64,000 bases of DNA from NCBI RefSeq assembly GCF_009193155.1, contig NZ_VUKD01000001.1, forward strand, positions 806,001 through 870,000. The letters are read 5' to 3'. Position numbers and translations under genes: made by a program. Source of the DNA: Georgenia subflava (GTDB lineage: Bacteria; Actinomycetota; Actinomycetes; Actinomycetales; Actinomycetaceae). The notes below the pieces were generated by a model. It ran no database searches. It was not told where the DNA came from and saw only the letters and a program-made list of their open reading frames with translations. How positions within the stretch are numbered: the first letter of the stretch is position 1; each line of letters opens with the position of its first letter. This document shows positions 1-64,000 of the stretch, one piece after another.

Positions 1-94
1 CGATCCCGTGCCGGGCCAGGCCGGCCGCGGTCTGCTCGAGGTCCCAGTTCTTGACCGTGATCTGGTTGATGCTCAGACGCTGGGGGTCGGCCAT
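1..94 (-). CDS. Sugar phosphate isomerase/epimerase (TIM barrel), N-terminal fragment
   Basis: The gene runs off the left edge; only the first 31 residues are visible. They read MADPQRLSINQITVKNW and continue into a helix ending HGI, which is the usual first beta-strand and helix of AP-endonuclease-2-like TIM-barrel sugar isomerases. The ATG at 94 follows a purine-rich AAGGA about 8 nt upstream and lies two bases after the stop of the DUF993 gene, so the two are probably cotranscribed and coupled. The catalytic residues are outside the window. Function is inferred from family and operon partners only. Confidence 0.7.
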   Translation of the reverse strand, partial: MADPQRLSINQITVKNWDLEQTAAGLARHGI

Positions 95-96
95 TG

Positions 97-1269
97 TCAG
101 ATCCTTCCGTCGATTCCGTTGAGAGCGAGGACCGGCAGCATCCGCTGCACGGCCAGGTCCGGGTCGGCGAGGAGGCCGGCCCGGTCGGCCAGCCGGAACA
201 GCTCGCTCAGGTGGGCCACCGAGCGGGCCCCCTCGAGACCGCCGACCATCCGGAAGTGGTCCTGGAACCCCCGCAGGTAGGCGAGGAAGACCACCCCGGT
301 CTTGTAGTGGAACGTCGGCGCCTCGAACACCTTGCGAGCCAGCGGCACCGTCGGTGCGAACAGCTCGTCGTACCGGTCGACGTCGCCGCCGTCCAGCGCC
401 TGCAGCGCGGCCGCCGCCACCGGGGCGATGGGGTCGAAGATGCCGAGCAGCGCGTCGCTCGCGGAGTGCTCGTCGCCCTTGATGAGGTTGGGGTAGTTGA
501 AGTCGTCCCCCGTGAACATCCGCACCCCGGCGGGCAGGCGGCGCCTGAGGTCGATCTCGCGCTGCTCGTCCAGGAGCGAGATCTTGATCCCCGCCACCTT
601 CTCCCGGTTGGCGGCGATGAGCTCCACCACCGTCTCGGTGGCCCGGTCGAGGTCGTCCGACCCCCAGTAGCCCTGCAGCTGCGGGTCGAAGACGGCACCG
701 TGCCAGTGCAGGATCACTGGGCCGGAGGCCTGCTCCAGCACGCGGCCGTAGACCGCGAGGTAGTCCTCCGGCCCGCGTGCCGCCGCGGCCAGCGCCCGGC
801 TCGCCATGAGGATGACCTCCGCGCCGCTGTCCTCGATGAACGCGGTCTCCTCGAGGTACGCCTCGACGACGTCCTCGACGGTCGCGACGCCGGGGACCAG
901 CCGGTCGGTGCCGGCGCCGCAGGCCACCCGCGCGCCACGGGCGGTCGCCTCCGCCGCCGAGCGGCGGATCAGCTCGTGGGCGGACTCGAGCGGCAGGCCC
1001 ATGCCCCGCTGCGCGGTGTCCATGGCGTCGGCGACCCCGAGGCCGAGGTCCCACACGTGGTGGCGGAACCGCAGCGTCGCCTCCCAGTCGATGGCCGGCG
1101 CCGTGACCGGGGAGGCGTCCGCCAGCGGGTCGAGCACCACGTGCGCCGCGGAGTACGCCACCCGGGAGGTCGCCGGCTCCAGGCGCGTCGGCAGCGGCTC
1201 CGCGGGACCGGTCAGCACGTGGTCCTGCGTCGACCCGCCCGGCCCGGCGAGGCGGATCCGGGCTGTCAC
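97..1269 (-). CDS. DUF993 family protein (dihydrodipicolinate-synthase-like fold)
   Basis: A 390-residue protein starting at GTG 1269, which overlaps the TGA of the upstream dehydrogenase by 4 bp (GTGA). An earlier ATG start is rejected because it would overlap that gene by over 200 bases. The N-terminus (RLAGPGGSTQDHVLTG) and the VVLDPLAD, HHVWDLGLGVADAMDTAQRG and RMFTGDDFNYPNLIKGD stretches match my memory of DUF993, a family related to the DapA/NAL aldolase-lyase barrel. The family has no firmly established reaction. It sits between a Gfo/Idh dehydrogenase and a TIM-barrel isomerase in one operon, so a carbon-carbon lyase step on an oxidised sugar or sugar-acid product is a reasonable inference, not a demonstrated role. 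Confidence 0.75.
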   Translation of the reverse strand: MTARIRLAGPGGSTQDHVLTGPAEPLPTRLEPATSRVAYSAAHVVLDPLADASPVTAPAIDWEATLRFRHHVWDLGLGVADAMDTAQRGMGLPLESAHELIRRSAAEATARGARVACGAGTDRLVPGVATVEDVVEAYLEETAFIEDSGAEVILMASRALAAAARGPEDYLAVYGRVLEQASGPVILHWHGAVFDPQLQGYWGSDDLDRATETVVELIAANREKVAGIKISLLDEQREIDLRRRLPAGVRMFTGDDFNYPNLIKGDEHSASDALLGIFDPIAPVAAAALQALDGGDVDRYDELFAPTVPLARKVFEAPTFHYKTGVVFLAYLRGFQDHFRMVGGLEGARSVAHLSELFRLADRAGLLADPDLAVQRMLPVLALNGIDGRI

Positions 1270-2465
1270 GAGCGCACCGGCTCGAGCACCTCGCCCTGGC
1301 TCGCGCGCTGCGGGATCGTCAGCTCCGGCACGTCGACCCAGCGCCGCTCCTCGACCGACTGCAGCGCGAGCTCGGCCAGCTGGACACCCTTGGCCCCCTC
1401 CAGGAGGTCCCAGGGGAAGGCCTTGTCGGCGCCGACGACGTACTTGAGGAACATCTCCCACTGCACCTTGAACGCGTTGTCGAACTCGCCGTTGTCCGGC
1501 ACCTCCTGCCACCCCGCGCGGAAGTCGATCGGGTTGGGGATGTCCGGGTTCCAGACCGGCATCGGCGTCGCGCCGCGCGACTGGATGCGGCAGTCACGCA
1601 GCCCGGCGATGGCACTGCCGAGGGTGCCGTCGAGCTGCCACTCGGCGATCTCGTCGCGGTAGGGCCGCGTCGCCCACGACGTCGTGAACTGCGCGACGAC
1701 GTCGGAGTCGAACTTGAACATGCCGTACGCGGCGTCCTCGGCGGTGGCGACGTACTCGTTGCCCGACTCGTCCCAGCGGCGCGGGATGTGCACCTGCGCG
1801 TGGCACAGCACGGACCGGACCGGACCGAGGAGGTTGTCCAGGACGTAGCGCCAGTGCGGGTACATGTCCAGGATCAGGCCGCCGCCGTCCTCCTTGCGGT
1901 AGTTCCACGACGGGCGGTTCAGGTGCTGCCAGTCGCCCTCGAACACCCAGTAGCCGAAGTTCAGACGGAGGCTGAGCAGGTCGCCGAAGAAGCCGCCGTC
2001 GATGAGGCGCTTGAGCTTCTGGATGCCGGGCAGGAAGAGCTTGTCCTGCACGACGCCGGACTTCACGCCGGCCTCGTCGGCAAGGCGCGCCAGCTCGAGC
2101 GCGTCGGCGAGCGAGGTGGCCGTCGGCTTCTCGCAGAAGATGTGCTTGCCCGCGGCGATGGCCTGCTTGATCGACTCGGCCCGACGCTCGGTGGTCTGTG
2201 CGTCGAAGTAGATCTGGTCGTCGGGGTTCGACAGCGCCGCCGCGAGGTCGGTCGTCCACCGCGTCACGCCGTAGCGCGCGGCGAGGTCGGCCAGCTTGTC
2301 GGGGTTGCGGCCCACGAGGATCGGGTCGACGACGATGCGTCGGCCGTCACCGAGGTCGATTCCGCCCTGCTCCCGGATCGCGACGATCGAGCGGTCGAGG
2401 TGCTGACGCGTCCCCATCCTCCCCGTGACGCCGTTCATGATGATGCCCAGCCGGATGTCTTCCAT
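1266..2465 (-). CDS. Gfo/Idh/MocA-family NAD(P)-dependent sugar dehydrogenase
   Basis: A 399-residue oxidoreductase. The start is ATG 2465, preceded by GGAGAG at good spacing; the ATG four codons upstream lacks a comparable site. The N-terminal Rossmann fold carries a variant glycine motif (GIIMNGVTGRMGT). It is followed by FCEKPTA, the EKP signature of the family, with the sugar-pocket region around RKEDGGGLILDMYPHW, where the histidine is the expected catalytic residue. Family members oxidise or reduce ring hydroxyls of sugars and inositols with NAD(P). It is first in a leftward operon with DUF993 and a TIM-barrel isomerase. A LacI-type operator lies 34 to 47 bases upstream of the start, so it is probably substrate-induced. 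Confidence 0.85.
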   Translation of the reverse strand: MEDIRLGIIMNGVTGRMGTRQHLDRSIVAIREQGGIDLGDGRRIVVDPILVGRNPDKLADLAARYGVTRWTTDLAAALSNPDDQIYFDAQTTERRAESIKQAIAAGKHIFCEKPTATSLADALELARLADEAGVKSGVVQDKLFLPGIQKLKRLIDGGFFGDLLSLRLNFGYWVFEGDWQHLNRPSWNYRKEDGGGLILDMYPHWRYVLDNLLGPVRSVLCHAQVHIPRRWDESGNEYVATAEDAAYGMFKFDSDVVAQFTTSWATRPYRDEIAEWQLDGTLGSAIAGLRDCRIQSRGATPMPVWNPDIPNPIDFRAGWQEVPDNGEFDNAFKVQWEMFLKYVVGADKAFPWDLLEGAKGVQLAELALQSVEERRWVDVPELTIPQRASQGEVLEPVRS

Positions 2466-2498
2466 GGTTCTCTCCAATGAGGTGTGGACGTCTTTGTC

Positions 2499-2512
2499 TG
2501 TAAGCGCTTTCT
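2499..2512. promoter_or_regulatory. LacI-family operator in front of the Gfo/Idh-DUF993 operon
   Basis: TGTAAGCGCTTTCT contains the 8-bp perfect palindrome AAGCGCTT with the central CG typical of LacI/CcpA-type sites. It lies 34 bases upstream of the ATG at 2465, where a repressor would block the leftward promoter. It matches the site at 3798-3811 in 12 of 14 positions, so one regulator probably controls both promoters. Confidence 0.72.
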
Positions 2513-2731
2513 ATACGGCGGCGGTCCCAGGTGTCAAGGACCTCACCGCCGCCGGGCCTCGACCGAGCGCCCTCGGGAGACGCCGCCCGGGTCGTCGAGA
2601 CGCCGGCGCTGTCCGGCGCGTCGACGCGCCGCGCCGCCGGGCCGGCCCGCCGCGCCGCACCGCCGCGCGGCCGCGCCGCCGAGCTCCGGCCCCCCGGTCA
2701 CCGGGCGCACTCACACCTGAGCGGCCGGTCG

Positions 2732-3775
2732 TCAGGGACGCTCGCGCCGGACCTCTGCCAGGAGACGGGCGACGTTGCCGCCTCGGATCGCCGCCCTGTC
2801 CACCTCGCCGGCCGCGTCCAGGCCGTCCACGCGCCCGACCGGGTCGGCCTCGCCCGTCGGGAAGGGGTAGTCGCTGCCGAGGAGCAGCCGGTCGGTGCCC
2901 GCGAACTCCCACAGCCACCGCAGCGCCTGGTCCCCGTGGGTGAGCGTGTCGAAGTAGAGCCGGCGCAGGTCGTCCGACGGTGCGGCGGACGAAGCGGGTC
3001 GGCCGGCGAACGCCCAGAGGGCGTCGAGGCGTCCGGCCATCGCGGGCAGCGGGCCACCGCCGTGCACGGCGCACAGCCGCAGCCCGGGGTGGCGGTCGAG
3101 CACGCCGGCGCGCAGCAGCGCGGCCACGGCCACGGCACCCTCCAGCGGCGTACCCAGAGCATCGCCGATGCCGTGGGCACGCAGCCGTGGCGCCGACAGC
3201 GGCGTGAACGGGTGCAGCATCAGCAGCGCCCGATGCTGGGCCGCCCTGGCCCAGAGCGGGTCCAGACGCGGGTCCGCCAGCTCCGACGTGTGGGTCGCCG
3301 TCGGCAGGATCGCGCCGCACATGCCCAGGTCCACCACGGCTCGGGTGAGCTCCGCGGCGGCCTCGCCGGCGTCCTGCAGCGCCACCATCGCCATCCCGAC
3401 GAGCCGGTCGGGCAGCGCGCGCACCTCGGCCGCCAGGGCGTCGTTGACCGCCCTGGCGTGGTTCGCGGCGGCTCCGGCCGGCAGGTCCTCGGGGTACAGC
3501 TCCAGCCAGGGCGAGAGCACCTGGACGTCGACGCCGGAGCGGTCCATCGCCGCCACGCGGCCGGCCACGTCCGTCAGCGCGTGCGGCACCGGGCCGACGC
3601 TGCGCTCGCCGATCCGCAGGCGCAGGCCGTCCGCCCCCTCGAGGACCTCGTACGTCGGCTCGCCCGACCTGGCACCGACGTCCAGCAGCGCTGCGGGCAG
3701 CGTGTGGGCGTGCACGTCGTAGACCGGCGCGCTTTCCGAACCGACCTGCGCAAGACCTCTTGCCACGATGTCCAT
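2732..3775 (-). CDS. Amidohydrolase-family 2 protein (ACMSD-like metal-dependent hydrolase or decarboxylase)
   Basis: About 347 residues from ATG 3775. Earlier in-frame starts would run through the operator at 3798. The N-terminus has VYDVHAHTLP, the HxH metal site on beta-strand 1. A later histidine in MLHPFTP and the terminal GSDYPFPTGEADP aspartate complete the pattern of the amidohydrolase-2 family (aminocarboxymuconate semialdehyde decarboxylase, resorcylate decarboxylase, lactonases). Substrate is unknown. It is divergent from the SDR gene at 3829 and shares its operator. A second protein of the same subfamily is encoded at 32660-33598, with GSDWPFPMGTDDP at the same place. Decarboxylase versus lactonase cannot be settled from sequence alone. 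Confidence 0.82.
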   Translation of the reverse strand: MDIVARGLAQVGSESAPVYDVHAHTLPAALLDVGARSGEPTYEVLEGADGLRLRIGERSVGPVPHALTDVAGRVAAMDRSGVDVQVLSPWLELYPEDLPAGAAANHARAVNDALAAEVRALPDRLVGMAMVALQDAGEAAAELTRAVVDLGMCGAILPTATHTSELADPRLDPLWARAAQHRALLMLHPFTPLSAPRLRAHGIGDALGTPLEGAVAVAALLRAGVLDRHPGLRLCAVHGGGPLPAMAGRLDALWAFAGRPASSAAPSDDLRRLYFDTLTHGDQALRWLWEFAGTDRLLLGSDYPFPTGEADPVGRVDGLDAAGEVDRAAIRGGNVARLLAEVRRERP

Positions 3776-3797
3776 GCCGTGAGAGTGTACAGAAAAC

Positions 3798-3811
3798 TGA
3801 AAGCGCTTCCT
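3798..3811. promoter_or_regulatory. LacI-family operator shared by divergent amidohydrolase and SDR genes
   Basis: TGAAAGCGCTTCCT, with the same AAGCGCTT core as at 2499-2512. It lies in the 53-base gap between the divergent starts at 3775 and 3829, immediately before the AGGAG ribosome site of the rightward operon. One bound repressor could shut both directions. No LacI gene adjoins it in the window; the likely regulator is off the left edge. Confidence 0.75.
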
Positions 3812-3828
3812 GCAGGAGATGTGGATCA

Positions 3829-4623
3829 ATGACGATGACACGTGCCACCCCGACCGCCGCTGCCACGACCGCCGGCCGCCTCGCCGGCAAGGTGGTGCTC
3901 GTGACCGGCGGCGCCAAGGGCCTGGGCCGCTCGGTCGCCCTTGCCGTCGCCGACGCCGGCGGCGACGTCGCCTTCACCTTTCACACCAGCAACGAGCCCG
4001 CCGGGCGCACGCTCGACGAGGTCCGCGAGCGCGGCGTGAACGCCGAGATCCGGCAGTGCGACGTCCGCGACTCCGCGGAGGTCCGCGCCACGGTCGCCTG
4101 GGCGAACGAGCGGTTCGGCCGGATCGACGGGCTCGTCAACAACGCCGGCGTCATGCCCGAGCACCCGTTCCTCGAGATCACCGAGGACCAGTGGGACGAC
4201 GTCATGCGCACCGACCTCACCAGCGCGTTCGTGGCGAGCCAGGCCGTGATCCCGCACATGCTCGCCCAGGGCGGCGGCTCAATCGTCAACATCGCCTCCC
4301 GGCTCGGTCAGGTCGGCTGGCCCGGTGTCGCGCACTACGCCAGCGCCAAGGCGGGCTCCATCGCTCTGGTCAAGTCGATCTCGCGGGAGTTCGGCCAGCG
4401 CGGCATCCGCGCCAACGCCGTCTCCCCGGGCGTCATGAACACCGACATGGGGCGCACCGTCATGGACGGCGAGGTCGGCCGCAAGCGCATGGCCGAGCTG
4501 CCGCTGGGCCGCTTCGCCGAGCCCGGGGAGGTCGCGGACGCCGTCGTCTTCCTCCTCTCCGACGACGGCGCGCTCTTCCTGGGGCAGACCCTGTGCCCGA
4601 ACGCCGGCGGGCTCATGCCCTAG
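3829..4623 (+). CDS. Short-chain dehydrogenase/reductase (SDR)
   Basis: A 264-residue classical SDR. It shows the cofactor motif TGGAKGLG near residue 21, the NNAGVMP segment, and a catalytic Ser-Tyr-Lys set in NIASRLGQ and HYASAKAG. ATG 3829 follows AGGAG; ATG 3835 two codons later is an equal alternative. It is the first gene of a rightward operon with CoA-transferase, crotonase and an AroE-like dehydrogenase, so it probably oxidises or reduces a hydroxyl on the acid or its CoA ester. The next gene begins 143 bases later, after a GC-rich palindrome, so partial transcript termination is possible. Substrate unknown. Confidence 0.85.
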   Translation: MTMTRATPTAAATTAGRLAGKVVLVTGGAKGLGRSVALAVADAGGDVAFTFHTSNEPAGRTLDEVRERGVNAEIRQCDVRDSAEVRATVAWANERFGRIDGLVNNAGVMPEHPFLEITEDQWDDVMRTDLTSAFVASQAVIPHMLAQGGGSIVNIASRLGQVGWPGVAHYASAKAGSIALVKSISREFGQRGIRANAVSPGVMNTDMGRTVMDGEVGRKRMAELPLGRFAEPGEVADAVVFLLSDDGALFLGQTLCPNAGGLMP

Positions 4624-4652
4624 GGCGCCACCACCGGGGGGCGCCGTAGGGC

Positions 4653-4670
4653 GCCGCCCGGCCGGGCGGC
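4653..4670. terminator. GC-rich perfect palindrome between SDR and CoA-transferase genes
   Basis: GCCGCCCGGCCGGGCGGC is an 18-bp self-complementary sequence 30 bases after the SDR stop codon. There is no T-run. It could attenuate transcription or protect the RNA end within the operon, or mark the end of the SDR transcript. Evidence is structural only. Confidence 0.35.
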
Positions 4671-4766
4671 ACACGCCCGGGAGCGCGCCACCGGACCACA
4701 CACCCTGGCGCACCCGCCGCGAGCGCGTCACAGGTCGAACCCACTCGTCGAAGAAGGTCAGGAGAA

Positions 4767-6341
4767 ATGGAAGTTCTCAGCGTCACCGATGCGGTCGGGC
4801 TCGTCCGTGACCGCGACGCGGTGTGGATCGGCGGTTCCGGGGCGGGCCACGCCGTGCCGCAGCTGTTCATCGACGAGCTGGCCCACCGCTACACCGAGCA
4901 CGCCTCCCCCAGGGACCTCACCACCGTCCGGGTGGTCGGCATCGGGGACTTCGCCTCGCGCGGCATGTCACAGCTCGCCCTGCCCGGCCTGCACGCACGC
5001 ACGATCGGCAGCAACATCGGCAACGAGCCCGAGCTCGGCGCACTGGTGCGGGCGGAGCAGATCCAGGCCTACTCCCTGCCGCAGGGGGTGCTCTCGGCGC
5101 TGTGCCGCGAGATGGCCGCCGGCCGGCCCGGGCTGATCACCGACGTCGGCCTGGGCACCTACGTCGACCCGCGCAACGGCGGCGGACGCCAGAACGCCGT
5201 CACGACCGAGGACGTCGTCGAGGTCATCGAGCTCGCAGGCCGCGAGTGGCTCTTCTTCCACGCCCTGCCCATCGACGTCGCGGTCATCCGGGCGACCGTC
5301 GCCGACGAGGACGGCAACCTCGTCATGGACGGCGAGGCGGTCCACGGCGACTCCCTCGCCCTGGCGATGGCCGCGCACAACAACGGCGGCATCGTGATCG
5401 CCCAGGTCAAGTCGCTCGCCCAGCGGCGCAGCCTGCGGCCCCGGGACGTACGCATCCCCGGGGCGCTGGTGAACTACGTCTACGTCGACCCGGTCCAGAC
5501 CCAGACCTACCTGACCGAGTTCTCCCCGTACTACGCCGGCCAGCTGCGCCAGGCCCCGCCCGACGGCGCCGCCGACGCCCCGCTGGACGTGCGCCGGGTC
5601 ATCGGCCGGCGGTCCCTGCTGGAGTTCGCCCCCGGCGACATCTGCAACCTCGGCTTCGGCATCAGCCAGCAGATCGGCGCCATCGCCGCCCGCGAGGGCG
5701 TGACCGAGGACCTGACGCTGACGGTCGAGCAGGGCATCTTCGGCGGTGCTCCGGCCGGCGGTCCCGACGGCGGCGCCGGGGTGAACTTCCAGGCGATGCT
5801 CGAGCAGCCGTCGATGTTCGACTTCTACGACGGCGGCGGGCTCGACATCGCCAGCCTCTCCTTCGCCCAGGTGGACTCCCACGGCAACGTCAACGTCCAT
5901 GCCTTCGACGACCGGCCACGCGGACCGGGTGGCTTCATCAACATCGCGAACCGCACGAAGAAGCTCTGCTTCGTCGGCACGTTCACCGCCCGTGGGCTCA
6001 AGGTAGACGTCGACGACGGGCACCTCGCGATCCGGCAGGAGGGCAGCCAGCACAAGTTCGTGCCCGACGTCCAGGAGATCACCTTCAGCGGTGCCGCGGC
6101 CCTGGCCCGGGGCCAGCGGGTCCGCTACGTCACCGAACGCGCGGTGTTCGCCCTGACAGCGGACGGCCTCGAGCTGATCGAGATCGCCGAGGGGCTCGAC
6201 GTCGAGCGCGACGTGCTCGCGCACATGGGCTTCCGGCCACGTGTGTCGCCGGACCTGGCGCCGATGGACCCCCGGATCTTCCGGCCGGGCCCGATGGGGC
6301 TGGCTGCCGACTTCGCACGCATGGGAGAGACCCGCCGATGA
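4767..6341 (+). CDS. Fused-subunit acyl-CoA:carboxylate CoA-transferase (family I, YdiF-like)
   Basis: 524 residues, the length of single-chain family I CoA-transferases in which the alpha and beta halves are fused. The N-terminal half has the glycine-rich [13 protein letters not shown] region. The C-terminal half begins near [14 protein letters not shown] and carries TVEQGIFGG, where the glutamate is the expected catalytic residue that forms the glutamyl-CoA intermediate. Known members move CoA between acetyl-CoA or succinyl-CoA and a 3-keto or short-chain acid. The stop overlaps the ATG of the crotonase gene (ATGA). A paralogue lies at 43515-45068, again followed by a crotonase. It most likely activates the pathway acid as its CoA ester. 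Confidence 0.85.
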
Positions 6342-7111
6342 CATCCCTGGTCGAGGTGACGCTGGGCACCACCTGCGAGATCGTCCTGGACAACCCGCCG
6401 ATGAACGTCGTCAGCCGCGAGCTGACGGTCGAGCTGCGGGACGCGCTGACCGCCGTCGCGAGGCACGCCGCGGCGCGGGCGCTGATCGTCACGGGCGCCG
6501 GCGGGCGCGCCTTCTGCGCCGGCTCCGACATCGCGGAGTTCGAGGCCCTGCACGGCCGGGTCGCCGAGGACAAGCTCCTGCTGGAGGGGCTCGTGTACCG
6601 CCAGCTCGCCCGGACGGCGGTCCCGACGATCGCGGCCATCGAGGGGCACGCCCTCGGCGGCGGGCTCGAGCTCGCGCTGGCCTGCGACCTGCGGGTGGCG
6701 AGCGAGAAGTCCAAGCTGGGCCTGCCCGAGCTCAAGCTGGGCGTGCTGCCCGGCAGCGGTGGCACCCAGCGCCTCGCCCGCGTCGTCGGGCTGGCGCGGG
6801 CGAAGGAGATGATCCTGCTCGGTCAGGTCCTCACCGCCGAGCGCGCCGAGCAGCTGGGCCTGGTCAACGAGGTGACCCCGACCGGCGGCGCGCTCGCCCG
6901 GGCCCGCGAGCTCGCCGACGAGATCGCCACGCGCGGCCCGCGGGCCGCCCGCCTCGCGAAGCGGCTCATCGACGAGTCCCTCGACCGCTCCCTCGACGAC
7001 GGCCTCGCCCTCGAGCTCGACGCGTCCGAGGAAGTCTTCTCCACCCAGGACATGCTCGAGGGCGCCCGCGCCTTCAAGGAGAAGCGTTCCGCCCAGTTCA
7101 CCGACAGCTAG
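6338..7111 (+). CDS. Enoyl-CoA hydratase/isomerase (crotonase) family protein
   Basis: 257 residues from ATG 6338, which overlaps the CoA-transferase stop. [10 protein letters not shown] and [18 protein letters not shown] form the CoA oxyanion-hole signature. Both glutamates of true hydratases are present (GGGLELA and LPELKLG), followed by the classic [14 protein letters not shown]. This supports hydration of an enoyl-CoA, though ring-opening crotonases look similar. It works after the CoA-transferase and before the dehydrogenases in a short beta-oxidation-like route. The second crotonase at 45078 lacks the GGTQR segment and so differs in detail. Confidence 0.87.
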
Positions 7112-7141
7112 CCACCGACAACCAGCCCCGGGGAGGACCCC

Positions 7142-7990
7142 ATGCGCACCGCCGCGCTCTTCGGTCTGCCGCTCACGCGTCAGCACTCACCCGCCATGCA
7201 CAACGCCGCCTTCGCCTCGACCGGCATCGACGGCGAGTACGTCCTGCGCGAGGTCACCGCGGACGAGCTCGCCGCCGAGGTCGACCGGGCCCGCGCCGAG
7301 CGCTGGTACGGGTTCCAGATCACCGCCCCGCACAAGCAGGCGATCATGCCGCTGCTCGACCAGATCGAGCCGGCCGCGCGCGCGATAGGCGCGGTCAACA
7401 GCGTCGAGATCCGCGACGACGGCACCCTCGTCGGCTTCAACACCGACGTCATCGGCTTCATGACGGCCGTGCGGCAGGTGCTCGACAAGCCGATCGCCGA
7501 GTCCCGCGTGGTGGTGGCCGGCTCGGGCGGCGTCGCGCACGCCGCGGTGTACGGGCTCGCCACCGAGCAGCCGGTCTCGCTCACGGTGGCCGACCTGCGG
7601 CGGGAGGACTCCGCGCGCCTCGCGGACGAGTACGCGGACGTCTTTGCCATCGAGCCCATCTCGTTCGACGACGACGCCCTCGCCTCCCGGCTCGCGGAGG
7701 CGGACCTCTTCGTCAACGCGACGTCGGTCGGGATGCTGAGCGTCGGCCCGGTGGTCCCGGTCGACTCGCTCGCGCCGCACGCCGCCGTCTTCGACGTCGT
7801 CTACCTCCCCCGCACCACGGAGCTCGTCCGGCAGGCCCGCGCCGCCGGGCACCGCGCGGCGAACGGCGAGCACATGCTCATCGCCCAGGCGGTCGCCGCG
7901 TTCTCCCGGTGGACCGGCACACCGGACCAGACCGAGGTCATGCGTGACGCCGTAGAGCCGTTCCTCGCCGACCCGGACGCCCGCCCCTGA
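7142..7990 (+). CDS. Shikimate/quinate 5-dehydrogenase-like protein (AroE family)
   Basis: 282 residues, the standard AroE length, with a GGGGAGGA ribosome site. The substrate domain has LPLTRQHSPAMHNAAF, TAPHKQAI (catalytic lysine) and GFNTDVIGF (catalytic aspartate). The NAD(P) domain has VVVAGSGGVAHA. The position at the end of a CoA-transferase/crotonase operon argues for a catabolic enzyme acting on an alicyclic hydroxy-acid such as quinate or shikimate, rather than the biosynthetic AroE. That is inference from context. The usual GAGGA glycine motif is GSGGV here, which is within family variation. Confidence 0.82.
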   Translation: MRTAALFGLPLTRQHSPAMHNAAFASTGIDGEYVLREVTADELAAEVDRARAERWYGFQITAPHKQAIMPLLDQIEPAARAIGAVNSVEIRDDGTLVGFNTDVIGFMTAVRQVLDKPIAESRVVVAGSGGVAHAAVYGLATEQPVSLTVADLRREDSARLADEYADVFAIEPISFDDDALASRLAEADLFVNATSVGMLSVGPVVPVDSLAPHAAVFDVVYLPRTTELVRQARAAGHRAANGEHMLIAQAVAAFSRWTGTPDQTEVMRDAVEPFLADPDARP

Positions 7991-8002
7991 CACCCCCGCG
8001 AC

Positions 8003-8524
8003 TCACGCGGTCGGTGGCACCACCGGGGTGTCGGGCTCGGCCTGGTCCCGACGAATGACGCTGATCATGCCGTTCGGCTCCACGTAGGCGCGGCTCACCA
8101 CGGCGGGGTCGGTAATCCCGTGGAGCCGGAGCTGCGAGAGTACCTCCTCAAGCGTCATGAACTCGCGTCGCATGACTCGGTGGTCGAGCTCGCCGTCCCG
8201 GATGAGCGCCTTGGGTCTGGCCTTGGCGAGGCGGGCGAACCGTGGCCAGCGATAGGCCAATGCGTCGAGTGCCACGCTCCAGAACAAGATCGTCGCCACG
8301 AGCACGAAGCTGTCCGTGATGGAGTCCGCCCCGCCGCGGAGACCGGCACTGGCAGCGTCGGCGACGAGGACGACCACGAGCAGGTCGGTGAGGCCGAGCC
8401 CGCCCGACTCTCGTTGCCCGACCACCCGCAGGGCGACGATGAGGGCGAGGAAGGTCACCGTGCCGCGGAGGATGAGCTCCAGCACCGGTGTGGAGGTCGT
8501 GAACATCGCGTCCCAGGCCGGCAT
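8003..8524 (-). CDS. DUF421 (YetF/YcaP-type) membrane protein
   Basis: 173 residues with two or three N-terminal hydrophobic segments (LILRGTVTFLALIVALRVVG and onward), the TDLLVVVLVADAAS segment and then ALIRDGELDHRVMRREFMTLEEVLSQLRLHGI. This is the order of the DUF421 domain of YetF-like proteins. Their biochemical role is not established; some are spore or envelope proteins in Firmicutes. It is convergent with the AroE-like gene, only 12 bases apart, and appears monocistronic. Confidence 0.85.
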   Translation of the reverse strand: MPAWDAMFTTSTPVLELILRGTVTFLALIVALRVVGQRESGGLGLTDLLVVVLVADAASAGLRGGADSITDSFVLVATILFWSVALDALAYRWPRFARLAKARPKALIRDGELDHRVMRREFMTLEEVLSQLRLHGITDPAVVSRAYVEPNGMISVIRRDQAEPDTPVVPPTA

Positions 8525-8745
8525 CCGTTACCCCAGACTCTTGAGCTGACATCGTGACTCCCACTCATCCTCAGGTGTCCTGGTCCTGACGGCCACCGGC
8601 CGAGGGCCGAGTCGTCGTTCAGGCGGGCCACCCGCCGGCTCCACCGGCTCGGTGGGGCTCGGCGGCTTCACTGTCGGGGGCAACCGGCCCTCGCCGGAGT
8701 CGTCGCGTCTCGTCAACGGCTTCCCCGGGCGCGCATACTTTTCCG

Positions 8746-10302
8746 ATGGGCGTCCTTCACGGCGTCGGTCGGCGGAAGCCGGCGAGGAGCGGGCACGGCG
8801 GGCCGCTCGAACCTCGGGCGTACGTCGCCAGGTCGGGGCACGCGCTTGCCGACGGCGTCGTGGCGGCGGTCTCGCTCCTGCTGGCGCTCGGGGCCTGCAC
8901 CGACCCGCCGGCCGCACCGGACGGCCCGGCCTCCCCGCCGGCCGAGACGCAGGGCTCGACGGCGGCACCGGGACCAGGACCAGGACCAGGACCAGGACCA
9001 GGACCAGGACCAGGACCAGGACCAGGACCAGGACCAGGACCGCAGGGTCCCGCAGCAGGACCCGGCCCGGACGACCACGCCGACCGCATACCCGAGGAGC
9101 CGGTACCCGACCCGCGGAAGCCAGATCCCAGTGAGGAATTCTCGCCGCAGACCACGGGAAGGGACCCGGAAGGCGGTCCCCTCACCCGCTTCCCCTCTCC
9201 GTTCCCGACGGCGGAGCTCGCGATCCTGCCGGCGAGACCCGTCCGACCGTGGCTCGCAGACGCGCTCCAGGCGGACCTGGACGAGCTGGTCGCCGCGGCC
9301 GGCACAGGCGGGGTCAGCGCGGCGGTGATCAGCGCCGAGCACGGCACCTGGTCCGGCGCGGCAGGCACGTCCGGCGACGGTGGGCCGATGACGACCGCCC
9401 ACCGGTTCCCGCTCGGCACCCTCTCGGAGGCCGTCGTGGCCGCGCAGGTCATGCGTCTGGTGGAGCGCGGCCGCGTACGGCTGGAGGACCGCGCCGTGAC
9501 GCACCTGCCGGACAACCTTCCGTTCGTGTCGAACGGGGCGAGCGTGCGCGACCTGCTCGGCATGCGGAGCGGACTGCTGGGGCTGCGCAGGGCGGACCGC
9601 GCTCTCGACGATCCGCGCCGGGTCTGGACTCCCGAGGAGGTCCTGGCACTGATCCCGTCCGAGCGTCTCTCGCCCGGTGAGCTGATGGAGTACTCGAGCA
9701 TCAACTACTTGCTCCTCGGGCTCCTCGTCGAGGAGGTGACCGGACGGTCCCTGGCCACCGTCCTGCGCCGTGACGTGCTGGGTGGACCGGGGTCCGAGGG
9801 GTTTCTCGTCCAGCCCGTCGAGGAGCTGACCGGGCCGGTGGCGCTGCCCGTCGCGAGCGACGGAGCCACCATGGACCTCGCCGTTCTGGGCGGGGCAGTG
9901 CCGTCGCTCAACGAGGTGACGCGCACCGGTGCGGGCCAGGCGCTCGCGTCGGACGCGGCCAGCCTCGCCCGGTGGTGGGGCCGGCTCTGCGGCGGCGACA
10001 TCGTGTCGGCGCAGTCGCTGACCGAGATGACCACCTTCGACCCGGAGCGGTGGAGCTGGGAGCTGGACAGCTTCGGCCTCGGCCTGGTCGACATGTCCGA
10101 GGCGGACGACACCCCCGCCGTCGGCCGGGCCGCCGAGATGCCCGGCTACCGCGCACAGGCGCACTGCAAGGTGGACCAGGGCGTCGTCGCCGCTGCCTTC
10201 GTCAACCGCGACGTCGGCCTCCTCGACGCCGGCGCTCTCGCCATGTCGCTCTCGCACATCGCCGCGACGGCGCCACCGGTCCAACCCAATCAGCGGAGGT
10301 AG
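8746..10302 (+). CDS. Beta-lactamase-fold lipoprotein with (Gly-Pro)12 linker and degenerate active site
   Basis: 518 residues. A late signal peptide ends in the lipobox LGAC with Cys51. Residues 76-99 are twelve Gly-Pro pairs. The rest follows the serine beta-lactamase/DD-peptidase class C fold (FPLGTLSEAVVAAQVMRLVE, YSSINYLLLGLLVEEVTG). The expected SxxK motif aligns to Thr225-Leu-Ser-Glu228, the YxN motif reads Tyr316-Ser-Ser318, and the GHxG motif near the C-terminus is missing (GRAAEMPGY). It is therefore probably a non-catalytic, surface-tethered pseudoenzyme, perhaps binding peptidoglycan or a peptide. The start could be further downstream because the N-terminus is long and basic before the signal segment. 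Confidence 0.75.
   Translation: MGVLHGVGRRKPARSGHGGPLEPRAYVARSGHALADGVVAAVSLLLALGACTDPPAAPDGPASPPAETQGSTAAPGPGPGPGPGPGPGPGPGPGPGPGPQGPAAGPGPDDHADRIPEEPVPDPRKPDPSEEFSPQTTGRDPEGGPLTRFPSPFPTAELAILPARPVRPWLADALQADLDELVAAAGTGGVSAAVISAEHGTWSGAAGTSGDGGPMTTAHRFPLGTLSEAVVAAQVMRLVERGRVRLEDRAVTHLPDNLPFVSNGASVRDLLGMRSGLLGLRRADRALDDPRRVWTPEEVLALIPSERLSPGELMEYSSINYLLLGLLVEEVTGRSLATVLRRDVLGGPGSEGFLVQPVEELTGPVALPVASDGATMDLAVLGGAVPSLNEVTRTGAGQALASDAASLARWWGRLCGGDIVSAQSLTEMTTFDPERWSWELDSFGLGLVDMSEADDTPAVGRAAEMPGYRAQAHCKVDQGVVAAAFVNRDVGLLDAGALAMSLSHIAATAPPVQPNQRR
8971..9042 (+). repeat. 6-bp tandem repeat GGACCA x11 plus one GGACCG
   Basis: Eleven identical GGACCA units and one variant unit, in frame, encode the Gly-Pro linker of the lipoprotein at 8746-10302. 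Identical codons in every unit point to recent slippage rather than old selection on the protein. The copy number is likely to vary between strains. Each unit adds two residues, so changes never break the frame. Confidence 0.95.
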
Positions 10303-10385
10303 CCGGCGCCGCCGCCAGGGGTTGGCCAAGCACTCCTCGGCCCGTGCCGGGCGGCGCTCGGCTACCGGTGAGTGGTCCCGGCGAA

Positions 10386-10417
10386 GTCGTAGCATCGGCG
10401 CGGTCGTAGCATCGGCG
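10386..10417 (+). repeat. 17-bp-spaced direct repeat GTCGTAGCATCGGCG x2 just before a GTG start
   Basis: Two identical 15-base copies at 10386-10400 and 10403-10417 end one base before the GTG of the DUF1232 gene. Each holds TAGCAT, which resembles an actinobacterial -10 box (TAnnnT). The second one, at 10407-10412, is 6 bases from the GTG, the spacing expected for a leaderless transcript. No ribosome site is visible, which fits. Confidence 0.55.
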
Positions 10418-10418
10418 A

Positions 10419-10901
10419 GTGATAGGTCGGTCGAGCGGCGATGGCTGGTCGTGGGTCAGCGGTTGGGCATTGGGTTCTGCGGGCTCGTTCTGGTCAGATC
10501 TGCTGATCGGCGTCGGCTCCGCCCTGCTGCTGGCCTGGCTCATCCTCGTCCTCGCACTGCTCGTCGCACGGCCCCGCGGAGGACTTTTGCGCGAGGCGCT
10601 GCGGATACTGCCCGACGGGCTCCGGCTCGTGCGTCGCCTCGCGGGCGACAAGAACCTGCCGCGCGGGGTCCGCGTCCGGCTCGCACTGCTGCTCGCTTAC
10701 CTCGCGCTCCCGGTCGACCTGATCCCCGACTTCATCCCCGTCTTGGGCTACGCCGACGACGCCATCGTCGTCACCATCGTGCTTCGCGGCGTCGTCCGCC
10801 GCGCCGGGATCGACGTGGTGCGCAACCACTGGCCCGGCACCGAAGCCGGCTTCGCCACCGTCGTCCGCCTCACCGGCCTGGACAATCACAAGGACCGGTG
10901 A
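10419..10901 (+). CDS. DUF1232 (YkvA-like) membrane protein
   Basis: 160 residues from GTG 10419. One N-terminal membrane segment (about residues 27-50) is followed by the DUF1232 core LLAYLALPVDLIPDFIPVLGYADDAIV and a short cytoplasmic tail. Known only as a conserved envelope family without a defined activity. The start has no Shine-Dalgarno sequence but sits directly after two TAGCAT-containing repeats, so the message may be leaderless. It is convergent with the DoxX gene, with a strong hairpin between them. Confidence 0.85.
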   Translation: MIGRSSGDGWSWVSGWALGSAGSFWSDLLIGVGSALLLAWLILVLALLVARPRGGLLREALRILPDGLRLVRRLAGDKNLPRGVRVRLALLLAYLALPVDLIPDFIPVLGYADDAIVVTIVLRGVVRRAGIDVVRNHWPGTEAGFATVVRLTGLDNHKDR

Positions 10902-10935
10902 CGTCGAGCGCGGTGACCGAGGAGACCATGCACAA

Positions 10936-10961
10936 GAGCCCCGGCCGGTCGGCCGGGGCTC
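10936..10961. terminator. Bidirectional hairpin between convergent DUF1232 and DoxX genes
   Basis: GAGCCCCGGCC and GGCCGGGGCTC form an 11-bp perfect stem around the loop GGTC, 34 bases after the left gene and 25 after the right gene. There is no clear U-tract, as is common in high-GC actinobacteria. The position between converging stops supports a shared terminator. Confidence 0.75.
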
Positions 10962-10986
10962 CTGCGCGCATGGGTGCTGGTGACGA

Positions 10987-11535
10987 TCAACGCAGCCAGC
11001 TGTTGCCGACCTTGCCGGCCCACCACTTGCCGATCCCCCACGTGTCGCCGGAGAGGGTCACCGCCGAGATGATCAGGACCATCGCCTCGATCCAGTGCGA
11101 GTCGGTGATGGGGTTGGTGCCACCGACGGCCACCGGGATCATCGCGAGGTACATGAAGAGCATGAGCAGCGAGCCGGTCGCGGCGGCGATCTTCAGGCCG
11201 GCGCCGGTGACCATCGCGACCCCGATGCCGAGCAGGCCGGCCATGAACAGGACGTCACCGAACGGGTTGGCGAAGATCTGGAAGAACTCCGCGAACGGGC
11301 CCTCGATGCCGCCGATGAACCCCTGGGCGGGAGTGCCGCCGTTGATCCAGGCACGCTCGGCTGGGGTGGCGAACCCCAGACCGAAGAGCTTGTCGACGAA
11401 GGCCCAGAGGAACGTCCAGCCAATCACGATCCTGCCGACGGCCAGGGCCTTGCGGGCCGCTGCGGAGGTGACGACCTCCTCCTGGTAGACGGTGGTGGGC
11501 GCGGTGCTGGGGAACGTCTCGGTGATGGTGGCCAT
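10987..11535 (-). CDS. DoxX-family integral membrane protein
   Basis: About 182 residues. ATG 11535 (MATITETF) has GGAG at better spacing than the ATG one codon upstream. Four hydrophobic segments (GRIVIGWTFLWAFVDKLFGLGF; VLFMAGLLGIGVAMVTGAGL; ATGSLLMLFMYLAMIPVA; HWIEAMVLIISAVTL) give the DoxX/TQO-large-subunit topology, with the family-typical WAFVDKLFG loop. Members include the thiosulfate:quinone oxidoreductase large subunit and redox-stress proteins. No partner subunit is adjacent, so the role is unknown. Confidence 0.8.
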   Translation of the reverse strand: MATITETFPSTAPTTVYQEEVVTSAAARKALAVGRIVIGWTFLWAFVDKLFGLGFATPAERAWINGGTPAQGFIGGIEGPFAEFFQIFANPFGDVLFMAGLLGIGVAMVTGAGLKIAAATGSLLMLFMYLAMIPVAVGGTNPITDSHWIEAMVLIISAVTLSGDTWGIGKWWAGKVGNSWLR

Positions 11536-11664
11536 CATGCTCTCCTTGAGCAACAGGTGGAGTTCCTGAGGTGGAACTTCCTATGGCTCAAGCATCCCGG
11601 TCCAGAATGTCGGGTTCGTGGGGCCAACGTCCCGGTGACGTGCGGGGCCGTGGTGACCTGCGCC

Positions 11665-12465
11665 TCACCCCTGGCCGCGGAACCCGTCGAGCAGCGACGG
11701 CCGGTCGAGGATCTCGATGCGCACGCCGTCGGGGTCGACGAGGTCGGCGGCCCTGGCGAGGTCGTCGTCACCGGGCCGCGGCAGGCGCCGGACCGAGACC
11801 CCCAGCTCGCCCAGCCTCTCGGCGGCGGCCTCGACGTTCGTCACCCGGAGCGCCAGGTGCGGGAACGGTTTGCCCGCTGTCTCGTCCGTGTGCAACAGCT
11901 CGACGACGTCGTTCCCGACGGCGAGGTAGGTGAGGGCGACGTCGGATCCGGGCACCTGCACCTCGCGCAGGATCTCGAGCCCCATCCGCTCGTGGTAGAA
12001 CTCCCGCGCCCGGTCCAGGTCGCCGGCCCGGACGCAGACGTGGTCGATGGCCTCGACCAGCTCGTTCGGGCTGGGCTCGTCGCGCAGCTCGAGGTCCCGC
12101 TGGAGGATCTCGACGCGGTTGCCGTAGGCGTCGGCGACGAACGCGTTGCGCCCGACGCCGGAGCCAGCGGTACGTGGCTCGACCAGCGCCTCGTAGCCGG
12201 CGCCCACCAGCCCGGCGAAGTCGGCGTCGAGGTCGTCCGACAGGAAGGCGACGTGGTCGATCCCGTACGTCGTTCCCGGCCGCGGGGCGCGGAAGTGGAG
12301 CAGCTCGACGAGCCCGCCGGCGATCTCCACGTAGACGATGTCGAGCTCGACGGCGGCGATCTCGGTCGACCACACCGTCCTGCCGCCGAGCACGCCCTGG
12401 TAGAACCCGAGCGAGGCGTCGAGGTCCTCCACCTGGATGCCGACGTGGTTCATCTCGTAGATCAC
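11665..12465 (-). CDS. Two-domain VOC (glyoxalase/extradiol dioxygenase-fold) protein
   Basis: About 266 residues. GTG 12465 is preferred because GAGAGG lies about 9 nt upstream; ATG 12453 is the alternative. Two VOC modules are visible. The first starts MNHVGIQVEDLDASLGFY and ends GNRVEILQRD. The second starts IDHVCVRAGDLDRAREFYHERMGL and ends DGVRIEILDRP. The histidines and glutamates of each module are where metal ligands sit in glyoxalase I and extradiol dioxygenases. It could be a lactoylglutathione lyase-like or ring-cleavage enzyme; neighbours do not help. It is probably a single-gene unit. Confidence 0.78.
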   Translation of the reverse strand: MIYEMNHVGIQVEDLDASLGFYQGVLGGRTVWSTEIAAVELDIVYVEIAGGLVELLHFRAPRPGTTYGIDHVAFLSDDLDADFAGLVGAGYEALVEPRTAGSGVGRNAFVADAYGNRVEILQRDLELRDEPSPNELVEAIDHVCVRAGDLDRAREFYHERMGLEILREVQVPGSDVALTYLAVGNDVVELLHTDETAGKPFPHLALRVTNVEAAAERLGELGVSVRRLPRPGDDDLARAADLVDPDGVRIEILDRPSLLDGFRGQG

Positions 12466-12627
12466 TGTCGTCAGCCTCTCGGTAGTCACGGACCGGGCGT
12501 CCGTGTCGACCGCCCGGCAAGCTCCGACCACAGCATGCGGCACAGCCGTGCCCGGGCACCGCGCCGTCCGGCGTGCGGGCGTCGGACGAGGCCGTGCCGA
12601 CGTGCGCGCACGGCACCGCCGCGCCCA

Positions 12628-12664
12628 CGACGAGGCCCCGTCCGGGTGGGGCGGGGCCTCGTCG
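12628..12664. terminator. Hairpin terminator downstream of the ABC-2 exporter genes
   Basis: CGACGAGGCCCCG and CGGGGCCTCGTCG are 13-bp perfect inverted arms with an 11-base loop, 28 bases beyond the permease stop codon. This is the expected place for the terminator of the leftward ATPase-permease operon. A T-run is absent. Confidence 0.75.
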
Positions 12665-12691
12665 GGACTGCGGCCGTCAGGCCGATACGAG

Positions 12692-13555
12692 TCAGGCGTC
12701 CCGGCGGCGCAGGCTGATCGCGCCGGCGGCGAGCGCGGCGACGGCGTAGGCACTGACGACCGCCACCCCCTGCCAGGCCGTGAGTGCCTCGTTGCCGCCG
12801 AACGCCCCGCTGATGGTCAGGAAGGACATCGCGGCCGGCAGCGGCATGTAGCCCAGCACGTCCTGGACCCAGTCGAGGTTGATGAACTGCAGGATCATCG
12901 GCAGGAGCAGGAGCACGGCGAGGACGACGGTGATCGCCCCGGCGGTGTGTCGCAGGAGCGTGCCGATCCCCAGCGCGAACAGGGCGACGGCGACGAAGAA
13001 GAACGCCATGCCGCCGAAGAGCTGCCAGGTGCCCGAGTCGCCCAGCGACGGCACGAGGTCGTAGTCGCTCAGGAACGGCATGGTCACGACGTAGCTGACG
13101 GCCAGGCTCACCGCGCTGACGATCACGATGACGACCGACAGCGCCACCGCCTTGGCGGCAAGCACCGGCAGCCGGCTCGGGACGGCAGCGAGGGTCGAAC
13201 GGATCATCCCCGTGGAGTACTCGCCCGTGACGAGCAGGACGCCGAGGACGGCGACGGTGACCATCCCGAGCTGGTAGCCGCCGGTCACGAACTCGGCGCC
13301 GTGCAGCGACAGGTCGCCAGAGCCCTCGACGATGAACTCTGCCGAGGCCGCCTGGGCGAGGGCGAGCAGGCCCATGAGGACGACGGTGATCCCGAGGGTC
13401 CACCACGTCGAGCGAAGAGAGAGCAGCTTGATCCGTTCGCCACGCAGCACTCCGCCGAAGCGGAGGTGAGCGTCGACGGCCGAGCCGGCCGTCCGGGCGG
13501 GAGTGGTCGGCGCCGCGGCGGACCGTGCCGGCGTCGGGGTGGTTGTGGTGGTCAT
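12692..13555 (-). CDS. ABC-2-type transporter permease
   Basis: 287 residues from ATG 13555, overlapping the ATPase stop by 4 bp. A Thr/Ala/Pro-rich cytoplasmic lead is followed by RGERIKLLSLRSTWWTLGITVVLMG, typical of ABC-2 exporter permeases, then about six membrane segments and the short tail AGAISLRRRDA. With the ATPase it should form a two-component exporter of the DrrAB/NatAB type. The substrate is unknown; such pairs move lipids, antibiotics or ions. Confidence 0.85.
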   Translation of the reverse strand: MTTTTTPTPARSAAAPTTPARTAGSAVDAHLRFGGVLRGERIKLLSLRSTWWTLGITVVLMGLLALAQAASAEFIVEGSGDLSLHGAEFVTGGYQLGMVTVAVLGVLLVTGEYSTGMIRSTLAAVPSRLPVLAAKAVALSVVIVIVSAVSLAVSYVVTMPFLSDYDLVPSLGDSGTWQLFGGMAFFFVAVALFALGIGTLLRHTAGAITVVLAVLLLLPMILQFINLDWVQDVLGYMPLPAAMSFLTISGAFGGNEALTAWQGVAVVSAYAVAALAAGAISLRRRDA

Positions 13556-14484
13556 CTGACGGCCTCCATGGCCTCGTGGGTGGTCTCGGAGCGGTACTCG
13601 ACGGCGTCCTGGGTGAGGTTCATGTAGGCCTCCTCCAGGCTCGCCCGACGGATCGTGAGCTCGTGGACGGCGATGCCGCGCCGGGCGGCGGCGTTGCCGA
13701 TCGTCTCGGCGGTCACGCCACGGGCGTCGAACGTGCCGGGCTCGGTCGTGGTGACGGAGGCGCCGGCGGACCGGGCCAGGTCGGCGAGCTCGGCGGCGCG
13801 CGGGGAGCGCACGTGCACGGAGGCGTCCTGGACACCGTCGATCACGTCCTGGACCGGTCCGGCGGCGATGATCTTCCCGCGGCCGATCACCAGCAGCTGG
13901 TCTGCGGTCTGGGCCATCTCGCTCATGAGGTGCGAGGAGAGGAACACGGTGCGGCCCTCGGCGGCGAGGTGGCGCACGAGTGTGCGCACCCACTTCACGC
14001 CCTCGGGGTCGAGACCGTTGACCGGCTCGTCCAGGATGAGCGTGCGCGGGTCGCCGAGCAGGGCCGAGGCGATGCCGAGGCGCTGGCCCATCCCGAGGGA
14101 GAACCCCCCGACGCGCTTCTTGGCCACGGCGCCGAGCCCGGTCATCTCGATGACCTCGTCCACGCGCCGGGCGGGAAGGCCGTGCGTGGCGGCCATGGTC
14201 CGCAGGTGCGAGCGTGCGCTGCGGCCGGTGTGCACGGCCTTGGCGTCCAGCAGCGCACCGACCTCACGGAGCGGCGACCGGTGCTGCGCGTACGCGCGGC
14301 CGTTGACCGTCACGGTGCCCGACGTCGGACGGTCCAGCCCGACGATCATCCGCATCGTCGTGGACTTGCCGGCTCCGTTGGGGCCGAGGAACCCGGTCAC
14401 CGTGCCGGGCGGGATGGTGAAGCTGATGCCGTCGACGGCGGTCTTGTCGCCGTAACGCTTGGTGAGGTTCTGTGCCTCGATCAT
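13552..14484 (-). CDS. ABC transporter ATP-binding protein (DrrA/CcmA-like)
   Basis: 310 residues from ATG 14484, with AGAGG upstream. Walker A GPNGAGKST at 34-42, signature FSLGMGQRLGIA, Walker B TLILDEPVNGLDPEG and the switch histidine SSHLMSEM are all present. The C-terminal 80 residues after this domain resemble the extra regulatory region of bacteriocin/antibiotic exporters. The signature has LGMGQ rather than LSGGQ, common in this exporter class. It is the first gene of a two-gene leftward operon, divergent from a membrane-protein gene across a palindrome-rich spacer. Confidence 0.88.
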   Translation of the reverse strand: MIEAQNLTKRYGDKTAVDGISFTIPPGTVTGFLGPNGAGKSTTMRMIVGLDRPTSGTVTVNGRAYAQHRSPLREVGALLDAKAVHTGRSARSHLRTMAATHGLPARRVDEVIEMTGLGAVAKKRVGGFSLGMGQRLGIASALLGDPRTLILDEPVNGLDPEGVKWVRTLVRHLAAEGRTVFLSSHLMSEMAQTADQLLVIGRGKIIAAGPVQDVIDGVQDASVHVRSPRAAELADLARSAGASVTTTEPGTFDARGVTAETIGNAAARRGIAVHELTIRRASLEEAYMNLTQDAVEYRSETTHEAMEAVR

Positions 14485-14805
14485 GGTCTGCGCCCTCTGT
14501 CGTGGTCGGCCGTGCGTCACCGGCACGCTCGCCGTCTTCCGCACCGTTGGTGTCGGGGACCAGTCAATCGACGCGTCGCGTCTGAGGGATCGGGGACCGG
14601 CCCTGATCTGCCCCTGAGGTTTCACCCGGGCCGGCGTCAGGGTCCGGCCGCTCTCGACGGCCTCCGGACCGGACGGGAATCGACCTCACCAAAGTTCACC
14701 ACGCCATTCACCACATGTGGTGAGGACGCATCACCACGCCTCTCCATAGGTTCTGGGCCATCCCGCGGCAACGACCGCGCGCCGACCAGAACGAGGAGAA
14801 GGACG
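14485..14805. other. Divergent intergenic region, 321 bp
   Basis: No gene is visible. The region must contain the leftward promoter of the ABC exporter and the rightward promoter of the membrane-protein operon. Its main structure is a cluster of TCACCAC half-sites (described separately at 14695-14738). The ribosome site GAGGAGAAGG lies before 14806. Confidence 0.7.
14695..14738. promoter_or_regulatory. TCACCAC operator cluster with a 16-bp perfect palindrome
   Basis: TCACCACATGTGGTGA at 14708-14723 is perfectly self-complementary. Flanking single half-sites TTCACCACG (14695-14703) and TCACCACG (14731-14738) repeat the same motif in direct orientation. This looks like a multi-dimer binding site for a MarR, PadR or TetR-type regulator controlling the exporter, the membrane operon, or both. 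No regulator gene of that kind adjoins it. Confidence 0.65.
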
Positions 14806-15495
14806 ATGACCATCACACCCACGGGCCTGACTCGCGCGGCCGGCCTCGCCGCCGTCGCGTCGGGCCTGCTGTACGTCGGGATCCAGTTCATCCACCCCGA
14901 CGACGACCTGGCGACGGTGACCGGCAGTGCCTGGTTCGTCGTCGCCTGCCTGACGATCGGCATGGCTGTCCTCGGCCTCGCCGGTGTCACCGGGATCTAC
15001 CTCCGACAGGTCCGGGAGACCGGCGTGCTCGGGCTGGTCGGCTACCTCATGCTCAGCTGCTTCTACCTAGCAGTGGTGGCATTCACGTTCGTCGAGGCGT
15101 TCCTCGTCCCGACGCTGGCGACGACGGCACCGGAATTCACGGAGGACTTCCTCGGCATCTTCGGCGGCGTGCCGGCGGACGGCAGCCTCGCCGCCCTCGA
15201 GACGCTCAACCCGGTCGTCGGCGGGATCTACCTGCTCGCCGGCGTCGCGTTCGGCATCGCGGTCTTCCGCGCCCGCGTCCTGGAGCGCTGGGCGGGCGTC
15301 CTGCTCGCCGTCGGGTCGCTGGCGACGCTCGCCATCCCGATGCTGCCGCACGACGCCGGCCGGTTCGCCGCCGTCCCGACCGGGCTCGCCGTGGCCTGGC
15401 TCGGGTACTCGCTCTGGTCAGACCGCCGAGACGCGGGCACGGGTACCCCGTCCGACGTGCGCGGCCGTCGCCTCGACCGCGCCGCCGCCGAGTGA
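14806..15495 (+). CDS. DUF4386-like/uncharacterised six-helix membrane protein
   Basis: 229 residues from ATG 14806 behind GAGGAGAAGG. I see five or six hydrophobic segments separated by short charged loops, and a hydrophilic tail ending RRLDRAAAE. No catalytic motif is visible. The arrangement resembles small actinobacterial integral membrane proteins of DUF4386 type, but I am not sure of that assignment. The stop overlaps the GTG of the next gene by 4 bp, so the two are translationally coupled. Confidence 0.7.
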   Translation: MTITPTGLTRAAGLAAVASGLLYVGIQFIHPDDDLATVTGSAWFVVACLTIGMAVLGLAGVTGIYLRQVRETGVLGLVGYLMLSCFYLAVVAFTFVEAFLVPTLATTAPEFTEDFLGIFGGVPADGSLAALETLNPVVGGIYLLAGVAFGIAVFRARVLERWAGVLLAVGSLATLAIPMLPHDAGRFAAVPTGLAVAWLGYSLWSDRRDAGTGTPSDVRGRRLDRAAAE

Positions 15496-16355
15496 GGACG
15501 GGCACCGACATGGACGAGCGACCTGCCGACGTGGCGGTCCGGTCCACCGCCCGCCCCTACACCGCCCCGACGCGCGGCAATGCGCGACGGGCGACCCGCG
15601 GCACAGCACAGCGGCCGATCGGCGGCACTGTGCGGCCGCCGACCCGTGGCACAGCGCAGCGGCCCGCCCAAGGGCGACACACGTGGCTCGTGATCACCGG
15701 GCTGATCATGCTCAGCCTCATCCCGGTGATCGCCGGGTCCGTCCGCCTGGCCGAGCTCTCGGGCGACCCCGAGGTGACGGCAGCCAACGCACGATTCGTC
15801 GCCTCGCCCCTGCCGGTGGTGCTGCACGTGGTCAGCGCGACGCTCTACACGCTCGTGGGCGCGTTCCAGTTCTCCCCGAACATCCGACGACGCTGGCCCA
15901 GGTGGCACCGCGGAGCCGGACGGGTGCTGGTCGTGGCAGGGCTCACGGTGGCCGGCTCGGCGCTGTGGATGGCCCAGTTCTATCCACGCATCGAGGGCTC
16001 CGGCGACCTGCTGTACCTGTTCCGGATGGCCTTCGCGACGGCGATGGTGGTGAGCATCGTGCTCGCCTTCGTCGCGATCCGACGTCGAGAGATCGCCCGG
16101 CACCGGGCCTGGATGACGCGCGCCTACGCCCTCGGGCTTGGCGCCGGGACGCAGGTGTTCACCCTGTGGATCGGCGGTGAGATCTTCGGCCGGACCGAGC
16201 TGAGCAACGCCCTGCTCATGGGCACCGCGTGGTCGATCAACCTGGTCGTCGCCGAGTGGGCCATCCGCAGGCGTCCGACCCATCGGCGGCCCGCCCGCAA
16301 GCAGCCGGCCCGCGGCGCCCGGTCCGTCGTCGCCACGGGGAGGCAGCACGTGTGA
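15492..16355 (+). CDS. DUF2306 membrane protein
   Basis: 287 residues from GTG 15492, which overlaps the previous stop (GTGA). ATG 15510 is an alternative with no coupling. The N-terminal 55 residues are basic and repetitive (RGTAQRP occurs twice, with GTVRPP between). The rest is a seven-segment membrane protein with LHVVSATLYTLVGAFQFSP, RRWPRWHRGAGRVLV and HRAWMTRAYALGLGAGTQVFT, the DUF2306 pattern of conserved histidines facing the membrane. These histidines might bind haem or metal; this is untested. Confidence 0.75.
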   Translation: MRTGTDMDERPADVAVRSTARPYTAPTRGNARRATRGTAQRPIGGTVRPPTRGTAQRPAQGRHTWLVITGLIMLSLIPVIAGSVRLAELSGDPEVTAANARFVASPLPVVLHVVSATLYTLVGAFQFSPNIRRRWPRWHRGAGRVLVVAGLTVAGSALWMAQFYPRIEGSGDLLYLFRMAFATAMVVSIVLAFVAIRRREIARHRAWMTRAYALGLGAGTQVFTLWIGGEIFGRTELSNALLMGTAWSINLVVAEWAIRRRPTHRRPARKQPARGARSVVATGRQHV

Positions 16356-16445
16356 ACGATCCAGAGGCGGCACCAAGCGAACCGTGCGAGCACGGCTGGA
16401 ATGCTTTGACCTGAGCACCCGTCCGTTTGTGCCAAGCTAATCCGC

Positions 16446-17456
16446 ATGGAGAGCGGCGTTCCCCAGCAGCGAGCATGGTTGCTCATGGCTGCGGGCGATA
16501 ACCGCGGTCACGGAGGCAACTCCGGATATGACGACCAGTTCGACGCCTACTACTCGTGGGACAGCAACGTTCCGAATTTCAAGAACCTCCGTGTCGGCGA
16601 TCTCATCGCGCTGTGGGACAAGGAGCGTTTACTCGGCGTCTCGGTGATCGAGGAGATCGAGACCTCGCGTGGTCCAAAGCTGCTTCACCGGTGCCCAGCC
16701 TGCAACACGACTCGGATCAGCCCACCACGTAAGAAGGTCGTTCCGCCGTATCGGTGCATGAAGTGCCGCCACGAGTTCGCCAGTCCCGTCATCGACGTCG
16801 TTGAGGTGGGCCTGTACAGGGCAAGGTACGACGCAGCGTGGACGTCACTCGACGGTCTCCTCGGAGAGAAGGAAATCCGGTCCTTAGCTGTGAACGCTGG
16901 CGACATCAACGCGATGCGCCCACTCGACTGGGCCGCCTTACGGAGGTCGCTGATCGCGAAAGGTGCCGGTCGTGCCGTCGAACGCGTGACTGCGCGCGTC
17001 GACCTCAGTTGGCAGCCAGTATCCGGCGTGCACGTCGCTCTACCACAGGGATTCACCCAGGCGCTGGTCCGAGTCCGCAGGGGGCAGCGGCAATTCCGTG
17101 AGCACCTCCTGGCTACCCAGGGAAGTGCGTGTGCGTTCACTGGGGGCGCACCCGCGCGTGTTTTGGAAGCTGGACATCTTTACAGCTACGCCGAGCTAGG
17201 GAGTCACTTCAATCACGGCGGACTAATGCTCCGGCGGGACATTCATCGGCTGTTCGACGATGGGATGCTCGCGGTCGATCCATCGAAGCTCCGGATCGAC
17301 GTCGCGAACGACCTGGCGAGGTTCCCGCAATATGCTCGGCTCCACGACGAACGACTGACATTGCGACTCCTGGACGAGCAGGTTGAGTGGCTCGGCAAGC
17401 ACTGGGACGAGCACCGGGGCGCGCACGACCAAGCCAGCATGAGTGCTCGTTCCTAA
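16446..17456 (+). CDS. Putative modification-dependent HNH endonuclease (PUA/EVE-like domain, zinc ribbon, HNH)
   Basis: 336 residues. The N-terminal part (about 8-135; RAWLLMAAGDNRGHG, VGDLIALW, GVSVIEEIE) looks like a PUA/EVE-type modified-base or RNA-binding fold. It is interrupted by a four-cysteine zinc ribbon (C83-P-A-C86 and C104-M-K-C107). The C-terminal part has CAFTGG, EAGHLYSY (His244), NHGGLML (Asn256) and RRDIHRLFDDG (His267), the HNH_2 nuclease pattern. I infer a type IV restriction enzyme that cuts modified DNA. No methyltransferase is nearby. Base use is lower in GC than the neighbours, as expected for a transferred defence gene. It could also be a mobile-element nuclease. Confidence 0.72.
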   Translation: MESGVPQQRAWLLMAAGDNRGHGGNSGYDDQFDAYYSWDSNVPNFKNLRVGDLIALWDKERLLGVSVIEEIETSRGPKLLHRCPACNTTRISPPRKKVVPPYRCMKCRHEFASPVIDVVEVGLYRARYDAAWTSLDGLLGEKEIRSLAVNAGDINAMRPLDWAALRRSLIAKGAGRAVERVTARVDLSWQPVSGVHVALPQGFTQALVRVRRGQRQFREHLLATQGSACAFTGGAPARVLEAGHLYSYAELGSHFNHGGLMLRRDIHRLFDDGMLAVDPSKLRIDVANDLARFPQYARLHDERLTLRLLDEQVEWLGKHWDEHRGAHDQASMSARS

Positions 17457-17500
17457 ACGTGGGCTTGCGTCCTTCCCTCAAAGGCTTCGCGCAGCATCCA

Positions 17501-17506
17501 TACACT
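17501..17506 (+). promoter_or_regulatory. Possible -10 box for a leaderless thymidine kinase transcript
   Basis: TACACT lies 6 bases before ATG 17513, and no ribosome site is visible. This is the layout of leaderless actinobacterial messages, where the start codon is the first transcribed base. The -35 region is poor, so this is tentative. Confidence 0.35.
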
Positions 17507-17512
17507 TCCCGC

Positions 17513-18091
17513 ATGCATGGAGACTCATTGGGCCGGCTCCAGGTGGTCTGCGGGCCGATGTTCGCCGGGAAGTCCGAGGAGTTGCTGCGGCGCGTGCGCC
17601 GGGCACAGCTCGCCGGGCTCGCCGTCGAGGTCGTCAACCACGCGCTCGACGAGCGGCACGGCGCCGGTCAGGTGGCCTCGCACTCCGGGCTCAGCGTCTC
17701 CTCGCACTCCGTTCCGGACGCGAGCTCGGTGGTGCGGCTCGTCGACGGTCGCCAGCTCGACCTCCTCGCCATCGACGAGGCGCAGTTCTTCGGCAACGAC
17801 CTGATCCCTGTCGTAGGTGACCTCGTCCTTCGGGGCACGACCGTCGTCGTCGCCGGTCTGTGCGTCACCTTCGACGGCCGCCCGTTCGAGCCGCTCGCCT
17901 CGCTCATGGCCCTCGCCGAGGACGTCACCAAGCTGACGGCCGTCTGCGCAGTCTGCGGTCAGGACGCCGCCTTCCACCAGCGTGTCGTCGCCGGTGATGT
18001 GGGCGACGCCAGCATTCCGACTGCTGCTCACGTCGGCGGCACCGAGTCCTACCAGGCGCGCTGTCGGCGCCACCTCGAGCTGCGCGACTGA
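17513..18091 (+). CDS. tdk: Thymidine kinase
   Basis: 192 residues. ATP-binding loop GPMFAGKSEELLRRVRR near residue 13, the DEAQFF Walker B/lasso-edge motif, and the zinc-binding cysteines CAVCGQDA and YQARCRRH place it firmly in type II (Tdk/TK1-like) thymidine kinases (EC 2.7.1.21). It phosphorylates thymidine to dTMP in pyrimidine salvage in the cytoplasm. ATG 17513 is chosen because family members start just before the strand leading into the P-loop. It is a stand-alone gene between the HNH nuclease and a GH3 enzyme. Confidence 0.92.
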   Translation: MHGDSLGRLQVVCGPMFAGKSEELLRRVRRAQLAGLAVEVVNHALDERHGAGQVASHSGLSVSSHSVPDASSVVRLVDGRQLDLLAIDEAQFFGNDLIPVVGDLVLRGTTVVVAGLCVTFDGRPFEPLASLMALAEDVTKLTAVCAVCGQDAAFHQRVVAGDVGDASIPTAAHVGGTESYQARCRRHLELRD

Positions 18092-18172
18092 TCTCGCACG
18101 GCGGGCGCGCGACGAGCGTCCGCCGTCGAGAACGGAGACACTGGGCATGACCGCCGCCTGAGAGGACTCCCC

Positions 18173-20272
18173 ATGTCGCCCACCACGAACCAGCCCGCCC
18201 TCGGTGCCCGCGCGAGCCAGGTGCTCGACGTCGACGGCCTGCAGTTCAAGGACCTCAACGGCAATGGCCGCCTCGACCCCTACGAGGACTGGCGGCTGCC
18301 CGTCGCCGAGCGCGTTGCCGACCTGCTCCCGCGCATGTCCGTCGAGGACAAGGTGGGCACGATGCTCATCACCTCGCACTACATGGGTGCCTCGAAGATC
18401 ATCGGCGACCCGGACCAGGGCCTGCTGAACACCCACGAGAAGTGGTCGGACACCAACATGTGGGCGGACGAGTCGTCCTCCACCCACCATTTCGACCCGC
18501 CGGTCCTCGACTACGCCGGCTCCGAGAAGGCCATCAAGGAGCTCGGGCTGCGCTACCTGATCATCCGCGACAACCCCACGTCGTTCGACCTCGCCACCTG
18601 GGTCAACGCCCTGCAGGAGGTGGCCGAGTCCACCCCGCTCGGCATCCCCGTCGTCATGGTCTCCAACCCTCGCAACCACGTCTCCACAGTCAAGCTCTTC
18701 GGCATCGCCGAGGCCGCGGACCAGATGTCGCAGTGGCCCGGCGAGCTCGGCCTCGCCGCCACCCAGGACCCCGGGCTCGTCGAGGAGTTCGGCCGCCTCG
18801 CCGGTCGGCAGTGGCGCTCCGCCGGCATCACCAAGGGCTACATGTACATGGCGGACATCGTCACCGAGCCGCGGTGGTCCCGCTCCGACGGCACGTTCGG
18901 CGAGAACCCCGAGCTCGCCGCGCAGCTGATCGGTGCCATCACCCGCGGGTTCCAGGGCGAGCAGCTCGGCACCCACTCCGTGTCCATGACCACCAAGCAC
19001 TTCCCCGGCGGCGGCCCCCGCGACAAGGGCCACGACCCCCACTTCGAGCACGGCCGGTTCCAGCCCTACCCCACCGAGGGCAGCCTCTACCGCTACCACC
19101 TGCCGGTGTTCAAGGCCGCGATCGAGGCCGGCACCACCTCGGTCATGCCGTACTACGCGACGACGAACAACGCGATGTCCGCCCCGCAGCTCCGCGGTGG
19201 GCGCGAGTTCGAGGAGGTCGGCTTCGCCTACGACAAGTACCTCATCACCGAGGTGCTGCGCGGCGAGCTCGGATTCACCGGCTACGTCAACTCCGACACC
19301 GGCATCTCCACCGGCATGCCATGGGGCGTGGAGTCCCTCACCCGCACGGAGCGCTTCGCCAAGGCCATCGACGCCGGCGTCAACGCCTTCGCCGGCGACG
19401 GCAACCCCCGGCCGCTGCTCGACGCCGTCTCCCAGGGCCTCGTCACCGAGGCGGACCTCGACCGCAGCGTGGGCTACCTCCTGGCCGAGATGTTCGACCT
19501 CGGCCTCTTCGAGAACCCCTACGTCGACCCGGACGAGGCGCAGGTCATCGCCGCGGACGCCGACATCCAGGCCGTCGCCGACGAGGCGCACCGCCGCTCC
19601 CTCGTGCTTCTGCGCAACGACCGCGACCTGCTCCCGCTGGTCGGGGGCGGGAACGGGGGCGACGCCGTTGCCGCCTCCGCCGACGACCCCGCCGTGGCGG
19701 ACGCCGTCGCGGAGGCCGGCAGCGTGCGCCTGTACGTCGAGGTGTTCACCGGCTCCGACCCGCAGGACGAGACCGAGCAGATCGCCGGCGAGGTGGCCGA
19801 GGCGCTCGGCGCCGACTCCGGCATCGAGGTCGTCACCACGCTGGAAGGCGCCACGCACGCCCTGGCCTGGGTGCGCCCGGCGATGTCCCTGCTGGCCGAC
19901 AAGCCCGGCAAGGAGCTCTCGATCGCGCTCGACGCCGCGACCGGCATCGACGCCGACCGTGTCATCGAGATCGAGGAGACGGTTCCCACCATCCTCGCGG
20001 TGGGCTTCACCAACCCCTGGCTGCTCGACCAGGTCGGGCCGAAGGCCGCCGCCGTCGTCGGGACGTTCGGCGCCCTCACCGACGCCCTGGTCGACCTGGT
20101 GCGCGGCGAGGTCACACCCAGCGGGAAGCTGCCCTACACGATCCCCGCCAGCCGCGAGGCCGTGCTCGCCAAGAACTCGGACATCCCCGGCGCCGAGGAG
20201 CCGACCGGGTACGCCTACACCGACGCCACCGGCGCGCAGTACACCTTCGGCTACGGGCTGCAGGACTTCTGA
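18173..20272 (+). CDS. Glycoside hydrolase family 3 protein (beta-glucosidase/exoglucanase type)
   Basis: 699 residues. The N-terminal TIM barrel has DLLPRMSVEDKVGTMLI, TKHFPGGGPRDKG (Lys275, His276) and GFTGYVNSDTG, where Asp375 is the expected nucleophile. The alpha/beta sandwich follows with RRSLVLLRNDRDLLPL and ends YTFGYGLQDF. No signal peptide is present, so it should act on imported or cell-associated oligosaccharides. The start segment DGLQFKDLNGNGRLDPYEDWRLP carries a DxNxxGRxD calcium-loop-like motif often seen in this subfamily. It releases terminal sugars from beta-glycosides; the exact specificity is unknown. Confidence 0.9.
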   Translation: MSPTTNQPALGARASQVLDVDGLQFKDLNGNGRLDPYEDWRLPVAERVADLLPRMSVEDKVGTMLITSHYMGASKIIGDPDQGLLNTHEKWSDTNMWADESSSTHHFDPPVLDYAGSEKAIKELGLRYLIIRDNPTSFDLATWVNALQEVAESTPLGIPVVMVSNPRNHVSTVKLFGIAEAADQMSQWPGELGLAATQDPGLVEEFGRLAGRQWRSAGITKGYMYMADIVTEPRWSRSDGTFGENPELAAQLIGAITRGFQGEQLGTHSVSMTTKHFPGGGPRDKGHDPHFEHGRFQPYPTEGSLYRYHLPVFKAAIEAGTTSVMPYYATTNNAMSAPQLRGGREFEEVGFAYDKYLITEVLRGELGFTGYVNSDTGISTGMPWGVESLTRTERFAKAIDAGVNAFAGDGNPRPLLDAVSQGLVTEADLDRSVGYLLAEMFDLGLFENPYVDPDEAQVIAADADIQAVADEAHRRSLVLLRNDRDLLPLVGGGNGGDAVAASADDPAVADAVAEAGSVRLYVEVFTGSDPQDETEQIAGEVAEALGADSGIEVVTTLEGATHALAWVRPAMSLLADKPGKELSIALDAATGIDADRVIEIEETVPTILAVGFTNPWLLDQVGPKAAAVVGTFGALTDALVDLVRGEVTPSGKLPYTIPASREAVLAKNSDIPGAEEPTGYAYTDATGAQYTFGYGLQDF

Positions 20273-20282
20273 GAGCACCTGC

Positions 20283-20323
20283 CGGACGGGGCGGTGCGGA
20301 CCAGGTCCGTGCCGCCCCGTCCG
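20283..20323. terminator. Rho-independent-like hairpin after the GH3 gene
   Basis: CGGACGGGGCGG and CCGCCCCGTCCG give a 12-bp perfect stem beginning 11 bases after the stop codon, and the 17-base interior can pair further. It separates GH3 from the TetR gene. No long T-run follows. Confidence 0.72.
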
Positions 20324-20372
20324 TCGCCCTGGACCCTTGTCCGACCGCACCATTGAAGTTAGTCTCGTTCAC

Positions 20373-20975
20373 ATGAAAGCTCCGGACGCGACGACGCGGC
20401 CGTACGTGATGCGCGAGCGTGCCCGGTCCGCTGCCGAGACCGCGGAACGGATCCTCGACGCCGTCGTCGAGCTGTTCATCAGCACTCCCTACTCCCTCAT
20501 CACCCTGGGACGGGTAGCCCGAGGCGCCGGCGTGACGGTCCAGACCGTCATCCGCCGCTTCGGCGACAAGGAGGGACTCGTCGCCGCGGCCGCCGAGCGG
20601 GAGGTCGCGGCCGTCGCCGTCCTGCGCGACCAGGCACCCGCCGGAGACCTGCCCGGCATCGTGGCGAACCTCGTCGAGCACTACGAGCGCACGGCACCCA
20701 TCGCGCTGCGTCTCCTCTCGGAGGAGGACGCCTCCCCCACGATCGGTGCCCTCGCCCGTGCCGGACGCGAGTACCACCGCGCCTGGTGCCTTCGGGTCTT
20801 CGGGCCATACCTCTCCGGCCAGACGGGGGTCGACCGCGACCGCCGCCTGGCCCAGCTGGTCGCCGTCTGCGACGTCCACACCTGGAAGCTGCTGCGCCGC
20901 GACGCCGGTCTCAGCCGCCGCCAGACCACCATCGCCCTGCTCGAGCTGCTCGAGCCCCTGACCGGGAGGCCGTGA
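20373..20975 (+). CDS. TetR-family transcriptional regulator
   Basis: 200 residues. The N-terminal helix-turn-helix reads ETAERILDAVVELFI then ITLGRVARGAGVTVQTVIRRFGDKEGLVAAA, typical TetR; the remaining residues are the ligand/dimer domain. ATG 20373 has no clear ribosome site. The stop TGA shares its last base with the ATG of the glycosyltransferase gene, so the two are coupled and the regulator probably controls that enzyme. A TTGAAG hexamer and TAGTCT lie just upstream. Confidence 0.88.
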   Translation: MKAPDATTRPYVMRERARSAAETAERILDAVVELFISTPYSLITLGRVARGAGVTVQTVIRRFGDKEGLVAAAAEREVAAVAVLRDQAPAGDLPGIVANLVEHYERTAPIALRLLSEEDASPTIGALARAGREYHRAWCLRVFGPYLSGQTGVDRDRRLAQLVAVCDVHTWKLLRRDAGLSRRQTTIALLELLEPLTGRP

Positions 20976-22207
20976 TGGCTACCGTTCTCGCCTACACCTC
21001 GCCCGCCATCGGGCACCTGTTCCCCACCGTGCCGCTCCTCCTCGAGCTCCGAGACCGCGGCCACGACGTCCACGTGCGGACCCTCGGCGACCACGTCGGG
21101 ATGCTGCGCGATCTCGGCCTGGCCGCCGAGCCGATCGACCCGCGCGTGGGCCGGGTGCTCCCGTCCGACTTCCGGGCAGGCAACGCCCGGGCAGCCCTCC
21201 GGTCCGCCGTGCAGACCTTCACCGAACGGGCCGCGCTCGACGGCCCTGACCTCGACCGCGCCCTGACCGAGGTGGCTCCGGACGCCGTCGTGGTCGACAT
21301 CAACGCCTGGGGTGCACTGCTCGCCGCCGAGGCGTGGGGCCGGCCGTGGGCCACCTTCAGCCCCTACACACCGCCGATCCGCTCGGCCGGCACGCCGCCG
21401 TTCGGGCCCGGCCTGCTGCCGAGCCCCGGCCTGCTCGGCCGCGCACGCGACGCCGTCGTCCGGCCGCTCGTCATCGGGACCACCGAGAAGGCCATGACGC
21501 CCCGGATCAACACGCTGCGCGCCGAGCGAGGCCTCGGCCCCATCTCGACGGCGGACGAGTTCTTCCGCCGGGCGCCGGTCATGCTGGTCGCGACGGCCGA
21601 GCCGTTCGAGTACGCGCACCCCGACTGGGGCGAGCGGGTGCGGATGATCGGCGCGATGTCGTGGGAACCGCCGGCGGAGCGCCCCGGGTGGCTCGACGAG
21701 CTCGAGGGCGACGTCGTCCTGGTGACGACGTCCTCGGAGTACCAGGCCGACGAGGCACTCGTGCGGTCCGCGCTGGAGGGTCTCGCCGACGAGCCGTACA
21801 CAGTGGTGGCTACGATGCCCGCCCGCGCCAGTGCCAGGACCGCCGTGCCGGCGAACGCCCACGTCGTGGACTTCGTCCCCCACGGCCCGGTGCTGGAGCG
21901 TGCCGCCGTGGCGGTCACCCACGGCGGGATGGGCAGCACCCAGAAGGCGCTCGCGCGCGGCGTCCCCGTCTGCGTCGTGCCGTTCGGCAGGGACCAGCTC
22001 GAGGTGGCGGCCCGCGTCGTCACCTCCGACAGCGGCACCCGGCTGCCGGCCGCGCGGCTGACGCCGGAGCGCCTGCGAGCGAAGGTCCGGGAGGCGGCCA
22101 CCAAGACGGCGGGCGCACGGCGCGTGGCCCACGGCTACGCGGCCGCCGGCGGTCCGGCCGCGGGCGCGACGGCGGTGGAGGAGCTGCTCCGGCCCGCCCG
22201 GGTTTAG
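20975..22207 (+). CDS. GT1-type (MGT-like) glycosyltransferase
   Basis: 410 residues. The N-terminal half has TSPAIGHLFPTVPLLLELRDRGHDV, the acceptor domain of UDP-glucuronosyl/UDP-glucosyltransferase-like enzymes. The C-terminal half has HVVDFVPHGPVLERAAVAVTHGGMGSTQKALARGVPVCVVPFGRDQLEVAARV, the nucleotide-sugar donor motif. These enzymes glycosylate macrolides, phenolics or terpenoids and often serve detoxification. Coupling to a TetR gene suits an inducible resistance or xenobiotic-conjugation function. Donor and acceptor are not known. Confidence 0.88.
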   Translation: MATVLAYTSPAIGHLFPTVPLLLELRDRGHDVHVRTLGDHVGMLRDLGLAAEPIDPRVGRVLPSDFRAGNARAALRSAVQTFTERAALDGPDLDRALTEVAPDAVVVDINAWGALLAAEAWGRPWATFSPYTPPIRSAGTPPFGPGLLPSPGLLGRARDAVVRPLVIGTTEKAMTPRINTLRAERGLGPISTADEFFRRAPVMLVATAEPFEYAHPDWGERVRMIGAMSWEPPAERPGWLDELEGDVVLVTTSSEYQADEALVRSALEGLADEPYTVVATMPARASARTAVPANAHVVDFVPHGPVLERAAVAVTHGGMGSTQKALARGVPVCVVPFGRDQLEVAARVVTSDSGTRLPAARLTPERLRAKVREAATKTAGARRVAHGYAAAGGPAAGATAVEELLRPARV

Positions 22208-22326
22208 GTCGGTCTGGTCGAGGTCAGGGGTGCGGGTCAGCACGCGGACCAGGCTCGGCCGTTCGCTGCCCACCGGACGTCGGGTCGCGCTACCTTGTGC
22301 CTTGAGACTTCGACGAGGAGGTCGCC

Positions 22327-22986
22327 ATGTCTGACAGCTCAGCGCTCAGGACCCCGCGGCACGCCGCGGAGCACCAGGGCACGGCCGGCAAGCCGGTCGT
22401 GACGATCTTCGAGTACTACGGCGCGGGGGCCACGCAGGTCGGTCGGCAGGTCGCGGACGCGCTCGGCGTCCCGTTCCACCCCCAGGCGTTCAGCTCGGAG
22501 GACATCGAGGGCGGGCCCGAGGCGGCCCTGAAGAACAGCGCCACGCTGGCCACCGTGTTCGCTGCGATGGGCGGCGCGTACGGCGGCTTCGAGGGCCGCG
22601 ACGTCATCGCCACCCAGCAGCAGAAGCGCGACCTGGTGACGGACAACAACAAGGCGGTGTGGGCGAGCGCGGACGACGGCGGGGTGATCGTCGGACGCAA
22701 CGCCACGGTGATCCTCGCCGAGCGACCCGCCACGCTGCACGTGCTCCTCACCGGCGCCACCGGGGACCGCGTGGCACGCGCCGCCGAGGAGGCCGGGATC
22801 GACGCCGCCCGCGCCACGCAGCGCCAGAAGCGTGAGGACGAGGTCCGGGCCGACATGTCGAAGGTGCTCTACGGGTGGGACCCGCGCCTGCCCGACCGGT
22901 ACGACATCGTCATCAACACCAGCCGCATCCCGCTCGAGGCGGCGGCCGCCGCCATCGTCAACGCCGTCCGGGCCACCATCCAGTGA
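22327..22986 (+). CDS. Cytidylate kinase-like family protein
   Basis: 219 residues with a GAGGAGGT ribosome site. EYYGAGATQVGRQVADALGVPF stands in for the P-loop, IVGRNATVIL is the middle strand and RVARAAEEAGIDAARATQRQKREDEVRADMSK is the lid region of the cytidylate-kinase-like (AAK6) family. The lysine-threonine end of the usual P-loop is changed to ATQVG, as in this subfamily, so nucleotide phosphorylation is not assured. It is followed 41 bases later by a GPH symporter. Role unknown; phosphotransfer or ATP-sensing is possible. Confidence 0.75.
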   Translation: MSDSSALRTPRHAAEHQGTAGKPVVTIFEYYGAGATQVGRQVADALGVPFHPQAFSSEDIEGGPEAALKNSATLATVFAAMGGAYGGFEGRDVIATQQQKRDLVTDNNKAVWASADDGGVIVGRNATVILAERPATLHVLLTGATGDRVARAAEEAGIDAARATQRQKREDEVRADMSKVLYGWDPRLPDRYDIVINTSRIPLEAAAAAIVNAVRATIQ

Positions 22987-23027
22987 CCTGTCGAACCACC
23001 TGAGCAGCACGTCGAGGGGGCCACACC

Positions 23028-24458
23028 ATGGACAGGACGACTCCGCGCACCGACACCGACGTCGTGGTGCCCCGCAAGCTCACGACGCGGAACTACCTCG
23101 CCTACGCCGCCGGGGACGCCGCGAACAACCTCTCGTTCACGATGGCCTCGTTCTTCCTGATCCTGTACTACACGAACGTCGTCGGCGTCGAGGGCGCCGT
23201 GATCGGGACGATGTTCCTCATCGTGCGGTTCGTCGACGCGATCACCGACGTCGTCACCGGCCGGCTCGTCGACGCCAAGAAGCCTGGTCGGCTCGGCAAG
23301 TTCAAGCCGTTCATCCTGTGGTTCTCGCTGCCGCTGCTGCTGTCGAGCATGGCGATCTACTCCGCCCAGGTGTTCTTCCCGGACATCTCCGGCACCGCCG
23401 CGATCGTGTACATGTACGTCACGTACCTGCTGATGGGGTCGATCTTCTACACGCTGGTGAACATCCCGTACGGCTCGATGGCTCCCGCCCTGACGCAGGT
23501 GCCGGCCGAGCGCGGAAAGCTCGCCACCTTCCGCAGCTACGGCGCGGCGCTCGCCGTGCTGGCCCTGGCCTTCATCATCTCGCCGCAGATCCAGGGCAAC
23601 GCGAACGACCCCGACGCGCTCCAGCGGTCCCTGTTCATCACCACGGCCGGCTTCGTCGTCGTCGGTATGGCGCTGTACCTCTTCCTGGTCTTCAACACCC
23701 AGGAGCAGGTGGCCCGCCCGACGGCGACGGTGTCGTTCCGCGACAGCCTGAAGACCCTGACGTCGAACAAGCCGCTGCTGTGGCTCTCCGCGGGTGCCGT
23801 CCTGTTCCTCACCGGCCTGACCGCCGTCGGCACCCTCGGCACCTACATCGCCATCTACGTCCAGCAGGACGCCGGGTTCATCGCCTGGAACATCCTGGCG
23901 CAGACGATCGCGATCTTCGTCGTCGGCCCGCTCATCCCCACCGTGGTCCGAACCATCGGCAAGCGCGCCGGCTACCTGATCTTCGGCGGCGTCAGCCTGG
24001 TGGGCGCCGTCGTGCTCGCCTTGGCACCGCTGCCGACGACGCCGCTCTGGGGCCCTGTCGCGTTCTTCCTCATCGGTATCGGCATCAACGGCGTGAACAC
24101 CCTCATGTGGGCGCTCGAGGCGGACACGGTGGAGTACGGCGAGTGGAAGACCGGCAACCGCACCGAGGGCACCACCTACGCCGTCTTCTCCTTCACGCGG
24201 AAGATGGGGCAGGCGCTCGGCGGGTTCGTCGGCGGTTTCGGCCTGACCTGGGCCGGGTTCAGCGCCGCCCGCGCCTCCTCCGGGGAGACGCAGGAGGCGG
24301 GGGTGGCGGACAACATCCAGCTGGTCGCGGGCGGGCTGGTCGGCGGGTTCATGCTGCTCTCGCTGCTGGTGATGGCCTTCTACCCGCTCACCGAGGCGAA
24401 GTTCCAGGAGATCACCGGCGAGATCGCCGCGCGGCGGGCCGCCGACCGGGAGGCGTGA
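23028..24458 (+). CDS. GPH-family sugar:cation symporter (first paralogue)
   Basis: 476 residues with about 12 membrane helices. LAYAAGDAANNLSFTMASFFLILYYTNVVG, the DAITDVVTGRLVDAKK loop, NIPYGSMAPALTQVPAERGKLATFRS and ALEADTVEYGEWKTGNRTEGTTYAVFSF are the hallmarks of glycoside-pentoside-hexuronide symporters (MelB/LacS relatives). It imports a glycoside or sugar with Na+ or H+. A close paralogue is at 28632-30140; the two flank the leftward isomerase/dehydrogenase operon, so it probably feeds that pathway. Confidence 0.9.
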   Translation: MDRTTPRTDTDVVVPRKLTTRNYLAYAAGDAANNLSFTMASFFLILYYTNVVGVEGAVIGTMFLIVRFVDAITDVVTGRLVDAKKPGRLGKFKPFILWFSLPLLLSSMAIYSAQVFFPDISGTAAIVYMYVTYLLMGSIFYTLVNIPYGSMAPALTQVPAERGKLATFRSYGAALAVLALAFIISPQIQGNANDPDALQRSLFITTAGFVVVGMALYLFLVFNTQEQVARPTATVSFRDSLKTLTSNKPLLWLSAGAVLFLTGLTAVGTLGTYIAIYVQQDAGFIAWNILAQTIAIFVVGPLIPTVVRTIGKRAGYLIFGGVSLVGAVVLALAPLPTTPLWGPVAFFLIGIGINGVNTLMWALEADTVEYGEWKTGNRTEGTTYAVFSFTRKMGQALGGFVGGFGLTWAGFSAARASSGETQEAGVADNIQLVAGGLVGGFMLLSLLVMAFYPLTEAKFQEITGEIAARRAADREA

Positions 24459-24467
24459 GGCCCCGAA

Positions 24468-24585
24468 GGGCCACCCGACGTCAGCGCGAGGCGTCGAGTC
24501 ACGACCTGCGACGGCGCCCGGACTCCCGTGAGACTGCGGCGGGCCGCCCGACGTCAGCGCAAGACGTCGAGCCACGACCTGCGAC
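24468..24585. repeat. 45-bp direct repeat, two copies, between convergent genes
   Basis: Copies at 24468-24512 and 24541-24585 agree at 41 of 45 positions (both start GGGCC, share CGACGTCAGCGC, and end CACGACCTGCGAC), 73 bases apart. A short hairpin GGCCC-CGAA-GGGCC precedes the first copy, next to the symporter stop. The repeat lies between converging genes and does not code for anything obvious. It may be a duplicated terminator element or a decayed mobile fragment. Confidence 0.8.
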
Positions 24586-24638
24586 AGGTGCGGGGACGCC
24601 CGCCCTCGGAGGGCGAACCCACCGCCGCGCAGGACGGG

Positions 24639-25499
24639 TCAGAGCAGCTTCTCGTACCCCAGCGCCACGAGGTTGTCGTGCGAGGTGACGAGGCAGTCGA
24701 ACGGGTCGCGGCCGTACTGGTCGTCCTGCTCGATCAGGAGGTACTTCGCGCCGGACTCGAGGGCCTGGTCGATGATCTCGCGCCAGTCGAGGTTGCCCTC
24801 GCCGACCTCGCCGAACTGGACCACACCGGTGAAGGCCTGCATGAAGGCCTGGAAGTCGCCGGCCGCGAGCGCGTCGAACGCGGCCGGGTCCATCGCGCCG
24901 ATGCGGTAGTCCTTCAGGTGCACGAGGTCCACGAGGCCGGCGTACTTCTGCAGGGTGCGCACGGGGTCCTTGCCGCCGCGCTGGACCCAGTGGACGTCGA
25001 TCTCCAGGCGCATGTTCGGCGCCTCGTCGCGGATGATGTCCAGGATCGAGCGGCCGTCAACCTTCGCGAACTCGAGATGGTGGTTGTGGTAGTACAGCCC
25101 GATCCCCTCGTCGGCGAGACGGACGGCCATCTCGTCGGCGGCGTGGCAGAACTCCAGCAGCGCCCCGTGGGAGGCCATGGCCGGGAACGGCATCATGCCG
25201 ATGCGCAGCATGTCCGCCCGCAGGGTCTTCGCGTCGGCGACGATCTTGTCGAAGTCGGTCGTCAGGGCGTCGTTGCCGGCGCCCTTGGGGGCCTCCATCG
25301 CGGCGGAGAGCGCGGCGAAGTCGATGCCGAGCTCCTCCCGGGCGCGGGCCATCTCGGCGACGTTCTCCGCCGTCATCGGGATCTGCGAGACCTCGACGGC
25401 GCTGAACCCGATCTCCTTGAGACGGCGCAGCGTCTCGTAGGGGCCGGACTCCTCGACCTTGGACTTGAGCATCATCATCTGGACGCCGATGGTGGCCAT
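24639..25499 (-). CDS. Sugar phosphate isomerase/epimerase family TIM-barrel enzyme
   Basis: 286 residues, ATG with AGGAG about 9 nt upstream. TIM-barrel markers: IGFSAVEVSQIP, GIGLYYHNHHLEF (metal-ligand region), MRLEIDVHWVQRGGKDP, LVDLVHLKDYRIG and FGEVGEGNLDWREII. These place metal-binding His, Asp and Glu at the expected strands of AP-endonuclease-2/IolE/xylose isomerase-like enzymes. It is last in the operon 28307 to 24639. Probable role: isomerisation, dehydration or beta-elimination of the oxidised sugar made by the Gfo/Idh enzymes. Confidence 0.87.
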   Translation of the reverse strand: MATIGVQMMMLKSKVEESGPYETLRRLKEIGFSAVEVSQIPMTAENVAEMARAREELGIDFAALSAAMEAPKGAGNDALTTDFDKIVADAKTLRADMLRIGMMPFPAMASHGALLEFCHAADEMAVRLADEGIGLYYHNHHLEFAKVDGRSILDIIRDEAPNMRLEIDVHWVQRGGKDPVRTLQKYAGLVDLVHLKDYRIGAMDPAAFDALAAGDFQAFMQAFTGVVQFGEVGEGNLDWREIIDQALESGAKYLLIEQDDQYGRDPFDCLVTSHDNLVALGYEKLL

Positions 25500-25564
25500 T
25501 GGTGGGTCTCCTCTTCGAGGGGCGGGACGCCGGCCGGTGCAGGTCGGCGGTTCGTGCGGGTGGG

Positions 25565-26566
25565 TCAGCCGATCGCGGCCGGCCCGAAGCTCTGGGCGTA
25601 GACGTCCTTGAGGATGCGCAGCGACTTCATCGCCTCGCGCGGGCTGATCCAGAAGGGTTCGGCGTCGCCGAGACGGGCGTAGAAGTCACGGATGAGCAGC
25701 TCGTGGGAGACACCCCAGTAGGAGCGCCCGCCCGACGGCGCCTGCCGCTCGGCCACCGTCTCGACCCGGCCGTCGGCGTAGGTGATGGTCAGGTCGCCGC
25801 GCAGCGACAGCGCCCCGCGCTCGGCGGTGATGTCCAGGGTGACGGGGGCGTTGACGACGTTGCCGAGCGTCCCGAAGAAGACGCTGCGGGCGCCGTCGGC
25901 ATGGCTCAGGACCACCTCGGCGCTGTCCTCGACCTCGATGACGTCGCCGTAGACGCGGGTGGCGGCGTGCCCGGCGACGCCGGTGACGTCGCCGACGAGC
26001 CACTGCAGCAGGTCGAGGGTGTGGATGGCCTGGTTGATGAGCAGCCCGCCGCCCGCGGTCTCCCACCTCCCGCGCCAGGGCTTGGCGCGGTAGTAGTCGG
26101 GCGTTCGGGTCCACATGACGGTGGCGGTGGCACCGACGACCTTGCCGAGCTCGCCGGAGTCGAGCACCTCCCGGGCAGCCTGCGACGTCGCGTTGTACCG
26201 GTTCTGGAAGCACACACCGATGCGGGCCTCGCCCTCCTCGGCGGCGGCGACGAGACGCTCGGCGTCCTCGAGGGTGTGCGCGAGCGGCTTCTCCGTCAGC
26301 ACGTTCACCCCGGCGGCCAGGCAGTCCAGCGCCACCGGCACGTGCTGGTCGTGAGGCGTGCAGACGTGGACGACGTCGGGACGCATCTCGGCCAGGAGGG
26401 CGCGGTGGTCGGCGAACCCGGGCACGCCGTAGGCCTCGACGGCGGCCGCGAGGACGTCCGGGTCGGTGTCGCACACGGCGACGAGGTCGATGTCGTCGAT
26501 CGCGGCGATGGCCTCGAAGTGGACGGTGGCGACGTCGCCGCACCCGATGACTGCTGCTGTGGGCAT
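25565..26566 (-). CDS. Gfo/Idh/MocA-family NAD(P)-dependent oxidoreductase
   Basis: 333 residues from ATG 26566, with AAGGAG 7 nt upstream. AAVIGCGDVATVHFEAI is the dinucleotide fold (GxGxxA-like), NVLTEKPLAHT is the EKP signature, and WETAGGGLLINQAIHTLDLLQWLVGDV holds the catalytic-site histidine. It oxidises or reduces a sugar hydroxyl. It lies between two TIM-barrel isomerases in a four-gene leftward operon, which suggests alternate oxidation and isomerisation steps. Confidence 0.88.
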   Translation of the reverse strand: MPTAAVIGCGDVATVHFEAIAAIDDIDLVAVCDTDPDVLAAAVEAYGVPGFADHRALLAEMRPDVVHVCTPHDQHVPVALDCLAAGVNVLTEKPLAHTLEDAERLVAAAEEGEARIGVCFQNRYNATSQAAREVLDSGELGKVVGATATVMWTRTPDYYRAKPWRGRWETAGGGLLINQAIHTLDLLQWLVGDVTGVAGHAATRVYGDVIEVEDSAEVVLSHADGARSVFFGTLGNVVNAPVTLDITAERGALSLRGDLTITYADGRVETVAERQAPSGGRSYWGVSHELLIRDFYARLGDAEPFWISPREAMKSLRILKDVYAQSFGPAAIG

Positions 26567-26577
26567 GTCGTGCTCCT

Positions 26578-27483
26578 TCAGACGCCGACCGGGACGGGGG
26601 CCTGCGCGGCCCACTCGTGCGCCGTCCGGTACGCCTCGTAGACGGAGAAGATGCTGGCGCGCTCGATCTCGACGACCAGGTCGCCGTCGAAGCTCGCCGG
26701 CAGCGCCCGGAGGACGCCGTTCAGGTCGACGACGCCGCTGCCGGGCTCGGCCCAGACGCGGCAGGTGGCGACGAGCTCGTCGTAGCTCTTGCCCCGGCCG
26801 CGGCGGGTGGGCTGGGCGTAGTCGCCGTAGACGTCGCTGAGGTGCACGGCGCCGACCCGCTCGGCGTACCGGGTCACCATGGCCACGGGGTCCATGCCGG
26901 CCCACCGCAGGTGGCCGGTGTCCGGACCGAAGCCGATGACGTCCGGACCGAGGGTGTCGAGCACTGCGCGGACCTCCCGCTCGGTCTCGACGAGGCCGCT
27001 CACGCGCGGGTGCAGCAGGGGACGCAGCCCCTCCGCCGCGAGGGTGCGCGCGACGGTGCCGATCTCCTCGACGACGCGGTCCAGGCGCGCGGCGTCGAAG
27101 TCGGCACCGACGGCGGGCCGGGCCCTGCGGGCGGGCACCGGGTCGGCGAGCAGCATGACCCGGTCGAGACCGAGCTCGGTGTGCTGGGCGGCGGTGCGCC
27201 GGGCCCGCTCGAGGACGTGGGCGAGCTCCTCCTCACCGTCGAACGTGGCGGCGAAGATCCCGGTCGCGGGGCTGAGGTCATAGGTGTCGAGCCAGTGGGC
27301 GTAGTCGTCCAGCGGCAGCTCCTGCGGGACGTCCGACCGCACCGCGGTGAACCCGATGTCGTGCAGGTCGGCGAACGCCTGCGCCAGCTGCTCCAGCGGC
27401 GCGAGGGTGAGCGGCACGTACGCGTAGGCCATCGGGCTGGCGGCCAGGCGTGGTCGGGTGCGCCGCGACGTCGTCGTGCTCAT
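26578..27483 (-). CDS. TIM-barrel sugar isomerase-like protein, divergent member
   Basis: 301 residues from ATG 27483, overlapping the upstream stop by 4 bp. Strand motifs YAYVPLTLAPLEQLAQAF, LRPLLHPRVSGLVETEREVR, VIGFGPDTGHLRWAGMDP and VGAVHLSDVYGDYAQPT follow the AP-endonuclease-2 barrel; the D-T-G-H and H-L-S-D elements are the usual metal ligands. Similarity to the other two isomerases of the operon is low, so it probably acts on a different intermediate. The next gene, a dehydrogenase, starts 11 bases after its stop. Confidence 0.83.
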   Translation of the reverse strand: MSTTTSRRTRPRLAASPMAYAYVPLTLAPLEQLAQAFADLHDIGFTAVRSDVPQELPLDDYAHWLDTYDLSPATGIFAATFDGEEELAHVLERARRTAAQHTELGLDRVMLLADPVPARRARPAVGADFDAARLDRVVEEIGTVARTLAAEGLRPLLHPRVSGLVETEREVRAVLDTLGPDVIGFGPDTGHLRWAGMDPVAMVTRYAERVGAVHLSDVYGDYAQPTRRGRGKSYDELVATCRVWAEPGSGVVDLNGVLRALPASFDGDLVVEIERASIFSVYEAYRTAHEWAAQAPVPVGV

Positions 27484-28307
27484 CGGTACTCGATGCCCTC
27501 GGCCTTCAACAGGTCGGTGAACGCCTCGAACGCCTCGGTGAAGAGCTCAGGCCCGGAGAACCCGCCGAGGCTGTGGGCCTGCGACAGGTGCGGCTCGAGG
27601 GAGAAGAAGCCGTCGAAGCCGTCCTCGCGCAGGGCCCGGATGGTCTCGCGGACCTCGCCGTCGCCGCGCCCAGCGGCGACCACCTCGCCGTCGGCCAGGT
27701 GCGCGTCCTTGATCTGGACGTACTCCAGGTACGGGCGGATGTCGGCGAACGCCTCGGTGAAAGGGCGCACCCCCACCTGCACGAAGTTGGCGGCGTCCCA
27801 GGCGGCGCGCAGGTGCGGCGAGCCGACGGACTGCAGGATGTCGACGCAGCGGCGCGGGATGTCACCGTAGATCTCCTTCTCGTTCTCGTGCAGCAGCACG
27901 ACGTCGCCGGCCTCGGCCACCTCGGCGAGCGCGCGCATACGACGCAGCACCTCGTCGCGGTGGTCGTCGGGGTCGTCGCCCTCACGGATGAAGAAGGAGA
28001 AGATCCGGATGTACCTCGCGCCGAAGTGGTCGGCGACGTCGACGGCGTGACGGGCGCGCTCGAGGTGGGCGTCGAAGTCCTCGTCGACGAAGATCTTCCC
28101 GATCGGGGAGCCGATGCTGGAGACCTTCAGGCCGTGGGAGTCGAGGATCTCCTTGGCGCGGGCCAGCTGGGCGTCGTCGAGGTCGAGGACGTTGGTGCCC
28201 CACGCGCTGCGGAACTCCAGGTAGGACAGGCCGAGCTTCGCCACGAGGGAGCACTGCTCCTCGAGGTCGGGAGAGATCTCGTCGGAGAATCCGGAAAGGG
28301 TCCACAT
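27480..28307 (-). CDS. Sugar phosphate isomerase/epimerase family TIM-barrel enzyme
   Basis: 275 residues from ATG 28307 with GAGGAG upstream; first gene of the leftward operon. SGFSDEISPDLEEQ, LGLSYLEFRSAWGTNVLDL, VVLLHENEKEIYGDIPRRC, LRAAWDAANFVQVG and YVQIKDAHLADGEVVAAGRGDGEV give the metal-site residues of the family; HENEKEIYGD is a conserved subfamily stretch. It should isomerise or cleave an imported sugar derivative. Its promoter region holds the GTTGCCA boxes shared with the divergent symporter. Confidence 0.88.
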   Translation of the reverse strand: MWTLSGFSDEISPDLEEQCSLVAKLGLSYLEFRSAWGTNVLDLDDAQLARAKEILDSHGLKVSSIGSPIGKIFVDEDFDAHLERARHAVDVADHFGARYIRIFSFFIREGDDPDDHRDEVLRRMRALAEVAEAGDVVLLHENEKEIYGDIPRRCVDILQSVGSPHLRAAWDAANFVQVGVRPFTEAFADIRPYLEYVQIKDAHLADGEVVAAGRGDGEVRETIRALREDGFDGFFSLEPHLSQAHSLGGFSGPELFTEAFEAFTDLLKAEGIEYR

Positions 28308-28383
28308 GGTGGTGCTCCTCGGTGAGCGTGGGCGGTGGGCTGTCCCGCCCTACTCTGCGCGGTCGACGCCACCCGGGCCACCC

Positions 28384-28400
28384 GTTGCCAGTTGTTGCCA
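28384..28400. promoter_or_regulatory. GTTGCCA operator boxes, left cluster
   Basis: GTTGCCA occurs at 28384-28390 and again at 28394-28400, exactly 10 bases apart, on one face of the helix. It lies about 77 to 93 bases upstream of the leftward start at 28307. It matches the right cluster at 28516-28555. Confidence 0.6.
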
Positions 28401-28515
28401 CCTCCCGAGGGCCGGCCCGGGTGCGCCGCCTCCGCCGTCAGGAGCGCCGTTGACCTGCGACGACGCCGCCACGCCCGCCGGTGTGCGAAGGGTGCACCGT
28501 GACTGGCGCGCGGCC

Positions 28516-28555
28516 GTTGCCTTGGCAACTTGTGGCAACTCGTGGTCGGTTGCCA
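28516..28555. promoter_or_regulatory. GTTGCCA/TGGCAAC operator boxes, right cluster
   Basis: GTTGCC-TT-GGCAAC at 28516-28529 is a perfect inverted repeat. A further TGGCAAC is at 28533-28539, 10 bases in phase with the first, and GTTGCCA at 28549-28555. It lies 77 to 116 bases before the symporter start at 28632. Two clusters about 130 bases apart would allow looping over both promoters. The regulator is not identified. Confidence 0.65.
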
Positions 28556-28631
28556 CGGCCGAGGCACACAGTTGGCGACGCAACGGTGCCGACCGCGCCG
28601 ACTCAGGCGCTGACGACAAGGAATCCCTTCC

Positions 28632-30140
28632 ATGACCGCAACACAGGCCCCCGCGGCTCCGGCCGCCGCGCCGCCGAAGAAGCTCGGCCTCGGCGCGTAC
28701 CTCGGCTACGCAGCCGGTGACGCCGGGAACAACCTCGCCTTCACCATGGCGTCGATGTTCCTGCTCCTCTACTACACCGACGTCGTCGGCATCCCCGCCG
28801 CCTACGCCGCGCCGATCTTCCTGATCGTGCGGATCTGGGACGGCATCGGCGACGTCATCGTCGGTCGCTGGGTCGACCGGACGAGCACCCGGTGGGGCAA
28901 GTTCCGACCCTGGATCCTGTGGTCCTCGTTGCCGCTGCTGCTCTCGAGCGTGTGGGTCTTCAGCCTCCCGCAGGCCGACAGCCTCACCATGAAGCTGTTC
29001 TGGGCGTACCTGTCCTACGGCGTCCTGGCGATGCTGTACTCGATGGTCAACATCCCCTACGGCTCCCTCGCCGCGGCGATGACCCAGGTCCCCACCGAGC
29101 GCGCCAAGCTCGCCACCTTCCGCTCCGTCGGCGCCGCGGCGACCGGCCTCGTGCTGGCCCTCGTCGTCGCCCCGCAGGTCCAGCGGTGGAGCTCGACAAG
29201 CCTCTACGAGGCCAAGGTCGAGGCGCTGGGCGGCGAGGCCGCGGCCACCCAGGCCCAGCTCGACGCCGCCAAGGCCGCCGCGGTGGCCGAGGCCTCGACC
29301 GGTCTGCAGGGTGCGCTGACCACGATCACGCTCATCTTCGTCTTCGTCGGCATGGCGCTGTACCTGACCACCTTCTTCACCGCCAAGGAGCAGGTCGCCC
29401 GCCCTGCCCAGGACAAGGCCACCCTGCGCGAGGCCGTCGACACGCTGCGCAAGAACAAGCCGCTCATCTGGCTGTGCGTCGGCTCGCTGCTCTTCCTCAC
29501 CTCGTTCATCGCCTTCAGCACCATGGGGATCTACTACGCCCGCGACGTGCTCGGCAACGGCAGCCTCTTCGCGGTCTTCACGATCGTGCAGACCGGCGCG
29601 ATCTTCGTGCTCGCCCCCTTCATCGCCAAGATCGTGGGACGGTTCGGCAAGCGCACGGGCTACCTCGGCGGCGCCGTCGCCTTCATCGTCGGCGCCCTGC
29701 TGCTGTTCGTCACCCCGGCCTCCGCGCCGTGGATGGCCGTCGTCGGCTACTTCCTCGTCGGCGTCGGGCTCGGCCTGGTCAACACGCTCATGTGGGCCAT
29801 GGAGGCCGACACCATCGAGTACGGCGAGTGGAAGACCGGTCGCCGCACCGAGGGCACCACGTACGCCGTGTTCTCCTTCATCCGCAAGCTCGGCCAGGCG
29901 TTCGGCGGCGCCGGCGCGGCCGGCATCATCGGCTTCACCGGCTACGTCGGCACCGCCGCGATCCAGACCGACGAGGCCCTGCAGGGCATCCGGGTGGCCA
30001 CCGGCCTGGTGCCGGCCGCGCTCGCGCTGCTCACCCTCGTCGTGATGTGGAAGTACCCGCTCACCGACAAGCGCTTCAAGGAGATCACCGCGGAGACCGA
30101 GGCTCGCAAGGCGGCCGAGGCCGCCGACGCGGCACACTGA
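28632..30140 (+). CDS. GPH-family sugar:cation symporter (second paralogue)
   Basis: 502 residues. LGYAAGDAGNNLAFTMASMFLLLYYTDVVG, DGIGDVIVGRWVDRTSTRWGKFRPW, NIPYGSLAAAMTQVPTERAKLATFRS and AMEADTIEYGEWKTGRRTEGTTYAVFSF are GPH signatures and are closely similar to the protein at 23028. It has an extra 40-residue Ala/Glu-rich loop in the middle (LGGEAAATQAQLDAAKAAAV), between helices about 5 and 6. It is transcribed divergently from the isomerase operon and upstream of a Gfo/Idh gene, suggesting uptake of the substrate they process. Confidence 0.9.
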   Translation: MTATQAPAAPAAAPPKKLGLGAYLGYAAGDAGNNLAFTMASMFLLLYYTDVVGIPAAYAAPIFLIVRIWDGIGDVIVGRWVDRTSTRWGKFRPWILWSSLPLLLSSVWVFSLPQADSLTMKLFWAYLSYGVLAMLYSMVNIPYGSLAAAMTQVPTERAKLATFRSVGAAATGLVLALVVAPQVQRWSSTSLYEAKVEALGGEAAATQAQLDAAKAAAVAEASTGLQGALTTITLIFVFVGMALYLTTFFTAKEQVARPAQDKATLREAVDTLRKNKPLIWLCVGSLLFLTSFIAFSTMGIYYARDVLGNGSLFAVFTIVQTGAIFVLAPFIAKIVGRFGKRTGYLGGAVAFIVGALLLFVTPASAPWMAVVGYFLVGVGLGLVNTLMWAMEADTIEYGEWKTGRRTEGTTYAVFSFIRKLGQAFGGAGAAGIIGFTGYVGTAAIQTDEALQGIRVATGLVPAALALLTLVVMWKYPLTDKRFKEITAETEARKAAEAADAAH

Positions 30141-30269
30141 CAGCATCTCGACGACACGCGACGCCCGGGCCACGAACCGGCCGGGGCCCGGCCCGAACGG
30201 GACCAGGCCGACATGGCCGGCCCGGGGCTCACAAGCCATCCACAGGCACGATCGAACGGAGAGGTCACC

Positions 30270-31442
30270 ATGACGAAGAAGGTCAGGCTCGGGATCATCG
30301 GGCTCGGAGCGCAGGGCGGGATGTACGCCAAGCTGATCAAGGACGGTCAGGTCCCGAACATGGAGATCGGGGCGATCGTGGACCCCGACCCGGCCAAGCG
30401 GGACAAGGCCGCGGCGGAGTACCCCGGTGTCCCGGTCTACGAGGACTACGCCACGGTGCTGGCCTCCGGCGACGTCGACGCGGTCGTGACGTGCGTGCCG
30501 CACTACCTCCACCCGCAGATGGGCATCGACGCGCTCGCCGCGGGGATCCACGCCCTGGTGGAGAAGCCCGCCGGGGTCTACACCGCCCAGGTCAAGGAGC
30601 TCAACGCGTTCGCCGCGACCAAGCCCGAGCTCACGTTCGGGATCATGTTCAACCAGCGCAACAACCCGCTGTACCGCAAGATCAAGGAGATCGTCGACGC
30701 CGGCGAGATCGGGGCGATCCGGCGCACGAACTGGATCATCACCACGTGGTGGCGTCCGCAGGGCTACTACGACCAGTCCGCCTGGCGCGCGACCTGGGGC
30801 GGTGAGGGTGGCGGGGTGCTGGTCAACCAGGCCCCGCACCAGCTGGACCTGTGGCAGTGGATCTGCGGGGTCCCGAAGTCGGTGTACGCCAAGGTGGCCT
30901 ACGGGTTCCGCCGGGACATCGCCGTCGAGGACGAGGTCACAGCGGTGGTCGACTACGGCGACGGCGCGACCGGCACGTTCGTCACCGCAGTGCACGACCT
31001 GGTCGGCACCGACCGGTTCGAGATCCTCGGCGACAAGGGCAAGATCGTCGTCGACGGCTCCAAGACCGCCACCGTCACCCGCCTCGTCAAGGACGAGACC
31101 GAGCTGTCGGCGTCCATGGACATGGAGGACGTGATGAAGCTGTTCATGGGGCAGGCGAACACCGAAGACCTCTACACGACCGAGACGATCGAGTTCGAGT
31201 CCGCCTGGGGCGGGCAGCACGCGGGCGTGCTGGAGAACTTCGCCGCGAACATCCTCGACGGCACCCCGCTGCTCGCGCCCGGGTCCGACGGCATCAACGG
31301 CGTGCGCCTGGCCAACGCCATCCACCTGTCGTCCTGGACCGGGCAGGAGGTCCCGCTCGACCTCGACGAGGACCTCTACCTCACCGAGCTCAACAAGCGC
31401 ATCCGCGAGGAGGGCAAGTTCCCGGAGCGACAGAAGGCCTGA
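30270..31442 (+). CDS. Gfo/Idh/MocA-family NAD(P)-dependent oxidoreductase
   Basis: 390 residues from ATG 30270 with GGAGAGG upstream. LGIIGLGAQGGMYAKLI is the cofactor fold, LVEKPAGVY the EKP motif, and GGEGGGVLVNQAPHQLDLWQWI the active-site histidine region. It is closest in layout to 3-oxidising dehydrogenases of glycosides and inositols. The gap of 129 bases after the symporter is free of terminators, so cotranscription is likely. Direction of catalysis (oxidation of the imported glycoside or later reduction) cannot be read from sequence. Confidence 0.88.
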   Translation: MTKKVRLGIIGLGAQGGMYAKLIKDGQVPNMEIGAIVDPDPAKRDKAAAEYPGVPVYEDYATVLASGDVDAVVTCVPHYLHPQMGIDALAAGIHALVEKPAGVYTAQVKELNAFAATKPELTFGIMFNQRNNPLYRKIKEIVDAGEIGAIRRTNWIITTWWRPQGYYDQSAWRATWGGEGGGVLVNQAPHQLDLWQWICGVPKSVYAKVAYGFRRDIAVEDEVTAVVDYGDGATGTFVTAVHDLVGTDRFEILGDKGKIVVDGSKTATVTRLVKDETELSASMDMEDVMKLFMGQANTEDLYTTETIEFESAWGGQHAGVLENFAANILDGTPLLAPGSDGINGVRLANAIHLSSWTGQEVPLDLDEDLYLTELNKRIREEGKFPERQKA

Positions 31443-31520
31443 CACGACCGCCGCCTCCGGCGCGCGGTGCGCACCTGGCCTTCCGGCGCGACTCGCGCCA
31501 AGCCCTCCGGCGTGACGCGC

Positions 31521-31568
31521 ACGAGGTCGCTGAACTGGTCGTCATTGCGACCACATCAGCGACCTCGT
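31521..31568. terminator. Large two-tier hairpin between convergent genes
   Basis: ACGAGGTCGCTGA (31521-31533) and TCAGCGACCTCGT (31556-31568) are perfect 13-bp arms. Inside them TGGTCG and CGACCA form a second 6-bp stem around TCATTG. It lies between the Gfo/Idh stop (31442) and the pirin stop (31592), the place for a bidirectional terminator. Its near-complete symmetry could also serve as a protein-binding site. Confidence 0.78.
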
Positions 31569-31591
31569 CGTGATCTCGGCGCTCGGGGACG

Positions 31592-32584
31592 TCATCGATC
31601 GCGCGGACGGAGGCGGACGTTCGGCAGGTCCGGGGCCGGCAGGTCGGGACCGTCGTAGCCGGTGACCCGGCCGAACCGGGCGACACCCTCGGCGTCGCCG
31701 GCGATCGCGGCCTGCCACAGCCGCCGGGCCTCGACGACCTCGTCGTGGGTGCGGCCGACGAAGTTCCACCACATGAGGATCTGCTCGCCGAACGGGGTGC
31801 CACCGAAGAGGACCGCCCGCACCGGGTGCTCGCCGGCGACCAGGACGATCTCCTCCCGACCCGGGGCGAGGTAGGCGAGCCAGGAGGCGGGCACCTCGGT
31901 GCCCGCCGCGGTGAGGTCGCCGTCGTCGACGAGGATCCCGTGCTCGAACGCCGGGTCGACGGGCAGGTGCACGGTGGCGCCGGCGGGGATGTCGACCTGG
32001 GCGGCGACGAGCGGGGAGTAGGCGCGCGCCGGCGAGGTGACCCCGGCAAGGGTGCCCATGAAGACCTGGACGGTGGCGGCGTCGAGCTCGACCGTAGGGA
32101 CCTCGGCGACGTGCTCGAAGTCGCGCTCCCCCTGCCGGTCGGCGTCCGGCATGGCGGTCCACAGCTGCACCCCGGCGATCCGTCCCTGTCCGGGGAACCT
32201 CTTGAGGGTGCCTTCCTCGGAGTGGCAGATCCCGTGCCCCGCCGTCATGAGGTTGAGCTGTCCGGGCTCGATCGTCTGCACCGAGCCGAGCGCGTCCTGG
32301 TGCAGGACCTTGCCCTCGAACAGCCAGGTCACCGTCTGCAGCCCGGTGTGCGGGTGCGGGGCCACGTCCATCCCGCCGGTGACCGAGATGTCGTCCGGGC
32401 CGTAGTGGTCGGCGAAGCAGAACGGGCCGATGAGCGAACGGGCTCTCGTGGGGAGCGTGCGACGCACCGTCATCGCCCTCGGGCCGCCGAGCGGGACCTC
32501 GCGTGGCTCGACCAGCTCGACGGCGGACGTGCCGGGGCCGGTGGTGCACACGTGCTCCTGCGGCCGGGTCTCGAGGTTCGTCAT
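31592..32584 (-). CDS. Pirin-family bicupin protein
   Basis: 330 residues from ATG 32584. The N-terminal cupin has HPHTGLQTVTWLFEGKVLHQD and GHGICHSEE, the three-histidine-one-glutamate iron site of pirin. The second cupin follows (VYSPLV-type region then WWNFVGRTHDEVVEARRLW). Bacterial pirins include quercetin 2,3-dioxygenases and redox-sensing cofactors. It is 75 bases downstream of the aromatic-type operon and on the same strand, so it may be its last member, though the pirin reaction here is unknown. Confidence 0.85.
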   Translation of the reverse strand: MTNLETRPQEHVCTTGPGTSAVELVEPREVPLGGPRAMTVRRTLPTRARSLIGPFCFADHYGPDDISVTGGMDVAPHPHTGLQTVTWLFEGKVLHQDALGSVQTIEPGQLNLMTAGHGICHSEEGTLKRFPGQGRIAGVQLWTAMPDADRQGERDFEHVAEVPTVELDAATVQVFMGTLAGVTSPARAYSPLVAAQVDIPAGATVHLPVDPAFEHGILVDDGDLTAAGTEVPASWLAYLAPGREEIVLVAGEHPVRAVLFGGTPFGEQILMWWNFVGRTHDEVVEARRLWQAAIAGDAEGVARFGRVTGYDGPDLPAPDLPNVRLRPRDR

Positions 32585-32659
32585 CTTCTCAGCGTAGGCA
32601 ACCGACGCCGTTCCCGACGGCCGGGCAGGCACGCAGCGGCGCAGACCCGAGCGTGCAGC

Positions 32660-33598
32660 TCACTCGCCGAGGAACACGGCAGCATTGCTGGAGGCCGCAC
32701 GGGAAACAGCAGCAGCGCCGCGGTGACCGAGCAGACCGAGCGGATCGTCCGTCCCCATCGGGAAGGGCCAATCGCTCCCGACGAGGAGGTGTTCCTCACC
32801 GACGATCTCAGCCGCGAGATCGACGACCCGGGGATCGTGGGCAAGGCAGTCAACCCAGAGCCGAGCCGCCTCCCTCCGCAGATCCGCTCCTTCACGCCCG
32901 ACTCCGGGCCGGCGGGCGTCCACACCACGTTGGTAGCGCCCAAGCACCGCAGGCAGCACGCCCCCGCAGTGGACCAGGGCGATTCGGAGCTCGGGATAAC
33001 GGTCGAGCACACCGCCGAGGAGCAGCTCGGCAGCGGCCAACCCCGACTCGACCGGGTTACCCAGCAGATTACCGAGGTAGAACTGCGTCAGGCGCTGGTC
33101 CGGGGAGGCGCCTGGATGCAGCACGACGGGCGCATCGAGGTCGACGATGCGGCGCCATACCTGATCCAGGCGCCGGTCGGCCAGGCTGACAGACCCTCCG
33201 CCGGCCGCGGCGGTGAAGCCTGCACACCCTGCCCCCACTCGGTCGATCTCCGCGAGGGCGAGCTCGGGATGCTCGAAGGGCAGGTAGACCAGTGGAACCA
33301 GGGCTGGATGACTCTCGGTGGAGGCGGCGAGAGCGTCGTTCACTGCCGGGACCCAGCGCGCGGCATCGGCGAATTCCAGACCCTGCCGGTAGAGCGGTGG
33401 CGGGATCGACACAAGGGCGCGCTCCAGTCCAACGCGCTCCAGCCATGCGACCAGGCTGGCCGGCTCGTAGATCTCCTCCGGACCGATGACATGATCCCCC
33501 ACCGCCACCCGCCCGCCGACGTCCCGCAGCCCGGAAGCAGCGAGGACGTCGGCGGGGAGCACCGGGATCAGGTGGGTGTGGATGTCCGTCGCGGTCAT
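32660..33598 (-). CDS. Amidohydrolase-family 2 protein (ACMSD-like)
   Basis: 312 residues. TDIHTHLIP gives metal ligands His7 and His9. VVLHPGAS and LVHCGG supply later histidines, and LLVGSDWPFPMGTDDP has the conserved aspartate. Known members decarboxylate or hydrolyse ring-cleavage products such as aminocarboxymuconate semialdehyde. The start overlaps the FAH stop by 4 bp; it is the last coupled gene of the operon. It resembles the amidohydrolase at 2732, which belongs to a different regulon. Confidence 0.83.
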   Translation of the reverse strand: MTATDIHTHLIPVLPADVLAASGLRDVGGRVAVGDHVIGPEEIYEPASLVAWLERVGLERALVSIPPPLYRQGLEFADAARWVPAVNDALAASTESHPALVPLVYLPFEHPELALAEIDRVGAGCAGFTAAAGGGSVSLADRRLDQVWRRIVDLDAPVVLHPGASPDQRLTQFYLGNLLGNPVESGLAAAELLLGGVLDRYPELRIALVHCGGVLPAVLGRYQRGVDARRPGVGREGADLRREAARLWVDCLAHDPRVVDLAAEIVGEEHLLVGSDWPFPMGTDDPLGLLGHRGAAAVSRAASSNAAVFLGE

Positions 33599-34488
33599 CC
33601 CACCACCACGTACTCGGACAGCGAGGACGCGGTCACGGTGTTGCGCAGCTCGCCCAGACCCTCGACACGTGTGACGAGTACGTCTCCACCGTTCATGAAG
33701 ACCTGCGGCTCACGGGCGTTACCGATGCCGCTCGGCGTCCCGGTCAGGATGACGTCTCCCGGCAGCAGGGTCATGCCCCAGCTCAGCTCGGCGATGATCT
33801 GCTCAACGGCGAACGCCATCTGGCGCGTGCTCGCTGACTGCAGCTCCCTACCGTTGAGCTCGAGCGTGATGCGCAGGTCGGCGACGTCCACCTCGTCGGG
33901 CGTGGTGAGCCACGGACCGAGCGGCATTGTCGAGTCGAGACTCTTGCCCTTGAGCCACTGACCGCCGTGGGCCCGCTGGAGGTCACGTTGAGAGACGTCG
34001 TTGGCCACCAGCACTGCGCCGACGTGATCCATCGCCCGCTCAGGGGGAATTGACCGCCCGCCTCGACCGATCACGACGGCGACCTCCGCCTCGTAGTCCC
34101 ACTTCCCGGAGACCTGCGGGTCCCAGGCGATCGGGTCGTGTGGTCCGGTGGCGCTGAGTGGGCCCTTGGTGAAGAAGGTCGGATGCGCCGGCCGTTCGAC
34201 GGGATCCTGCCCCTCGCGCTTGCCCTTCGACTCCTCGAAGTGATCCCAGTAGTTCCACCCGGTGCACAAGATGTCACGGTTGAAGCGGGTCAGCGGTACG
34301 AGCAGATCAAGCTCGTCGATCGGCAGCCGCTCAGAGCTGCCTGCCGCAGAGGCGGCGGCCTCCCGGGCCGCCGCCTCGCGAACGATGTCGTCGGGGGTGG
34401 GGGCGCCCGCCGGAAGCACGAGCGCCTCCTCCCCCTCGATCAGGAACGTGCGCCGTTCTCCGCCGTGACGGGTAGCTCCGTAGCGCAT
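33595..34488 (-). CDS. Fumarylacetoacetate hydrolase (FAH) family protein
   Basis: 297 residues. CTGWNYWDHFEES, the metal-site DYEAEVAVVIG (Glu-x-Glu), VGAVLVANDVSQRDLQ, GKSLDSTMPLGPWL and the terminal VILTGTPSGIG are classical FAH-domain motifs. Family enzymes hydrolyse or decarboxylate acylpyruvates and related beta-diketo acids from ring cleavage (fumarylpyruvate, 5-carboxymethyl-2-hydroxymuconate and others). The stop overlaps the amidohydrolase start. Exact substrate unknown. Confidence 0.88.
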   Translation of the reverse strand: MRYGATRHGGERRTFLIEGEEALVLPAGAPTPDDIVREAAAREAAASAAGSSERLPIDELDLLVPLTRFNRDILCTGWNYWDHFEESKGKREGQDPVERPAHPTFFTKGPLSATGPHDPIAWDPQVSGKWDYEAEVAVVIGRGGRSIPPERAMDHVGAVLVANDVSQRDLQRAHGGQWLKGKSLDSTMPLGPWLTTPDEVDVADLRITLELNGRELQSASTRQMAFAVEQIIAELSWGMTLLPGDVILTGTPSGIGNAREPQVFMNGGDVLVTRVEGLGELRNTVTASSLSEYVVVG

Positions 34489-34892
34489 CAGGACGCCTGG
34501 GGCAGAACGGCGATGGCGTTGATCTCGATGAGGTAGTCCTTGTTCACGAACTTCGAGACCTCAACCATCGTCGAGGCAGGTGCGACGCCGGTGAAGTACT
34601 GGGTACGCACGGCGTGGATAGCCTTGAAGTCCTCCATGTTCCGGACGTAGACGTCCACCCGGACGATGTCGTCCATCGTGCCACCCGCAGCCTCGACGGC
34701 GCCCTGCAGGTTCTGGCACACCTGGTGGGTCTGCGCGGAGACGTCTCCGACGCCTGTGACTCCGCCGGTGGCGTTGCGGGCGGTCATCCCGGAGATGAAG
34801 ACCATCGTGCCCTCGGCCTTGATCGCCGTCGCCTGGGAGAAGTGCCCGTTCGGGACGGCCAGCTTCTCGCTACGAACCTCTGTCTTGCTCAA
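34488..34892 (-). CDS. RidA/YjgF-family protein lacking the catalytic-type arginine
   Basis: 134 residues from a TTG start at 34892, preceded by AAAGGAAAG. VFISGMTARNATGG, CQNLQGAVEAAGGTMDDIVRVDVYV and the end PASTMVEVSKF are RidA-fold landmarks. The arginine that binds the carboxylate in RidA enamine deaminases (consensus PARST) is replaced here: the stretch reads Pro105-Ala-Ser107-Thr. It belongs to a subgroup unlikely to hydrolyse simple 2-aminoacrylate. In such operons RidA proteins can act as 2-aminomuconate-type deaminases or tautomerases. Stop and downstream start share a base (TGATG). Confidence 0.85.
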   Translation of the reverse strand: MSKTEVRSEKLAVPNGHFSQATAIKAEGTMVFISGMTARNATGGVTGVGDVSAQTHQVCQNLQGAVEAAGGTMDDIVRVDVYVRNMEDFKAIHAVRTQYFTGVAPASTMVEVSKFVNKDYLIEINAIAVLPQAS

Positions 34893-34957
34893 GGTGTCTT
34901 TCCTTTCAGTACCCCGTCGGGGTCGTCGGTGCCCGTAAGTGGGCGTCGGTGTTGCCC

Positions 34958-35506
34958 TCAGCGGGCGTCGGCCGGGTCTGTGTACCAGCTCGGCTGGGTC
35001 GGGTAGTGCGGGCCGTCGTAGACCTCGAGCAGCACGGTCTCCTCCTCGGCGAGGGTCGGTCCGTGCATGCTCCCCCGTGGGTTCCAGTAGAAGGATCCCG
35101 GGGTGAGGGTGAAGTCGGTCGGCACATAGGTGTACTTGCCGGACAGGCAGAACATGAACTGGTTCGAGGCATGGGAGTGTCGGCTGGGGATGCCTGAGCC
35201 CTTCTCAAATCTCACCAGCGTGATCGAGGCGCCGGTGTCCTCGTTGCGCCACAGCGTCTTGTGGCTCAGGCCGGCGAGAGTCTTGTCGACCCACTCCAGG
35301 TCACCCGTGTGCACAAGTACTTCACGGAAGCGGAAGGAGGCTTCACCGTCAAGGACTGGGCCGGCCTGCTCACGGGAACGGTCGGGGGCCTCTCCCTCGT
35401 ACCGGGCGGGCTCGGAGAGGTTCTCGGCCCACTCGTGTGCGTCGACGGCCTCCGGTCTGGGCGGCGTCGGGACGAGCGGGAGCGCGGATACGCCCGTGTC
35501 GGTCAT
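34958..35506 (-). CDS. Single-domain cupin (ChrR/DAD-like dioxygenase fold)
   Basis: 182 residues. The cupin core has ITLVRFEKGSGIPSRHSHASNQFMFCLSGKYTYV with the first histidine pair, PGSFYWNPRGSMHGPT, and ETVLLEVYDGPHYPTQPSWY near the end. The layout resembles 2,4-dihydroxyacetophenone dioxygenase-like cupins, a non-haem iron family, but I cannot confirm that. ATG 35506 overlaps the second cupin stop, with GAAGGAG inside that gene. It may cleave the ring hydroxylated by the flavoprotein encoded upstream. Confidence 0.7.
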   Translation of the reverse strand: MTDTGVSALPLVPTPPRPEAVDAHEWAENLSEPARYEGEAPDRSREQAGPVLDGEASFRFREVLVHTGDLEWVDKTLAGLSHKTLWRNEDTGASITLVRFEKGSGIPSRHSHASNQFMFCLSGKYTYVPTDFTLTPGSFYWNPRGSMHGPTLAEEETVLLEVYDGPHYPTQPSWYTDPADAR

Positions 35507-36198
35507 GAGATCTCCTTCGAGGTGGTGCTGCCGTGGTGAGCCAGGTAGTCCAGTGCGACGATGAAGTAGGTTCGGTCGCCGTCGGTGTCGTTGACGAGCT
35601 CTCGTGCCCCGCCCTCGTGGAAGCTGACCGAAGCGGCCAGGGCCTCTCCCTCGAGCTCGGCGTCGAGCTCGGCAAGGACGTGCGGCGAGTCGTCGAGCTC
35701 AAGGGTGCGTTGAGTCCCGGCCGGAACGAGCAACGTCCACACCCTGACGTACTCGGTGCCGATGACCGGGACGCGGCCGTCGTCCGGTACCGGCAGGTCC
35801 GGAGCGTCCCCGGCGACACTGCGAGCACCTGGCCCTACGTCCAGGACTCCCGCCTCCCGGGTCTCGCCGAGGTCCTTCAGCTCGATGAGTCGGTTGCGGT
35901 AACGGGTTCCGCCAGTGTTCGTGAGCCGGTGGATCGGCGAGACAGGACGGAATACGACGCCACCGGGGTACTCGGAGACGTGGCGCGGTTCGCTGCCGTC
36001 GAGCCAGTCCATCCGCCCGGAGGATCCGGCGACCGACAGCACGACGTACGGATTGTGGTGCTGGTGCCACGGATGAGTGCCGCCCGCAGGCAGAACGACG
36101 TCCCACACCCGCACCGGCCCGTTGTCGAAGATCACGCTTGTCCCGACGCCGACGAGGGTGATCTCGGTACCGTCCGGAGCGGTGACGACATGGTTCAT
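35503..36198 (-). CDS. Bicupin protein of unknown substrate
   Basis: 231 residues. The N-terminal cupin has VWDVVLPAGGTHPWHQHHNPYVVLSVAGSSGRM, a strong metal motif HxHH, and a conserved PVSPIHRLTNTG with the third histidine. The C-terminal cupin (VWTLLVPAGTQRTLELDDSPHVLAELDAELE) has lost most histidines and probably only supports the fold. ATG 36198 overlaps the hydroxylase stop, with GGAGG upstream. It could be a second oxygenase or an isomerase of the ring-cleavage product. Confidence 0.72.
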   Translation of the reverse strand: MNHVVTAPDGTEITLVGVGTSVIFDNGPVRVWDVVLPAGGTHPWHQHHNPYVVLSVAGSSGRMDWLDGSEPRHVSEYPGGVVFRPVSPIHRLTNTGGTRYRNRLIELKDLGETREAGVLDVGPGARSVAGDAPDLPVPDDGRVPVIGTEYVRVWTLLVPAGTQRTLELDDSPHVLAELDAELEGEALAASVSFHEGGARELVNDTDGDRTYFIVALDYLAHHGSTTSKEIS

Positions 36199-37835
36199 GA
36201 GTGGACCTCCTGAAGTCGCTGAGATTCGCTGGTAGTGGCCTGGCTGCCCGGGTGGACGATCCGGTCGTAGATCTGCTCAGCCACGTCGGAGCCGCTGCTC
36301 CAGGCCGCGATCGCGGCGATGTGGGCGTCCGGTCGGAGGAGGACGACGGTGCCCTCTCCCACGCCCAGGCGCTTGCGCAGCCGGTCGCCCGGATCGAAAC
36401 ATGCCCGGTCCCGGAGCCCAGAGTCGTGCGGCGCATCCCACCGGCTGACCAGCAGGTGAGTCAGGCCGGGTGTGCCCCCGACGGGTAGCGTGGGTCGGCG
36501 CCGGGCGTCGGCGAAATGGAGGGCGACGAAGCTGTCACCCGCGAGCCGGTGCAGGTGCGTCTCATCGCCGTCGATCCCGTAGACGGCCACGTCCGGCATC
36601 CGGTCGCCCACGCGCACGGCCTGGGGCTCACCTTCCTTGACCATCGACCAGTCACCCGTGCCGTCCACGTCGAGCGAGACGCCGAGGAGCGACCGGGTCA
36701 TTGCCCAGCCCCAGCCCGAAGTGCTCTCCCGCTCAGCACCGTCGGCGCCACCCATGGCGAGCCTGGCGTTCTCGGCCATCTGCCCCGAGCCCTTGATCGC
36801 CACGCTCGACTGCTCGGCCTCATAGCCACCCAGCAGGGCCGGGTCCGCCCATCCGCGCAACACCCAGGCGAGGCGCCAGGGCAGGTTCGAGGCGTCCAGC
36901 ACGCCGGTGTTGAGGCCGAGCGCCCACATGGGGGTGATGAGGTGCGCCGCATCACCCATGAGGAAGACACGGCCCTCGCTCCACCGGTTCGCGACGCGCT
37001 GGTGCACGGTGTACACGTTTGTACCGAGCACCTCGACGTCGTCGACATCGCCGATGAATCGCAGTGCCTTGTCCCGGAGCTCCTCGGGCCCCGGCTCGAC
37101 CGCGCCGGGCGCCAGCGGGAAGAGGAATCGCCAGCAGTGCGGTTGACGCACCAGGATCATCCATTCCTCAGGGTCGGCGAAGTAGGCGAGGTAGGGGTAG
37201 TCGCGCGGGTTGTCGACGTCGAGGTCGACCTTCAGGTCGACAAGCATGTACCGGTCCTCGAGCGTCTTGCCCTCGACCGTGATGCCGAGACCCTCGCGGA
37301 TGCTCGACCGGCCGCCGTCGCAAGCCAGGACGTACCTGGCGTCGAGTTCGCGGGTCCCGTGCTCGTCGGTCACGGTGAGGGTGACCCGGTCGGGGTGCTG
37401 GACCAGCCCGGTAACCCTGGTCCGTAGCCGCAGCGCCTGCGGGTCCCTGTCGCGCAGAACCTCTTCGAGTACGCGTTCGAGACTGTTCTGAGGGATGTTG
37501 AGCACGAACGGGTACCTGGTTTCGCCGGCAAGGACGTCCATCTTCACGCTAGGTGCGGCGGTGTTCGTGGCTCGGTTCACCTCGCCGATCTCGTCCATTC
37601 GCAGAGCGGCGCGCAGCACCGGCACGGCGGCGCCATAGCGGTCAAGAACCTCGATGGTGCGGGTGAGGACCGTGCCGGCCTTCGTGTCCAGCGAGAGCTG
37701 GTCGTCCTCTTCGAGGACGGTGACCGGCACGCCGTAGTGCTTCAGGCCGAGCGCGGTGATCAGGCCGATCGGTCCCGCACCGACGACAACCACGGGCAGG
37801 GTGTCGTCGACCGGTGCAGCAAGGGTGGGCGTCAT
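36195..37835 (-). CDS. FAD-dependent aromatic hydroxylase (MhpA/TfdB-like)
   Basis: 546 residues from ATG 37835, with AAGGAG about 9 nt upstream (the GTG three codons earlier has no spacing). VVVVGAGPIGLITALGL is the FAD GxGxxG site, YVLACDGGRSSIRE the DG motif, and GRVFLMGDAAHLITPMWALGLNTGVLDA the GD motif of group A flavin monooxygenases. A C-terminal thioredoxin-like domain (GDRMPDVAVYG, VLLRPDAHIAAI) is typical of phenol and hydroxyphenylpropionate hydroxylases. It probably ortho-hydroxylates an aromatic acid or N-heterocycle with NAD(P)H, upstream of the cupins. Confidence 0.88.
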   Translation of the reverse strand: MTPTLAAPVDDTLPVVVVGAGPIGLITALGLKHYGVPVTVLEEDDQLSLDTKAGTVLTRTIEVLDRYGAAVPVLRAALRMDEIGEVNRATNTAAPSVKMDVLAGETRYPFVLNIPQNSLERVLEEVLRDRDPQALRLRTRVTGLVQHPDRVTLTVTDEHGTRELDARYVLACDGGRSSIREGLGITVEGKTLEDRYMLVDLKVDLDVDNPRDYPYLAYFADPEEWMILVRQPHCWRFLFPLAPGAVEPGPEELRDKALRFIGDVDDVEVLGTNVYTVHQRVANRWSEGRVFLMGDAAHLITPMWALGLNTGVLDASNLPWRLAWVLRGWADPALLGGYEAEQSSVAIKGSGQMAENARLAMGGADGAERESTSGWGWAMTRSLLGVSLDVDGTGDWSMVKEGEPQAVRVGDRMPDVAVYGIDGDETHLHRLAGDSFVALHFADARRRPTLPVGGTPGLTHLLVSRWDAPHDSGLRDRACFDPGDRLRKRLGVGEGTVVLLRPDAHIAAIAAWSSGSDVAEQIYDRIVHPGSQATTSESQRLQEVHS

Positions 37836-37840
37836 GGATG

Positions 37841-38569
37841 TCACTCCTTCGCGTAGGACCGGTCACGGCTCAACGTCGAGCCGGTCATCGTGGCAGCTTC
37901 CGACAACAGGAAGAGCAGGGGCCCGACCACATCCTCCGGAGTGCCGATCCCGGTGGTGCGGGTCCAGTGCTCGCGTTCGCCCCCGGTGGGGTTCGCGGCC
38001 TGGAACTGCGGCGTGTCGATGACGCCGGGCGCCAGGACGTTGACCCGGACACGGTGCTCGGCGACCTCGGCGGCAAGCGACTTGGCGAACGGGATGAGCG
38101 CGCCCTTGCTCGCCGCATAGGCAGCGGCCCCGGCGCGGCCCATGTGCGCCAGGCCGGAGGTGAACATGACGATCGATCCACCGCGTCGGGCGACCATGGA
38201 CGGCAGCACGGCCTGGCAGGCCCAGACCACGCCGTCGAGGTTGACTCCGAGGACCCTCTGCCACTCGGCCGGGGACATCTCTGACACCGTCGTGCGCGGC
38301 TGGATGGCGGCGCCGGCGACGAGACCGGAGACGTAGCCATGCTCAGTGACAACGTCGGCGACGGCGGCGCGCACAGCCTCACGATCTGCGACGTCGACCG
38401 GGAGCTGGCGCACGCCCGGTGCCCCCTCCAGGTCGCGGGAGTGGGCGACGTCGAGCACCACGGCACTGCCGCCGGAGTCACCCACGGCGCGCGCGAGCGC
38501 GGCACCGATCCCGTTGGCCCCGCCGGTGACGACGACGACCTCGCCGGTGGCGTCGAAGGTGGCCCTCAT
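37841..38569 (-). CDS. Short-chain dehydrogenase/reductase (SDR)
   Basis: 242 residues. VVVVTGGANGIGAALA is the cofactor motif, VAGAAIQP stands for NNAG, and SGLAHMGRAGAAAYAASKGAL holds the Ser-Tyr-Lys catalytic set. The C-terminus ends TGSTLSRDRSYAKE, longer and more charged than usual. The start ATG 38569 overlaps the Ldh-type stop by 4 bp. In this operon it may aromatise a diol or oxidise a side-chain alcohol before hydroxylation. Confidence 0.86.
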   Translation of the reverse strand: MRATFDATGEVVVVTGGANGIGAALARAVGDSGGSAVVLDVAHSRDLEGAPGVRQLPVDVADREAVRAAVADVVTEHGYVSGLVAGAAIQPRTTVSEMSPAEWQRVLGVNLDGVVWACQAVLPSMVARRGGSIVMFTSGLAHMGRAGAAAYAASKGALIPFAKSLAAEVAEHRVRVNVLAPGVIDTPQFQAANPTGGEREHWTRTTGIGTPEDVVGPLLFLLSEAATMTGSTLSRDRSYAKE

Positions 38570-39651
38570 CGGACGGCCCCCACGCTGTGCGAGACCGGCG
38601 CGGGCAGGGTCACCCCGACCTCGGCGGCAGCCGCGTGCAGCCCGGCGAGGGTGGTCGGGTCCAGCGCAATGCCATCGACAGCGGTGCGGCGAGCACGTTC
38701 GGCCTCGGGTTGACCGGGGAGCATGATGCGCTCGACCCCGGGACGCGGGCGCGAGCCGAGGACGGCCGCGGCGAGCTGGGCAACCCCAGCGTCGAAACCG
38801 GCGCGGCCGACGAAGTGCTCGACGTCCAGGGCGAGGAAGAAGTGCGAGCAGTCGTTGGGCACCGTCGTGTCCTTGTACAAGGGGGCAACCGCGTCACCGA
38901 ATGCGCCGCCCGAGAGGACACCCGCCAGGATGTCTACGACGAGGGCGAGGCCGAACCCCTTGGCGCCACCGACGGGAAGCAGAAGGCCGGCAAGTGCCGC
39001 AGCAGGGTCCTCGGTCGGCAGCCCGTGCTCGTCCGTCGCCCAGGTGTCAGGGATCGATCTGCCCTCGGCAGCAGCGATACGGATCTTTCCCAGAGCCGCT
39101 TCAGACAGCGCCATGTCGAGTCCGAAGCCCGCTCCTTCACCACCGGGGACAGCGATGGCGAGCGGGTTGTTGCCGACGACCGCCTCGGCGCCGCCATGGG
39201 CGGGCATCAAGGGTCGCGTGTTGGCCATGGCGACGCCGATGCACCCCTGCTCGGCAGCCAGCTCGGCATAGGGAAGCGCCCGGCCGAAGTGAAAGGCGTG
39301 ACGTACCGTGACCGCCCCGACGCCCAGCCGCTTTGCCTTCTCCACGGCGAGCGTCATCGCCTGGGCCCCCGTGAACTGTCCCAACGCGTGAGCGCCATCC
39401 AGAACGGCGGCGGCACCGCCGTCGTCACGCACGACGTCGGCCGTCTCGGCAAGCGTGACCGAGCCGTTCCTCAGGCGCGAGACGTACATCGGGACCAGCA
39501 TGACGCCGTGAGAGGCAACGCCGTGCAGGTCGGCGTCGACGAGGCTGTCCGCGAGCACTCGAGCCTGCCGACTGTTGAGGCCGGCGCCCTCGAACACCGT
39601 CGCGGTCGCGTCAGCCAGCCATTCGGGACGCACTGTCGTTCGTGTGGTCAA
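38566..39651 (-). CDS. Malate/L-lactate/ureidoglycolate-type dehydrogenase (Ldh_2 family)
   Basis: 361 residues from TTG 39651, which has AAGGAA at 7 nt spacing; the GTG at 39633 is an alternative. It shows the Ldh_2 features GVASHGVMLVPMYVSRLRNG, VTVRHAFHFGRALPYAELAAEQGCIGVAMANTRPLMPAHGG, NPLAIAVPGG and LLPVGGAKGFGLALVVDILAGVLSGG. These enzymes use NAD(P) on 2-hydroxy acids or cyclic imines in a fold unrelated to Rossmann dehydrogenases. It is the first gene of the operon; the GntR operator ends 18 bases before the TTG. Confidence 0.87.
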   Translation of the reverse strand: MTTRTTVRPEWLADATATVFEGAGLNSRQARVLADSLVDADLHGVASHGVMLVPMYVSRLRNGSVTLAETADVVRDDGGAAAVLDGAHALGQFTGAQAMTLAVEKAKRLGVGAVTVRHAFHFGRALPYAELAAEQGCIGVAMANTRPLMPAHGGAEAVVGNNPLAIAVPGGEGAGFGLDMALSEAALGKIRIAAAEGRSIPDTWATDEHGLPTEDPAAALAGLLLPVGGAKGFGLALVVDILAGVLSGGAFGDAVAPLYKDTTVPNDCSHFFLALDVEHFVGRAGFDAGVAQLAAAVLGSRPRPGVERIMLPGQPEAERARRTAVDGIALDPTTLAGLHAAAAEVGVTLPAPVSHSVGAVR

Positions 39652-39668
39652 CGTGAGGTTCCTTCGGT

Positions 39669-39683
39669 TTGATATCTGATCAA
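39669..39683. promoter_or_regulatory. FCD-GntR operator of the hydroxylase operon
   Basis: TTGATATCTGATCAA (reverse TTGATCAGATATCAA) matches 14 of 15 bases of the site at 43247-43261 when read on opposite strands. It is a TTGAT/ATCAA inverted repeat, the size of GntR/FCD sites. It sits in the 5-prime leader of the Ldh-type gene, where a bound repressor would block transcription. Confidence 0.82.
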
Positions 39684-39748
39684 GACGCTGCACCGGGAGG
39701 TGTGCTGATCGATGAGGGTGGTCAGTCGATGAGGGTGGCCAGCCTGTG

Positions 39749-40435
39749 TCAGGACGTCATGGCGTGACGCATGCGTTCCATCGCACCATTCAGATGGCGC
39801 ATCATCGCCTCGGCAGCGGCTTCGGGATCGTGCTCCACGCAGGCTCGGAGAATCTCGCTGTGCTCGGCGTGGCTGCGCTCCTGTGCATCGCGATCCCGCG
39901 GCGCGGCGAAGCGATACCGCTCACTGTTCTGCCACACCGGGTCGATCGCACGCAGCAGCCAGCGCGAGCCGGACGCGCGGTAGAGGAGGAAGTGGAACTC
40001 TGTGTGCGCGGCACGGGCGGCATCGATCTCTCGCGCGTCGAGCAGCTCCTCGTGACGGTCCAGCGCGCGACCAGCCTCGGCGGCCTGGCCGGAGGTGAAC
40101 CGCCGGGCTGCTGCTGCAACAACGATCGGCTCAAGGGCCAGACGCGTCGCGTACGTGTCCTCCAGGTCGGCCACCGACAGCTCGGCCACCCGCGCTCCCC
40201 GGTGCGGGACCACCTCGACGAGACCGAGGGCTCCGAGACGGCGCAGGGCCTCACGGACCGGCATGGCGCTGGTCTCGTAGTGCTCGGCAATCTCCTGGAT
40301 CCGCAGCCAGGCGCCCGCCTCGAAGTCCCCTCGCAGGATCGCCCGGTGCAGCTCGACAGCCACCCGCTCAGCGAGCGTGCGTTGGATCCCGGTGCCGGCC
40401 TCGGCGAGATCGAAGAGTTGGCTCGACGTGCTCAT
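39749..40435 (-). CDS. GntR-family transcriptional regulator, FCD subfamily
   Basis: 228 residues from ATG 40435, overlapping the permease stop by 4 bp. N-terminal winged helix: RTLAERVAVELHRAILRGDFEAGAWLRIQEIAEHYETSAMPVREALRRLGALGLV. C-terminal FCD domain with ARRFTSG, AHTEFHFLLYRASG and RSHAEHSEIL, which carry the metal-binding histidines. FCD regulators usually sense a carboxylate. It is the last gene of the transporter operon and lies 65 bases from the first operator. It is therefore the obvious regulator of both 15-bp sites. Confidence 0.9.
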   Translation of the reverse strand: MSTSSQLFDLAEAGTGIQRTLAERVAVELHRAILRGDFEAGAWLRIQEIAEHYETSAMPVREALRRLGALGLVEVVPHRGARVAELSVADLEDTYATRLALEPIVVAAAARRFTSGQAAEAGRALDRHEELLDAREIDAARAAHTEFHFLLYRASGSRWLLRAIDPVWQNSERYRFAAPRDRDAQERSHAEHSEILRACVEHDPEAAAEAMMRHLNGAMERMRHAMTS

Positions 40436-41259
40436 CGGTGCTCCTCCGCCCACGGCAGCAACATCTTCTCCAGCCATACAAGCAGGTAGAACAGGATGAT
40501 GCTCATCAGGGCGAGCAGCACGATCGCTGCGAATGCCAGTGCCGTGTCCGCGCTCGCTCCGGACTGCACGATGACGAAACCGAGTCCCGAGGAGGCTCCG
40601 ACAAACTCCGCGATGACCGCACCGATGACAGCCAGCGAGATTGCGTTCTTCAGCCCTACGAAGATCTGGGGCAACGCCCACCAGAAGCGGATCTTGCGGA
40701 ACTCCTGCATCTCCGAGGCGTCGAGCGAGCGAGAGAGCTCAACTAGTTCGGACGGCGTCGAGCGCAGGCCGGAGACCGTCGAGAGGACGATCGGGAAGAA
40801 GCACAGCAGGATCACCATGACGATCTTCGGCGTCTGTCCGAACCCCATCCAGACGACGAGAATCGGGGCGATGGCCACCTTCGGCACCGAGTTCACGGCT
40901 AGCAGCAGCGGGTAGAGCATCCGTTCGACAATCACGAACCGGGAGATGGCCATGGCCACCGGGACCCCGATGACGATAGAGAGGACGAAGCCGATAACGG
41001 TCTCCCCCAGGGTGACCCACGCCTGCTCGAGAAGGTAGGGGCCGAGCTCGACGATGGTGGCAACCACGACGTGGGGGCCGGGCACGAGGTACTCAGGAAT
41101 GCTGAAGAGGACGGTTGCCAGCCACCACAGGGCGACGATGAGGACGACGGCGAGGACCGGTAGGCCCACGGCGGCGATACTGCGGCCACCCCGACGACGC
41201 CCACGTTGCGGCTCCGCGCGGCCAGTGGCCGCACTCCCGGTAGCGGTCACGGCGGTCAT
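40432..41259 (-). CDS. ABC transporter permease (TauC/SsuC/NMT1-type importer)
   Basis: 275 residues. Six membrane helices, with AVNSVPKVAIAPILVVWMGFGQTPKIVMVILLCFFPIVLSTVSGL and the EAA-type cytoplasmic loop ELSRSLDASEMQEFRKIRFWWALPQIF. It has the topology of nitrate/sulfonate/taurine and pyrimidine-precursor importers. It overlaps both neighbours by 4 bp, so it is produced with the ATPase and GntR regulator. The substrate is probably the aromatic or heterocyclic acid degraded by the linked operon. Confidence 0.88.
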   Translation of the reverse strand: MTAVTATGSAATGRAEPQRGRRRGGRSIAAVGLPVLAVVLIVALWWLATVLFSIPEYLVPGPHVVVATIVELGPYLLEQAWVTLGETVIGFVLSIVIGVPVAMAISRFVIVERMLYPLLLAVNSVPKVAIAPILVVWMGFGQTPKIVMVILLCFFPIVLSTVSGLRSTPSELVELSRSLDASEMQEFRKIRFWWALPQIFVGLKNAISLAVIGAVIAEFVGASSGLGFVIVQSGASADTALAFAAIVLLALMSIILFYLLVWLEKMLLPWAEEHR

Positions 41260-42026
41260 GCTGCGACTCCTTCACTCTCGGGCATGAGGAGGTCGTGCAG
41301 CCGGGCACTGACCTTCGTGACCTCGTCGGCGTGAGCCGTCTGACCAAGGGAGCGCGGACGCGGGATGTCCACCTCCACGATCTCGCGCAGCCGGCCCGGT
41401 CGGGGGCTGAGGACCACCACCCGGTCGGCAAGGAGAACAGCCTCGTCGATGGAGTGCGTGACGAAGACGATCGTGGTGCTCTCCTCGGCGACGATGCGCT
41501 GCAGCTCGACGGAGAGCTCTTCACGGGTGAGGGCGTCCAGAGCGGAGAACGGTTCGTCCATCAGGAGCACTTGTGGCTGCTGGATGAGTGAGCGGCACAG
41601 GGACACCCTCTGCTGCATACCCCCGGAGAGCTCGTGCGGGAGCTTGTCCTCGAACCCCTTGAGGCCCGCGAGCTCGACGAGATCGTGTGCGCGAGCCCGA
41701 TGCGTGCGCCGGTCCAGCTTCAAGACTTCCACCGGCAGCATGATGTTCTCGACGACGCTGCGCCACGGCAGGAGGGCCGGTCGCTGGAACATCACGCTCA
41801 CGTCCCGTCGGGGCGACGTCACGGGTTCGCCCCCCACCATCACCGTCCCCGCCGTGGGGGTGATGAGTCCGGAGATCACCCGCAGGAGGGTGGACTTTCC
41901 GCAGCCCGAACGCCCCACGAGAGTGACGAACTCGTTGGTGCCAACCTCGAGATTGATGTTCTCCAACGCATGGACCGTGCCCGACTTCGTCTCGAACACC
42001 TGGGAGACCTGGTCGATAGAGATCAC
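41256..42026 (-). CDS. ABC transporter ATP-binding protein (TauB/SsuB-like)
   Basis: 256 residues from GTG 42026, with GAGG about 5 nt upstream. Walker A GRSGCGKST at 38-46, the Q-loop MFQRPALLPWRSVVENI, signature LSGGMQQRVSL, Walker B VLLMDEPFSALD and the His switch VTHSIDEA are all intact. The Q-loop plus PRRDVSVMFQ pattern is typical of importers of nitrate, taurine and sulfonates. It lies 7 bases after the binding-protein gene. Confidence 0.9.
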   Translation of the reverse strand: MISIDQVSQVFETKSGTVHALENINLEVGTNEFVTLVGRSGCGKSTLLRVISGLITPTAGTVMVGGEPVTSPRRDVSVMFQRPALLPWRSVVENIMLPVEVLKLDRRTHRARAHDLVELAGLKGFEDKLPHELSGGMQQRVSLCRSLIQQPQVLLMDEPFSALDALTREELSVELQRIVAEESTTIVFVTHSIDEAVLLADRVVVLSPRPGRLREIVEVDIPRPRSLGQTAHADEVTKVSARLHDLLMPESEGVAA

Positions 42027-42033
42027 GGCTACC

Positions 42034-43077
42034 TCACTCCCCAGGTGCGAGGTCGAAGTCGACAACATCGGCCGGGGCGATCTCGGTCTCCAGCGCCGGA
42101 GCCATGATGTCGATGACGGACTGGACGCGGGCTTGGTCGATCGCTCCGATGTCTGTGCCATCGACGTCGACATATGGCGCCATCAGTTCGACCTCGGTGG
42201 CGGCGACGTCGGCGTCCTGAGTTGGCTGGTACTTCTTGAGGATCTCGCCAGTCTCTTCGGGGTTCTCGATGGAGTACTCGAGGCCCTTCAACAGCGCCTC
42301 GGTGAATCGGCTGACGAGCTCGGGGTCAGAGCCGGCAAGCTCCTCGGAGGTGACGAGAACGTTGCCGTACAGCTCCGGCAGGACGTCACCGTAGGGAAGG
42401 ACGACCACGTCCTTGCCCGACGCGGCGGCGGCAATGAGCGGCTCACCGACTACGAACTGACCGATTCCGTCTACCTGACCACTGACCAAGAGCTGAGGCA
42501 GCGCTGGAGGTGCCGCCGGGACGAACTCGACGGTCGCAGGGTCGAGCCCGGCGGCAGCGGCGTAGGTCGGGAAGATGACCTCGTTCGTCGAGCCCGGCTG
42601 GTCACCGATCTGCTTGCCCTCGAGATCTGTGGGTTCGGCGATGCCCCTGTCGCCGAGGGTGACGATCGCGGCGAGTGACTTCTGGTGGATGACACCGACG
42701 GTGGTGACGGGCAGGTCCTCGTTGGCGACCGTGACGACCACCGTGGAGAAGTCGCCTGTGCCGAAGTCGGCGCTGCCCGAGGCGACAAGCTTCATGACGT
42801 CGACCGTGCCAGATCCCGGCTGGATCGTGACGTCGATACCTGCCTCCTCGAAATAGCCCTTCTCCGAGGCGACGTAGACGTATGCGTCCCGCCCGAAGGT
42901 ATTGAAGGAGGTGAGGTAGGTGACCTCGTCGGTCTCGGACCGCGACGTTGAGGACGTGCCGTCAGTAGCGCCCCCGGAAGCTTCGTCGGTCTGTCCAGAG
43001 GTCGCGCTGCACGCAGCGAGGGCGAAGATGCCCGCGAGGGCCGCGGTGGTGTTCAGCGCACGTCGTCGTGTGTTCAT
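42034..43077 (-). CDS. NMT1/THI5-like substrate-binding lipoprotein
   Basis: 347 residues from ATG 43077. The signal peptide ends in the lipobox LAAC with Cys23. The mature part starts with a Ser/Thr/Gly-rich tether and has VTYLTSFNTFGRDAYVYVASEKGYFEEAGIDVTIQPGSGTVDVMKLVASGSADFGTGDF, the NMT1 ligand-binding pattern. LPQLLVSGQVDGIGQFVVGEP is the second lobe. It delivers ligand to the permease/ATPase pair. The ligand is not readable, but linkage to hydroxylase genes favours an aromatic or pyrimidine-like compound. Confidence 0.88.
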   Translation of the reverse strand: MNTRRRALNTTAALAGIFALAACSATSGQTDEASGGATDGTSSTSRSETDEVTYLTSFNTFGRDAYVYVASEKGYFEEAGIDVTIQPGSGTVDVMKLVASGSADFGTGDFSTVVVTVANEDLPVTTVGVIHQKSLAAIVTLGDRGIAEPTDLEGKQIGDQPGSTNEVIFPTYAAAAGLDPATVEFVPAAPPALPQLLVSGQVDGIGQFVVGEPLIAAAASGKDVVVLPYGDVLPELYGNVLVTSEELAGSDPELVSRFTEALLKGLEYSIENPEETGEILKKYQPTQDADVAATEVELMAPYVDVDGTDIGAIDQARVQSVIDIMAPALETEIAPADVVDFDLAPGE

Positions 43078-43246
43078 GGTTGTCCTGTCGCTCGGTACTC
43101 GGCGGACGGTCCTCGTCCACCCCTGAGTAGGAGACCGTGGCCCGCTGTCGTCAGGCTCGTACGGGTTCCCTGTCATCGTTGGCAAGTAGTCGCTTGTGGC
43201 GATGGACGACATGGTGTGACCGCCCACACATCATCTTTAGGCATAT

Positions 43247-43261
43247 TTGATCAGATGTCAA
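43247..43261. promoter_or_regulatory. FCD-GntR operator of the transporter operon
   Basis: TTGATCAGATGTCAA differs at one base from the reverse complement of the site at 39669-39683. It lies 170 bases upstream of the binding-protein start. This distance suggests a long leader or a promoter near 43200. A second similar half-site (TGTCAGATC) follows directly. Confidence 0.8.
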
Positions 43262-43449
43262 GTGTCAGATCTGCCGACGCCCTCGACCTCCTCAACGCGA
43301 CGCGAACACCGTGCGCAACGTCCGGACAGCGCAGGTGGTCGACCGACTTGAGCATCCGTCTGCGACGCCCCCTTTTGGGCAGGTCTAAGTGAACTGGCGA
43401 ACCGTCACCTCGGGGGCAACAACCGGGAACTGGCTTGCAAAGGCACCGA

Positions 43450-43463
43450 TGTATCCGGTTACA
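43450..43463. promoter_or_regulatory. LacI-family operator, distal copy
   Basis: TGTATCCGGTTACA matches the perfect palindrome downstream except for one base, and extends to 16 bases with matching ends (A and T). Its centre is 24 bases from that of the second copy. Both lie directly before the CoA-transferase gene. Confidence 0.78.
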
Positions 43464-43473
43464 TTGGCGTTGT

Positions 43474-43487
43474 TGTAACCGGTTACA
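43474..43487. promoter_or_regulatory. LacI-family operator, proximal copy (perfect palindrome)
   Basis: TGTAACCGGTTACA is a perfect 14-bp palindrome with the CG centre of LacI-type sites. It is 28 bases from the start at 43515, where repressor binding would cover the promoter or leader. The LacI gene at 46634 is the fourth gene of this operon, so this is probably its own site. Confidence 0.85.
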
Positions 43488-43514
43488 CAGCGGTTCTGAA
43501 CGAGGAGGTCAAGG

Positions 43515-45068
43515 ATGACGGTGCAGTTCGTCAGCGCCACGGAGGCGGCAGCCCAGGTGCCCGACGGCGGGACGGTGGCGCTGGCCGCGAACGGCGGCGG
43601 GATGCTCGAGCCGACGGCGGTGATCGCGGCGGTCGAGGAGCGGTTCGTCCAGACCGCCTCACCGCAGAACCTCACGCTCATCCACGCGCTCGGCGTCGGC
43701 GACCGAGGCTCCCGCGGCGTCAACGGCTTCGCCCACGAGGGGATGGTCAGGAAGGTCGTCGGCGGCCACTGGACCTGGTCGCCGACGATGATGGGCCTGG
43801 CCGCCGAGAACAAGATCGCCGCCTACGTCATGCCGGCCGGCGTCATCACCCACCTGTACCGCGAGTCCGGCGCCCGCCGCCCCGGGTACATCACCCGCAC
43901 CGGCCTCCACACCTTCGCTGACCCGCGCCAGAAGGGCTGCCGCGCCAACGCCGCCGCCACGGAGGACCTCGTCGAGGTGCTCGAGCTCGACGGCGCGGAC
44001 TACCTGCGCTACAAGCCGTTCCACGTCGACGTCGCGCTGGTGCGCGGCACCGAGGTCGACGAGCGCGGCAACATCGCCGCGGACTCCGAGCCGGCGGTCC
44101 TCGACGCCCTCGAGGCCGCGCAGGCCGCCCGCGGGTCCGGCGGGATCGTCATCGTCCAGGTCAAGCGCAAGGTCGCCGGCCAGCTCGACCCCCGCCGGGT
44201 CCTCATCCCGGCCGCCCTCGTCGACTACGTCGTCGTCGCGCCCGAGCAGACCCAGACCTACCTCACCGAGGAGGACCCCGAGCTCTTCGCGCCGGTCGCC
44301 CCCGAGGCGCTCGTCGGACCCTCCGGGGTGAGCGACCCGATCCGCGCGATCGTGGCCCGCCGCGCCGCACTGGAGGTCAACGCCGGCGACGTCCTCAACC
44401 TCGGGTTCGGGATGAGCGCCGACGTCGGCAACATCCTGCGCGAGCAGGGTCGCCTGAGCAGCGTCCAGCTCGCCGTCGAGCAGGGCCTCTACGACGGCGT
44501 CCCCGAGCTCGGCGACCTGTTCGGCATGTCCACCGGTCCCTCGGCCCGGGTGAGCTCCGCCGTGCAGTTCGACATCTTCTCCGGCGGTCTCATCGACGTC
44601 ACGTGCCTGGGCATGGCGCAGGCCGACCGGCACGGCAACATCAACGTCTCGGCGTTCGGCGGCAAGGTCATGGGTCCGGGCGGGTTCGTGGACATCAGCT
44701 CCAACGCCCGCACCGCCGTCTTCTGCGGCGCCTTCCGTGCGAAGGGGCTCAAGGTCCATCTCGAGGACGGCCGGCTGGTCATCGACTCCGAGGGGCAGAT
44801 CGCCAAGTTCGTCCCCGACGTCGAGGAGATCACCTACTCCGGGCCGTTCGCCGCCCGGGAGGGCCGCCGTGCCCTGTACGTCACCGAGCGGTGCGTCTTC
44901 GAGCTGACCGAGGAGGGCCTCGAGCTCATCGAGGTCGCCCCCGGGATCGACGTCGAGCGCGACGTCCTCGACCTGCTCGACTTCCGCCCGATCGTCCGGG
45001 ACGTCCGCCTCATGCCCGCCGAGGTGTTCGCGCCGCTGACCACCGACCTGCAGCCCGTCGGCCGATAG
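43515..45068 (+). CDS. Fused-subunit family I CoA-transferase (second paralogue)
   Basis: 517 residues with an AGGAGG ribosome site. ANGGGMLEPTAVI is the N-terminal glycine loop, and LAVEQGLYDGVPELG the catalytic glutamate region of the second half; NLGFGMSADVGNI and KFVPDVEEITYSG match the protein at 4767 closely. Both should transfer CoA to a carboxylic acid of the pathway. The conserved [21 protein letters not shown] segment is shared almost word for word with the first copy. It begins a four-gene operon. Confidence 0.87.
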   Translation: MTVQFVSATEAAAQVPDGGTVALAANGGGMLEPTAVIAAVEERFVQTASPQNLTLIHALGVGDRGSRGVNGFAHEGMVRKVVGGHWTWSPTMMGLAAENKIAAYVMPAGVITHLYRESGARRPGYITRTGLHTFADPRQKGCRANAAATEDLVEVLELDGADYLRYKPFHVDVALVRGTEVDERGNIAADSEPAVLDALEAAQAARGSGGIVIVQVKRKVAGQLDPRRVLIPAALVDYVVVAPEQTQTYLTEEDPELFAPVAPEALVGPSGVSDPIRAIVARRAALEVNAGDVLNLGFGMSADVGNILREQGRLSSVQLAVEQGLYDGVPELGDLFGMSTGPSARVSSAVQFDIFSGGLIDVTCLGMAQADRHGNINVSAFGGKVMGPGGFVDISSNARTAVFCGAFRAKGLKVHLEDGRLVIDSEGQIAKFVPDVEEITYSGPFAAREGRRALYVTERCVFELTEEGLELIEVAPGIDVERDVLDLLDFRPIVRDVRLMPAEVFAPLTTDLQPVGR

Positions 45069-45077
45069 GAGATCCCC

Positions 45078-45857
45078 ATGATTGCCCAGCACGACGACCA
45101 CGTCGTCATCACGTTCGACCGCCCGCACAAGCGCAACTCGATGGACCTCGCCGCGTGGACCTCGCTGCGCGAGGGGGTCGAGGCCGCGTCGGGGAACCCC
45201 GCGAACCGGGCGATCGTCCTGCGTGGGGACGCCCGCTCCTTCTGCGCCGGGAACGACATCGACTCGATGGCAGCGCTGGACGGCGAGCAGGACGCGAAGG
45301 ACTACTTCGTGACCGGCATGCTGCCGACCTTCCGGGCGATCGCCGAGTCGCCGCTGCCCGTGATCGCCGTCGTCGAGGGCTCGGCCCTGGGCGGCGGGGT
45401 CGAGCTCGTCACGTGGAGCGACATCGTCATCGCCGGCTCGAACGCCACGTTCGGCCTGCCCGAGGCGAGGATCGGGGTGTGGGCGACCGTGTACTTCGGC
45501 GCCATGCCGTACGCCTCCGCCCGCCGGCTCGGCGCCCGACTCGCCCTCGCCGGTGACAGCCTCGGCCACACCGAGGCCAAGGACCTCGGCCTCGCGACCT
45601 ACGCGGTCGACGCCGGTGCCGTCGAGGAGACCCTCGGTCGCGTGCTCGACGGCGTCCGGGCCGGGGCTCCCGACGCCGTCGCCCGGTCCAAGCGGTGGCT
45701 CAACCGCGAGCTGCTCGACCTCGGCGTCCGCGACTCCGAGGCGGCCCTGAACGAGCTGGCCGAGCACACCCTGCAGGGGCCGGAATTCGCCGGGCGGATG
45801 GCCGACTTCGCCGCGGCGAAGGCCGCGCGGGCCGCCGCGAAGGCGACTGTCCGATGA
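45078..45857 (+). CDS. Enoyl-CoA hydratase/isomerase (crotonase) family protein
   Basis: 259 residues, 9 bases after the CoA-transferase. FCAGNDIDSM and EGSALGGGVELVTWSDIVIAG are the oxyanion-hole motifs, and both acidic residues (GGGVELV and LPEARIG) are kept. The region after it, GVWATVYFGAMPYASARRLGARLALAG, replaces the usual PGxGGTQRL, so this branch may be an isomerase, hydrolase or ring-cleaving crotonase rather than a plain hydratase. It overlaps the SDR start (ATGA). Confidence 0.85.
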   Translation: MIAQHDDHVVITFDRPHKRNSMDLAAWTSLREGVEAASGNPANRAIVLRGDARSFCAGNDIDSMAALDGEQDAKDYFVTGMLPTFRAIAESPLPVIAVVEGSALGGGVELVTWSDIVIAGSNATFGLPEARIGVWATVYFGAMPYASARRLGARLALAGDSLGHTEAKDLGLATYAVDAGAVEETLGRVLDGVRAGAPDAVARSKRWLNRELLDLGVRDSEAALNELAEHTLQGPEFAGRMADFAAAKAARAAAKATVR

Positions 45858-46606
45858 GCGAGCCTTCGATGAGCGAGTTCGCCAGCCGTACCGCCGCGGT
45901 CACCGGGGCCGCCAGCGGGATCGGCCGCGACATCGCCCAGGCGCTCGCCGCCGCGGGTACCGACGTGCTCTTCGTCGACCGCAACCCGGCCGTCACCGAG
46001 GTCGCCGCCACGGCCGGCGCGACCGGTCTGGTGGCCGACGTCGCCGCCCCCGACCTGGCGGACCAGGTCCTCGCCTGGCTGGACGGGCGGGGACTGGACC
46101 ACCTCGTCACCGCCGCCGGCATCCAGGTCCGCACGGCGGCCGTGGACATCGCGGAGGAGGACTGGACCCGCCTCCTCGACATCAACCTCTCGGCGTTCTA
46201 CCGGTCGGTCCGTGGGCTCCTCGGCGCCCTCCAGCAGGGAACCCGGGGCCGGCCGGGCAGCGTGCTCGCCATCTCCTCGATGTCCGCCGACCGGGCTGTC
46301 CCCGGCATCGTCCCCTACGGCGCGGTCAAGGCGGGCTTGTCCCACCTCATCCGCGGGCTCGCCGCGGAGCTGGGCCGCACCGGCCCGCGGATCAACGCGA
46401 TCGCGCCGGGCTACATCGTCACCGAGATGACCCAGGAGATGCTGAGCCTGCCGGAGAACCACGACCGGATCGTCGAGCGGACGCCGATGGGCCGCCTCGG
46501 CGACCCGGCGGACGTCACCGGGCCGGCCATGTTCCTGCTGTCGGACGCCGCCGGGTTCGTCACCGGGCACACGCTGCCGGTCGACGGCGGGTACGCGCTC
46601 GTCTGA
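45854..46606 (+). CDS. Short-chain dehydrogenase/reductase (SDR)
   Basis: 250 residues from ATG 45854, overlapping the crotonase stop; ATG 45869 is an alternative. AAVTGAASGIGRDIA, VTAAGIQ and SSMSADRAVPGIVPYGAVKAG give the cofactor and Ser-Tyr-Lys motifs, with LPVDGGYALV at the end. It should oxidise a hydroxyacyl-CoA or hydroxy acid with NAD(P). The same three functions occur together in the cluster at 3829-7111, in a different order. Confidence 0.87.
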   Translation: MSEPSMSEFASRTAAVTGAASGIGRDIAQALAAAGTDVLFVDRNPAVTEVAATAGATGLVADVAAPDLADQVLAWLDGRGLDHLVTAAGIQVRTAAVDIAEEDWTRLLDINLSAFYRSVRGLLGALQQGTRGRPGSVLAISSMSADRAVPGIVPYGAVKAGLSHLIRGLAAELGRTGPRINAIAPGYIVTEMTQEMLSLPENHDRIVERTPMGRLGDPADVTGPAMFLLSDAAGFVTGHTLPVDGGYALV

Positions 46607-46633
46607 GAGCGCCGGGAACCTGAGGGGAGGACG

Positions 46634-47641
46634 ATGAGCAGGTCGAACAGCGGCTCCGTGACCGTGCGGTCGGTCGCCCAGGAGGCCGGCGTCTCCGTGG
46701 CGACCGTCAGCCGCGTGATGGCCGGCGCCGCGAACGTCTCCGCCGAGCGCCGCGAGCAGGTCCTCACCGCGGCGCAGCGGCTGGGCTACCAGCCGAACCA
46801 GATGGCCCGCAGCCTCGCCACGGGCAGCTCCCGCTCGGTCGGCGTCGTCGTCCCCAACCTGTCCAACCCCTACTTCTACGACGTCATCCGCGGCCTCGGC
46901 CGGGCCAGCGCCGCGGGCGGCTACCGGATGGTCGTCTCGGACTCGATGGAGGATCCCGCCGCCGAGCGCGACCTCGTCGAGGACCTCCTGCGGTTCGTCG
47001 ACGCCCTCGTCCTCGTCGCGCCGCGACAGGCGCGGGCGCAGCTCGACGCCCTCGCCGCGACCGCCAAGCCGGCGGTGACGCTCATCGGCCCGCACGCCGC
47101 CGGCCCGCTGCCCGACGCCACCGTGGACAACCGCGGCGGCATGCTCGCCCTGTACCAGCACCTCGCCGAGCTGGGGCACCGGCGCGTCGTCTACCTCGGC
47201 GGTCCTGCGGCGGCGCTGCAGAACACCATCCGCCAGGAGGCCGCGCTCGAGGCGGCCGACCTGGGTCTCGAGGTCGTCGTCGTGCCGGCCGGCGGCACGA
47301 TCGAGGCCGGGCGCGACGCCACCGACGCGGCGCTGGCGCACGAGCCGACAGCGATCGCCGGCTACAACGACCTGGTCGCCCTCGGTGCCCTGCACCGGCT
47401 CGGCCAGCGCGGCGTGCGCGTGCCGGAGGACGTCTCGGTCACCGGGTTCGACGACATCGCCTTCAGCGGGTTCTCCTCCCCCGCGCTGACCACCGTCGCA
47501 ACCCCGCGCGAGGAGCTCGGCCGGCTCGGGTGGGAGCTCCTCCACGAACGGATGACGGGACGGCCGAGCCGCTCCCCCGCCCCGCTCAGCGCGGAGCTCG
47601 TGGTCCGCGCCTCCACCGGCCCGCCGCGCGGGCGGGGGTGA
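46634..47641 (+). CDS. LacI-family transcriptional regulator
   Basis: 335 residues. The N-terminal helix-turn-helix VTVRSVAQEAGVSVATVSRVMAGAANVSAERREQVLTAAQRLGYQPNQMARSLATG and hinge are typical. The periplasmic-binding-like ligand domain follows (SVGVVVPNLSNPYFYDVIRGLGRA, VDALVLVAPRQ, DATVDNRGGM, VTGFDDIAFSGFSSPALTTV). It is the last gene of the CoA-transferase operon, 27 bases after the SDR, and probably binds TGTAACCGGTTACA at the operon front. The inducer is likely an intermediate or sugar acid. Confidence 0.9.
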   Translation: MSRSNSGSVTVRSVAQEAGVSVATVSRVMAGAANVSAERREQVLTAAQRLGYQPNQMARSLATGSSRSVGVVVPNLSNPYFYDVIRGLGRASAAGGYRMVVSDSMEDPAAERDLVEDLLRFVDALVLVAPRQARAQLDALAATAKPAVTLIGPHAAGPLPDATVDNRGGMLALYQHLAELGHRRVVYLGGPAAALQNTIRQEAALEAADLGLEVVVVPAGGTIEAGRDATDAALAHEPTAIAGYNDLVALGALHRLGQRGVRVPEDVSVTGFDDIAFSGFSSPALTTVATPREELGRLGWELLHERMTGRPSRSPAPLSAELVVRASTGPPRGRG

Positions 47642-47901
47642 CCGCCCGCAGCTCCGTTGCCAGAGGGGACCGGTTCGGCGCAGACTGTCTGCCGTAGGCG
47701 CTGAGACACTCGGGCCCCCACTGGCGGGGCTCGCACTCGTGCGCGGACCTGAGAGGACCGCACCACGCGAGCACCAGGAACAGGGGCTCGCACCGACATC
47801 CAGGGCGCGCCCGAGCGGGGCGCCCCAGCTCACCGGCATCCCGGGTCGGTCGCAGGCTCACGGACCCGACGGCGGGGGCCGGGCGACGGCAGGAGGATCC
47901 G

Positions 47902-48339
47902 ATGACCACCGAGAACGCTGAACGCATGCAGCAGACGGACGACGCGTGGAACGGCAGGGACTGGGACAGGTTCGACGAGCTCCACGACCCGGACTGCGTC
48001 GTCTACTGGCCCGGGCAGGAGGACTCCCCGACCCACGGCGGCGTGGACCACCGGGCCGAGGCGATCGCCTTCTGCGAGGCCTTCCCGGACAACAAGGTGA
48101 CCAACCGCCCCTACGACATCCTCTTCGGCGAGGGCGACTTCACCTGCTTCGTCACCCGGTTCACCGGGACCTTCACCGCGCCGTGGAAGTTCCCGGACGG
48201 GACCGAGGTGGCACCCACGGGCAAGGCCTTCGACGTCCTGTACTCCACGGCGGCGAAGTGGCGAAACGGCCGGATCGTCGAGGAGTACCTCTTCTACGAC
48301 AGCGCCACCTTTCAGAGGCAGGTCGGCCTGACCGACTGA
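47902..48339 (+). CDS. SnoaL-like (NTF2-fold) protein
   Basis: 145 residues. NAERMQQTDDAWNGRDWDRFDELHDPDCVVYWPGQEDSPTHGGVDHRAEAIAFCEAFPDNKV and FTCFVTRFTGTFTAPW with IVEEYLFYDSATFQRQVGL match the SnoaL/ester-cyclase group of NTF2-fold proteins. Real polyketide cyclases use a catalytic acid here, but solitary copies in actinobacteria are usually of unknown function, some in detoxification. It follows a 260-base gene-free stretch and has AGGAGG upstream. Confidence 0.82.
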   Translation: MTTENAERMQQTDDAWNGRDWDRFDELHDPDCVVYWPGQEDSPTHGGVDHRAEAIAFCEAFPDNKVTNRPYDILFGEGDFTCFVTRFTGTFTAPWKFPDGTEVAPTGKAFDVLYSTAAKWRNGRIVEEYLFYDSATFQRQVGLTD

Positions 48340-48442
48340 GCGAACTCTCACGCCACCCGAGCCGCGCAGAAAGCACACCCCGCCTGCCGTGGTGCTCTCC
48401 TGCGGCGCGGTCTCGGGCGCACACTGAACGGTCGCACGCGCC

Positions 48443-48528
48443 GGCGCGGCGCACGTCCGGTGCCGCCTGATGCCCCGCTGGTACGGGCGCGGCGCACGTC
48501 CGGTGCCGCATGGTGCCCACTGGTGCGA
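48443..48528 (+). repeat. 43-bp tandem duplication upstream of the VOC gene
   Basis: A 24-base segment starting GGCGCGGCGCACGTCC is identical at 48443-48466 and 48486-48509. The following 19 bases of each unit are also similar, giving two adjacent units of 43 bases. The copies end just before the possible start at 48544. This may be a recent duplication of a promoter-proximal segment. Confidence 0.8.
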
Positions 48529-48543
48529 GGCGCCTGTCGGGGC

Positions 48544-48972
48544 ATGGCTACTATGCGTCCTGTGACGAGCCTCACGCTGTACATCCACTTTCCCGGCACC
48601 GCACGAGACGCCCTGACTTACTACGGCGAGATCTTCGGTGGCACCGTACAGGTGCACACCTTCGCCGAGTTCAACAGGGACGACGGTCCTGCCGACGCCG
48701 TCGCCCACGGTCAGCTGATGGACGGCCCGGTCACTCTCTACGCAGCCGATGCCTCGGCGGACGGACGGCCGGTGCGGTGCGAAGGTCTGATGCTGTCGCT
48801 CCTCGGTACGGCTGCGCCCGCCACGATGCGGAGCTGGTTCGAGGCCCTCGCCGATGGCGGCCGGGTGGTCGACCCGCTCCAGGTGCGCCCCTGGGGCGCC
48901 TCCGACGGTCAGGTCGTCGACCGTTACGGCCTCCACTGGCTCGTCGGCTACGAGGCTGAAGCGACGAGCTGA
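48544..48972 (+). CDS. PhnB/VOC-family protein
   Basis: About 142 residues from ATG 48544; ATG 48553 and a GTG at VTSLTL are alternatives, since no strong ribosome site is visible. It reads SLTLYIHFPGTARDALTYYGEIFGGTVQVHTFAEF and ends VVDRYGLHWLVGYEAEA, the PhnB-like half of the VOC superfamily (3-demethylubiquinone-9 methyltransferase-like). Function unknown. It overlaps the convergent GNAT gene by 25 bases at their 3-prime ends. Confidence 0.8.
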   Translation: MATMRPVTSLTLYIHFPGTARDALTYYGEIFGGTVQVHTFAEFNRDDGPADAVAHGQLMDGPVTLYAADASADGRPVRCEGLMLSLLGTAAPATMRSWFEALADGGRVVDPLQVRPWGASDGQVVDRYGLHWLVGYEAEATS

Positions 48973-49556
48973 CCGTCCGATCCGCTGATGTCCCGACGCA
49001 TGACCAGCCGCGGCATCCTGCTCGCCACCGCGTCGGTCGTGCCGATGACCCGGAAGCCGGCCCGCTCGAACATCGACCGGGTGCCGACGAACGCCATGGT
49101 CGTGTCCATGCGCCCGTCGGGGTCCACGGGATACGCCTCGACGGCGGGTGCGCCGCGCGAGGCCGCGTAGGCTACCGCGCCGTCGATCAGCTGACCGGTC
49201 ACACCCTTTCTGCGGTGGCCGCTGCGGACGACGAGGCAGATGACGCTCCACACCGGGACGTCGTCGACCGGCCGGATCAGCTTCGAGCCCGCCAGCCGCG
49301 GGATGTCGGTGCGCGCGCCGACGTTGCACCATCCGACGGGGACGCCGTCGAGGTAGGTCACGACGCCGGGCGGGTTCTCCCGCTCGCACAGCGACCGCAT
49401 GGCCTTCTCGCGCGAGCCGCCGCCGAGCTCCTCGATGTCCTTGGTCCGGAGCCGGTGCGAGAGGCACCAGCAGTGGTTCTCGCGACGGTTCGGGTTGATG
49501 ACGTCGGCGAAGTCCTCGAAGCGGTCGGCGGTCACAGGATGCGTCTCCCAGCTCAT
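48948..49556 (-). CDS. GNAT-family acetyltransferase
   Basis: 202 residues. WSVICLVVRSGHRRKGVTGQLIDGAVAYAASRGAPAVEAYPVD holds the acetyl-CoA pyrophosphate-binding motif (RxxGxxxxL-type), and MFERAGFRVIGTTDAVASRMPRLVMRRD the C-terminal GNAT strands. The cysteine-rich N-terminus (NHCWCLSHRLR) marks a particular subfamily. Substrate unknown. Its end overlaps the VOC gene on the opposite strand. Confidence 0.86.
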   Translation of the reverse strand: MSWETHPVTADRFEDFADVINPNRRENHCWCLSHRLRTKDIEELGGGSREKAMRSLCERENPPGVVTYLDGVPVGWCNVGARTDIPRLAGSKLIRPVDDVPVWSVICLVVRSGHRRKGVTGQLIDGAVAYAASRGAPAVEAYPVDPDGRMDTTMAFVGTRSMFERAGFRVIGTTDAVASRMPRLVMRRDISGSDGQLVASAS

Positions 49557-49598
49557 GGCACCACTGAACCACCGACCGCCGACACCGTCACGGCCGAC

Positions 49599-50687
49599 TC
49601 AGCCCTCGCAGACGGTCCCGTCGGAGTCGCCGTCGCGGTACCAGCCATACTCCGGGTCGACGCCGGAGACGTACGGGCCGTAGCCCGCCGCCTTCGCGTC
49701 CTTGCACGAGTCGAAGCGCGGGTCCTGGGCACCCGCCGCGTCCGCCGCCGGCGCGGGAGCCTCGACGGCAGGCGCCGGTGCGGCGGGGGAAGGTGCGGCC
49801 AGCTCGGGCATCAGCGGGGCGGTCTCGCGCGAGGGCAGCTCCTGCGCCGGGCAGTCGCCGAGCACCCGGACCATCGCGTCACGCTCCGCCTCGGTCAGCC
49901 ACAGGTCGTACTCGCGCTTCACGGCGACCTGACGAGCCACGTAGCCGCACCGGAAGACCTTGTTCGGCGGCAGCCAGGTGGCGGCGTCGCCGTCGCCCTT
50001 CTGCGCGTTGAGCGGCCCGTCGGCGGCGAGCAGGTTGAGCGGGTCGTTGCCGAACTCGCGCATGGTGGTCACGTCCCAGGACTGGGCGCCTTTCTGCCAG
50101 GCGTCCGACAGCGCGACGACGTGGTCGATCTGCACCTGGCCGGAGGTGCTGGAGCCGCGGGTGAAGGCGATGGGCGTGCCGGAGTACGGGTCGTCGAGCG
50201 TGCCGGTCTCCACCACGCACCCGTTGGTACCGACGCCGGTCACGAGGTCGGCAAGGTCCCGGCGCAGGATGTCGTTGCGGATGTCGCAGCCGTTGCGGTC
50301 CTGGTCGTACTCGCGGTAGGCGAACAGGTCCCGGTCGTAGCCGGTCTTGGGCGCGCGTCCCTTCACCTCGAGGTCGGCGACGGCGGCCAGTGCGGTCCCG
50401 GCCGCGGCGACCGGTTCCGCCGGCAGGGTCGGCGTGGGCGACGGCGCGACGGACGGGGCGGCCGAGGGCGAGGGTGACGGCGTGATCGCATCCGGGGTCG
50501 CAGCTGCTTCGGTGCCGCTGTCGCCCGTCGGCGTCTCGACGGCCGTCGGCGCCTCGACGGCCACCGGTGCGTTCTCGACCGGGTCGTCGAACGCGCTCGC
50601 ACCGCCGACGAGCACGGCCACCACTGCCGCGGCGACGAGCGGGGTGCGCCACCGCGAGCGACGCTTGGGACCGACCTTCTTGAACAC
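49599..50687 (-). CDS. Secreted HNH nuclease (DUF1524/GmrSD-like) with Excalibur domain
   Basis: 362 residues. A signal peptide/anchor lies at about 16-32. A Pro/Thr/Ala-rich stretch to residue 95 acts as linker. The nuclease domain has QIDHVVALSDAW (His189) and NDPLNLLAADGPLNAQKGDGDAATWLPP. The C-terminal FDSCKDAKAAGYGPYVSG with DGDSDGTVCEG is an Excalibur calcium-binding domain (two cysteines, DxDxDG). A secreted, calcium-linked nuclease fits DNA scavenging or competence-related roles. It is monocistronic. Confidence 0.87.
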   Translation of the reverse strand: MFKKVGPKRRSRWRTPLVAAAVVAVLVGGASAFDDPVENAPVAVEAPTAVETPTGDSGTEAAATPDAITPSPSPSAAPSVAPSPTPTLPAEPVAAAGTALAAVADLEVKGRAPKTGYDRDLFAYREYDQDRNGCDIRNDILRRDLADLVTGVGTNGCVVETGTLDDPYSGTPIAFTRGSSTSGQVQIDHVVALSDAWQKGAQSWDVTTMREFGNDPLNLLAADGPLNAQKGDGDAATWLPPNKVFRCGYVARQVAVKREYDLWLTEAERDAMVRVLGDCPAQELPSRETAPLMPELAAPSPAAPAPAVEAPAPAADAAGAQDPRFDSCKDAKAAGYGPYVSGVDPEYGWYRDGDSDGTVCEG

Positions 50688-50793
50688 CCTTCGACGCTAG
50701 CCAACCGCACAGCTTTCCGGGCGTGAACGGCATAGGTTTCGGAGTGGACAGTGCGTTATCTCACGGTGGTTGCCGGACTCGTCGGCGGTCGGG

Positions 50794-51783
50794 TCATCCC
50801 GAGGCGTCGGCAGCTCCCTGTGCCGTGACCGGCGCCAGCTCGCGACTCAGGAACTCCGTGAGCCGGTCGAGTGCCGGCCCCGATGCCGCGCACCACGCGG
50901 GGAACGAGAAGATGCCGTGCGGGCTGTCGTCGAAGTGCGCGTGCTCGACCGGCACACCTGCCGCCCGCAGCGCCTGCGCGTAGCGCTCGCCGTCCTCCCT
51001 GAGGTAGTCGTGGTCGCTCGTCAGCACGAACGCCGCGGGGAGACCGGAGTGGTCCGGCGCCAGCAGCGGGGAGATGAGCAGGTCGGCCGCGTCCCCGTGC
51101 GCACCGACATACGCGGGGACGGTGTCTCGCGCGTCGCTCGCCCGCCCGAAGGGCCACGTGACCTGGGAGGTCATCGCCGGCGCGGTCGGGCGCAGGTCGA
51201 AACCGCCCTGGAGCAGCCCTTGCGCCCGGATCGCCGGACCGTGGCGCTCCCGTGCCATGAGGGTCACGACGGCCGCCAGGTTCGCGCCCGAGCTCTCCCC
51301 GACGACGGCCAGCCGCTCGCCGTCGCCCCCGAGCGGCTCGGCGTTCGCCGCCGCCCAGGAGGTCACGGCGTAGCAGTCCTCCCCCGCGGCGGGGGCCGGG
51401 TGCTCGGGGGCCAACCGGTACCGCGGCACCACGACGACGGCGCGGAGCCGTGTGCTCAGCCGGCTCGCCAGCCACGCGATGATCTCCGGGTGGCCGAAGA
51501 CGAAGCCGCCGCCGGCGATGACGACGACGACCGGGGCACGCTGTCCGTCGTGCCGGCCGGGCGGCCGGTACAGGCGCGCCGGGATCGCTCCGGCCGGTCC
51601 GGGCACCGTGATGTCGGTGGCCGTTGCCGCCGGGTCCGGTCTGCCGTTGATGAGCCCGCCGACCCAGCGGGGACCGTCGTGCGCCTGCAGCACCTGTCGC
51701 TTGGCGTCGGACATCTTGGCGTACGGCCCCACGACGGTGCGCACCGTCCACCCCAGGGCCCGAACCCTCCACGGCAGTGCCAT
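50794..51783 (-). CDS. Alpha/beta-hydrolase, hormone-sensitive-lipase type
   Basis: 329 residues. VVVVIAGGGFVFGHPE is the oxyanion region, with Ala in place of the first histidine of the usual HGGG; YRLAPEHPAPAAGED, GESSGANLAAVV (nucleophile Ser) and the Asp/His pair in SDHDYLREDGERYAQALRAAG and HFDDSPHGIFSFP complete the triad. These enzymes hydrolyse short acyl esters or lactones, including drug-type esters. No signal peptide. It is monocistronic. Confidence 0.88.
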   Translation of the reverse strand: MALPWRVRALGWTVRTVVGPYAKMSDAKRQVLQAHDGPRWVGGLINGRPDPAATATDITVPGPAGAIPARLYRPPGRHDGQRAPVVVVIAGGGFVFGHPEIIAWLASRLSTRLRAVVVVPRYRLAPEHPAPAAGEDCYAVTSWAAANAEPLGGDGERLAVVGESSGANLAAVVTLMARERHGPAIRAQGLLQGGFDLRPTAPAMTSQVTWPFGRASDARDTVPAYVGAHGDAADLLISPLLAPDHSGLPAAFVLTSDHDYLREDGERYAQALRAAGVPVEHAHFDDSPHGIFSFPAWCAASGPALDRLTEFLSRELAPVTAQGAADASG

Positions 51784-51898
51784 GCCGAACGCTCCTTCGC
51801 GTCACCCACGCAGCGACCATGGTCACGCGCGCACCGCCCAGCCACAAGGTCCGTCAGGTGCCCGCGCACGTGCTCGTTGCTAAGACGGCCTCCTCGCA

Positions 51899-51921
51899 CC
51901 TCGTGCTCGACACACACGAGG
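51899..51921. terminator. Possible terminator downstream of recD
   Basis: CCTCGTG and CACGAGG form a 7-bp stem with a 9-base loop, about 45 bases after the recD stop. Nothing else resembling a terminator follows the recCBD operon on this side. Modest strength. Confidence 0.35.
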
Positions 51922-51965
51922 CGCGGTGGCAACGGGCGGCCGGGACTACGGCGGGAGGGTGCGGT

Positions 51966-53948
51966 TCAGAGCCGCTCGCACAGCCCGCTGGCCCGGCGCA
52001 CCGGGGTCTCCACGGCCTTGCGCACCGCCTCCTCCGAGCCGACGACGCGCACGGACTCGCTCGCCCGGGTGACGGCTGTGTAGAGCAGCTCGCGGGTCAG
52101 CAGCGGCGACGTGGCCGGCGGCAGGACGATCGAGACCTTGGTGAACTGGCTGCCCTGACCGCGGTGGACGGTCATCGCGTGGACCGTCTCCACCGCGGGC
52201 AGCCGGTGCGGGCGCACGCGTACCGGGCCGGCCGGGTCGCCGAAGACGGCGGTGACGCCGCCCTCGCCGTCGGAGACCACGACCCCGGTGTCCCCGTTGT
52301 ACAACCCGGTCTCGCGGTCGTTGGCCGTCACGAGCAGCGGTCGGCCAGGGTGCCAGGGAGCGGGCCCGGCCCGGCGGTCGAGAGCGGCGGGAGCATCAGG
52401 GTCGGGGCCTGCGGCCTCGGCCACCCAGTCCTCGACGAGCGCGGACCAGTGCGCGACGCCCGCGGGCCCGCGGCGGTGGGCGAGCATCAGCCGGTGGGCG
52501 CTGAGCGCCAGCAGCGCCGCGGCGCCGTCCCCGCGGCGGGCCGCCTCGACGAGCGCGGCACCCGCCTGCTCGGCGTCGGCCCGTACCCCGGCGACGTCTG
52601 CCTCGGTGATCCGGTCCCCGTCGACCTCGACGAGCCGGACCGACGTGGACCCGGCCCGCAGCTGGGCGAGCGCGGCCTCGGCGTCGCCGGCCCGGATGGC
52701 CGCGGCGAGCGGGAGGATGGCGCTGCCTTCCTCCTGGCGGTAGACGGTGGTCAGCCGGACGACACCGTTCGCCAGCTGCTGCTGCTCGGCGTCGGAGAGG
52801 TTCGTCAGGAGCTCGCCGTCGAGGGTGCGCGGCACGGCCGTGGAGACGGGCGGACGTCCGACGAGGTCGCCGAGGACCGCCCCGGCCTCGACCGAGGCGA
52901 GCTGGTCGGGGTCACCCACCAGGACGAGTCGGCTGTCCGGGCGCAGCGCCTCGAGCAGCCGGGCCATGAGCGGCAGCGACACCATCGAGGTCTCGTCGAC
53001 CACGACCACGTCGTAGGGCAGGTGCTGCCCCGGGCCGTGGCGGAACCGGGTGGAGCTGCCGGGCCGCCAGCCCAGGAGCCGGTGGATGGTGGAGGCGGTC
53101 AGCGTGCCGACGCGCTCGCGGTCCACCGGGTCGAGCGTCGCCACCACCTCGTGCACCGCCTCCTGCAGCCGGGCCGCGGCCTTGCCGGTCGGAGCCGCGA
53201 GGGCGATGCGCACCGGCCCGACGACGTCCCGGAGGACGGCGAGCAGCCTCGCGACGGTCGTCGTCTTGCCGGTGCCCGGCCCGCCCGTGAGGACGGTGAG
53301 CCGGCCGGTGACCGCCATCGCCGCGGCGAGCCGCTGCCGGGAGTCGGCGGAGGCGGGGAAGAGGCGCGCGAGCGACTCGGTGAGCCGCCCCGCGTCGATC
53401 GCTTCGACCGGGTCGGCGAGCCGGGCGTCGACCTGCCGGCGCACGACCATCTCGTCCCGCCAGTACCGGTCGAGGTAGAGGCGGCCGTCGACCCAGCGCA
53501 CCGGCCGGTCGGCCGGTCCGTCGACGCCGACGGACACGAGCGGGCTCGCGGTGATCGCGGTGGTCCACTCCCCCGGCGCCGGCCAGGGCAGGTCGTCCAC
53601 CGGCAGGGCCTCCTCGGTGTCGGCAGCGAAGGTCGCGACGTCGTCGAGGTAGAGGCACACCGAGCCGGCTCGCACCGCGCGGGTCGTGAGGGCGACGGCG
53701 AGCAGCACACCTTCGTCGGGTTCCCGGGCGAGGGCGCCGAGATGCCTGGCGACCTGGACGTCGGCCGAGCTGATCACCCCGGCGGCGTTGAACCGGGCGA
53801 GGAGCGGCGGGGCGTCGAGCGCGAGCCGGACGTCACCGTCCTCGAGCAGGGCGAGAGCGCGTGCGGCACCTGGCGCCCCCGGGCCCCCCGCGGCCGCGCG
53901 GTCTTCGGGGACCGTGTCGGCCACCGCAGGGCGTGGCGTCTCGGTCAT
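51966..53948 (-). CDS. recD: Exodeoxyribonuclease V alpha subunit, RecD helicase
   Basis: 660 residues from ATG 53948, overlapping recB by 4 bp. Superfamily 1B helicase motifs: Walker A LTGGPGTGKTTTVARLL at about 222-230, YDVVVVDETSMVSLPLM, LVLVGDPDQLASVEAG and the C-terminal VHAMTVHRGQGSQFTKVSIVLP and LLYTAVTRAS. It is the fast 5-prime to 3-prime motor of RecBCD, which processes DNA double-strand ends for RecA-dependent repair. It is the last of the three subunit genes. Confidence 0.93.
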   Translation of the reverse strand: MTETPRPAVADTVPEDRAAAGGPGAPGAARALALLEDGDVRLALDAPPLLARFNAAGVISSADVQVARHLGALAREPDEGVLLAVALTTRAVRAGSVCLYLDDVATFAADTEEALPVDDLPWPAPGEWTTAITASPLVSVGVDGPADRPVRWVDGRLYLDRYWRDEMVVRRQVDARLADPVEAIDAGRLTESLARLFPASADSRQRLAAAMAVTGRLTVLTGGPGTGKTTTVARLLAVLRDVVGPVRIALAAPTGKAAARLQEAVHEVVATLDPVDRERVGTLTASTIHRLLGWRPGSSTRFRHGPGQHLPYDVVVVDETSMVSLPLMARLLEALRPDSRLVLVGDPDQLASVEAGAVLGDLVGRPPVSTAVPRTLDGELLTNLSDAEQQQLANGVVRLTTVYRQEEGSAILPLAAAIRAGDAEAALAQLRAGSTSVRLVEVDGDRITEADVAGVRADAEQAGAALVEAARRGDGAAALLALSAHRLMLAHRRGPAGVAHWSALVEDWVAEAAGPDPDAPAALDRRAGPAPWHPGRPLLVTANDRETGLYNGDTGVVVSDGEGGVTAVFGDPAGPVRVRPHRLPAVETVHAMTVHRGQGSQFTKVSIVLPPATSPLLTRELLYTAVTRASESVRVVGSEEAVRKAVETPVRRASGLCERL

Positions 53949-56900
53949 GACCGCCTCCCCTCGAGCAGCGCCGACAGCTCGACGACGAGCGCGGCGGGCG
54001 GGCGCCACGCCATGACGCCGTAGGGCGTGCCGCCGTCGACCGGGGTGCCCGGCCCGGCCATGCCACGGACGAAGAGGTAGAGCCCGCCGCCGAGGTGCCG
54101 CCCCGGGTCGTAGCCGCGGTGGCGCCAGCGCAGGTAGCGGTGGAGGGCGGCCAGGTAGAGGAGGAGCTGGAGCGGGTAGTGCGAGCGCATCATCGCCTCG
54201 GCGACCGCGCCCGGCCGGTAGTGCCAGAGGGTCAGCGGCTCGTCGACCGGGGCGAGGCGGTTGGTCTTGTAGTCGACGACGACGTACCGGGCGTCGTCGG
54301 ACCTGCCCCGTCGCAGCACGGCGTCGATGCTGCCGGTGAGGTAGCCCTGCAGCCGCTCGGGGCCGAGCGCCGCGAGCTGGTCGGCGTACGGGGCGAAGAC
54401 GTCGTCCGCGGGGATGTGCCGGCGCAGCAGGTCGGCGAGGTCGACCACCGTGGCCGCGACCCGGGACGGGGTGTCACCACCGGCGAGCGGCAGCTCGAAC
54501 TCGAGCTCGGCGAGCCGGTCCGCCGGGTCGACGTCGGCGAGGGCGACGTCGTCGGCCAGCGGTCCGAGCGGCGTGGTCATGACCTGCTCCAGGGCAACGG
54601 CGAGCGCGTCCGGGTCGAGACCGGGCACGCGGGCGGTGCCCGCCTCCCCGCAGCGGGCCAACAGCTCGGCGGCCAGGTCGGGCGCGGCCGTGTCGACCTG
54701 CTCGAAGACCTCGTGGACGATCGTGCCGAACGCCGCCCCGCCGGGCAGGTCGGCCATGGGCGAGGGCAGCGCACGGGTGGCGTCCGCGGTCTCCACCGAG
54801 GCGCTCACGGCCATGTCGGTCTCGTCCTCGACGCCGGTGGTCTCCGGCTCGCTGCTCACCGCCTCGGCGTGCGCGGCAGCGGTGAGGCCGGTGTAGGAGG
54901 TGCGCCGCCACGTGTGGTCGAGGGTGCGGCCGAGCCGCGCGACCGCCAGGTCGGGCCGGTCCTGGGCGGGCGCGGCCCAGGCGACGGTGGGGGGATGCTC
55001 GGTGACGGGCTCGACGGCGATGGCGCCTCCGGCCCGCTCGGCGACGGCGGTCAGGGCTGCGGCGACCTTGTCGTCCGTGCCGGGCGAGACCCGCTCGGGG
55101 GGTTCCTCGCCCGGTGCGTGGCCGCCGAGGAGGAGGCGGGTGAGGGGGCCCGCCGGGGAGTTCGACGACGGCGCCCAGTGGACGACGACCTGGGTGGCGG
55201 CGCGGGTCAGCGCCACGTAGAGCAGGCGCAGGTCCTCGCCGCGCTCCTCGGCGAGGTGCCGGGCCCGGGCGTCGGCGTACCAGTCGTCCTCGGTCCCGCC
55301 GACGTGGATGAGCCGCGTCCCGGCGTCGTCGTGGTACCGCAGGATCGCCGGGTTCTTCGACTCGAAGCGGTCCCAGCCGAACGGGACGTAGACGACCGGG
55401 AACTCCAGCCCCTTGGAGGAGTGGACGGTGACGACCTGGACGGCGTCGGCGTCGGTCTCCAGGCGCCGGCTGCGCTCCTCCGCGTAGTCCTTGTCGGCCT
55501 CGGCGATGCGGGTGCGCAGCCAGTCGGTGAGAGCGGCGACGCCGAGGTTGTCCTCGACGGCGGCCAGGTGCAGGGCCTCGCCGACGTGCCGGACGTCGGT
55601 GAGGACGCGTTCGCCGGTGGTGGTGGCCATGAGCCGCTCGGCGACGCCCTCGGTGGCGACGGCCTCGAGCAGGGCGGCGACCCCGCCCTCGGCGAGGAAG
55701 CGGGACCAGGCGCGCACGGTGTCGGTGAGCTCCTCGCGGTCGACGTCGTCCGCGGTGCCGAGGCGGGCGGCGTCCCAGCCGACGAACGGGGTGAGCGCCA
55801 GGGCAGCGGTACGGCCGGCGTGGCCAGGCTGCTCCAACGCGGTGAGGAGGGTGAGCCACTGCTTCGCGGCGTCGGTGCCGAACACGCTGAAGAGCCCGGA
55901 GACGACGGCGGGCACCCCGACGGCGGCCAGGGCGTCGCGAACCGACTCGGCGTCGGCGTTGCGACGGGCCAGGACCGCGACGTCGCCGGGCCGCAGCGGA
56001 CGCCACGTGCCGGCGCCGTCGGGCGCGGCGCCGTCGGGCGTGGTGCCGTCGGGCGTGGTGCCGTGGGGTGCGGTGGTGTCGGGCGTGGTGCCGTCGGGTG
56101 CGGTGGTGGCGAGCCGGGTGGTGCCGAGCTGGCCGACGATGTCGGCGGCGACGTCGTCGGCGATGAGCCGGCGGACCTCACCCACCCGCGGGTTCTTCAC
56201 ACCCTTGAGCCGGAACGGGTCGCGCGTGACCTGACGCAGCCGCACGGGCGCCCCGCCGTCGAGGCGCCGGGCACCGGTGTGGGAGGCGTCGACGGGACGG
56301 ACGACGATGGCCTCGTCGCCGAGGGCGGCGCGGTCGAAGATCGCGTCGAGGCCCGTCAGGAGGGCCTGGTCGCTGCGCCAGTTCCGGCCGAGGGTCGCCG
56401 TGTGGGTGGCGACCTCGCGTGCCTGGAGGTAGGTGACGACGTCGCCGCCGCGGAAGGCGTAGATGGCCTGCTTCGGGTCGCCGATGAGGACCAGGGTGCG
56501 GTGACCGTGGAAGGCGGTGCGCAGGATCTCCCACTGCACCGGGTCGGTGTCCTGGAACTCGTCGACGAGGACGACGGCGTAGCGCTCGCGCACCCGGCGG
56601 GCGGCGGCCTCGCCGTGGACCGGGTGGGTGAGGGCGTCGCGCAGGAGCGTGAGGAGGTCGTCGTAGTCGAGCAGGCGGCGGGCGCGCTTGCGCCGCAGGA
56701 CCTCGGCGCGGACGGCGCGGGCGAGGGCGTACCGGTGCCCCGGGAGCGACTCGGGCGGGGCGTCGGTGGGCCGCAGGGCGGCCTGGTGGTCGCTGACGGC
56801 GTCCTTGGCGATGTCGCGCGCCTCGGACGGGCCGAGCTCGGGGGCGCGGGAGGAGGCGTAGCGGCCGAGGTAGACGTCGTCGACGACCTCCTCGCGCAGG

Positions 56901-57409
56901 TCGGCGATGTCGGGCACGAAGGTCAGGTCCGGGTCGACGTCGGCGGCGACCCCGAGGGAGGTGAGCATCTGCTGGCAGAAGCCGTGCGTCGTCGTGATGG
57001 TGGCGGCGTCGAACTGGGACAGCGCCCGGGTGAGACGGCGGCGCCGACGGTCGAGCTCGGCGTCGTCGACGGCGGCGAGGTGGGCGACGACGGCGTCGGC
57101 GCTGGTGCGGGCGGTCGCCGGGTCGCGCAGAGCTCGTTCGGTGCTGAGGAGGCGGTCGCGGACCCGGTCGCGCAGCTCGGAGGTGGCCGCACGGCCGAAG
57201 GTGACGAGCAGGAGGTCGGCGAGGTCGATCTCCTGCTCGGCGACGTACCGGGTGGCCAGCGCCGCGATGGTGAAGGTCTTGCCGGTGCCGGCGCTGGCCT
57301 CCAGCACGGTCGTGCCGGTGGGCAGCGGTCCGCACACGTCGAAGACCGGCAGGTCGGTGGCGAGGGCGGCCCCCGGGCGGGTGGTGTCGCGGGTGCTGGT
57401 TCCGGTCAC
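53945..57409 (-). CDS. recB: Exodeoxyribonuclease V beta subunit, RecB helicase-nuclease
   Basis: 1154 residues from GTG 57409, overlapping recC (GTGA). SF1A motifs: VLEASAGTGKTFTIAA (38-46), VVLVDEFQDTDPVQW, LVLIGDPKQAIYAFRGGDV, and VQVVTVHSSKGLEFPVVYVPF. The C-terminal nuclease has FGTIVHEVFEQVD and YVVVDYKTNRLAP, the RecB-family catalytic Asp-x-Lys. Residues near 450 contain a Pro-Asp-Gly-Thr-rich insertion encoded by a 15-bp minisatellite. It is the slow 3-prime to 5-prime motor and nuclease of RecBCD. Confidence 0.94.
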   Translation of the reverse strand: MTGTSTRDTTRPGAALATDLPVFDVCGPLPTGTTVLEASAGTGKTFTIAALATRYVAEQEIDLADLLLVTFGRAATSELRDRVRDRLLSTERALRDPATARTSADAVVAHLAAVDDAELDRRRRRLTRALSQFDAATITTTHGFCQQMLTSLGVAADVDPDLTFVPDIADLREEVVDDVYLGRYASSRAPELGPSEARDIAKDAVSDHQAALRPTDAPPESLPGHRYALARAVRAEVLRRKRARRLLDYDDLLTLLRDALTHPVHGEAAARRVRERYAVVLVDEFQDTDPVQWEILRTAFHGHRTLVLIGDPKQAIYAFRGGDVVTYLQAREVATHTATLGRNWRSDQALLTGLDAIFDRAALGDEAIVVRPVDASHTGARRLDGGAPVRLRQVTRDPFRLKGVKNPRVGEVRRLIADDVAADIVGQLGTTRLATTAPDGTTPDTTAPHGTTPDGTTPDGAAPDGAGTWRPLRPGDVAVLARRNADAESVRDALAAVGVPAVVSGLFSVFGTDAAKQWLTLLTALEQPGHAGRTAALALTPFVGWDAARLGTADDVDREELTDTVRAWSRFLAEGGVAALLEAVATEGVAERLMATTTGERVLTDVRHVGEALHLAAVEDNLGVAALTDWLRTRIAEADKDYAEERSRRLETDADAVQVVTVHSSKGLEFPVVYVPFGWDRFESKNPAILRYHDDAGTRLIHVGGTEDDWYADARARHLAEERGEDLRLLYVALTRAATQVVVHWAPSSNSPAGPLTRLLLGGHAPGEEPPERVSPGTDDKVAAALTAVAERAGGAIAVEPVTEHPPTVAWAAPAQDRPDLAVARLGRTLDHTWRRTSYTGLTAAAHAEAVSSEPETTGVEDETDMAVSASVETADATRALPSPMADLPGGAAFGTIVHEVFEQVDTAAPDLAAELLARCGEAGTARVPGLDPDALAVALEQVMTTPLGPLADDVALADVDPADRLAELEFELPLAGGDTPSRVAATVVDLADLLRRHIPADDVFAPYADQLAALGPERLQGYLTGSIDAVLRRGRSDDARYVVVDYKTNRLAPVDEPLTLWHYRPGAVAEAMMRSHYPLQLLLYLAALHRYLRWRHRGYDPGRHLGGGLYLFVRGMAGPGTPVDGGTPYGVMAWRPPAALVVELSALLEGRRS
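56013..56102 (-). repeat. 15-bp minisatellite inside recB
   Basis: Six adjacent 15-base units with consensus GTGCCGTCGGGCGTG on the plus strand (units at 56013, 56028, 56043, 56058, 56073, 56088). In the recB frame they encode repeated Thr-Pro-Asp-Gly-Thr-type pentapeptides. The unit is a multiple of three, so copy changes keep the frame. The segment lies between helicase motifs and is likely a flexible surface loop. Confidence 0.88.
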
Positions 57410-60400
57410 GGCTTGTCCACCTGCTCGTGCGCGAGGAGCGGTTGCCAGACTCGGCGGGCGAGGACGCCGAGGCGGGTGCGGTCGTCGGGGAACCAGGCCT
57501 GCTCGGCCTCGGTGGGCACGCCGAGGATGTCGTCCAGGCCGGCGCCCGGGCCCCAGCAGATGACGTGGTGCTCGTCCTCGCGGAGGAACTGGTCGCCCGA
57601 CCAGGCACGGTGGGCGTCGACGAGGGCCATGTCGACCGAGTCGCCGCCGTAGCGGGCCGTGGCGTACGTGCAGGCGACGGGGACCGGGACGGGCAGCGGC
57701 TCGCGCAGCGCGAGGGAGCGCAGGCTGACGAGCCGGTCGAGGAGGTCGAGCGCCTCCGCCTGGCCGGGGGCGGTGAGCCGCGCGACGTAGACCCCGGGCC
57801 GGTTGTGGGTGGGCCGCCCGACGGTCGCTGTGCGCCACGGCCGTCCCGGGTGCGCGGCCGCGAGCGCGAGGAGCTGGACCCACGCTCGGAGCCGGTGCTT
57901 GGGGGCGAGGCGGGAGTAGGTCGCCCGCAGGACTGTGGTGCCGTGGACGCCGGGCACGGTCCCGGCGAGCGTGACGCCGGAGGGCAGGTCGACGACGACG
58001 TCGACGGCCTCGGCGCCGTCGCTGCGTTCGGCCCGGGCGGCGTCGGCGATGGGCACGACGCGGTTGCCGACGTCGAGGAGGGCGGTGCGGCCGAGCTCCT
58101 TGGGCGGGGCGGTCCCCCGGCGCCACTCGGCGTTGATGGCCCGGCTGTCGGGGACGCCCTCGAGGCGGGCCTGGAGGAAGCGTTCGCCGGTGGCCCACGC
58201 GTCGAGGGGGTCGAGGGTGAGGGGGAGCCGGTCGTCGACCTCGGCGACCTCACCCGCGACGGACAGGCCGAGCCGGTGGCGGAGGAAGAACTTCACCGGG
58301 TGCTCGAGCATCGCGATCAGGTCGGTGAGGTCGACGGTCCCGGCTGCGCCGTCGAGGTCGGCGGCCGGGGCCGGGAGGGGCTCGGTGAGGAACGGCGGCC
58401 GGTCGACCCGCTCGCCCCGGCCGGCCACGGCCGCGCGGTGCGAGACGGCGTCGAAGCTGAAGGGCTGGTCGTCCCGCCCGAGGGCACCGGGGACGAAGTT
58501 GCGCTCGTCGACGACCTGGAGCGGGTGGCGACGCAGGACGTGCTCCCGGACGGAGGCGCCGTCGGCGGTGGTGGCCGCCCGGTCGAGCGCGTCGAGCAGC
58601 TCGCCGACGGGGACGGCGGGCGGGCGGTCGGCCCCGGTGCGCTCGTGGGCGCCGGAGTACAGGACGACCAGGTGGTCCTCGGCGGCGGTGACGGCGTCGA
58701 GGAAGAGCTGCCTGTCCTCGCTGCGGCGGTCGCGCTCACCGATGCAGGGGTCACGCAGGAGGATGTCGTCGCCGTCCTGGCGGGTTCCGCGGGGGAAGGC
58801 GCCGTCGTCGACGCCGAGGAGGCAGACGACCCGGTGCGGGACGGCGCGCATGGGCTCGAGCGAGCAGACCGTCAGCGCCCCGGTGCGGAAGCCGGCGCGG
58901 CTGGGGCGGCCGGCGAGCCGGTCGGCCAGGAGGGCGCGCAGGTCGGGCAGGCGCAGCTCGCTGCCCGGGTGCTCACCGGCTGCGTGGAGGCGGACGTCGC
59001 CGAGGACGCGGCGCGCCTGGACCACCTGCCAGCTGTCGGCGGGCGCGGTGTCGGCGAGGTGGGTGACGGCCCGGTCGAGGACGTCGAGCCAGTGGTCGAG
59101 CGGGTGGGCGCCGTCGAGGTCGGCGAGGGTGGCGGTGAGCCGGTCGACGTGCTCGGCCAGGCGGCCGGCGAGGTCGATGTCGGTGCTGTCGACGTCGTCG
59201 AGCGGGAGTGCGTGGCCGACGTAGCGGTGGTCCTCCTCGGCCATGGCGGCGCCGAGGAGGATGCGGTCCAGGGCGACCTGCCAGGTACCCTGCAGGACGC
59301 CCGGCAGGTCGAACCGGGCGCGACGTCCGCCGTCCTCGCCCCAGCGGACGCCGGCGGTGACGGACCAGTCGCGGATGCGGTCGAGGTCGTCGTCGGAGAA
59401 CCGGAAGCGGCGGCGGACGGGCTCGGCGGCGGCGAGGTCGAGGACCTCGGACGCGGTGACCCGGCCGTCGGCGAGGTTCAGCAGCGTGGCGAGGAGGGTC
59501 AGGACGGGGTTGGTGCGGCCCGGGGCCCGGTCGGCGAGGCGTACGCGCATCGTGTGGCCGGGGTGGACGTCGGTGGCGCCGTCGGGGGCGAGGCCGAAGC
59601 TGGCGGTGATCAGCGGCGCGACCGCCTCGACGTCGGGGCACATGACGATGACGTCGCGCGGCTCGAGGGTGGGGTCGTCGGCGAAGAGCGCGGCGAGGAC
59701 CTCGCGCAGGACGTCGACCTGGCGGGCGAGGCCGTGGCAGGAGTGGACCTGGACGCTGCCGTCGCCGGTCGCGAGGGTGTGCGGCTCCGCCTCGGGGTCG
59801 TCGGCGGCGAGGCGTTCCTGCAGGGCGCCGAGCAGGTTGCCGGCCCGGGCGGGTGGCCGGTGGTGGGCGACGGTCACGCCGCCGTCGTCCTCCGCCGCCG
59901 TCAGGCGGGTCTCGAGCTCGGTCGCGTCCCTGGCCATGGAAGCCAGCAGCGGGTGCTCGGCGTGGTGGTCCTGCTCGCGTCGGCGCGGCGAGACGGGTGC
60001 CCCGGCCGCCGCGACCCGGTCCCAGAGGGCCGGGGACGGGTGGGGCAGCCACAGGTGCACGTCCCGGTGGACGGCGAGCGCCCGCAGGACCCGGAGCTGG
60101 TCCTCGGGCAGCCGGGTGGGCCCGAAGACGCTGATCCGGTCGGGCAGGTCGACGGCGGCGGGGGTCTCGCTGACGGCACGCAGGGCGTCGTCGAGCCGCT
60201 CGGCGGGGCTGGGCTCGCCGACGTGGTCGCGGAGGCGGCGCCAGAGCTCGACCTGCCAGACGAGGTCGCCGGGGACGGGTGCGCCGGCGCCGTCGTCGTC
60301 GCGGCCCTCGGCCCAGGCGCGGACCATGTCCGGACGCTGGGCGGCGTAGGAGGCGAAGAGGCGGGCGAGGTGCCGGGCGGCGCCGAGCCGGCGGCCACGG

Positions 60401-60789
60401 CGCAGGTCGTCGGCGTCGGCGGCGCCGAGGTACCGGCCGAGCGGGGCGCACCACGGCTCGGCGGCATGGGCGTCGATGACCTCGAGCAGCGGCCAGGTGA
60501 GCCGGTCGGTCTGCCACGGGTCGTCGTCGGGGACGCCGGTGACGGTGGCGAGGACGTCGGCGACGAGCCGGGCCGGGGAGCCGAACGTGACGTTGGCGCA
60601 CACGCCCGGTTCGCCGTCGGGGCCGGCGCCGAGGAGGTGGGACAGGCGCTGGGCGAGCCAGCGCTCCACGCCGCGCGTGGGCACGGCGACGACGTCGGGG
60701 GTGAACGGGTCCTCGGGCGGGTCCGCGAGCAGGGCGGCGAGCGGTGCGACGAGCGCGTCCGCGCGCTCCGACCGGTGCAGGTGCAGCAC
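57406..60789 (-). CDS. recC: Exodeoxyribonuclease V gamma subunit, RecC
   Basis: About 1127 residues from GTG 60789 (VLHLHRSERADALV), with GGGGAG at 8-nt spacing; an in-frame ATG 18 codons earlier would give an atypical extension. FTPDVVAVPTRGVERWLAQRLSHLLG, GDGSVQVHSCHGLARQVDVLREVLAALFAD and VICLLGVDDGAFPRG-type segments match RecC, with the C-terminal inactive nuclease fold (SLRSLALREPLPVPVPVACTYA). It recognises the recombination hotspot and holds the other two subunits. It is first in the recCBD operon. Confidence 0.92.
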   Translation of the reverse strand: MLHLHRSERADALVAPLAALLADPPEDPFTPDVVAVPTRGVERWLAQRLSHLLGAGPDGEPGVCANVTFGSPARLVADVLATVTGVPDDDPWQTDRLTWPLLEVIDAHAAEPWCAPLGRYLGAADADDLRRGRRLGAARHLARLFASYAAQRPDMVRAWAEGRDDDGAGAPVPGDLVWQVELWRRLRDHVGEPSPAERLDDALRAVSETPAAVDLPDRISVFGPTRLPEDQLRVLRALAVHRDVHLWLPHPSPALWDRVAAAGAPVSPRRREQDHHAEHPLLASMARDATELETRLTAAEDDGGVTVAHHRPPARAGNLLGALQERLAADDPEAEPHTLATGDGSVQVHSCHGLARQVDVLREVLAALFADDPTLEPRDVIVMCPDVEAVAPLITASFGLAPDGATDVHPGHTMRVRLADRAPGRTNPVLTLLATLLNLADGRVTASEVLDLAAAEPVRRRFRFSDDDLDRIRDWSVTAGVRWGEDGGRRARFDLPGVLQGTWQVALDRILLGAAMAEEDHRYVGHALPLDDVDSTDIDLAGRLAEHVDRLTATLADLDGAHPLDHWLDVLDRAVTHLADTAPADSWQVVQARRVLGDVRLHAAGEHPGSELRLPDLRALLADRLAGRPSRAGFRTGALTVCSLEPMRAVPHRVVCLLGVDDGAFPRGTRQDGDDILLRDPCIGERDRRSEDRQLFLDAVTAAEDHLVVLYSGAHERTGADRPPAVPVGELLDALDRAATTADGASVREHVLRRHPLQVVDERNFVPGALGRDDQPFSFDAVSHRAAVAGRGERVDRPPFLTEPLPAPAADLDGAAGTVDLTDLIAMLEHPVKFFLRHRLGLSVAGEVAEVDDRLPLTLDPLDAWATGERFLQARLEGVPDSRAINAEWRRGTAPPKELGRTALLDVGNRVVPIADAARAERSDGAEAVDVVVDLPSGVTLAGTVPGVHGTTVLRATYSRLAPKHRLRAWVQLLALAAAHPGRPWRTATVGRPTHNRPGVYVARLTAPGQAEALDLLDRLVSLRSLALREPLPVPVPVACTYATARYGGDSVDMALVDAHRAWSGDQFLREDEHHVICWGPGAGLDDILGVPTEAEQAWFPDDRTRLGVLARRVWQPLLAHEQVDKP

Positions 60790-60953
60790 TACCTCGACTC
60801 CCCCGTTGGCTTCTGGGCCAAGACTATGTCGCTCCACCGACATCCGCGGTCGCTCCGTGGCCCGGAGCGCGTCAGTGCCCGCCGCCCGGCGACGGACTCA
60901 CCGGACGACGGGCCAGCACTACCTACCTGGGCAGGTCAGCTCGGCCGGCCGCC

Positions 60954-63296
60954 CTATCGGGGCGTGGTCAGGCGCAGCTCCACCGGCACGCCGTCGCGTC
61001 CGGCGACGTCGACGACGACACGCACGCCCCCCTCCTCCTCGACCAGCTGGACCCCCTCGCCGTGGACCTTCGCGAACGACACGCCCTTTACGACGAGCTC
61101 AAGTGAGTGCGCCTGGTGCGTCGGGTCGCTGATCGCCGCGGCGATCGTGCCCGCCGTCCGGTGCACGATCACGCTCGCCGGCGCGGAGACCGTGTAGTCG
61201 CCGACGGTGCCCGCCTGCCAGAAGTTCACCGCGGTGCGGCGGCCCAGGCGCACGGCCTGGGCGGCGGCGTCGTTGCGCAGCACCTCCACGGGGGGTCGGC
61301 CGGACCGTGCCCGCGTGGTCGCGGCGTCCGCCGTCGGGAGGACGACGTACGCGTAGGTATCGGTCCCCTCGTGCACCGCCTCGAGCGTGGCGTACACCCG
61401 CTCGTGGACACCCGTGCTGCCGCCCTTGTTGTTGCGGCTCCACGACCCCTGGAGCGTCCGGACGCTCGCGCGCAGCGCGGGCACGTCGAGCAGGACGTAG
61501 CCCCCGACGCCCTCGACGTGCGCCCAGCGGGCGTCCGTCAGGGTCGTCGGACCGGTGACCTCGCCGCCGTCGACGAGCAGCCGGCGCGGTGCGGTCCCGA
61601 GGTTGCGGTGCTCGAGCACCGTCTTGACCTCGGCGCCGGAGCCGGTGGTGATGTCGGAGCCGAGGGCCACGACCATGTCCTCGACGAACCACCAGGTCTT
61701 GCGGGCCTGCAGGCCGGTGCCGCCCGGGCCGATCAGGTGCTGCCCGGCCAGGGCGGAGCCGTCCAGGACCGCCCCTCCGGTCCACTCGTTGGGCGGCGTC
61801 GCCTCCCCCCACTGCCCCTCGACCCCGTCCGGCAGCGCAGTGGTGTCGACGGTCGTCCCGGGCGGTGCGGCGAGGTCGCTCGTCGACCAGAACTCGTCGT
61901 CGAAGTGGCGGTCGTCGTCGGCGAGGTAGAGGTAGGTCATCCCCTGGCTGGTCTGGTACCCCTTCTCGTTCTCGCCGTTGCCGCACTCGTACCAGGCGAT
62001 CCGGTTGCTGCACATGGCCAGGGCCATGCCCCAGCCCTCACCGCGGTAGACCATCCGGTCCATCGCCGGGAAGAACCAGGGCGTCGGGTCGTCGTCGACC
62101 GGCGCCACCGACGAGGCCAGGAGCTCCTTGGCCAGCGCCAGCCGCCCGACGGAGGCGCCGTCGAGGATCGAGGTGTAGTCGTTGGACTCGAGCCAGTGCC
62201 GGCACCGCCCCCGCCACCGCTCGGCGGTCTGCGCGTCCACGGCGCGGGCGAGCATGAGGATCGCCTCGACCGCCATGAAGCCGTTGTCGTAGCTGCGCTC
62301 CTTCTCCCGGGAGACGGCACGGCCACGGACCGCGTCCATCATCTGCCCCTGGTAGACCAGCGGGGCGAACGACTCCTCGACGGAGTCGGTGAGGATGACC
62401 CGCGACGGGTCGTCGACGTCGTGCGACGTGGCGGCCAGCAGCGCGAAGAGCCGCGCCAGCCCGCGCAGGAGGACAAGACCGTAGGTACCGGTGTACCCGA
62501 TGGTCGAGTGCTGGACGAACGAGCCGTCGCGGTAGAAGCCGTTCCCGCTGCTCACGTACTGCCACGTCGCGCTGAGGCCGGCGACGGCGTGCGCCAGACG
62601 CTCGGTGTCGCCCCCGACGATCGAGCGCACGATGACGGCCTGGCACAGGTCGACCCGGTTGGCGCCCTCGGAGAGCTGCTTGCCGCGGCTGTCCGGGAAC
62701 TGGTACCAGGGGTCGGGCACGTAGAAGTCGATGGCGGCGCAGTACGAGTCGAGGTCGGCCTGGTCGATGTGGTCGCGGAGCAGCGCCATCGTGTCCGCCA
62801 GGGAACGGGTCGCGCCGATCTCCCACGCCCACCAGTTGCCGAACTCCGGCTGGCCGGGGTTGTAGACGAGCCGGTTGGTCTCCCGCAGGGCCACGAGGCA
62901 CTCGTCGAGGAGGGCCTCGGAGCCGTAGAAGGCGGACCCGGGTGTCGCCCACTGCGTCGCCATCGCCGCGATCCGCAGGTAGGTCGTGCGAATGTTGTTC
63001 TCGGCCGTGAAGGGCAGGTCGACGAACGTCAGGTCGCTGCCGACGGCGGCGAGCTGGGCGCGATGGCCCGCGACCTGGTCGTCGGCGGACGCGATCCGCG
63101 CCGCGAAGTCGGGGTCGCCCGGCACGAGGAGGTCTCGGCCGGTGAGCTGGTCGACCCAGCGCAGGCGCAGGGTCTGAAGCTCCTGGTCACCGAGCTGGGG
63201 AGCCGCGTGGGCGACCCCGGTCATCGCGTCGCCGACGAGCGCGGCGATTCCGACGGCGCCCATGCCCTGGAACATCTGACGTCGGGACAGCTGCAT
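60954..63296 (-). CDS. Polysaccharide lyase family 8 enzyme (hyaluronate/chondroitin/xanthan lyase type)
   Basis: 780 residues from ATG 63296 with GAAGGAGA. The N-terminus has a twin-arginine-like signal (SRRQMFQG; Arg5-Arg6) and AHAA cleavage site. Asn213, His263 and Tyr272 have the 50- and 9-residue spacings of the PL8 catalytic triad, and Trp155-Trp156 lie at the place of the aromatic patch. YECGNGENEKGYQTSQGMTYLYLADD is a second PL8 landmark in the C-terminal half. It cleaves uronic-acid-containing polysaccharides outside the cell by beta-elimination. A sulfatase gene lies directly upstream, suggesting a sulfated glycosaminoglycan or similar polymer. Confidence 0.9.
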   Translation of the reverse strand: MQLSRRQMFQGMGAVGIAALVGDAMTGVAHAAPQLGDQELQTLRLRWVDQLTGRDLLVPGDPDFAARIASADDQVAGHRAQLAAVGSDLTFVDLPFTAENNIRTTYLRIAAMATQWATPGSAFYGSEALLDECLVALRETNRLVYNPGQPEFGNWWAWEIGATRSLADTMALLRDHIDQADLDSYCAAIDFYVPDPWYQFPDSRGKQLSEGANRVDLCQAVIVRSIVGGDTERLAHAVAGLSATWQYVSSGNGFYRDGSFVQHSTIGYTGTYGLVLLRGLARLFALLAATSHDVDDPSRVILTDSVEESFAPLVYQGQMMDAVRGRAVSREKERSYDNGFMAVEAILMLARAVDAQTAERWRGRCRHWLESNDYTSILDGASVGRLALAKELLASSVAPVDDDPTPWFFPAMDRMVYRGEGWGMALAMCSNRIAWYECGNGENEKGYQTSQGMTYLYLADDDRHFDDEFWSTSDLAAPPGTTVDTTALPDGVEGQWGEATPPNEWTGGAVLDGSALAGQHLIGPGGTGLQARKTWWFVEDMVVALGSDITTGSGAEVKTVLEHRNLGTAPRRLLVDGGEVTGPTTLTDARWAHVEGVGGYVLLDVPALRASVRTLQGSWSRNNKGGSTGVHERVYATLEAVHEGTDTYAYVVLPTADAATTRARSGRPPVEVLRNDAAAQAVRLGRRTAVNFWQAGTVGDYTVSAPASVIVHRTAGTIAAAISDPTHQAHSLELVVKGVSFAKVHGEGVQLVEEEGGVRVVVDVAGRDGVPVELRLTTPR

Positions 63297-63410
63297 CGCA
63301 CTTCTCCTTCGTTGGATGGGTGTTGCGCTTGCGGGTGCCGGACGGGGTGCGCGCAGCCACTGACGGTGCTGCGCCGGTCGATCAGGTCTCGTCCGGCGGC
63401 CGTGGTGCCC

Positions 63411-64000
63411 CTACAGGCCCACGGAGTTCTCGACGGCGGTCTCCGGCCGCACGCGGTCGTCCTCGGGGATGTCTCCGCTCATCGCGAGCCACTGGGCGAA
63501 CCGGTCGCCCCGGTCGACGAGCTCGCGGTAGAGGCGGCGGCGCAGCGCCGTGTGCACGGCGCCGTAGACCGGCGCCGCGATGACGTTGCGCAGCTCGTGC
63601 GGGTCCTCGTGCAGGTCGTAGAGCTCGTCGGTGCCGCCGGGGTTGACGACGAGCTTGTACCGGCGGTCGCGCACCATCCGCTGGGAGTACTGGAAGTGGT
63701 GGCCGTGGAACTCGGCGACGACGACGTCGGACCCGGCGTGCTCCGCCGGCCGCAGCAGGCTCCGCCCGCGGCTGTGCGAGCGCGGCGAGCCGGCGACGTC
63801 GAGGACCGTGGCGTGCAGGTCGATGAGCGTCACGAGCTCGTCCGAGCGGGTCGGCTGCTGCCCGGGTGCGGCGAGGACCAGGGGGATGCGGTAGATGTCC
63901 TCGTACATCGCCGGGCCCTTGTCGTTGAGCCGGTGCGCGCCGGTGAACTCCCCGTGGTCGGCCGTGAAGGCGAGGACCGTCGAGTCGGTGAGCCCGCACT
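63411..64000 (-). CDS. Sulfatase (alkaline-phosphatase superfamily), C-terminal part
   Basis: The gene enters from the right edge; about 196 codons are visible, with the 5-prime part and the formylglycine site missing. STVLAFTADHGEFTGAH is the conserved FTxDHGE metal motif of sulfatases, followed by KGPAMYEDIYRIPLVLAAPG and YKLVVNPGGTDELYDLHEDPHELRNV, the typical C-terminal signature. It removes sulfate from carbohydrates. It ends 114 bases before the PL8 gene on the same strand, so both are probably in one operon acting on one polymer. ATG 63908 is internal, not the start. Confidence 0.9.
   Translation of the reverse strand, partial: CGLTDSTVLAFTADHGEFTGAHRLNDKGPAMYEDIYRIPLVLAAPGQQPTRSDELVTLIDLHATVLDVAGSPRSHSRGRSLLRPAEHAGSDVVVAEFHGHHFQYSQRMVRDRRYKLVVNPGGTDELYDLHEDPHELRNVIAAPVYGAVHTALRRRLYRELVDRGDRFAQWLAMSGDIPEDDRVRPETAVENSVGL

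Follow-up and report, generated by a model that had tools for sequence, protein, structure and literature searches.

We report that an eight-gene operon on the minus strand of a 64,000-nucleotide stretch of Georgenia subflava DNA (hereafter, the window) is a real, recurring gene set of soil bacteria, not an accident of a single genome. The families of its products and the genes that adjoin its relatives suggest, tentatively and with a little less than even confidence, that it imports an anthranilate-type (2-aminobenzoate-type) amino-aromatic acid and degrades it by a route free of CoA activation.

The preliminary description of this DNA placed eight open frames in the order in which we find them (Table 1). 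It further held that seven of eight junctions lie within a few bases; the tight packing is evident, but eight genes have only seven junctions, of which six are tight. There are overlaps of 4 nt at Ldh/SDR, monooxygenase/cupA, cupA/cupB and FAH/amidohydrolase and of 1 nt at RidA/FAH, and the SDR and monooxygenase genes either overlap by 4 nt or stand 5 nt apart, according to which start codon is used. The sole wide junction is a 65-nt gap between cupB and RidA. Moreover, the unit is longer than the eight genes described: four more genes on the same strand lie 5' of them (39749-43227) and encode the importer components and the GntR/FCD protein, which is likely a local regulator of the operon. 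In the nearest relatives, among them Georgenia thermotolerans and G. ruanii, this block remains with the operon, and the binding-protein gene is syntenic in loci L002, L003 and L062 and in five Kribbella-type loci.

Table 1. The operon, its genes and the four genes preceding it, with the match or other evidence for each.
Feature	Position	Strand	Evidence or remark
Eight-gene operon	32660-39651	-	Order Ldh, SDR, flavin monooxygenase, cupA, cupB, RidA, FAH, amidohydrolase (transcription order)
ABC importer substrate-binding protein, NMT1/THI5 type	42034..43227 (open frame)	-	PF09084 4.4e-48
ABC importer ATPase	41256..42173 (open frame; start probably near 42050)	-	PF00005 2.5e-34; 87% in L002, L003
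ABC importer permease	40432..41259	-	PF00528 2.3e-29; 86% in L002, L003
GntR/FCD transcriptional regulator	39749..40435	-	PF00392 + PF07729; 78-79% in L002, L003
Ldh_2-family NAD(P)-dependent oxidoreductase (2-oxo/2-hydroxy acid type)	38566..39651	-	PF02615 (Ldh_2) 2.4e-111
SDR dehydrogenase/reductase	37841..38569	-	PF00106 (adh_short) 4.6e-48
Class A flavin monooxygenase	36195..37835 (alternative GTG start at 37844)	-	PF01494 (FAD_binding_3) 2e-66
cupA, cupin with second cupin-like half	35503..36198	-	Alignment, profile match, predicted structure
cupB, small cupin	34958..35506	-	PF12973 (Cupin_7) 1.5e-15
RidA-like protein, Ser replacing PAR arginine	34488..34892	-	PF01042 (Ribonuc_L-PSP) 1.8e-27
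FAH-superfamily hydrolase	33595..34488	-	PF01557 (FAA_hydrolase) 2.4e-64
Amidohydro_2 metal enzyme related to ACMSD	32660..33598	-	PF04909 1.6e-21

A core of Ldh, SDR, flavin monooxygenase, cupB, RidA and FAH genes is clustered in 24 loci, counting that of the window; they come from several lineages of actinobacteria and from one plasmid of Agrobacterium. All eight families are present in 17 of these loci; five Kribbella-type loci lack cupA (L061, L064-L067), and two have no amidohydrolase in the stretch read (L007, L121). Because the same genes keep company across lineages, the operon is more than a chance arrangement. Pairwise gene distances agree over 11-16 loci (r 0.66-0.95 for all 28 pairs), and for each of the 28 pairs none of 2000 permutations gave a value as high, host kinship still being included in both figures. 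The operon is patchy, given that surveys of the phylum found cupA or cupB in only 2 of 396 genomes (that of the window and one other).

In arriving at the count of 24, we took L004 and L069 as one contig, given their equal length and gene order, and judged the membership of L003 by tblastn alone. Genes of the relatives were called with a simple codon-usage script, and several of their names rest on similarity to the query set or on recall. The count leaves out clusters L005, L014, L063, L105, L016-L018, L070, L098, L099, L102-L104 and L108; for example, L005 has a monooxygenase and cupA with a nearby RidA-family gene at only 28%, and in L014 neither an SDR nor a class A monooxygenase was found.

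Our hypothesis on the substrate draws on two sets of genes, termed front ends, that adjoin the core in relatives. Front end T consists of genes for a kynureninase-like protein (PF00266), an amino-acid permease and a relative (PF08933) of PrnB, which is known from pyrrolnitrin synthesis; it occurs at 4 of the 24 loci (L006, L007, L120 and L121). The kynureninase-like label is to be read with the facts that KYNU_C is under the Pfam cut-off in L120 and L121 and that the L006 PLP enzyme matches PDB entries for cysteine desulfurase (3.3e-19) and kynureninase (3.9e-19) about equally. As a control, 268 genomes of one family were searched for PrnB-like genes, which gave 16 matches in 15 of them. Four matches reach at least 72%, and three of these (the query's own locus, G976 and G1060) adjoin the core, whereas the fourth (G935, 72%, L142) has neither the core nor a kynureninase-like gene beside it. 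Five of the 12 weaker matches were read, and none lies near a core.

Front end I, comprising a StyA-like oxygenase, a flavin reductase and a CoxL-like molybdenum hydroxylase, occurs at 6 of the 24 loci (L100, L117, L119, L122, L004/L069 and L068). Its flavin-reductase domain is confirmed by Pfam in L004, L100 and L119 and assigned from similarity in the other three. The first four of these loci further carry an SDR and an AraC regulator (PF14525+PF12833). No IifA-like gene (dienelactone-hydrolase type) was noticed on reading through front end I. Some loci also have CrtO-like and LLM genes, which a plain anthranilate route does not explain. Quinaldine 4-oxidase is a molybdenum enzyme as well.

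In these four relatives, the StyA-like oxygenase and the flavin reductase resemble IifC, reported as StyA-like, and IifD, reported as a flavin reductase, and the SDR and the AraC regulator resemble iifB and iifR of the iif/ind indole operon, in the sections of PMC4577076 on those genes; iif-like genes adjoin the core only in relatives, not among the scanned window neighbours. Anthranilate is the end of the iif route, as summarised in part of a review (PMC6221969), and excerpts of PMC4539516 describe it as a key metabolite in the breakdown of tryptophan, indole and quinaldine, the last of which proceeds by quinaldine 4-oxidase in the portion of PMC3534580 on this route. The known routes that match these front ends end in anthranilate, and we favour an anthranilate-type substrate and a CoA-free route. 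We found no ortholog of the kynureninase-like gene in the window genome (best match 30%, partial), and none of the ten scanned window neighbours encodes a front-end enzyme, so the argument depends on the company that the core keeps in other species. We infer the substrate class from gene content, conservation and co-occurrence with front ends, each of which is observed directly. The earlier suggestion of a nitrogen-containing aromatic is upheld to the extent that relatives have kynureninase-like, PrnB-like, StyA-like and molybdenum-hydroxylase neighbours. However, in the same portion of PMC3534580, the quinaldine degrader Rue61a apparently uses anthranilate via a CoA-thioester route only and does not grow on 3- or 5-hydroxyanthranilate, which counts against the anthranilate reading.

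The molybdenum hydroxylases also bear on a second hypothesis, which we regard as doubtful: that the core handles an N-heteroaromatic acid (of the hydroxypyridine, pyrimidine or quinoline type), with the flavin monooxygenase opening the ring and cupB acting later as a hydratase or tautomerase. Eight of the 24 loci have CoxL-like genes next to the core (L002, L004/L069, L068, L100, L101, L117/L123, L119/L124 and L122/L125), but none was called in approximately 20 kb around the four front-end-T loci or among the ten window neighbours, and front end T, with its kynureninase-like and PrnB-like genes, suggests carbocyclic amines. The importer's binding protein resembles a formyl-aminopyrimidine-binding protein (second PDB match, 8.3e-21, after an unnamed binding protein at 1.9e-22), and some loci, having neither cupA nor a VOC gene, show no other obvious ring opener. 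The alignment of cupB with KdgF is also consistent with an N-heteroaromatic substrate, as is the 16-kDa cupin LumY of the lumichrome pathway, a dienedioate hydratase according to excerpts of PMC12746152.

The lum cluster of Nocardioides simplex offers parallels to the operon in LumY and the FAH-family LumV, both part of an N-heteroaromatic route, but its ring chemistry depends on P450, Rieske and extradiol enzymes, unlike that of the operon, as far as the cluster is described in those excerpts (PMC12746152). With a cupB relative as query against 294 genomes of the family of G662, 26 genomes matched; no lum cluster was recognisable in the regions read from nine of them, and the remaining, unread matches are mostly 30-41% over short stretches. 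We rejected a lumichrome route on account of its different gene set, which leaves the cupin and FAH parallels alone, and a flavonoid (fde) route was dropped for want of support from context.

The earlier label of an oxygenase operon is safe for the flavin monooxygenase, which belongs to FAD_binding_3, as expected of a class A flavin aromatic hydroxylase, and whose best PDB matches are PnpA (5.6e-42) and RebC (1.4e-35). Each cupin is only a candidate oxygenase. cupA matches no Pfam or NCBIfam model, and its H45, H47 and H90 are invariant in 11 of 11 aligned sequences. A profile search matches it to 9u8n (5.8e-19), and the N-terminal half of its AlphaFold model (pLDDT 88.8) resembles AzcA in a fold search (TM-score by target 0.88-0.93 over about 90 residues), which identified structure 9U8N as AzcA; a literature search on 9U8N found no paper. 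The same search, conducted with the cupA model only, reaches salicylate 1,2-dioxygenase at TM-score below 0.5. In cupB, H110, H112 and H148 are present in 16 of 16 aligned sequences and Q116 in 15 of 16. Its top profile match is ChrR (5.8e-9), followed by KdgF (4.5e-7, with Gln aligned on Gln), and its AlphaFold model (pLDDT 55) was set aside. By Pfam and NCBIfam, neither cupin matches the 3-hydroxyanthranilate dioxygenase (3-HAO) family or the gentisate 1,2-dioxygenase bicupin family; on this point the 3-hydroxyanthranilate and gentisate routes both fall short, as far as the genes of the operon go. cupA is about half as long in L008, L015 and L071, and cupB relatives are also found in clusters L016-L018, L098 and L099, each of which encodes a VOC-family protein besides. 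Given those clusters and the five Kribbella-type loci without cupA, neither cupin can be singled out with confidence as the enzyme that cleaves the ring.

The 3-hydroxyanthranilate route, as in Geobacillus anthranilate and nba 2-nitrobenzoate degradation, comprises a flavin hydroxylase, a cupin, an ACMSD-family enzyme, a RidA-family deaminase and an FAH-superfamily enzyme, and all five families are common to the operon. In a variant of this route, the monooxygenase would yield 3-hydroxyanthranilate, a cupin would cleave it, the ACMSD-like enzyme would decarboxylate, RidA would deaminate and FAH would finish. The RidA and FAH families suit these later steps, and the closest solved relatives of the amidohydrolase are ACMSD chains (best PDB matches, about 1e-27). 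Its H7, H9, H161, H210, D276 and R230 are invariant in 13 of 13 sequences; compared with the ACMSD sequence, the presumed metal ligands and one arginine are kept, whereas the first substrate arginine is apparently lost. The cupB pattern HxH...Q...H also differs from the 2-His-1-Glu iron site of 3-HAO, and the eight genes and the ten neighbours scanned (the importer and regulator genes being four of the ten) include neither an aldehyde dehydrogenase nor an aldolase nor an acylating dehydrogenase. In addition, the operon has an extra Ldh, SDR and second cupin. We consider this variant distinctly unlikely. The earlier comparison with 2-aminomuconate routes is likewise weakened by the lack of an aldehyde dehydrogenase, the cupB pattern and the RidA-like protein.

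For the last of these, all 17 aligned sequences have PAS, PAC or PAM in place of the PAR motif, and none has PAR, which is present in all three PDB relatives compared. The arginine of this motif is the RidA active-site residue, so the arginine expected of a Rid1-type RidA imine deaminase is missing. This would suit a nitrogen-free phenolic acid pathway in which the RidA-like protein merely assists and catalyses no step itself, and gentisate-type routes likewise combine a flavin hydroxylase, a cupin and FAH. Such a pathway is nevertheless very unlikely in our estimation: the substrates of both front ends, T and I, are nitrogen compounds, and a RidA-family gene stands beside cupB not only in the 24 core loci but also in L014, L016, L017, L018, L063, L098 and L099, which makes a bystander role improbable. 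The cupB-RidA-FAH families also recur with at least two other hydroxylase sets (the L016/L098 type and L018), and at L063 no hydroxylase was noticed adjoining them. The FAH protein belongs to the FAA_hydrolase fold family, as expected of an acylpyruvate hydrolase, and is probably one; its nearest NCBIfam model is 2,4-didehydro-3-deoxy-L-rhamnonate hydrolase, at 182 bits versus a cut-off of 500. The Ldh_2 protein scores under the cut-off of all five NCBIfam models that it matches.

In agreement with the preliminary description, no pathway with this gene set was found in PMC full text, a corpus apart from subscription journals and bioRxiv. A literature search also found no paper combining an IAA route with a cupin, RidA and FAH. 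The 2-aminobenzoyl-CoA route shares the anthranilate destination, but by Pfam the eight genes include no CoA ligase or 2-aminobenzoyl-CoA monooxygenase; distant cupB, RidA and FAH relatives in L070, L103 and L104 lie beside genes that, by the names assigned to them from sequence, belong to that route. In the mab cluster of Comamonas QT12 (3-aminobenzoate), a proposed deaminase (orf7) and a proposed hydrolase (orf9) lead to fumarylpyruvate, which is converted to fumarate and pyruvate (PMC9584955, in part). By this description, the monooxygenase, ring-cleaving dioxygenase, proposed deaminase and proposed hydrolase of the cluster have putative counterparts in the operon, whereas Ldh, SDR and amidohydrolase, all present in the operon, are not named in that part of the paper. 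A gentisate branch of anthranilate degradation via 5-hydroxyanthranilate was described in Nocardia opaca by Cain in 1968, as told in excerpts of PMC4539516. This branch is actinobacterial, and the 5-hydroxylase, nitrogen removal, ring cleavage and acylpyruvate hydrolase that it needs are all plausible in the operon; its genes were not known as of 2018 according to part of PMC6221969, so the likeness is by described steps only.

For an anthranilate-type substrate, the ABC importer would take up the amino-aromatic acid, and the flavin monooxygenase would hydroxylate the ring, with C5 (para to the amine) as a tentative site. cupA, cupB or both may help in ring opening, the RidA-like protein would release the enamine nitrogen as ammonia, and FAH would split an acylpyruvate into pyruvate and a short acid. 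The ACMSD-like enzyme may remove CO2 or hydrolyse an intermediate, Ldh and SDR may balance keto and hydroxy intermediates, and the GntR protein would regulate the pathway. It is important to emphasize that we are guessing at the hydroxylated carbon, at the sequence of reactions and at what both cupins, Ldh, SDR and the amidohydrolase do.

A more specific hypothesis, which we think unlikely, is that the operon holds the long-sought genes for a CoA-free actinobacterial anthranilate route via 5-hydroxyanthranilate (or for a fifth aerobic route). On this route the breakdown of tryptophan, by way of a PrnB-type haem enzyme and a kynureninase-like one, would converge with that of indole, and the two cupins and the arginine-less RidA would form a new module for opening the ring and removing its nitrogen. 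Our reading of the operon also narrows the substrates worth testing to a short list. If the hypothesis is true, it would supply genes for an anthranilate route of 1968 that was still without them in the 2018 review, as excerpted (PMC6221969), and would define a reusable cupB-RidA-FAH module; a catabolic role is also hinted at for some PrnB-like haem enzymes.

The preliminary description had proposed an eight-gene operon running from an Ldh_2-type oxidoreductase (Ldh) to an ACMSD-like amidohydrolase. Eight long open frames bear out this gene order, and the close packing is also real, although only seven junctions exist and six of them, rather than seven of eight, are tight (see table). A Pfam family could be given to seven of the eight proteins; the exception is the first cupin (cupA), which matches neither Pfam nor NCBIfam. 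None of the eight reaches an NCBIfam cut-off (for the SDR and the monooxygenase, among the best 25 families). Upstream of Ldh, on the same strand, are genes for a GntR/FCD regulator and for the permease, ATPase and NMT1-type binding protein of an ABC importer; the GntR and permease frames share 4 nt. The Pirin-family gene is probably outside the unit, because it has no match at 1e-10 across the relatives' loci L002-L008.

Features in and around the operon (positions in the window)
Feature	Position	Strand	Relation
Eight-gene operon	39651-32660	-	
Ldh/SDR			4-nt overlap
SDR/monooxygenase			4-nt overlap if GTG start, 5-nt gap if ATG start
Monooxygenase/cupA			4-nt overlap
cupA/cupB			4-nt overlap
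cupB/RidA			65-nt gap
RidA/FAH			1-nt overlap
FAH/amidohydrolase			4-nt overlap
Pirin-family gene	31592-32584	-	immediately 3' of amidohydrolase gene
CoA-transferase and enoyl-CoA hydratase genes	43515-45857	+	divergent from ABC importer

The operon, importer and regulator form a 12-gene set whose synteny is kept in G. thermotolerans (L002) and G. ruanii (L003), with protein identities of 70-93%. Within the genus the monooxygenase is patchy, matching in five of nine genomes, its own included (E <= 1e-120), and at this threshold it matches none of 50 relatives outside the genus. A survey of 396 genomes of the phylum found cupA in two and cupB in two, the 4.3-Mb genome carrying the window among them; the nearest named loci for cupA are those of Georgenia (80-81%). 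The order of Kribbella sandramycini has a cupB match in 41 of 293 genomes, of which 38 are large, with identities of 62-74%, and seven of 268 genomes matched in the family of Crossiella (L006). The five Kribbella-type loci examined (L061, L064-L067) share the order ABC importer, Ldh, RidA, FAH, GntR, SDR, monooxygenase, cupB, amidohydrolase, and cupA is absent from all five.

The whole core (Ldh, SDR, monooxygenase, cupB, RidA and FAH) is clustered at 24 loci: the window, L002, L003, L004/L069, L006, L007, L008, L015, L061, L062, L064-L068, L071, L100, L101 and L117-L122. Seventeen of these add cupA and the amidohydrolase, the latter located for L100, L117, L119 and L122 at L106, L123, L124 and L125, respectively. 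All eight families occur on an Agrobacterium tumefaciens plasmid (L015), adjoining a Rieske dioxygenase set. Compared pairwise, the genes' distance matrices are correlated (r 0.66-0.95 over 28 pairs, 11-16 loci per pair), with host kinship contributing, and 0 of 2000 label permutations were as high. The second Georgenia copy (L068, L069) is a mosaic, which suggests recombination between copies, because its cupB and RidA are 82-85% identical to those of the window's operon and its monooxygenase, SDR and FAH only 63-66%.

Relatives join further gene sets to this core. At L006, L007, L120 and L121 this front end comprises a class-V PLP enzyme, an amino-acid permease and a PrnB-family haem enzyme. 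In L006 and L007 the PLP enzyme passes the cut-off of Pfam's kynureninase C-terminal model, and the L120 and L121 enzymes fall short of it; the best PDB matches of the L006 protein are a cysteine desulfurase (3.3e-19) and kynureninase (3.9e-19). As a control, PrnB-like proteins were sought in the family, giving 16 matches in 15 of 268 genomes. Four are at least 72% identical, of which three adjoin the core (one being the query's own locus) and one (genome G935, L142) lies away from it; of the 12 weaker matches, none of five examined has the core nearby. Anthranilate is the product of kynureninase.

A second front end (L100, L117, L119, L122) consists of an SDR, a StyA-like oxygenase, a flavin reductase and an AraC regulator with PF14525 and PF12833; a Pfam check found both oxygenase and reductase domains in L100, and the reductase also in L119. 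L004/L069 and L068 carry a StyA-reductase fusion. CoxL-like molybdenum-hydroxylase genes lie near these six loci, L101 and L002. The three enzyme classes are, in that order, those described for IifB, IifC and IifD of the iif operon, and the regulator has the domains given for IifR (PMC4577076). The iif operon converts indole to anthranilate (PMC6221969), a compound named as a key metabolite in tryptophan, indole and quinaldine breakdown (PMC4539516). The third front end, the NMT1-type ABC importer, partners the core in the window, L002, L003, L062, L061 and L064-L067, and lies near L068 (at L109). Our main argument is that unrelated routes with one product are attached to one core, and we therefore infer a substrate of the anthranilate type. 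Against this, a quinaldine degrader appears to process anthranilate only via CoA thioesters (PMC3534580).

In agreement with the earlier statement that no known pathway matches, we found no description of the operon in PMC full-text searches on related terms; the Comamonas 3-aminobenzoate (mab) and Nocardioides lumichrome (lum) clusters were compared by description alone. The 3-hydroxyanthranilate route fits poorly, since its aldehyde dehydrogenase is missing from the eight genes and the ten neighbours scanned and the cupin site differs, and no gentisate-dioxygenase family match was found in the operon.

In cupB, H110, H112 and H148 are present in all 16 aligned sequences and Q116 in 15. Its profile search gave ChrR as best match (5.8e-9), then the tautomerase KdgF (4.5e-7, Gln aligned on Gln), with weak matches to quercetinase, 2,4'-dihydroxyacetophenone dioxygenase and an acetylacetone-cleaving enzyme; the single-sequence search ranked dihydroxyacetophenone dioxygenase first (2.9e-5). 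Because these matches span both kinds, cupB could function either as a dioxygenase or as a hydratase/tautomerase. The lum cupin LumY is described as a small cupin able to act as a dienedioate hydratase (PMC12746152). In cupA, H45, H47 and H90 are invariant (11/11 aligned), and the N-terminal half closely resembles in structure the triazine-forming cupin AzcA (TM-score by target 0.88-0.93, 31% identity). A Kineosporia locus (L005) pairs the monooxygenase with cupA, the sole RidA-family gene in its vicinity matching at 28%, and L063 holds a cupB relative, RidA and FAH; these arrangements suggest that cupA acts near hydroxylation and cupB near the end. L063 also has an apparent short-chain fatty-acid type transporter, and in L018 the same trio has two molybdenum-hydroxylase genes and a VOC gene as neighbours; no class A monooxygenase was noticed at either locus.

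Other clusters contain cupB relatives. L016 and L017 (Streptomyces plasmids) and L098 and L099 (family of genome G662) conserve an HpaB-type oxygenase, VOC, RraA-like protein, cupB relative, aldehyde dehydrogenase, RidA, NCS1 permease, flavin reductase and FAH, which may represent a further amino-aromatic route in which cupB acts as hydratase. L070, L102, L103 and L104 look like indole-breakdown clusters: each has a distant cupB and a protein that we take to resemble 2-aminobenzoyl-CoA monooxygenase/reductase, with an LLM oxygenase, RidA and FAH in L070, L103 and L104 and a Cyclase-family (PF04199) protein in L102.

In all 17 aligned sequences of the RidA-like protein the PAR arginine is missing, and the presumed metal ligands of the amidohydrolase are conserved (13/13). 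The nearest NCBIfam model to FAH, well under cut-off, is 2,4-didehydro-3-deoxy-L-rhamnonate hydrolase, which is consistent with an enzyme that cleaves a 2,4-dioxo acid. Beyond gene content, conservation and company, we infer the mechanism: the substrate would be imported, its ring hydroxylated and opened, ammonia lost as an enamine becomes a ketone, and an acylpyruvate hydrolysed to pyruvate and a short acid. The ACMSD-like enzyme would perform one decarboxylation or hydrolysis, and Ldh and SDR would take part at unassigned steps.

Aerobic anthranilate degradation is said to follow four routes, one of them, in Nocardia opaca, via 5-hydroxyanthranilate and gentisate (PMC4539516), for which the 2018 account cited gives no gene as known (PMC6221969). 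The operon could supply the genes of the N. opaca route.
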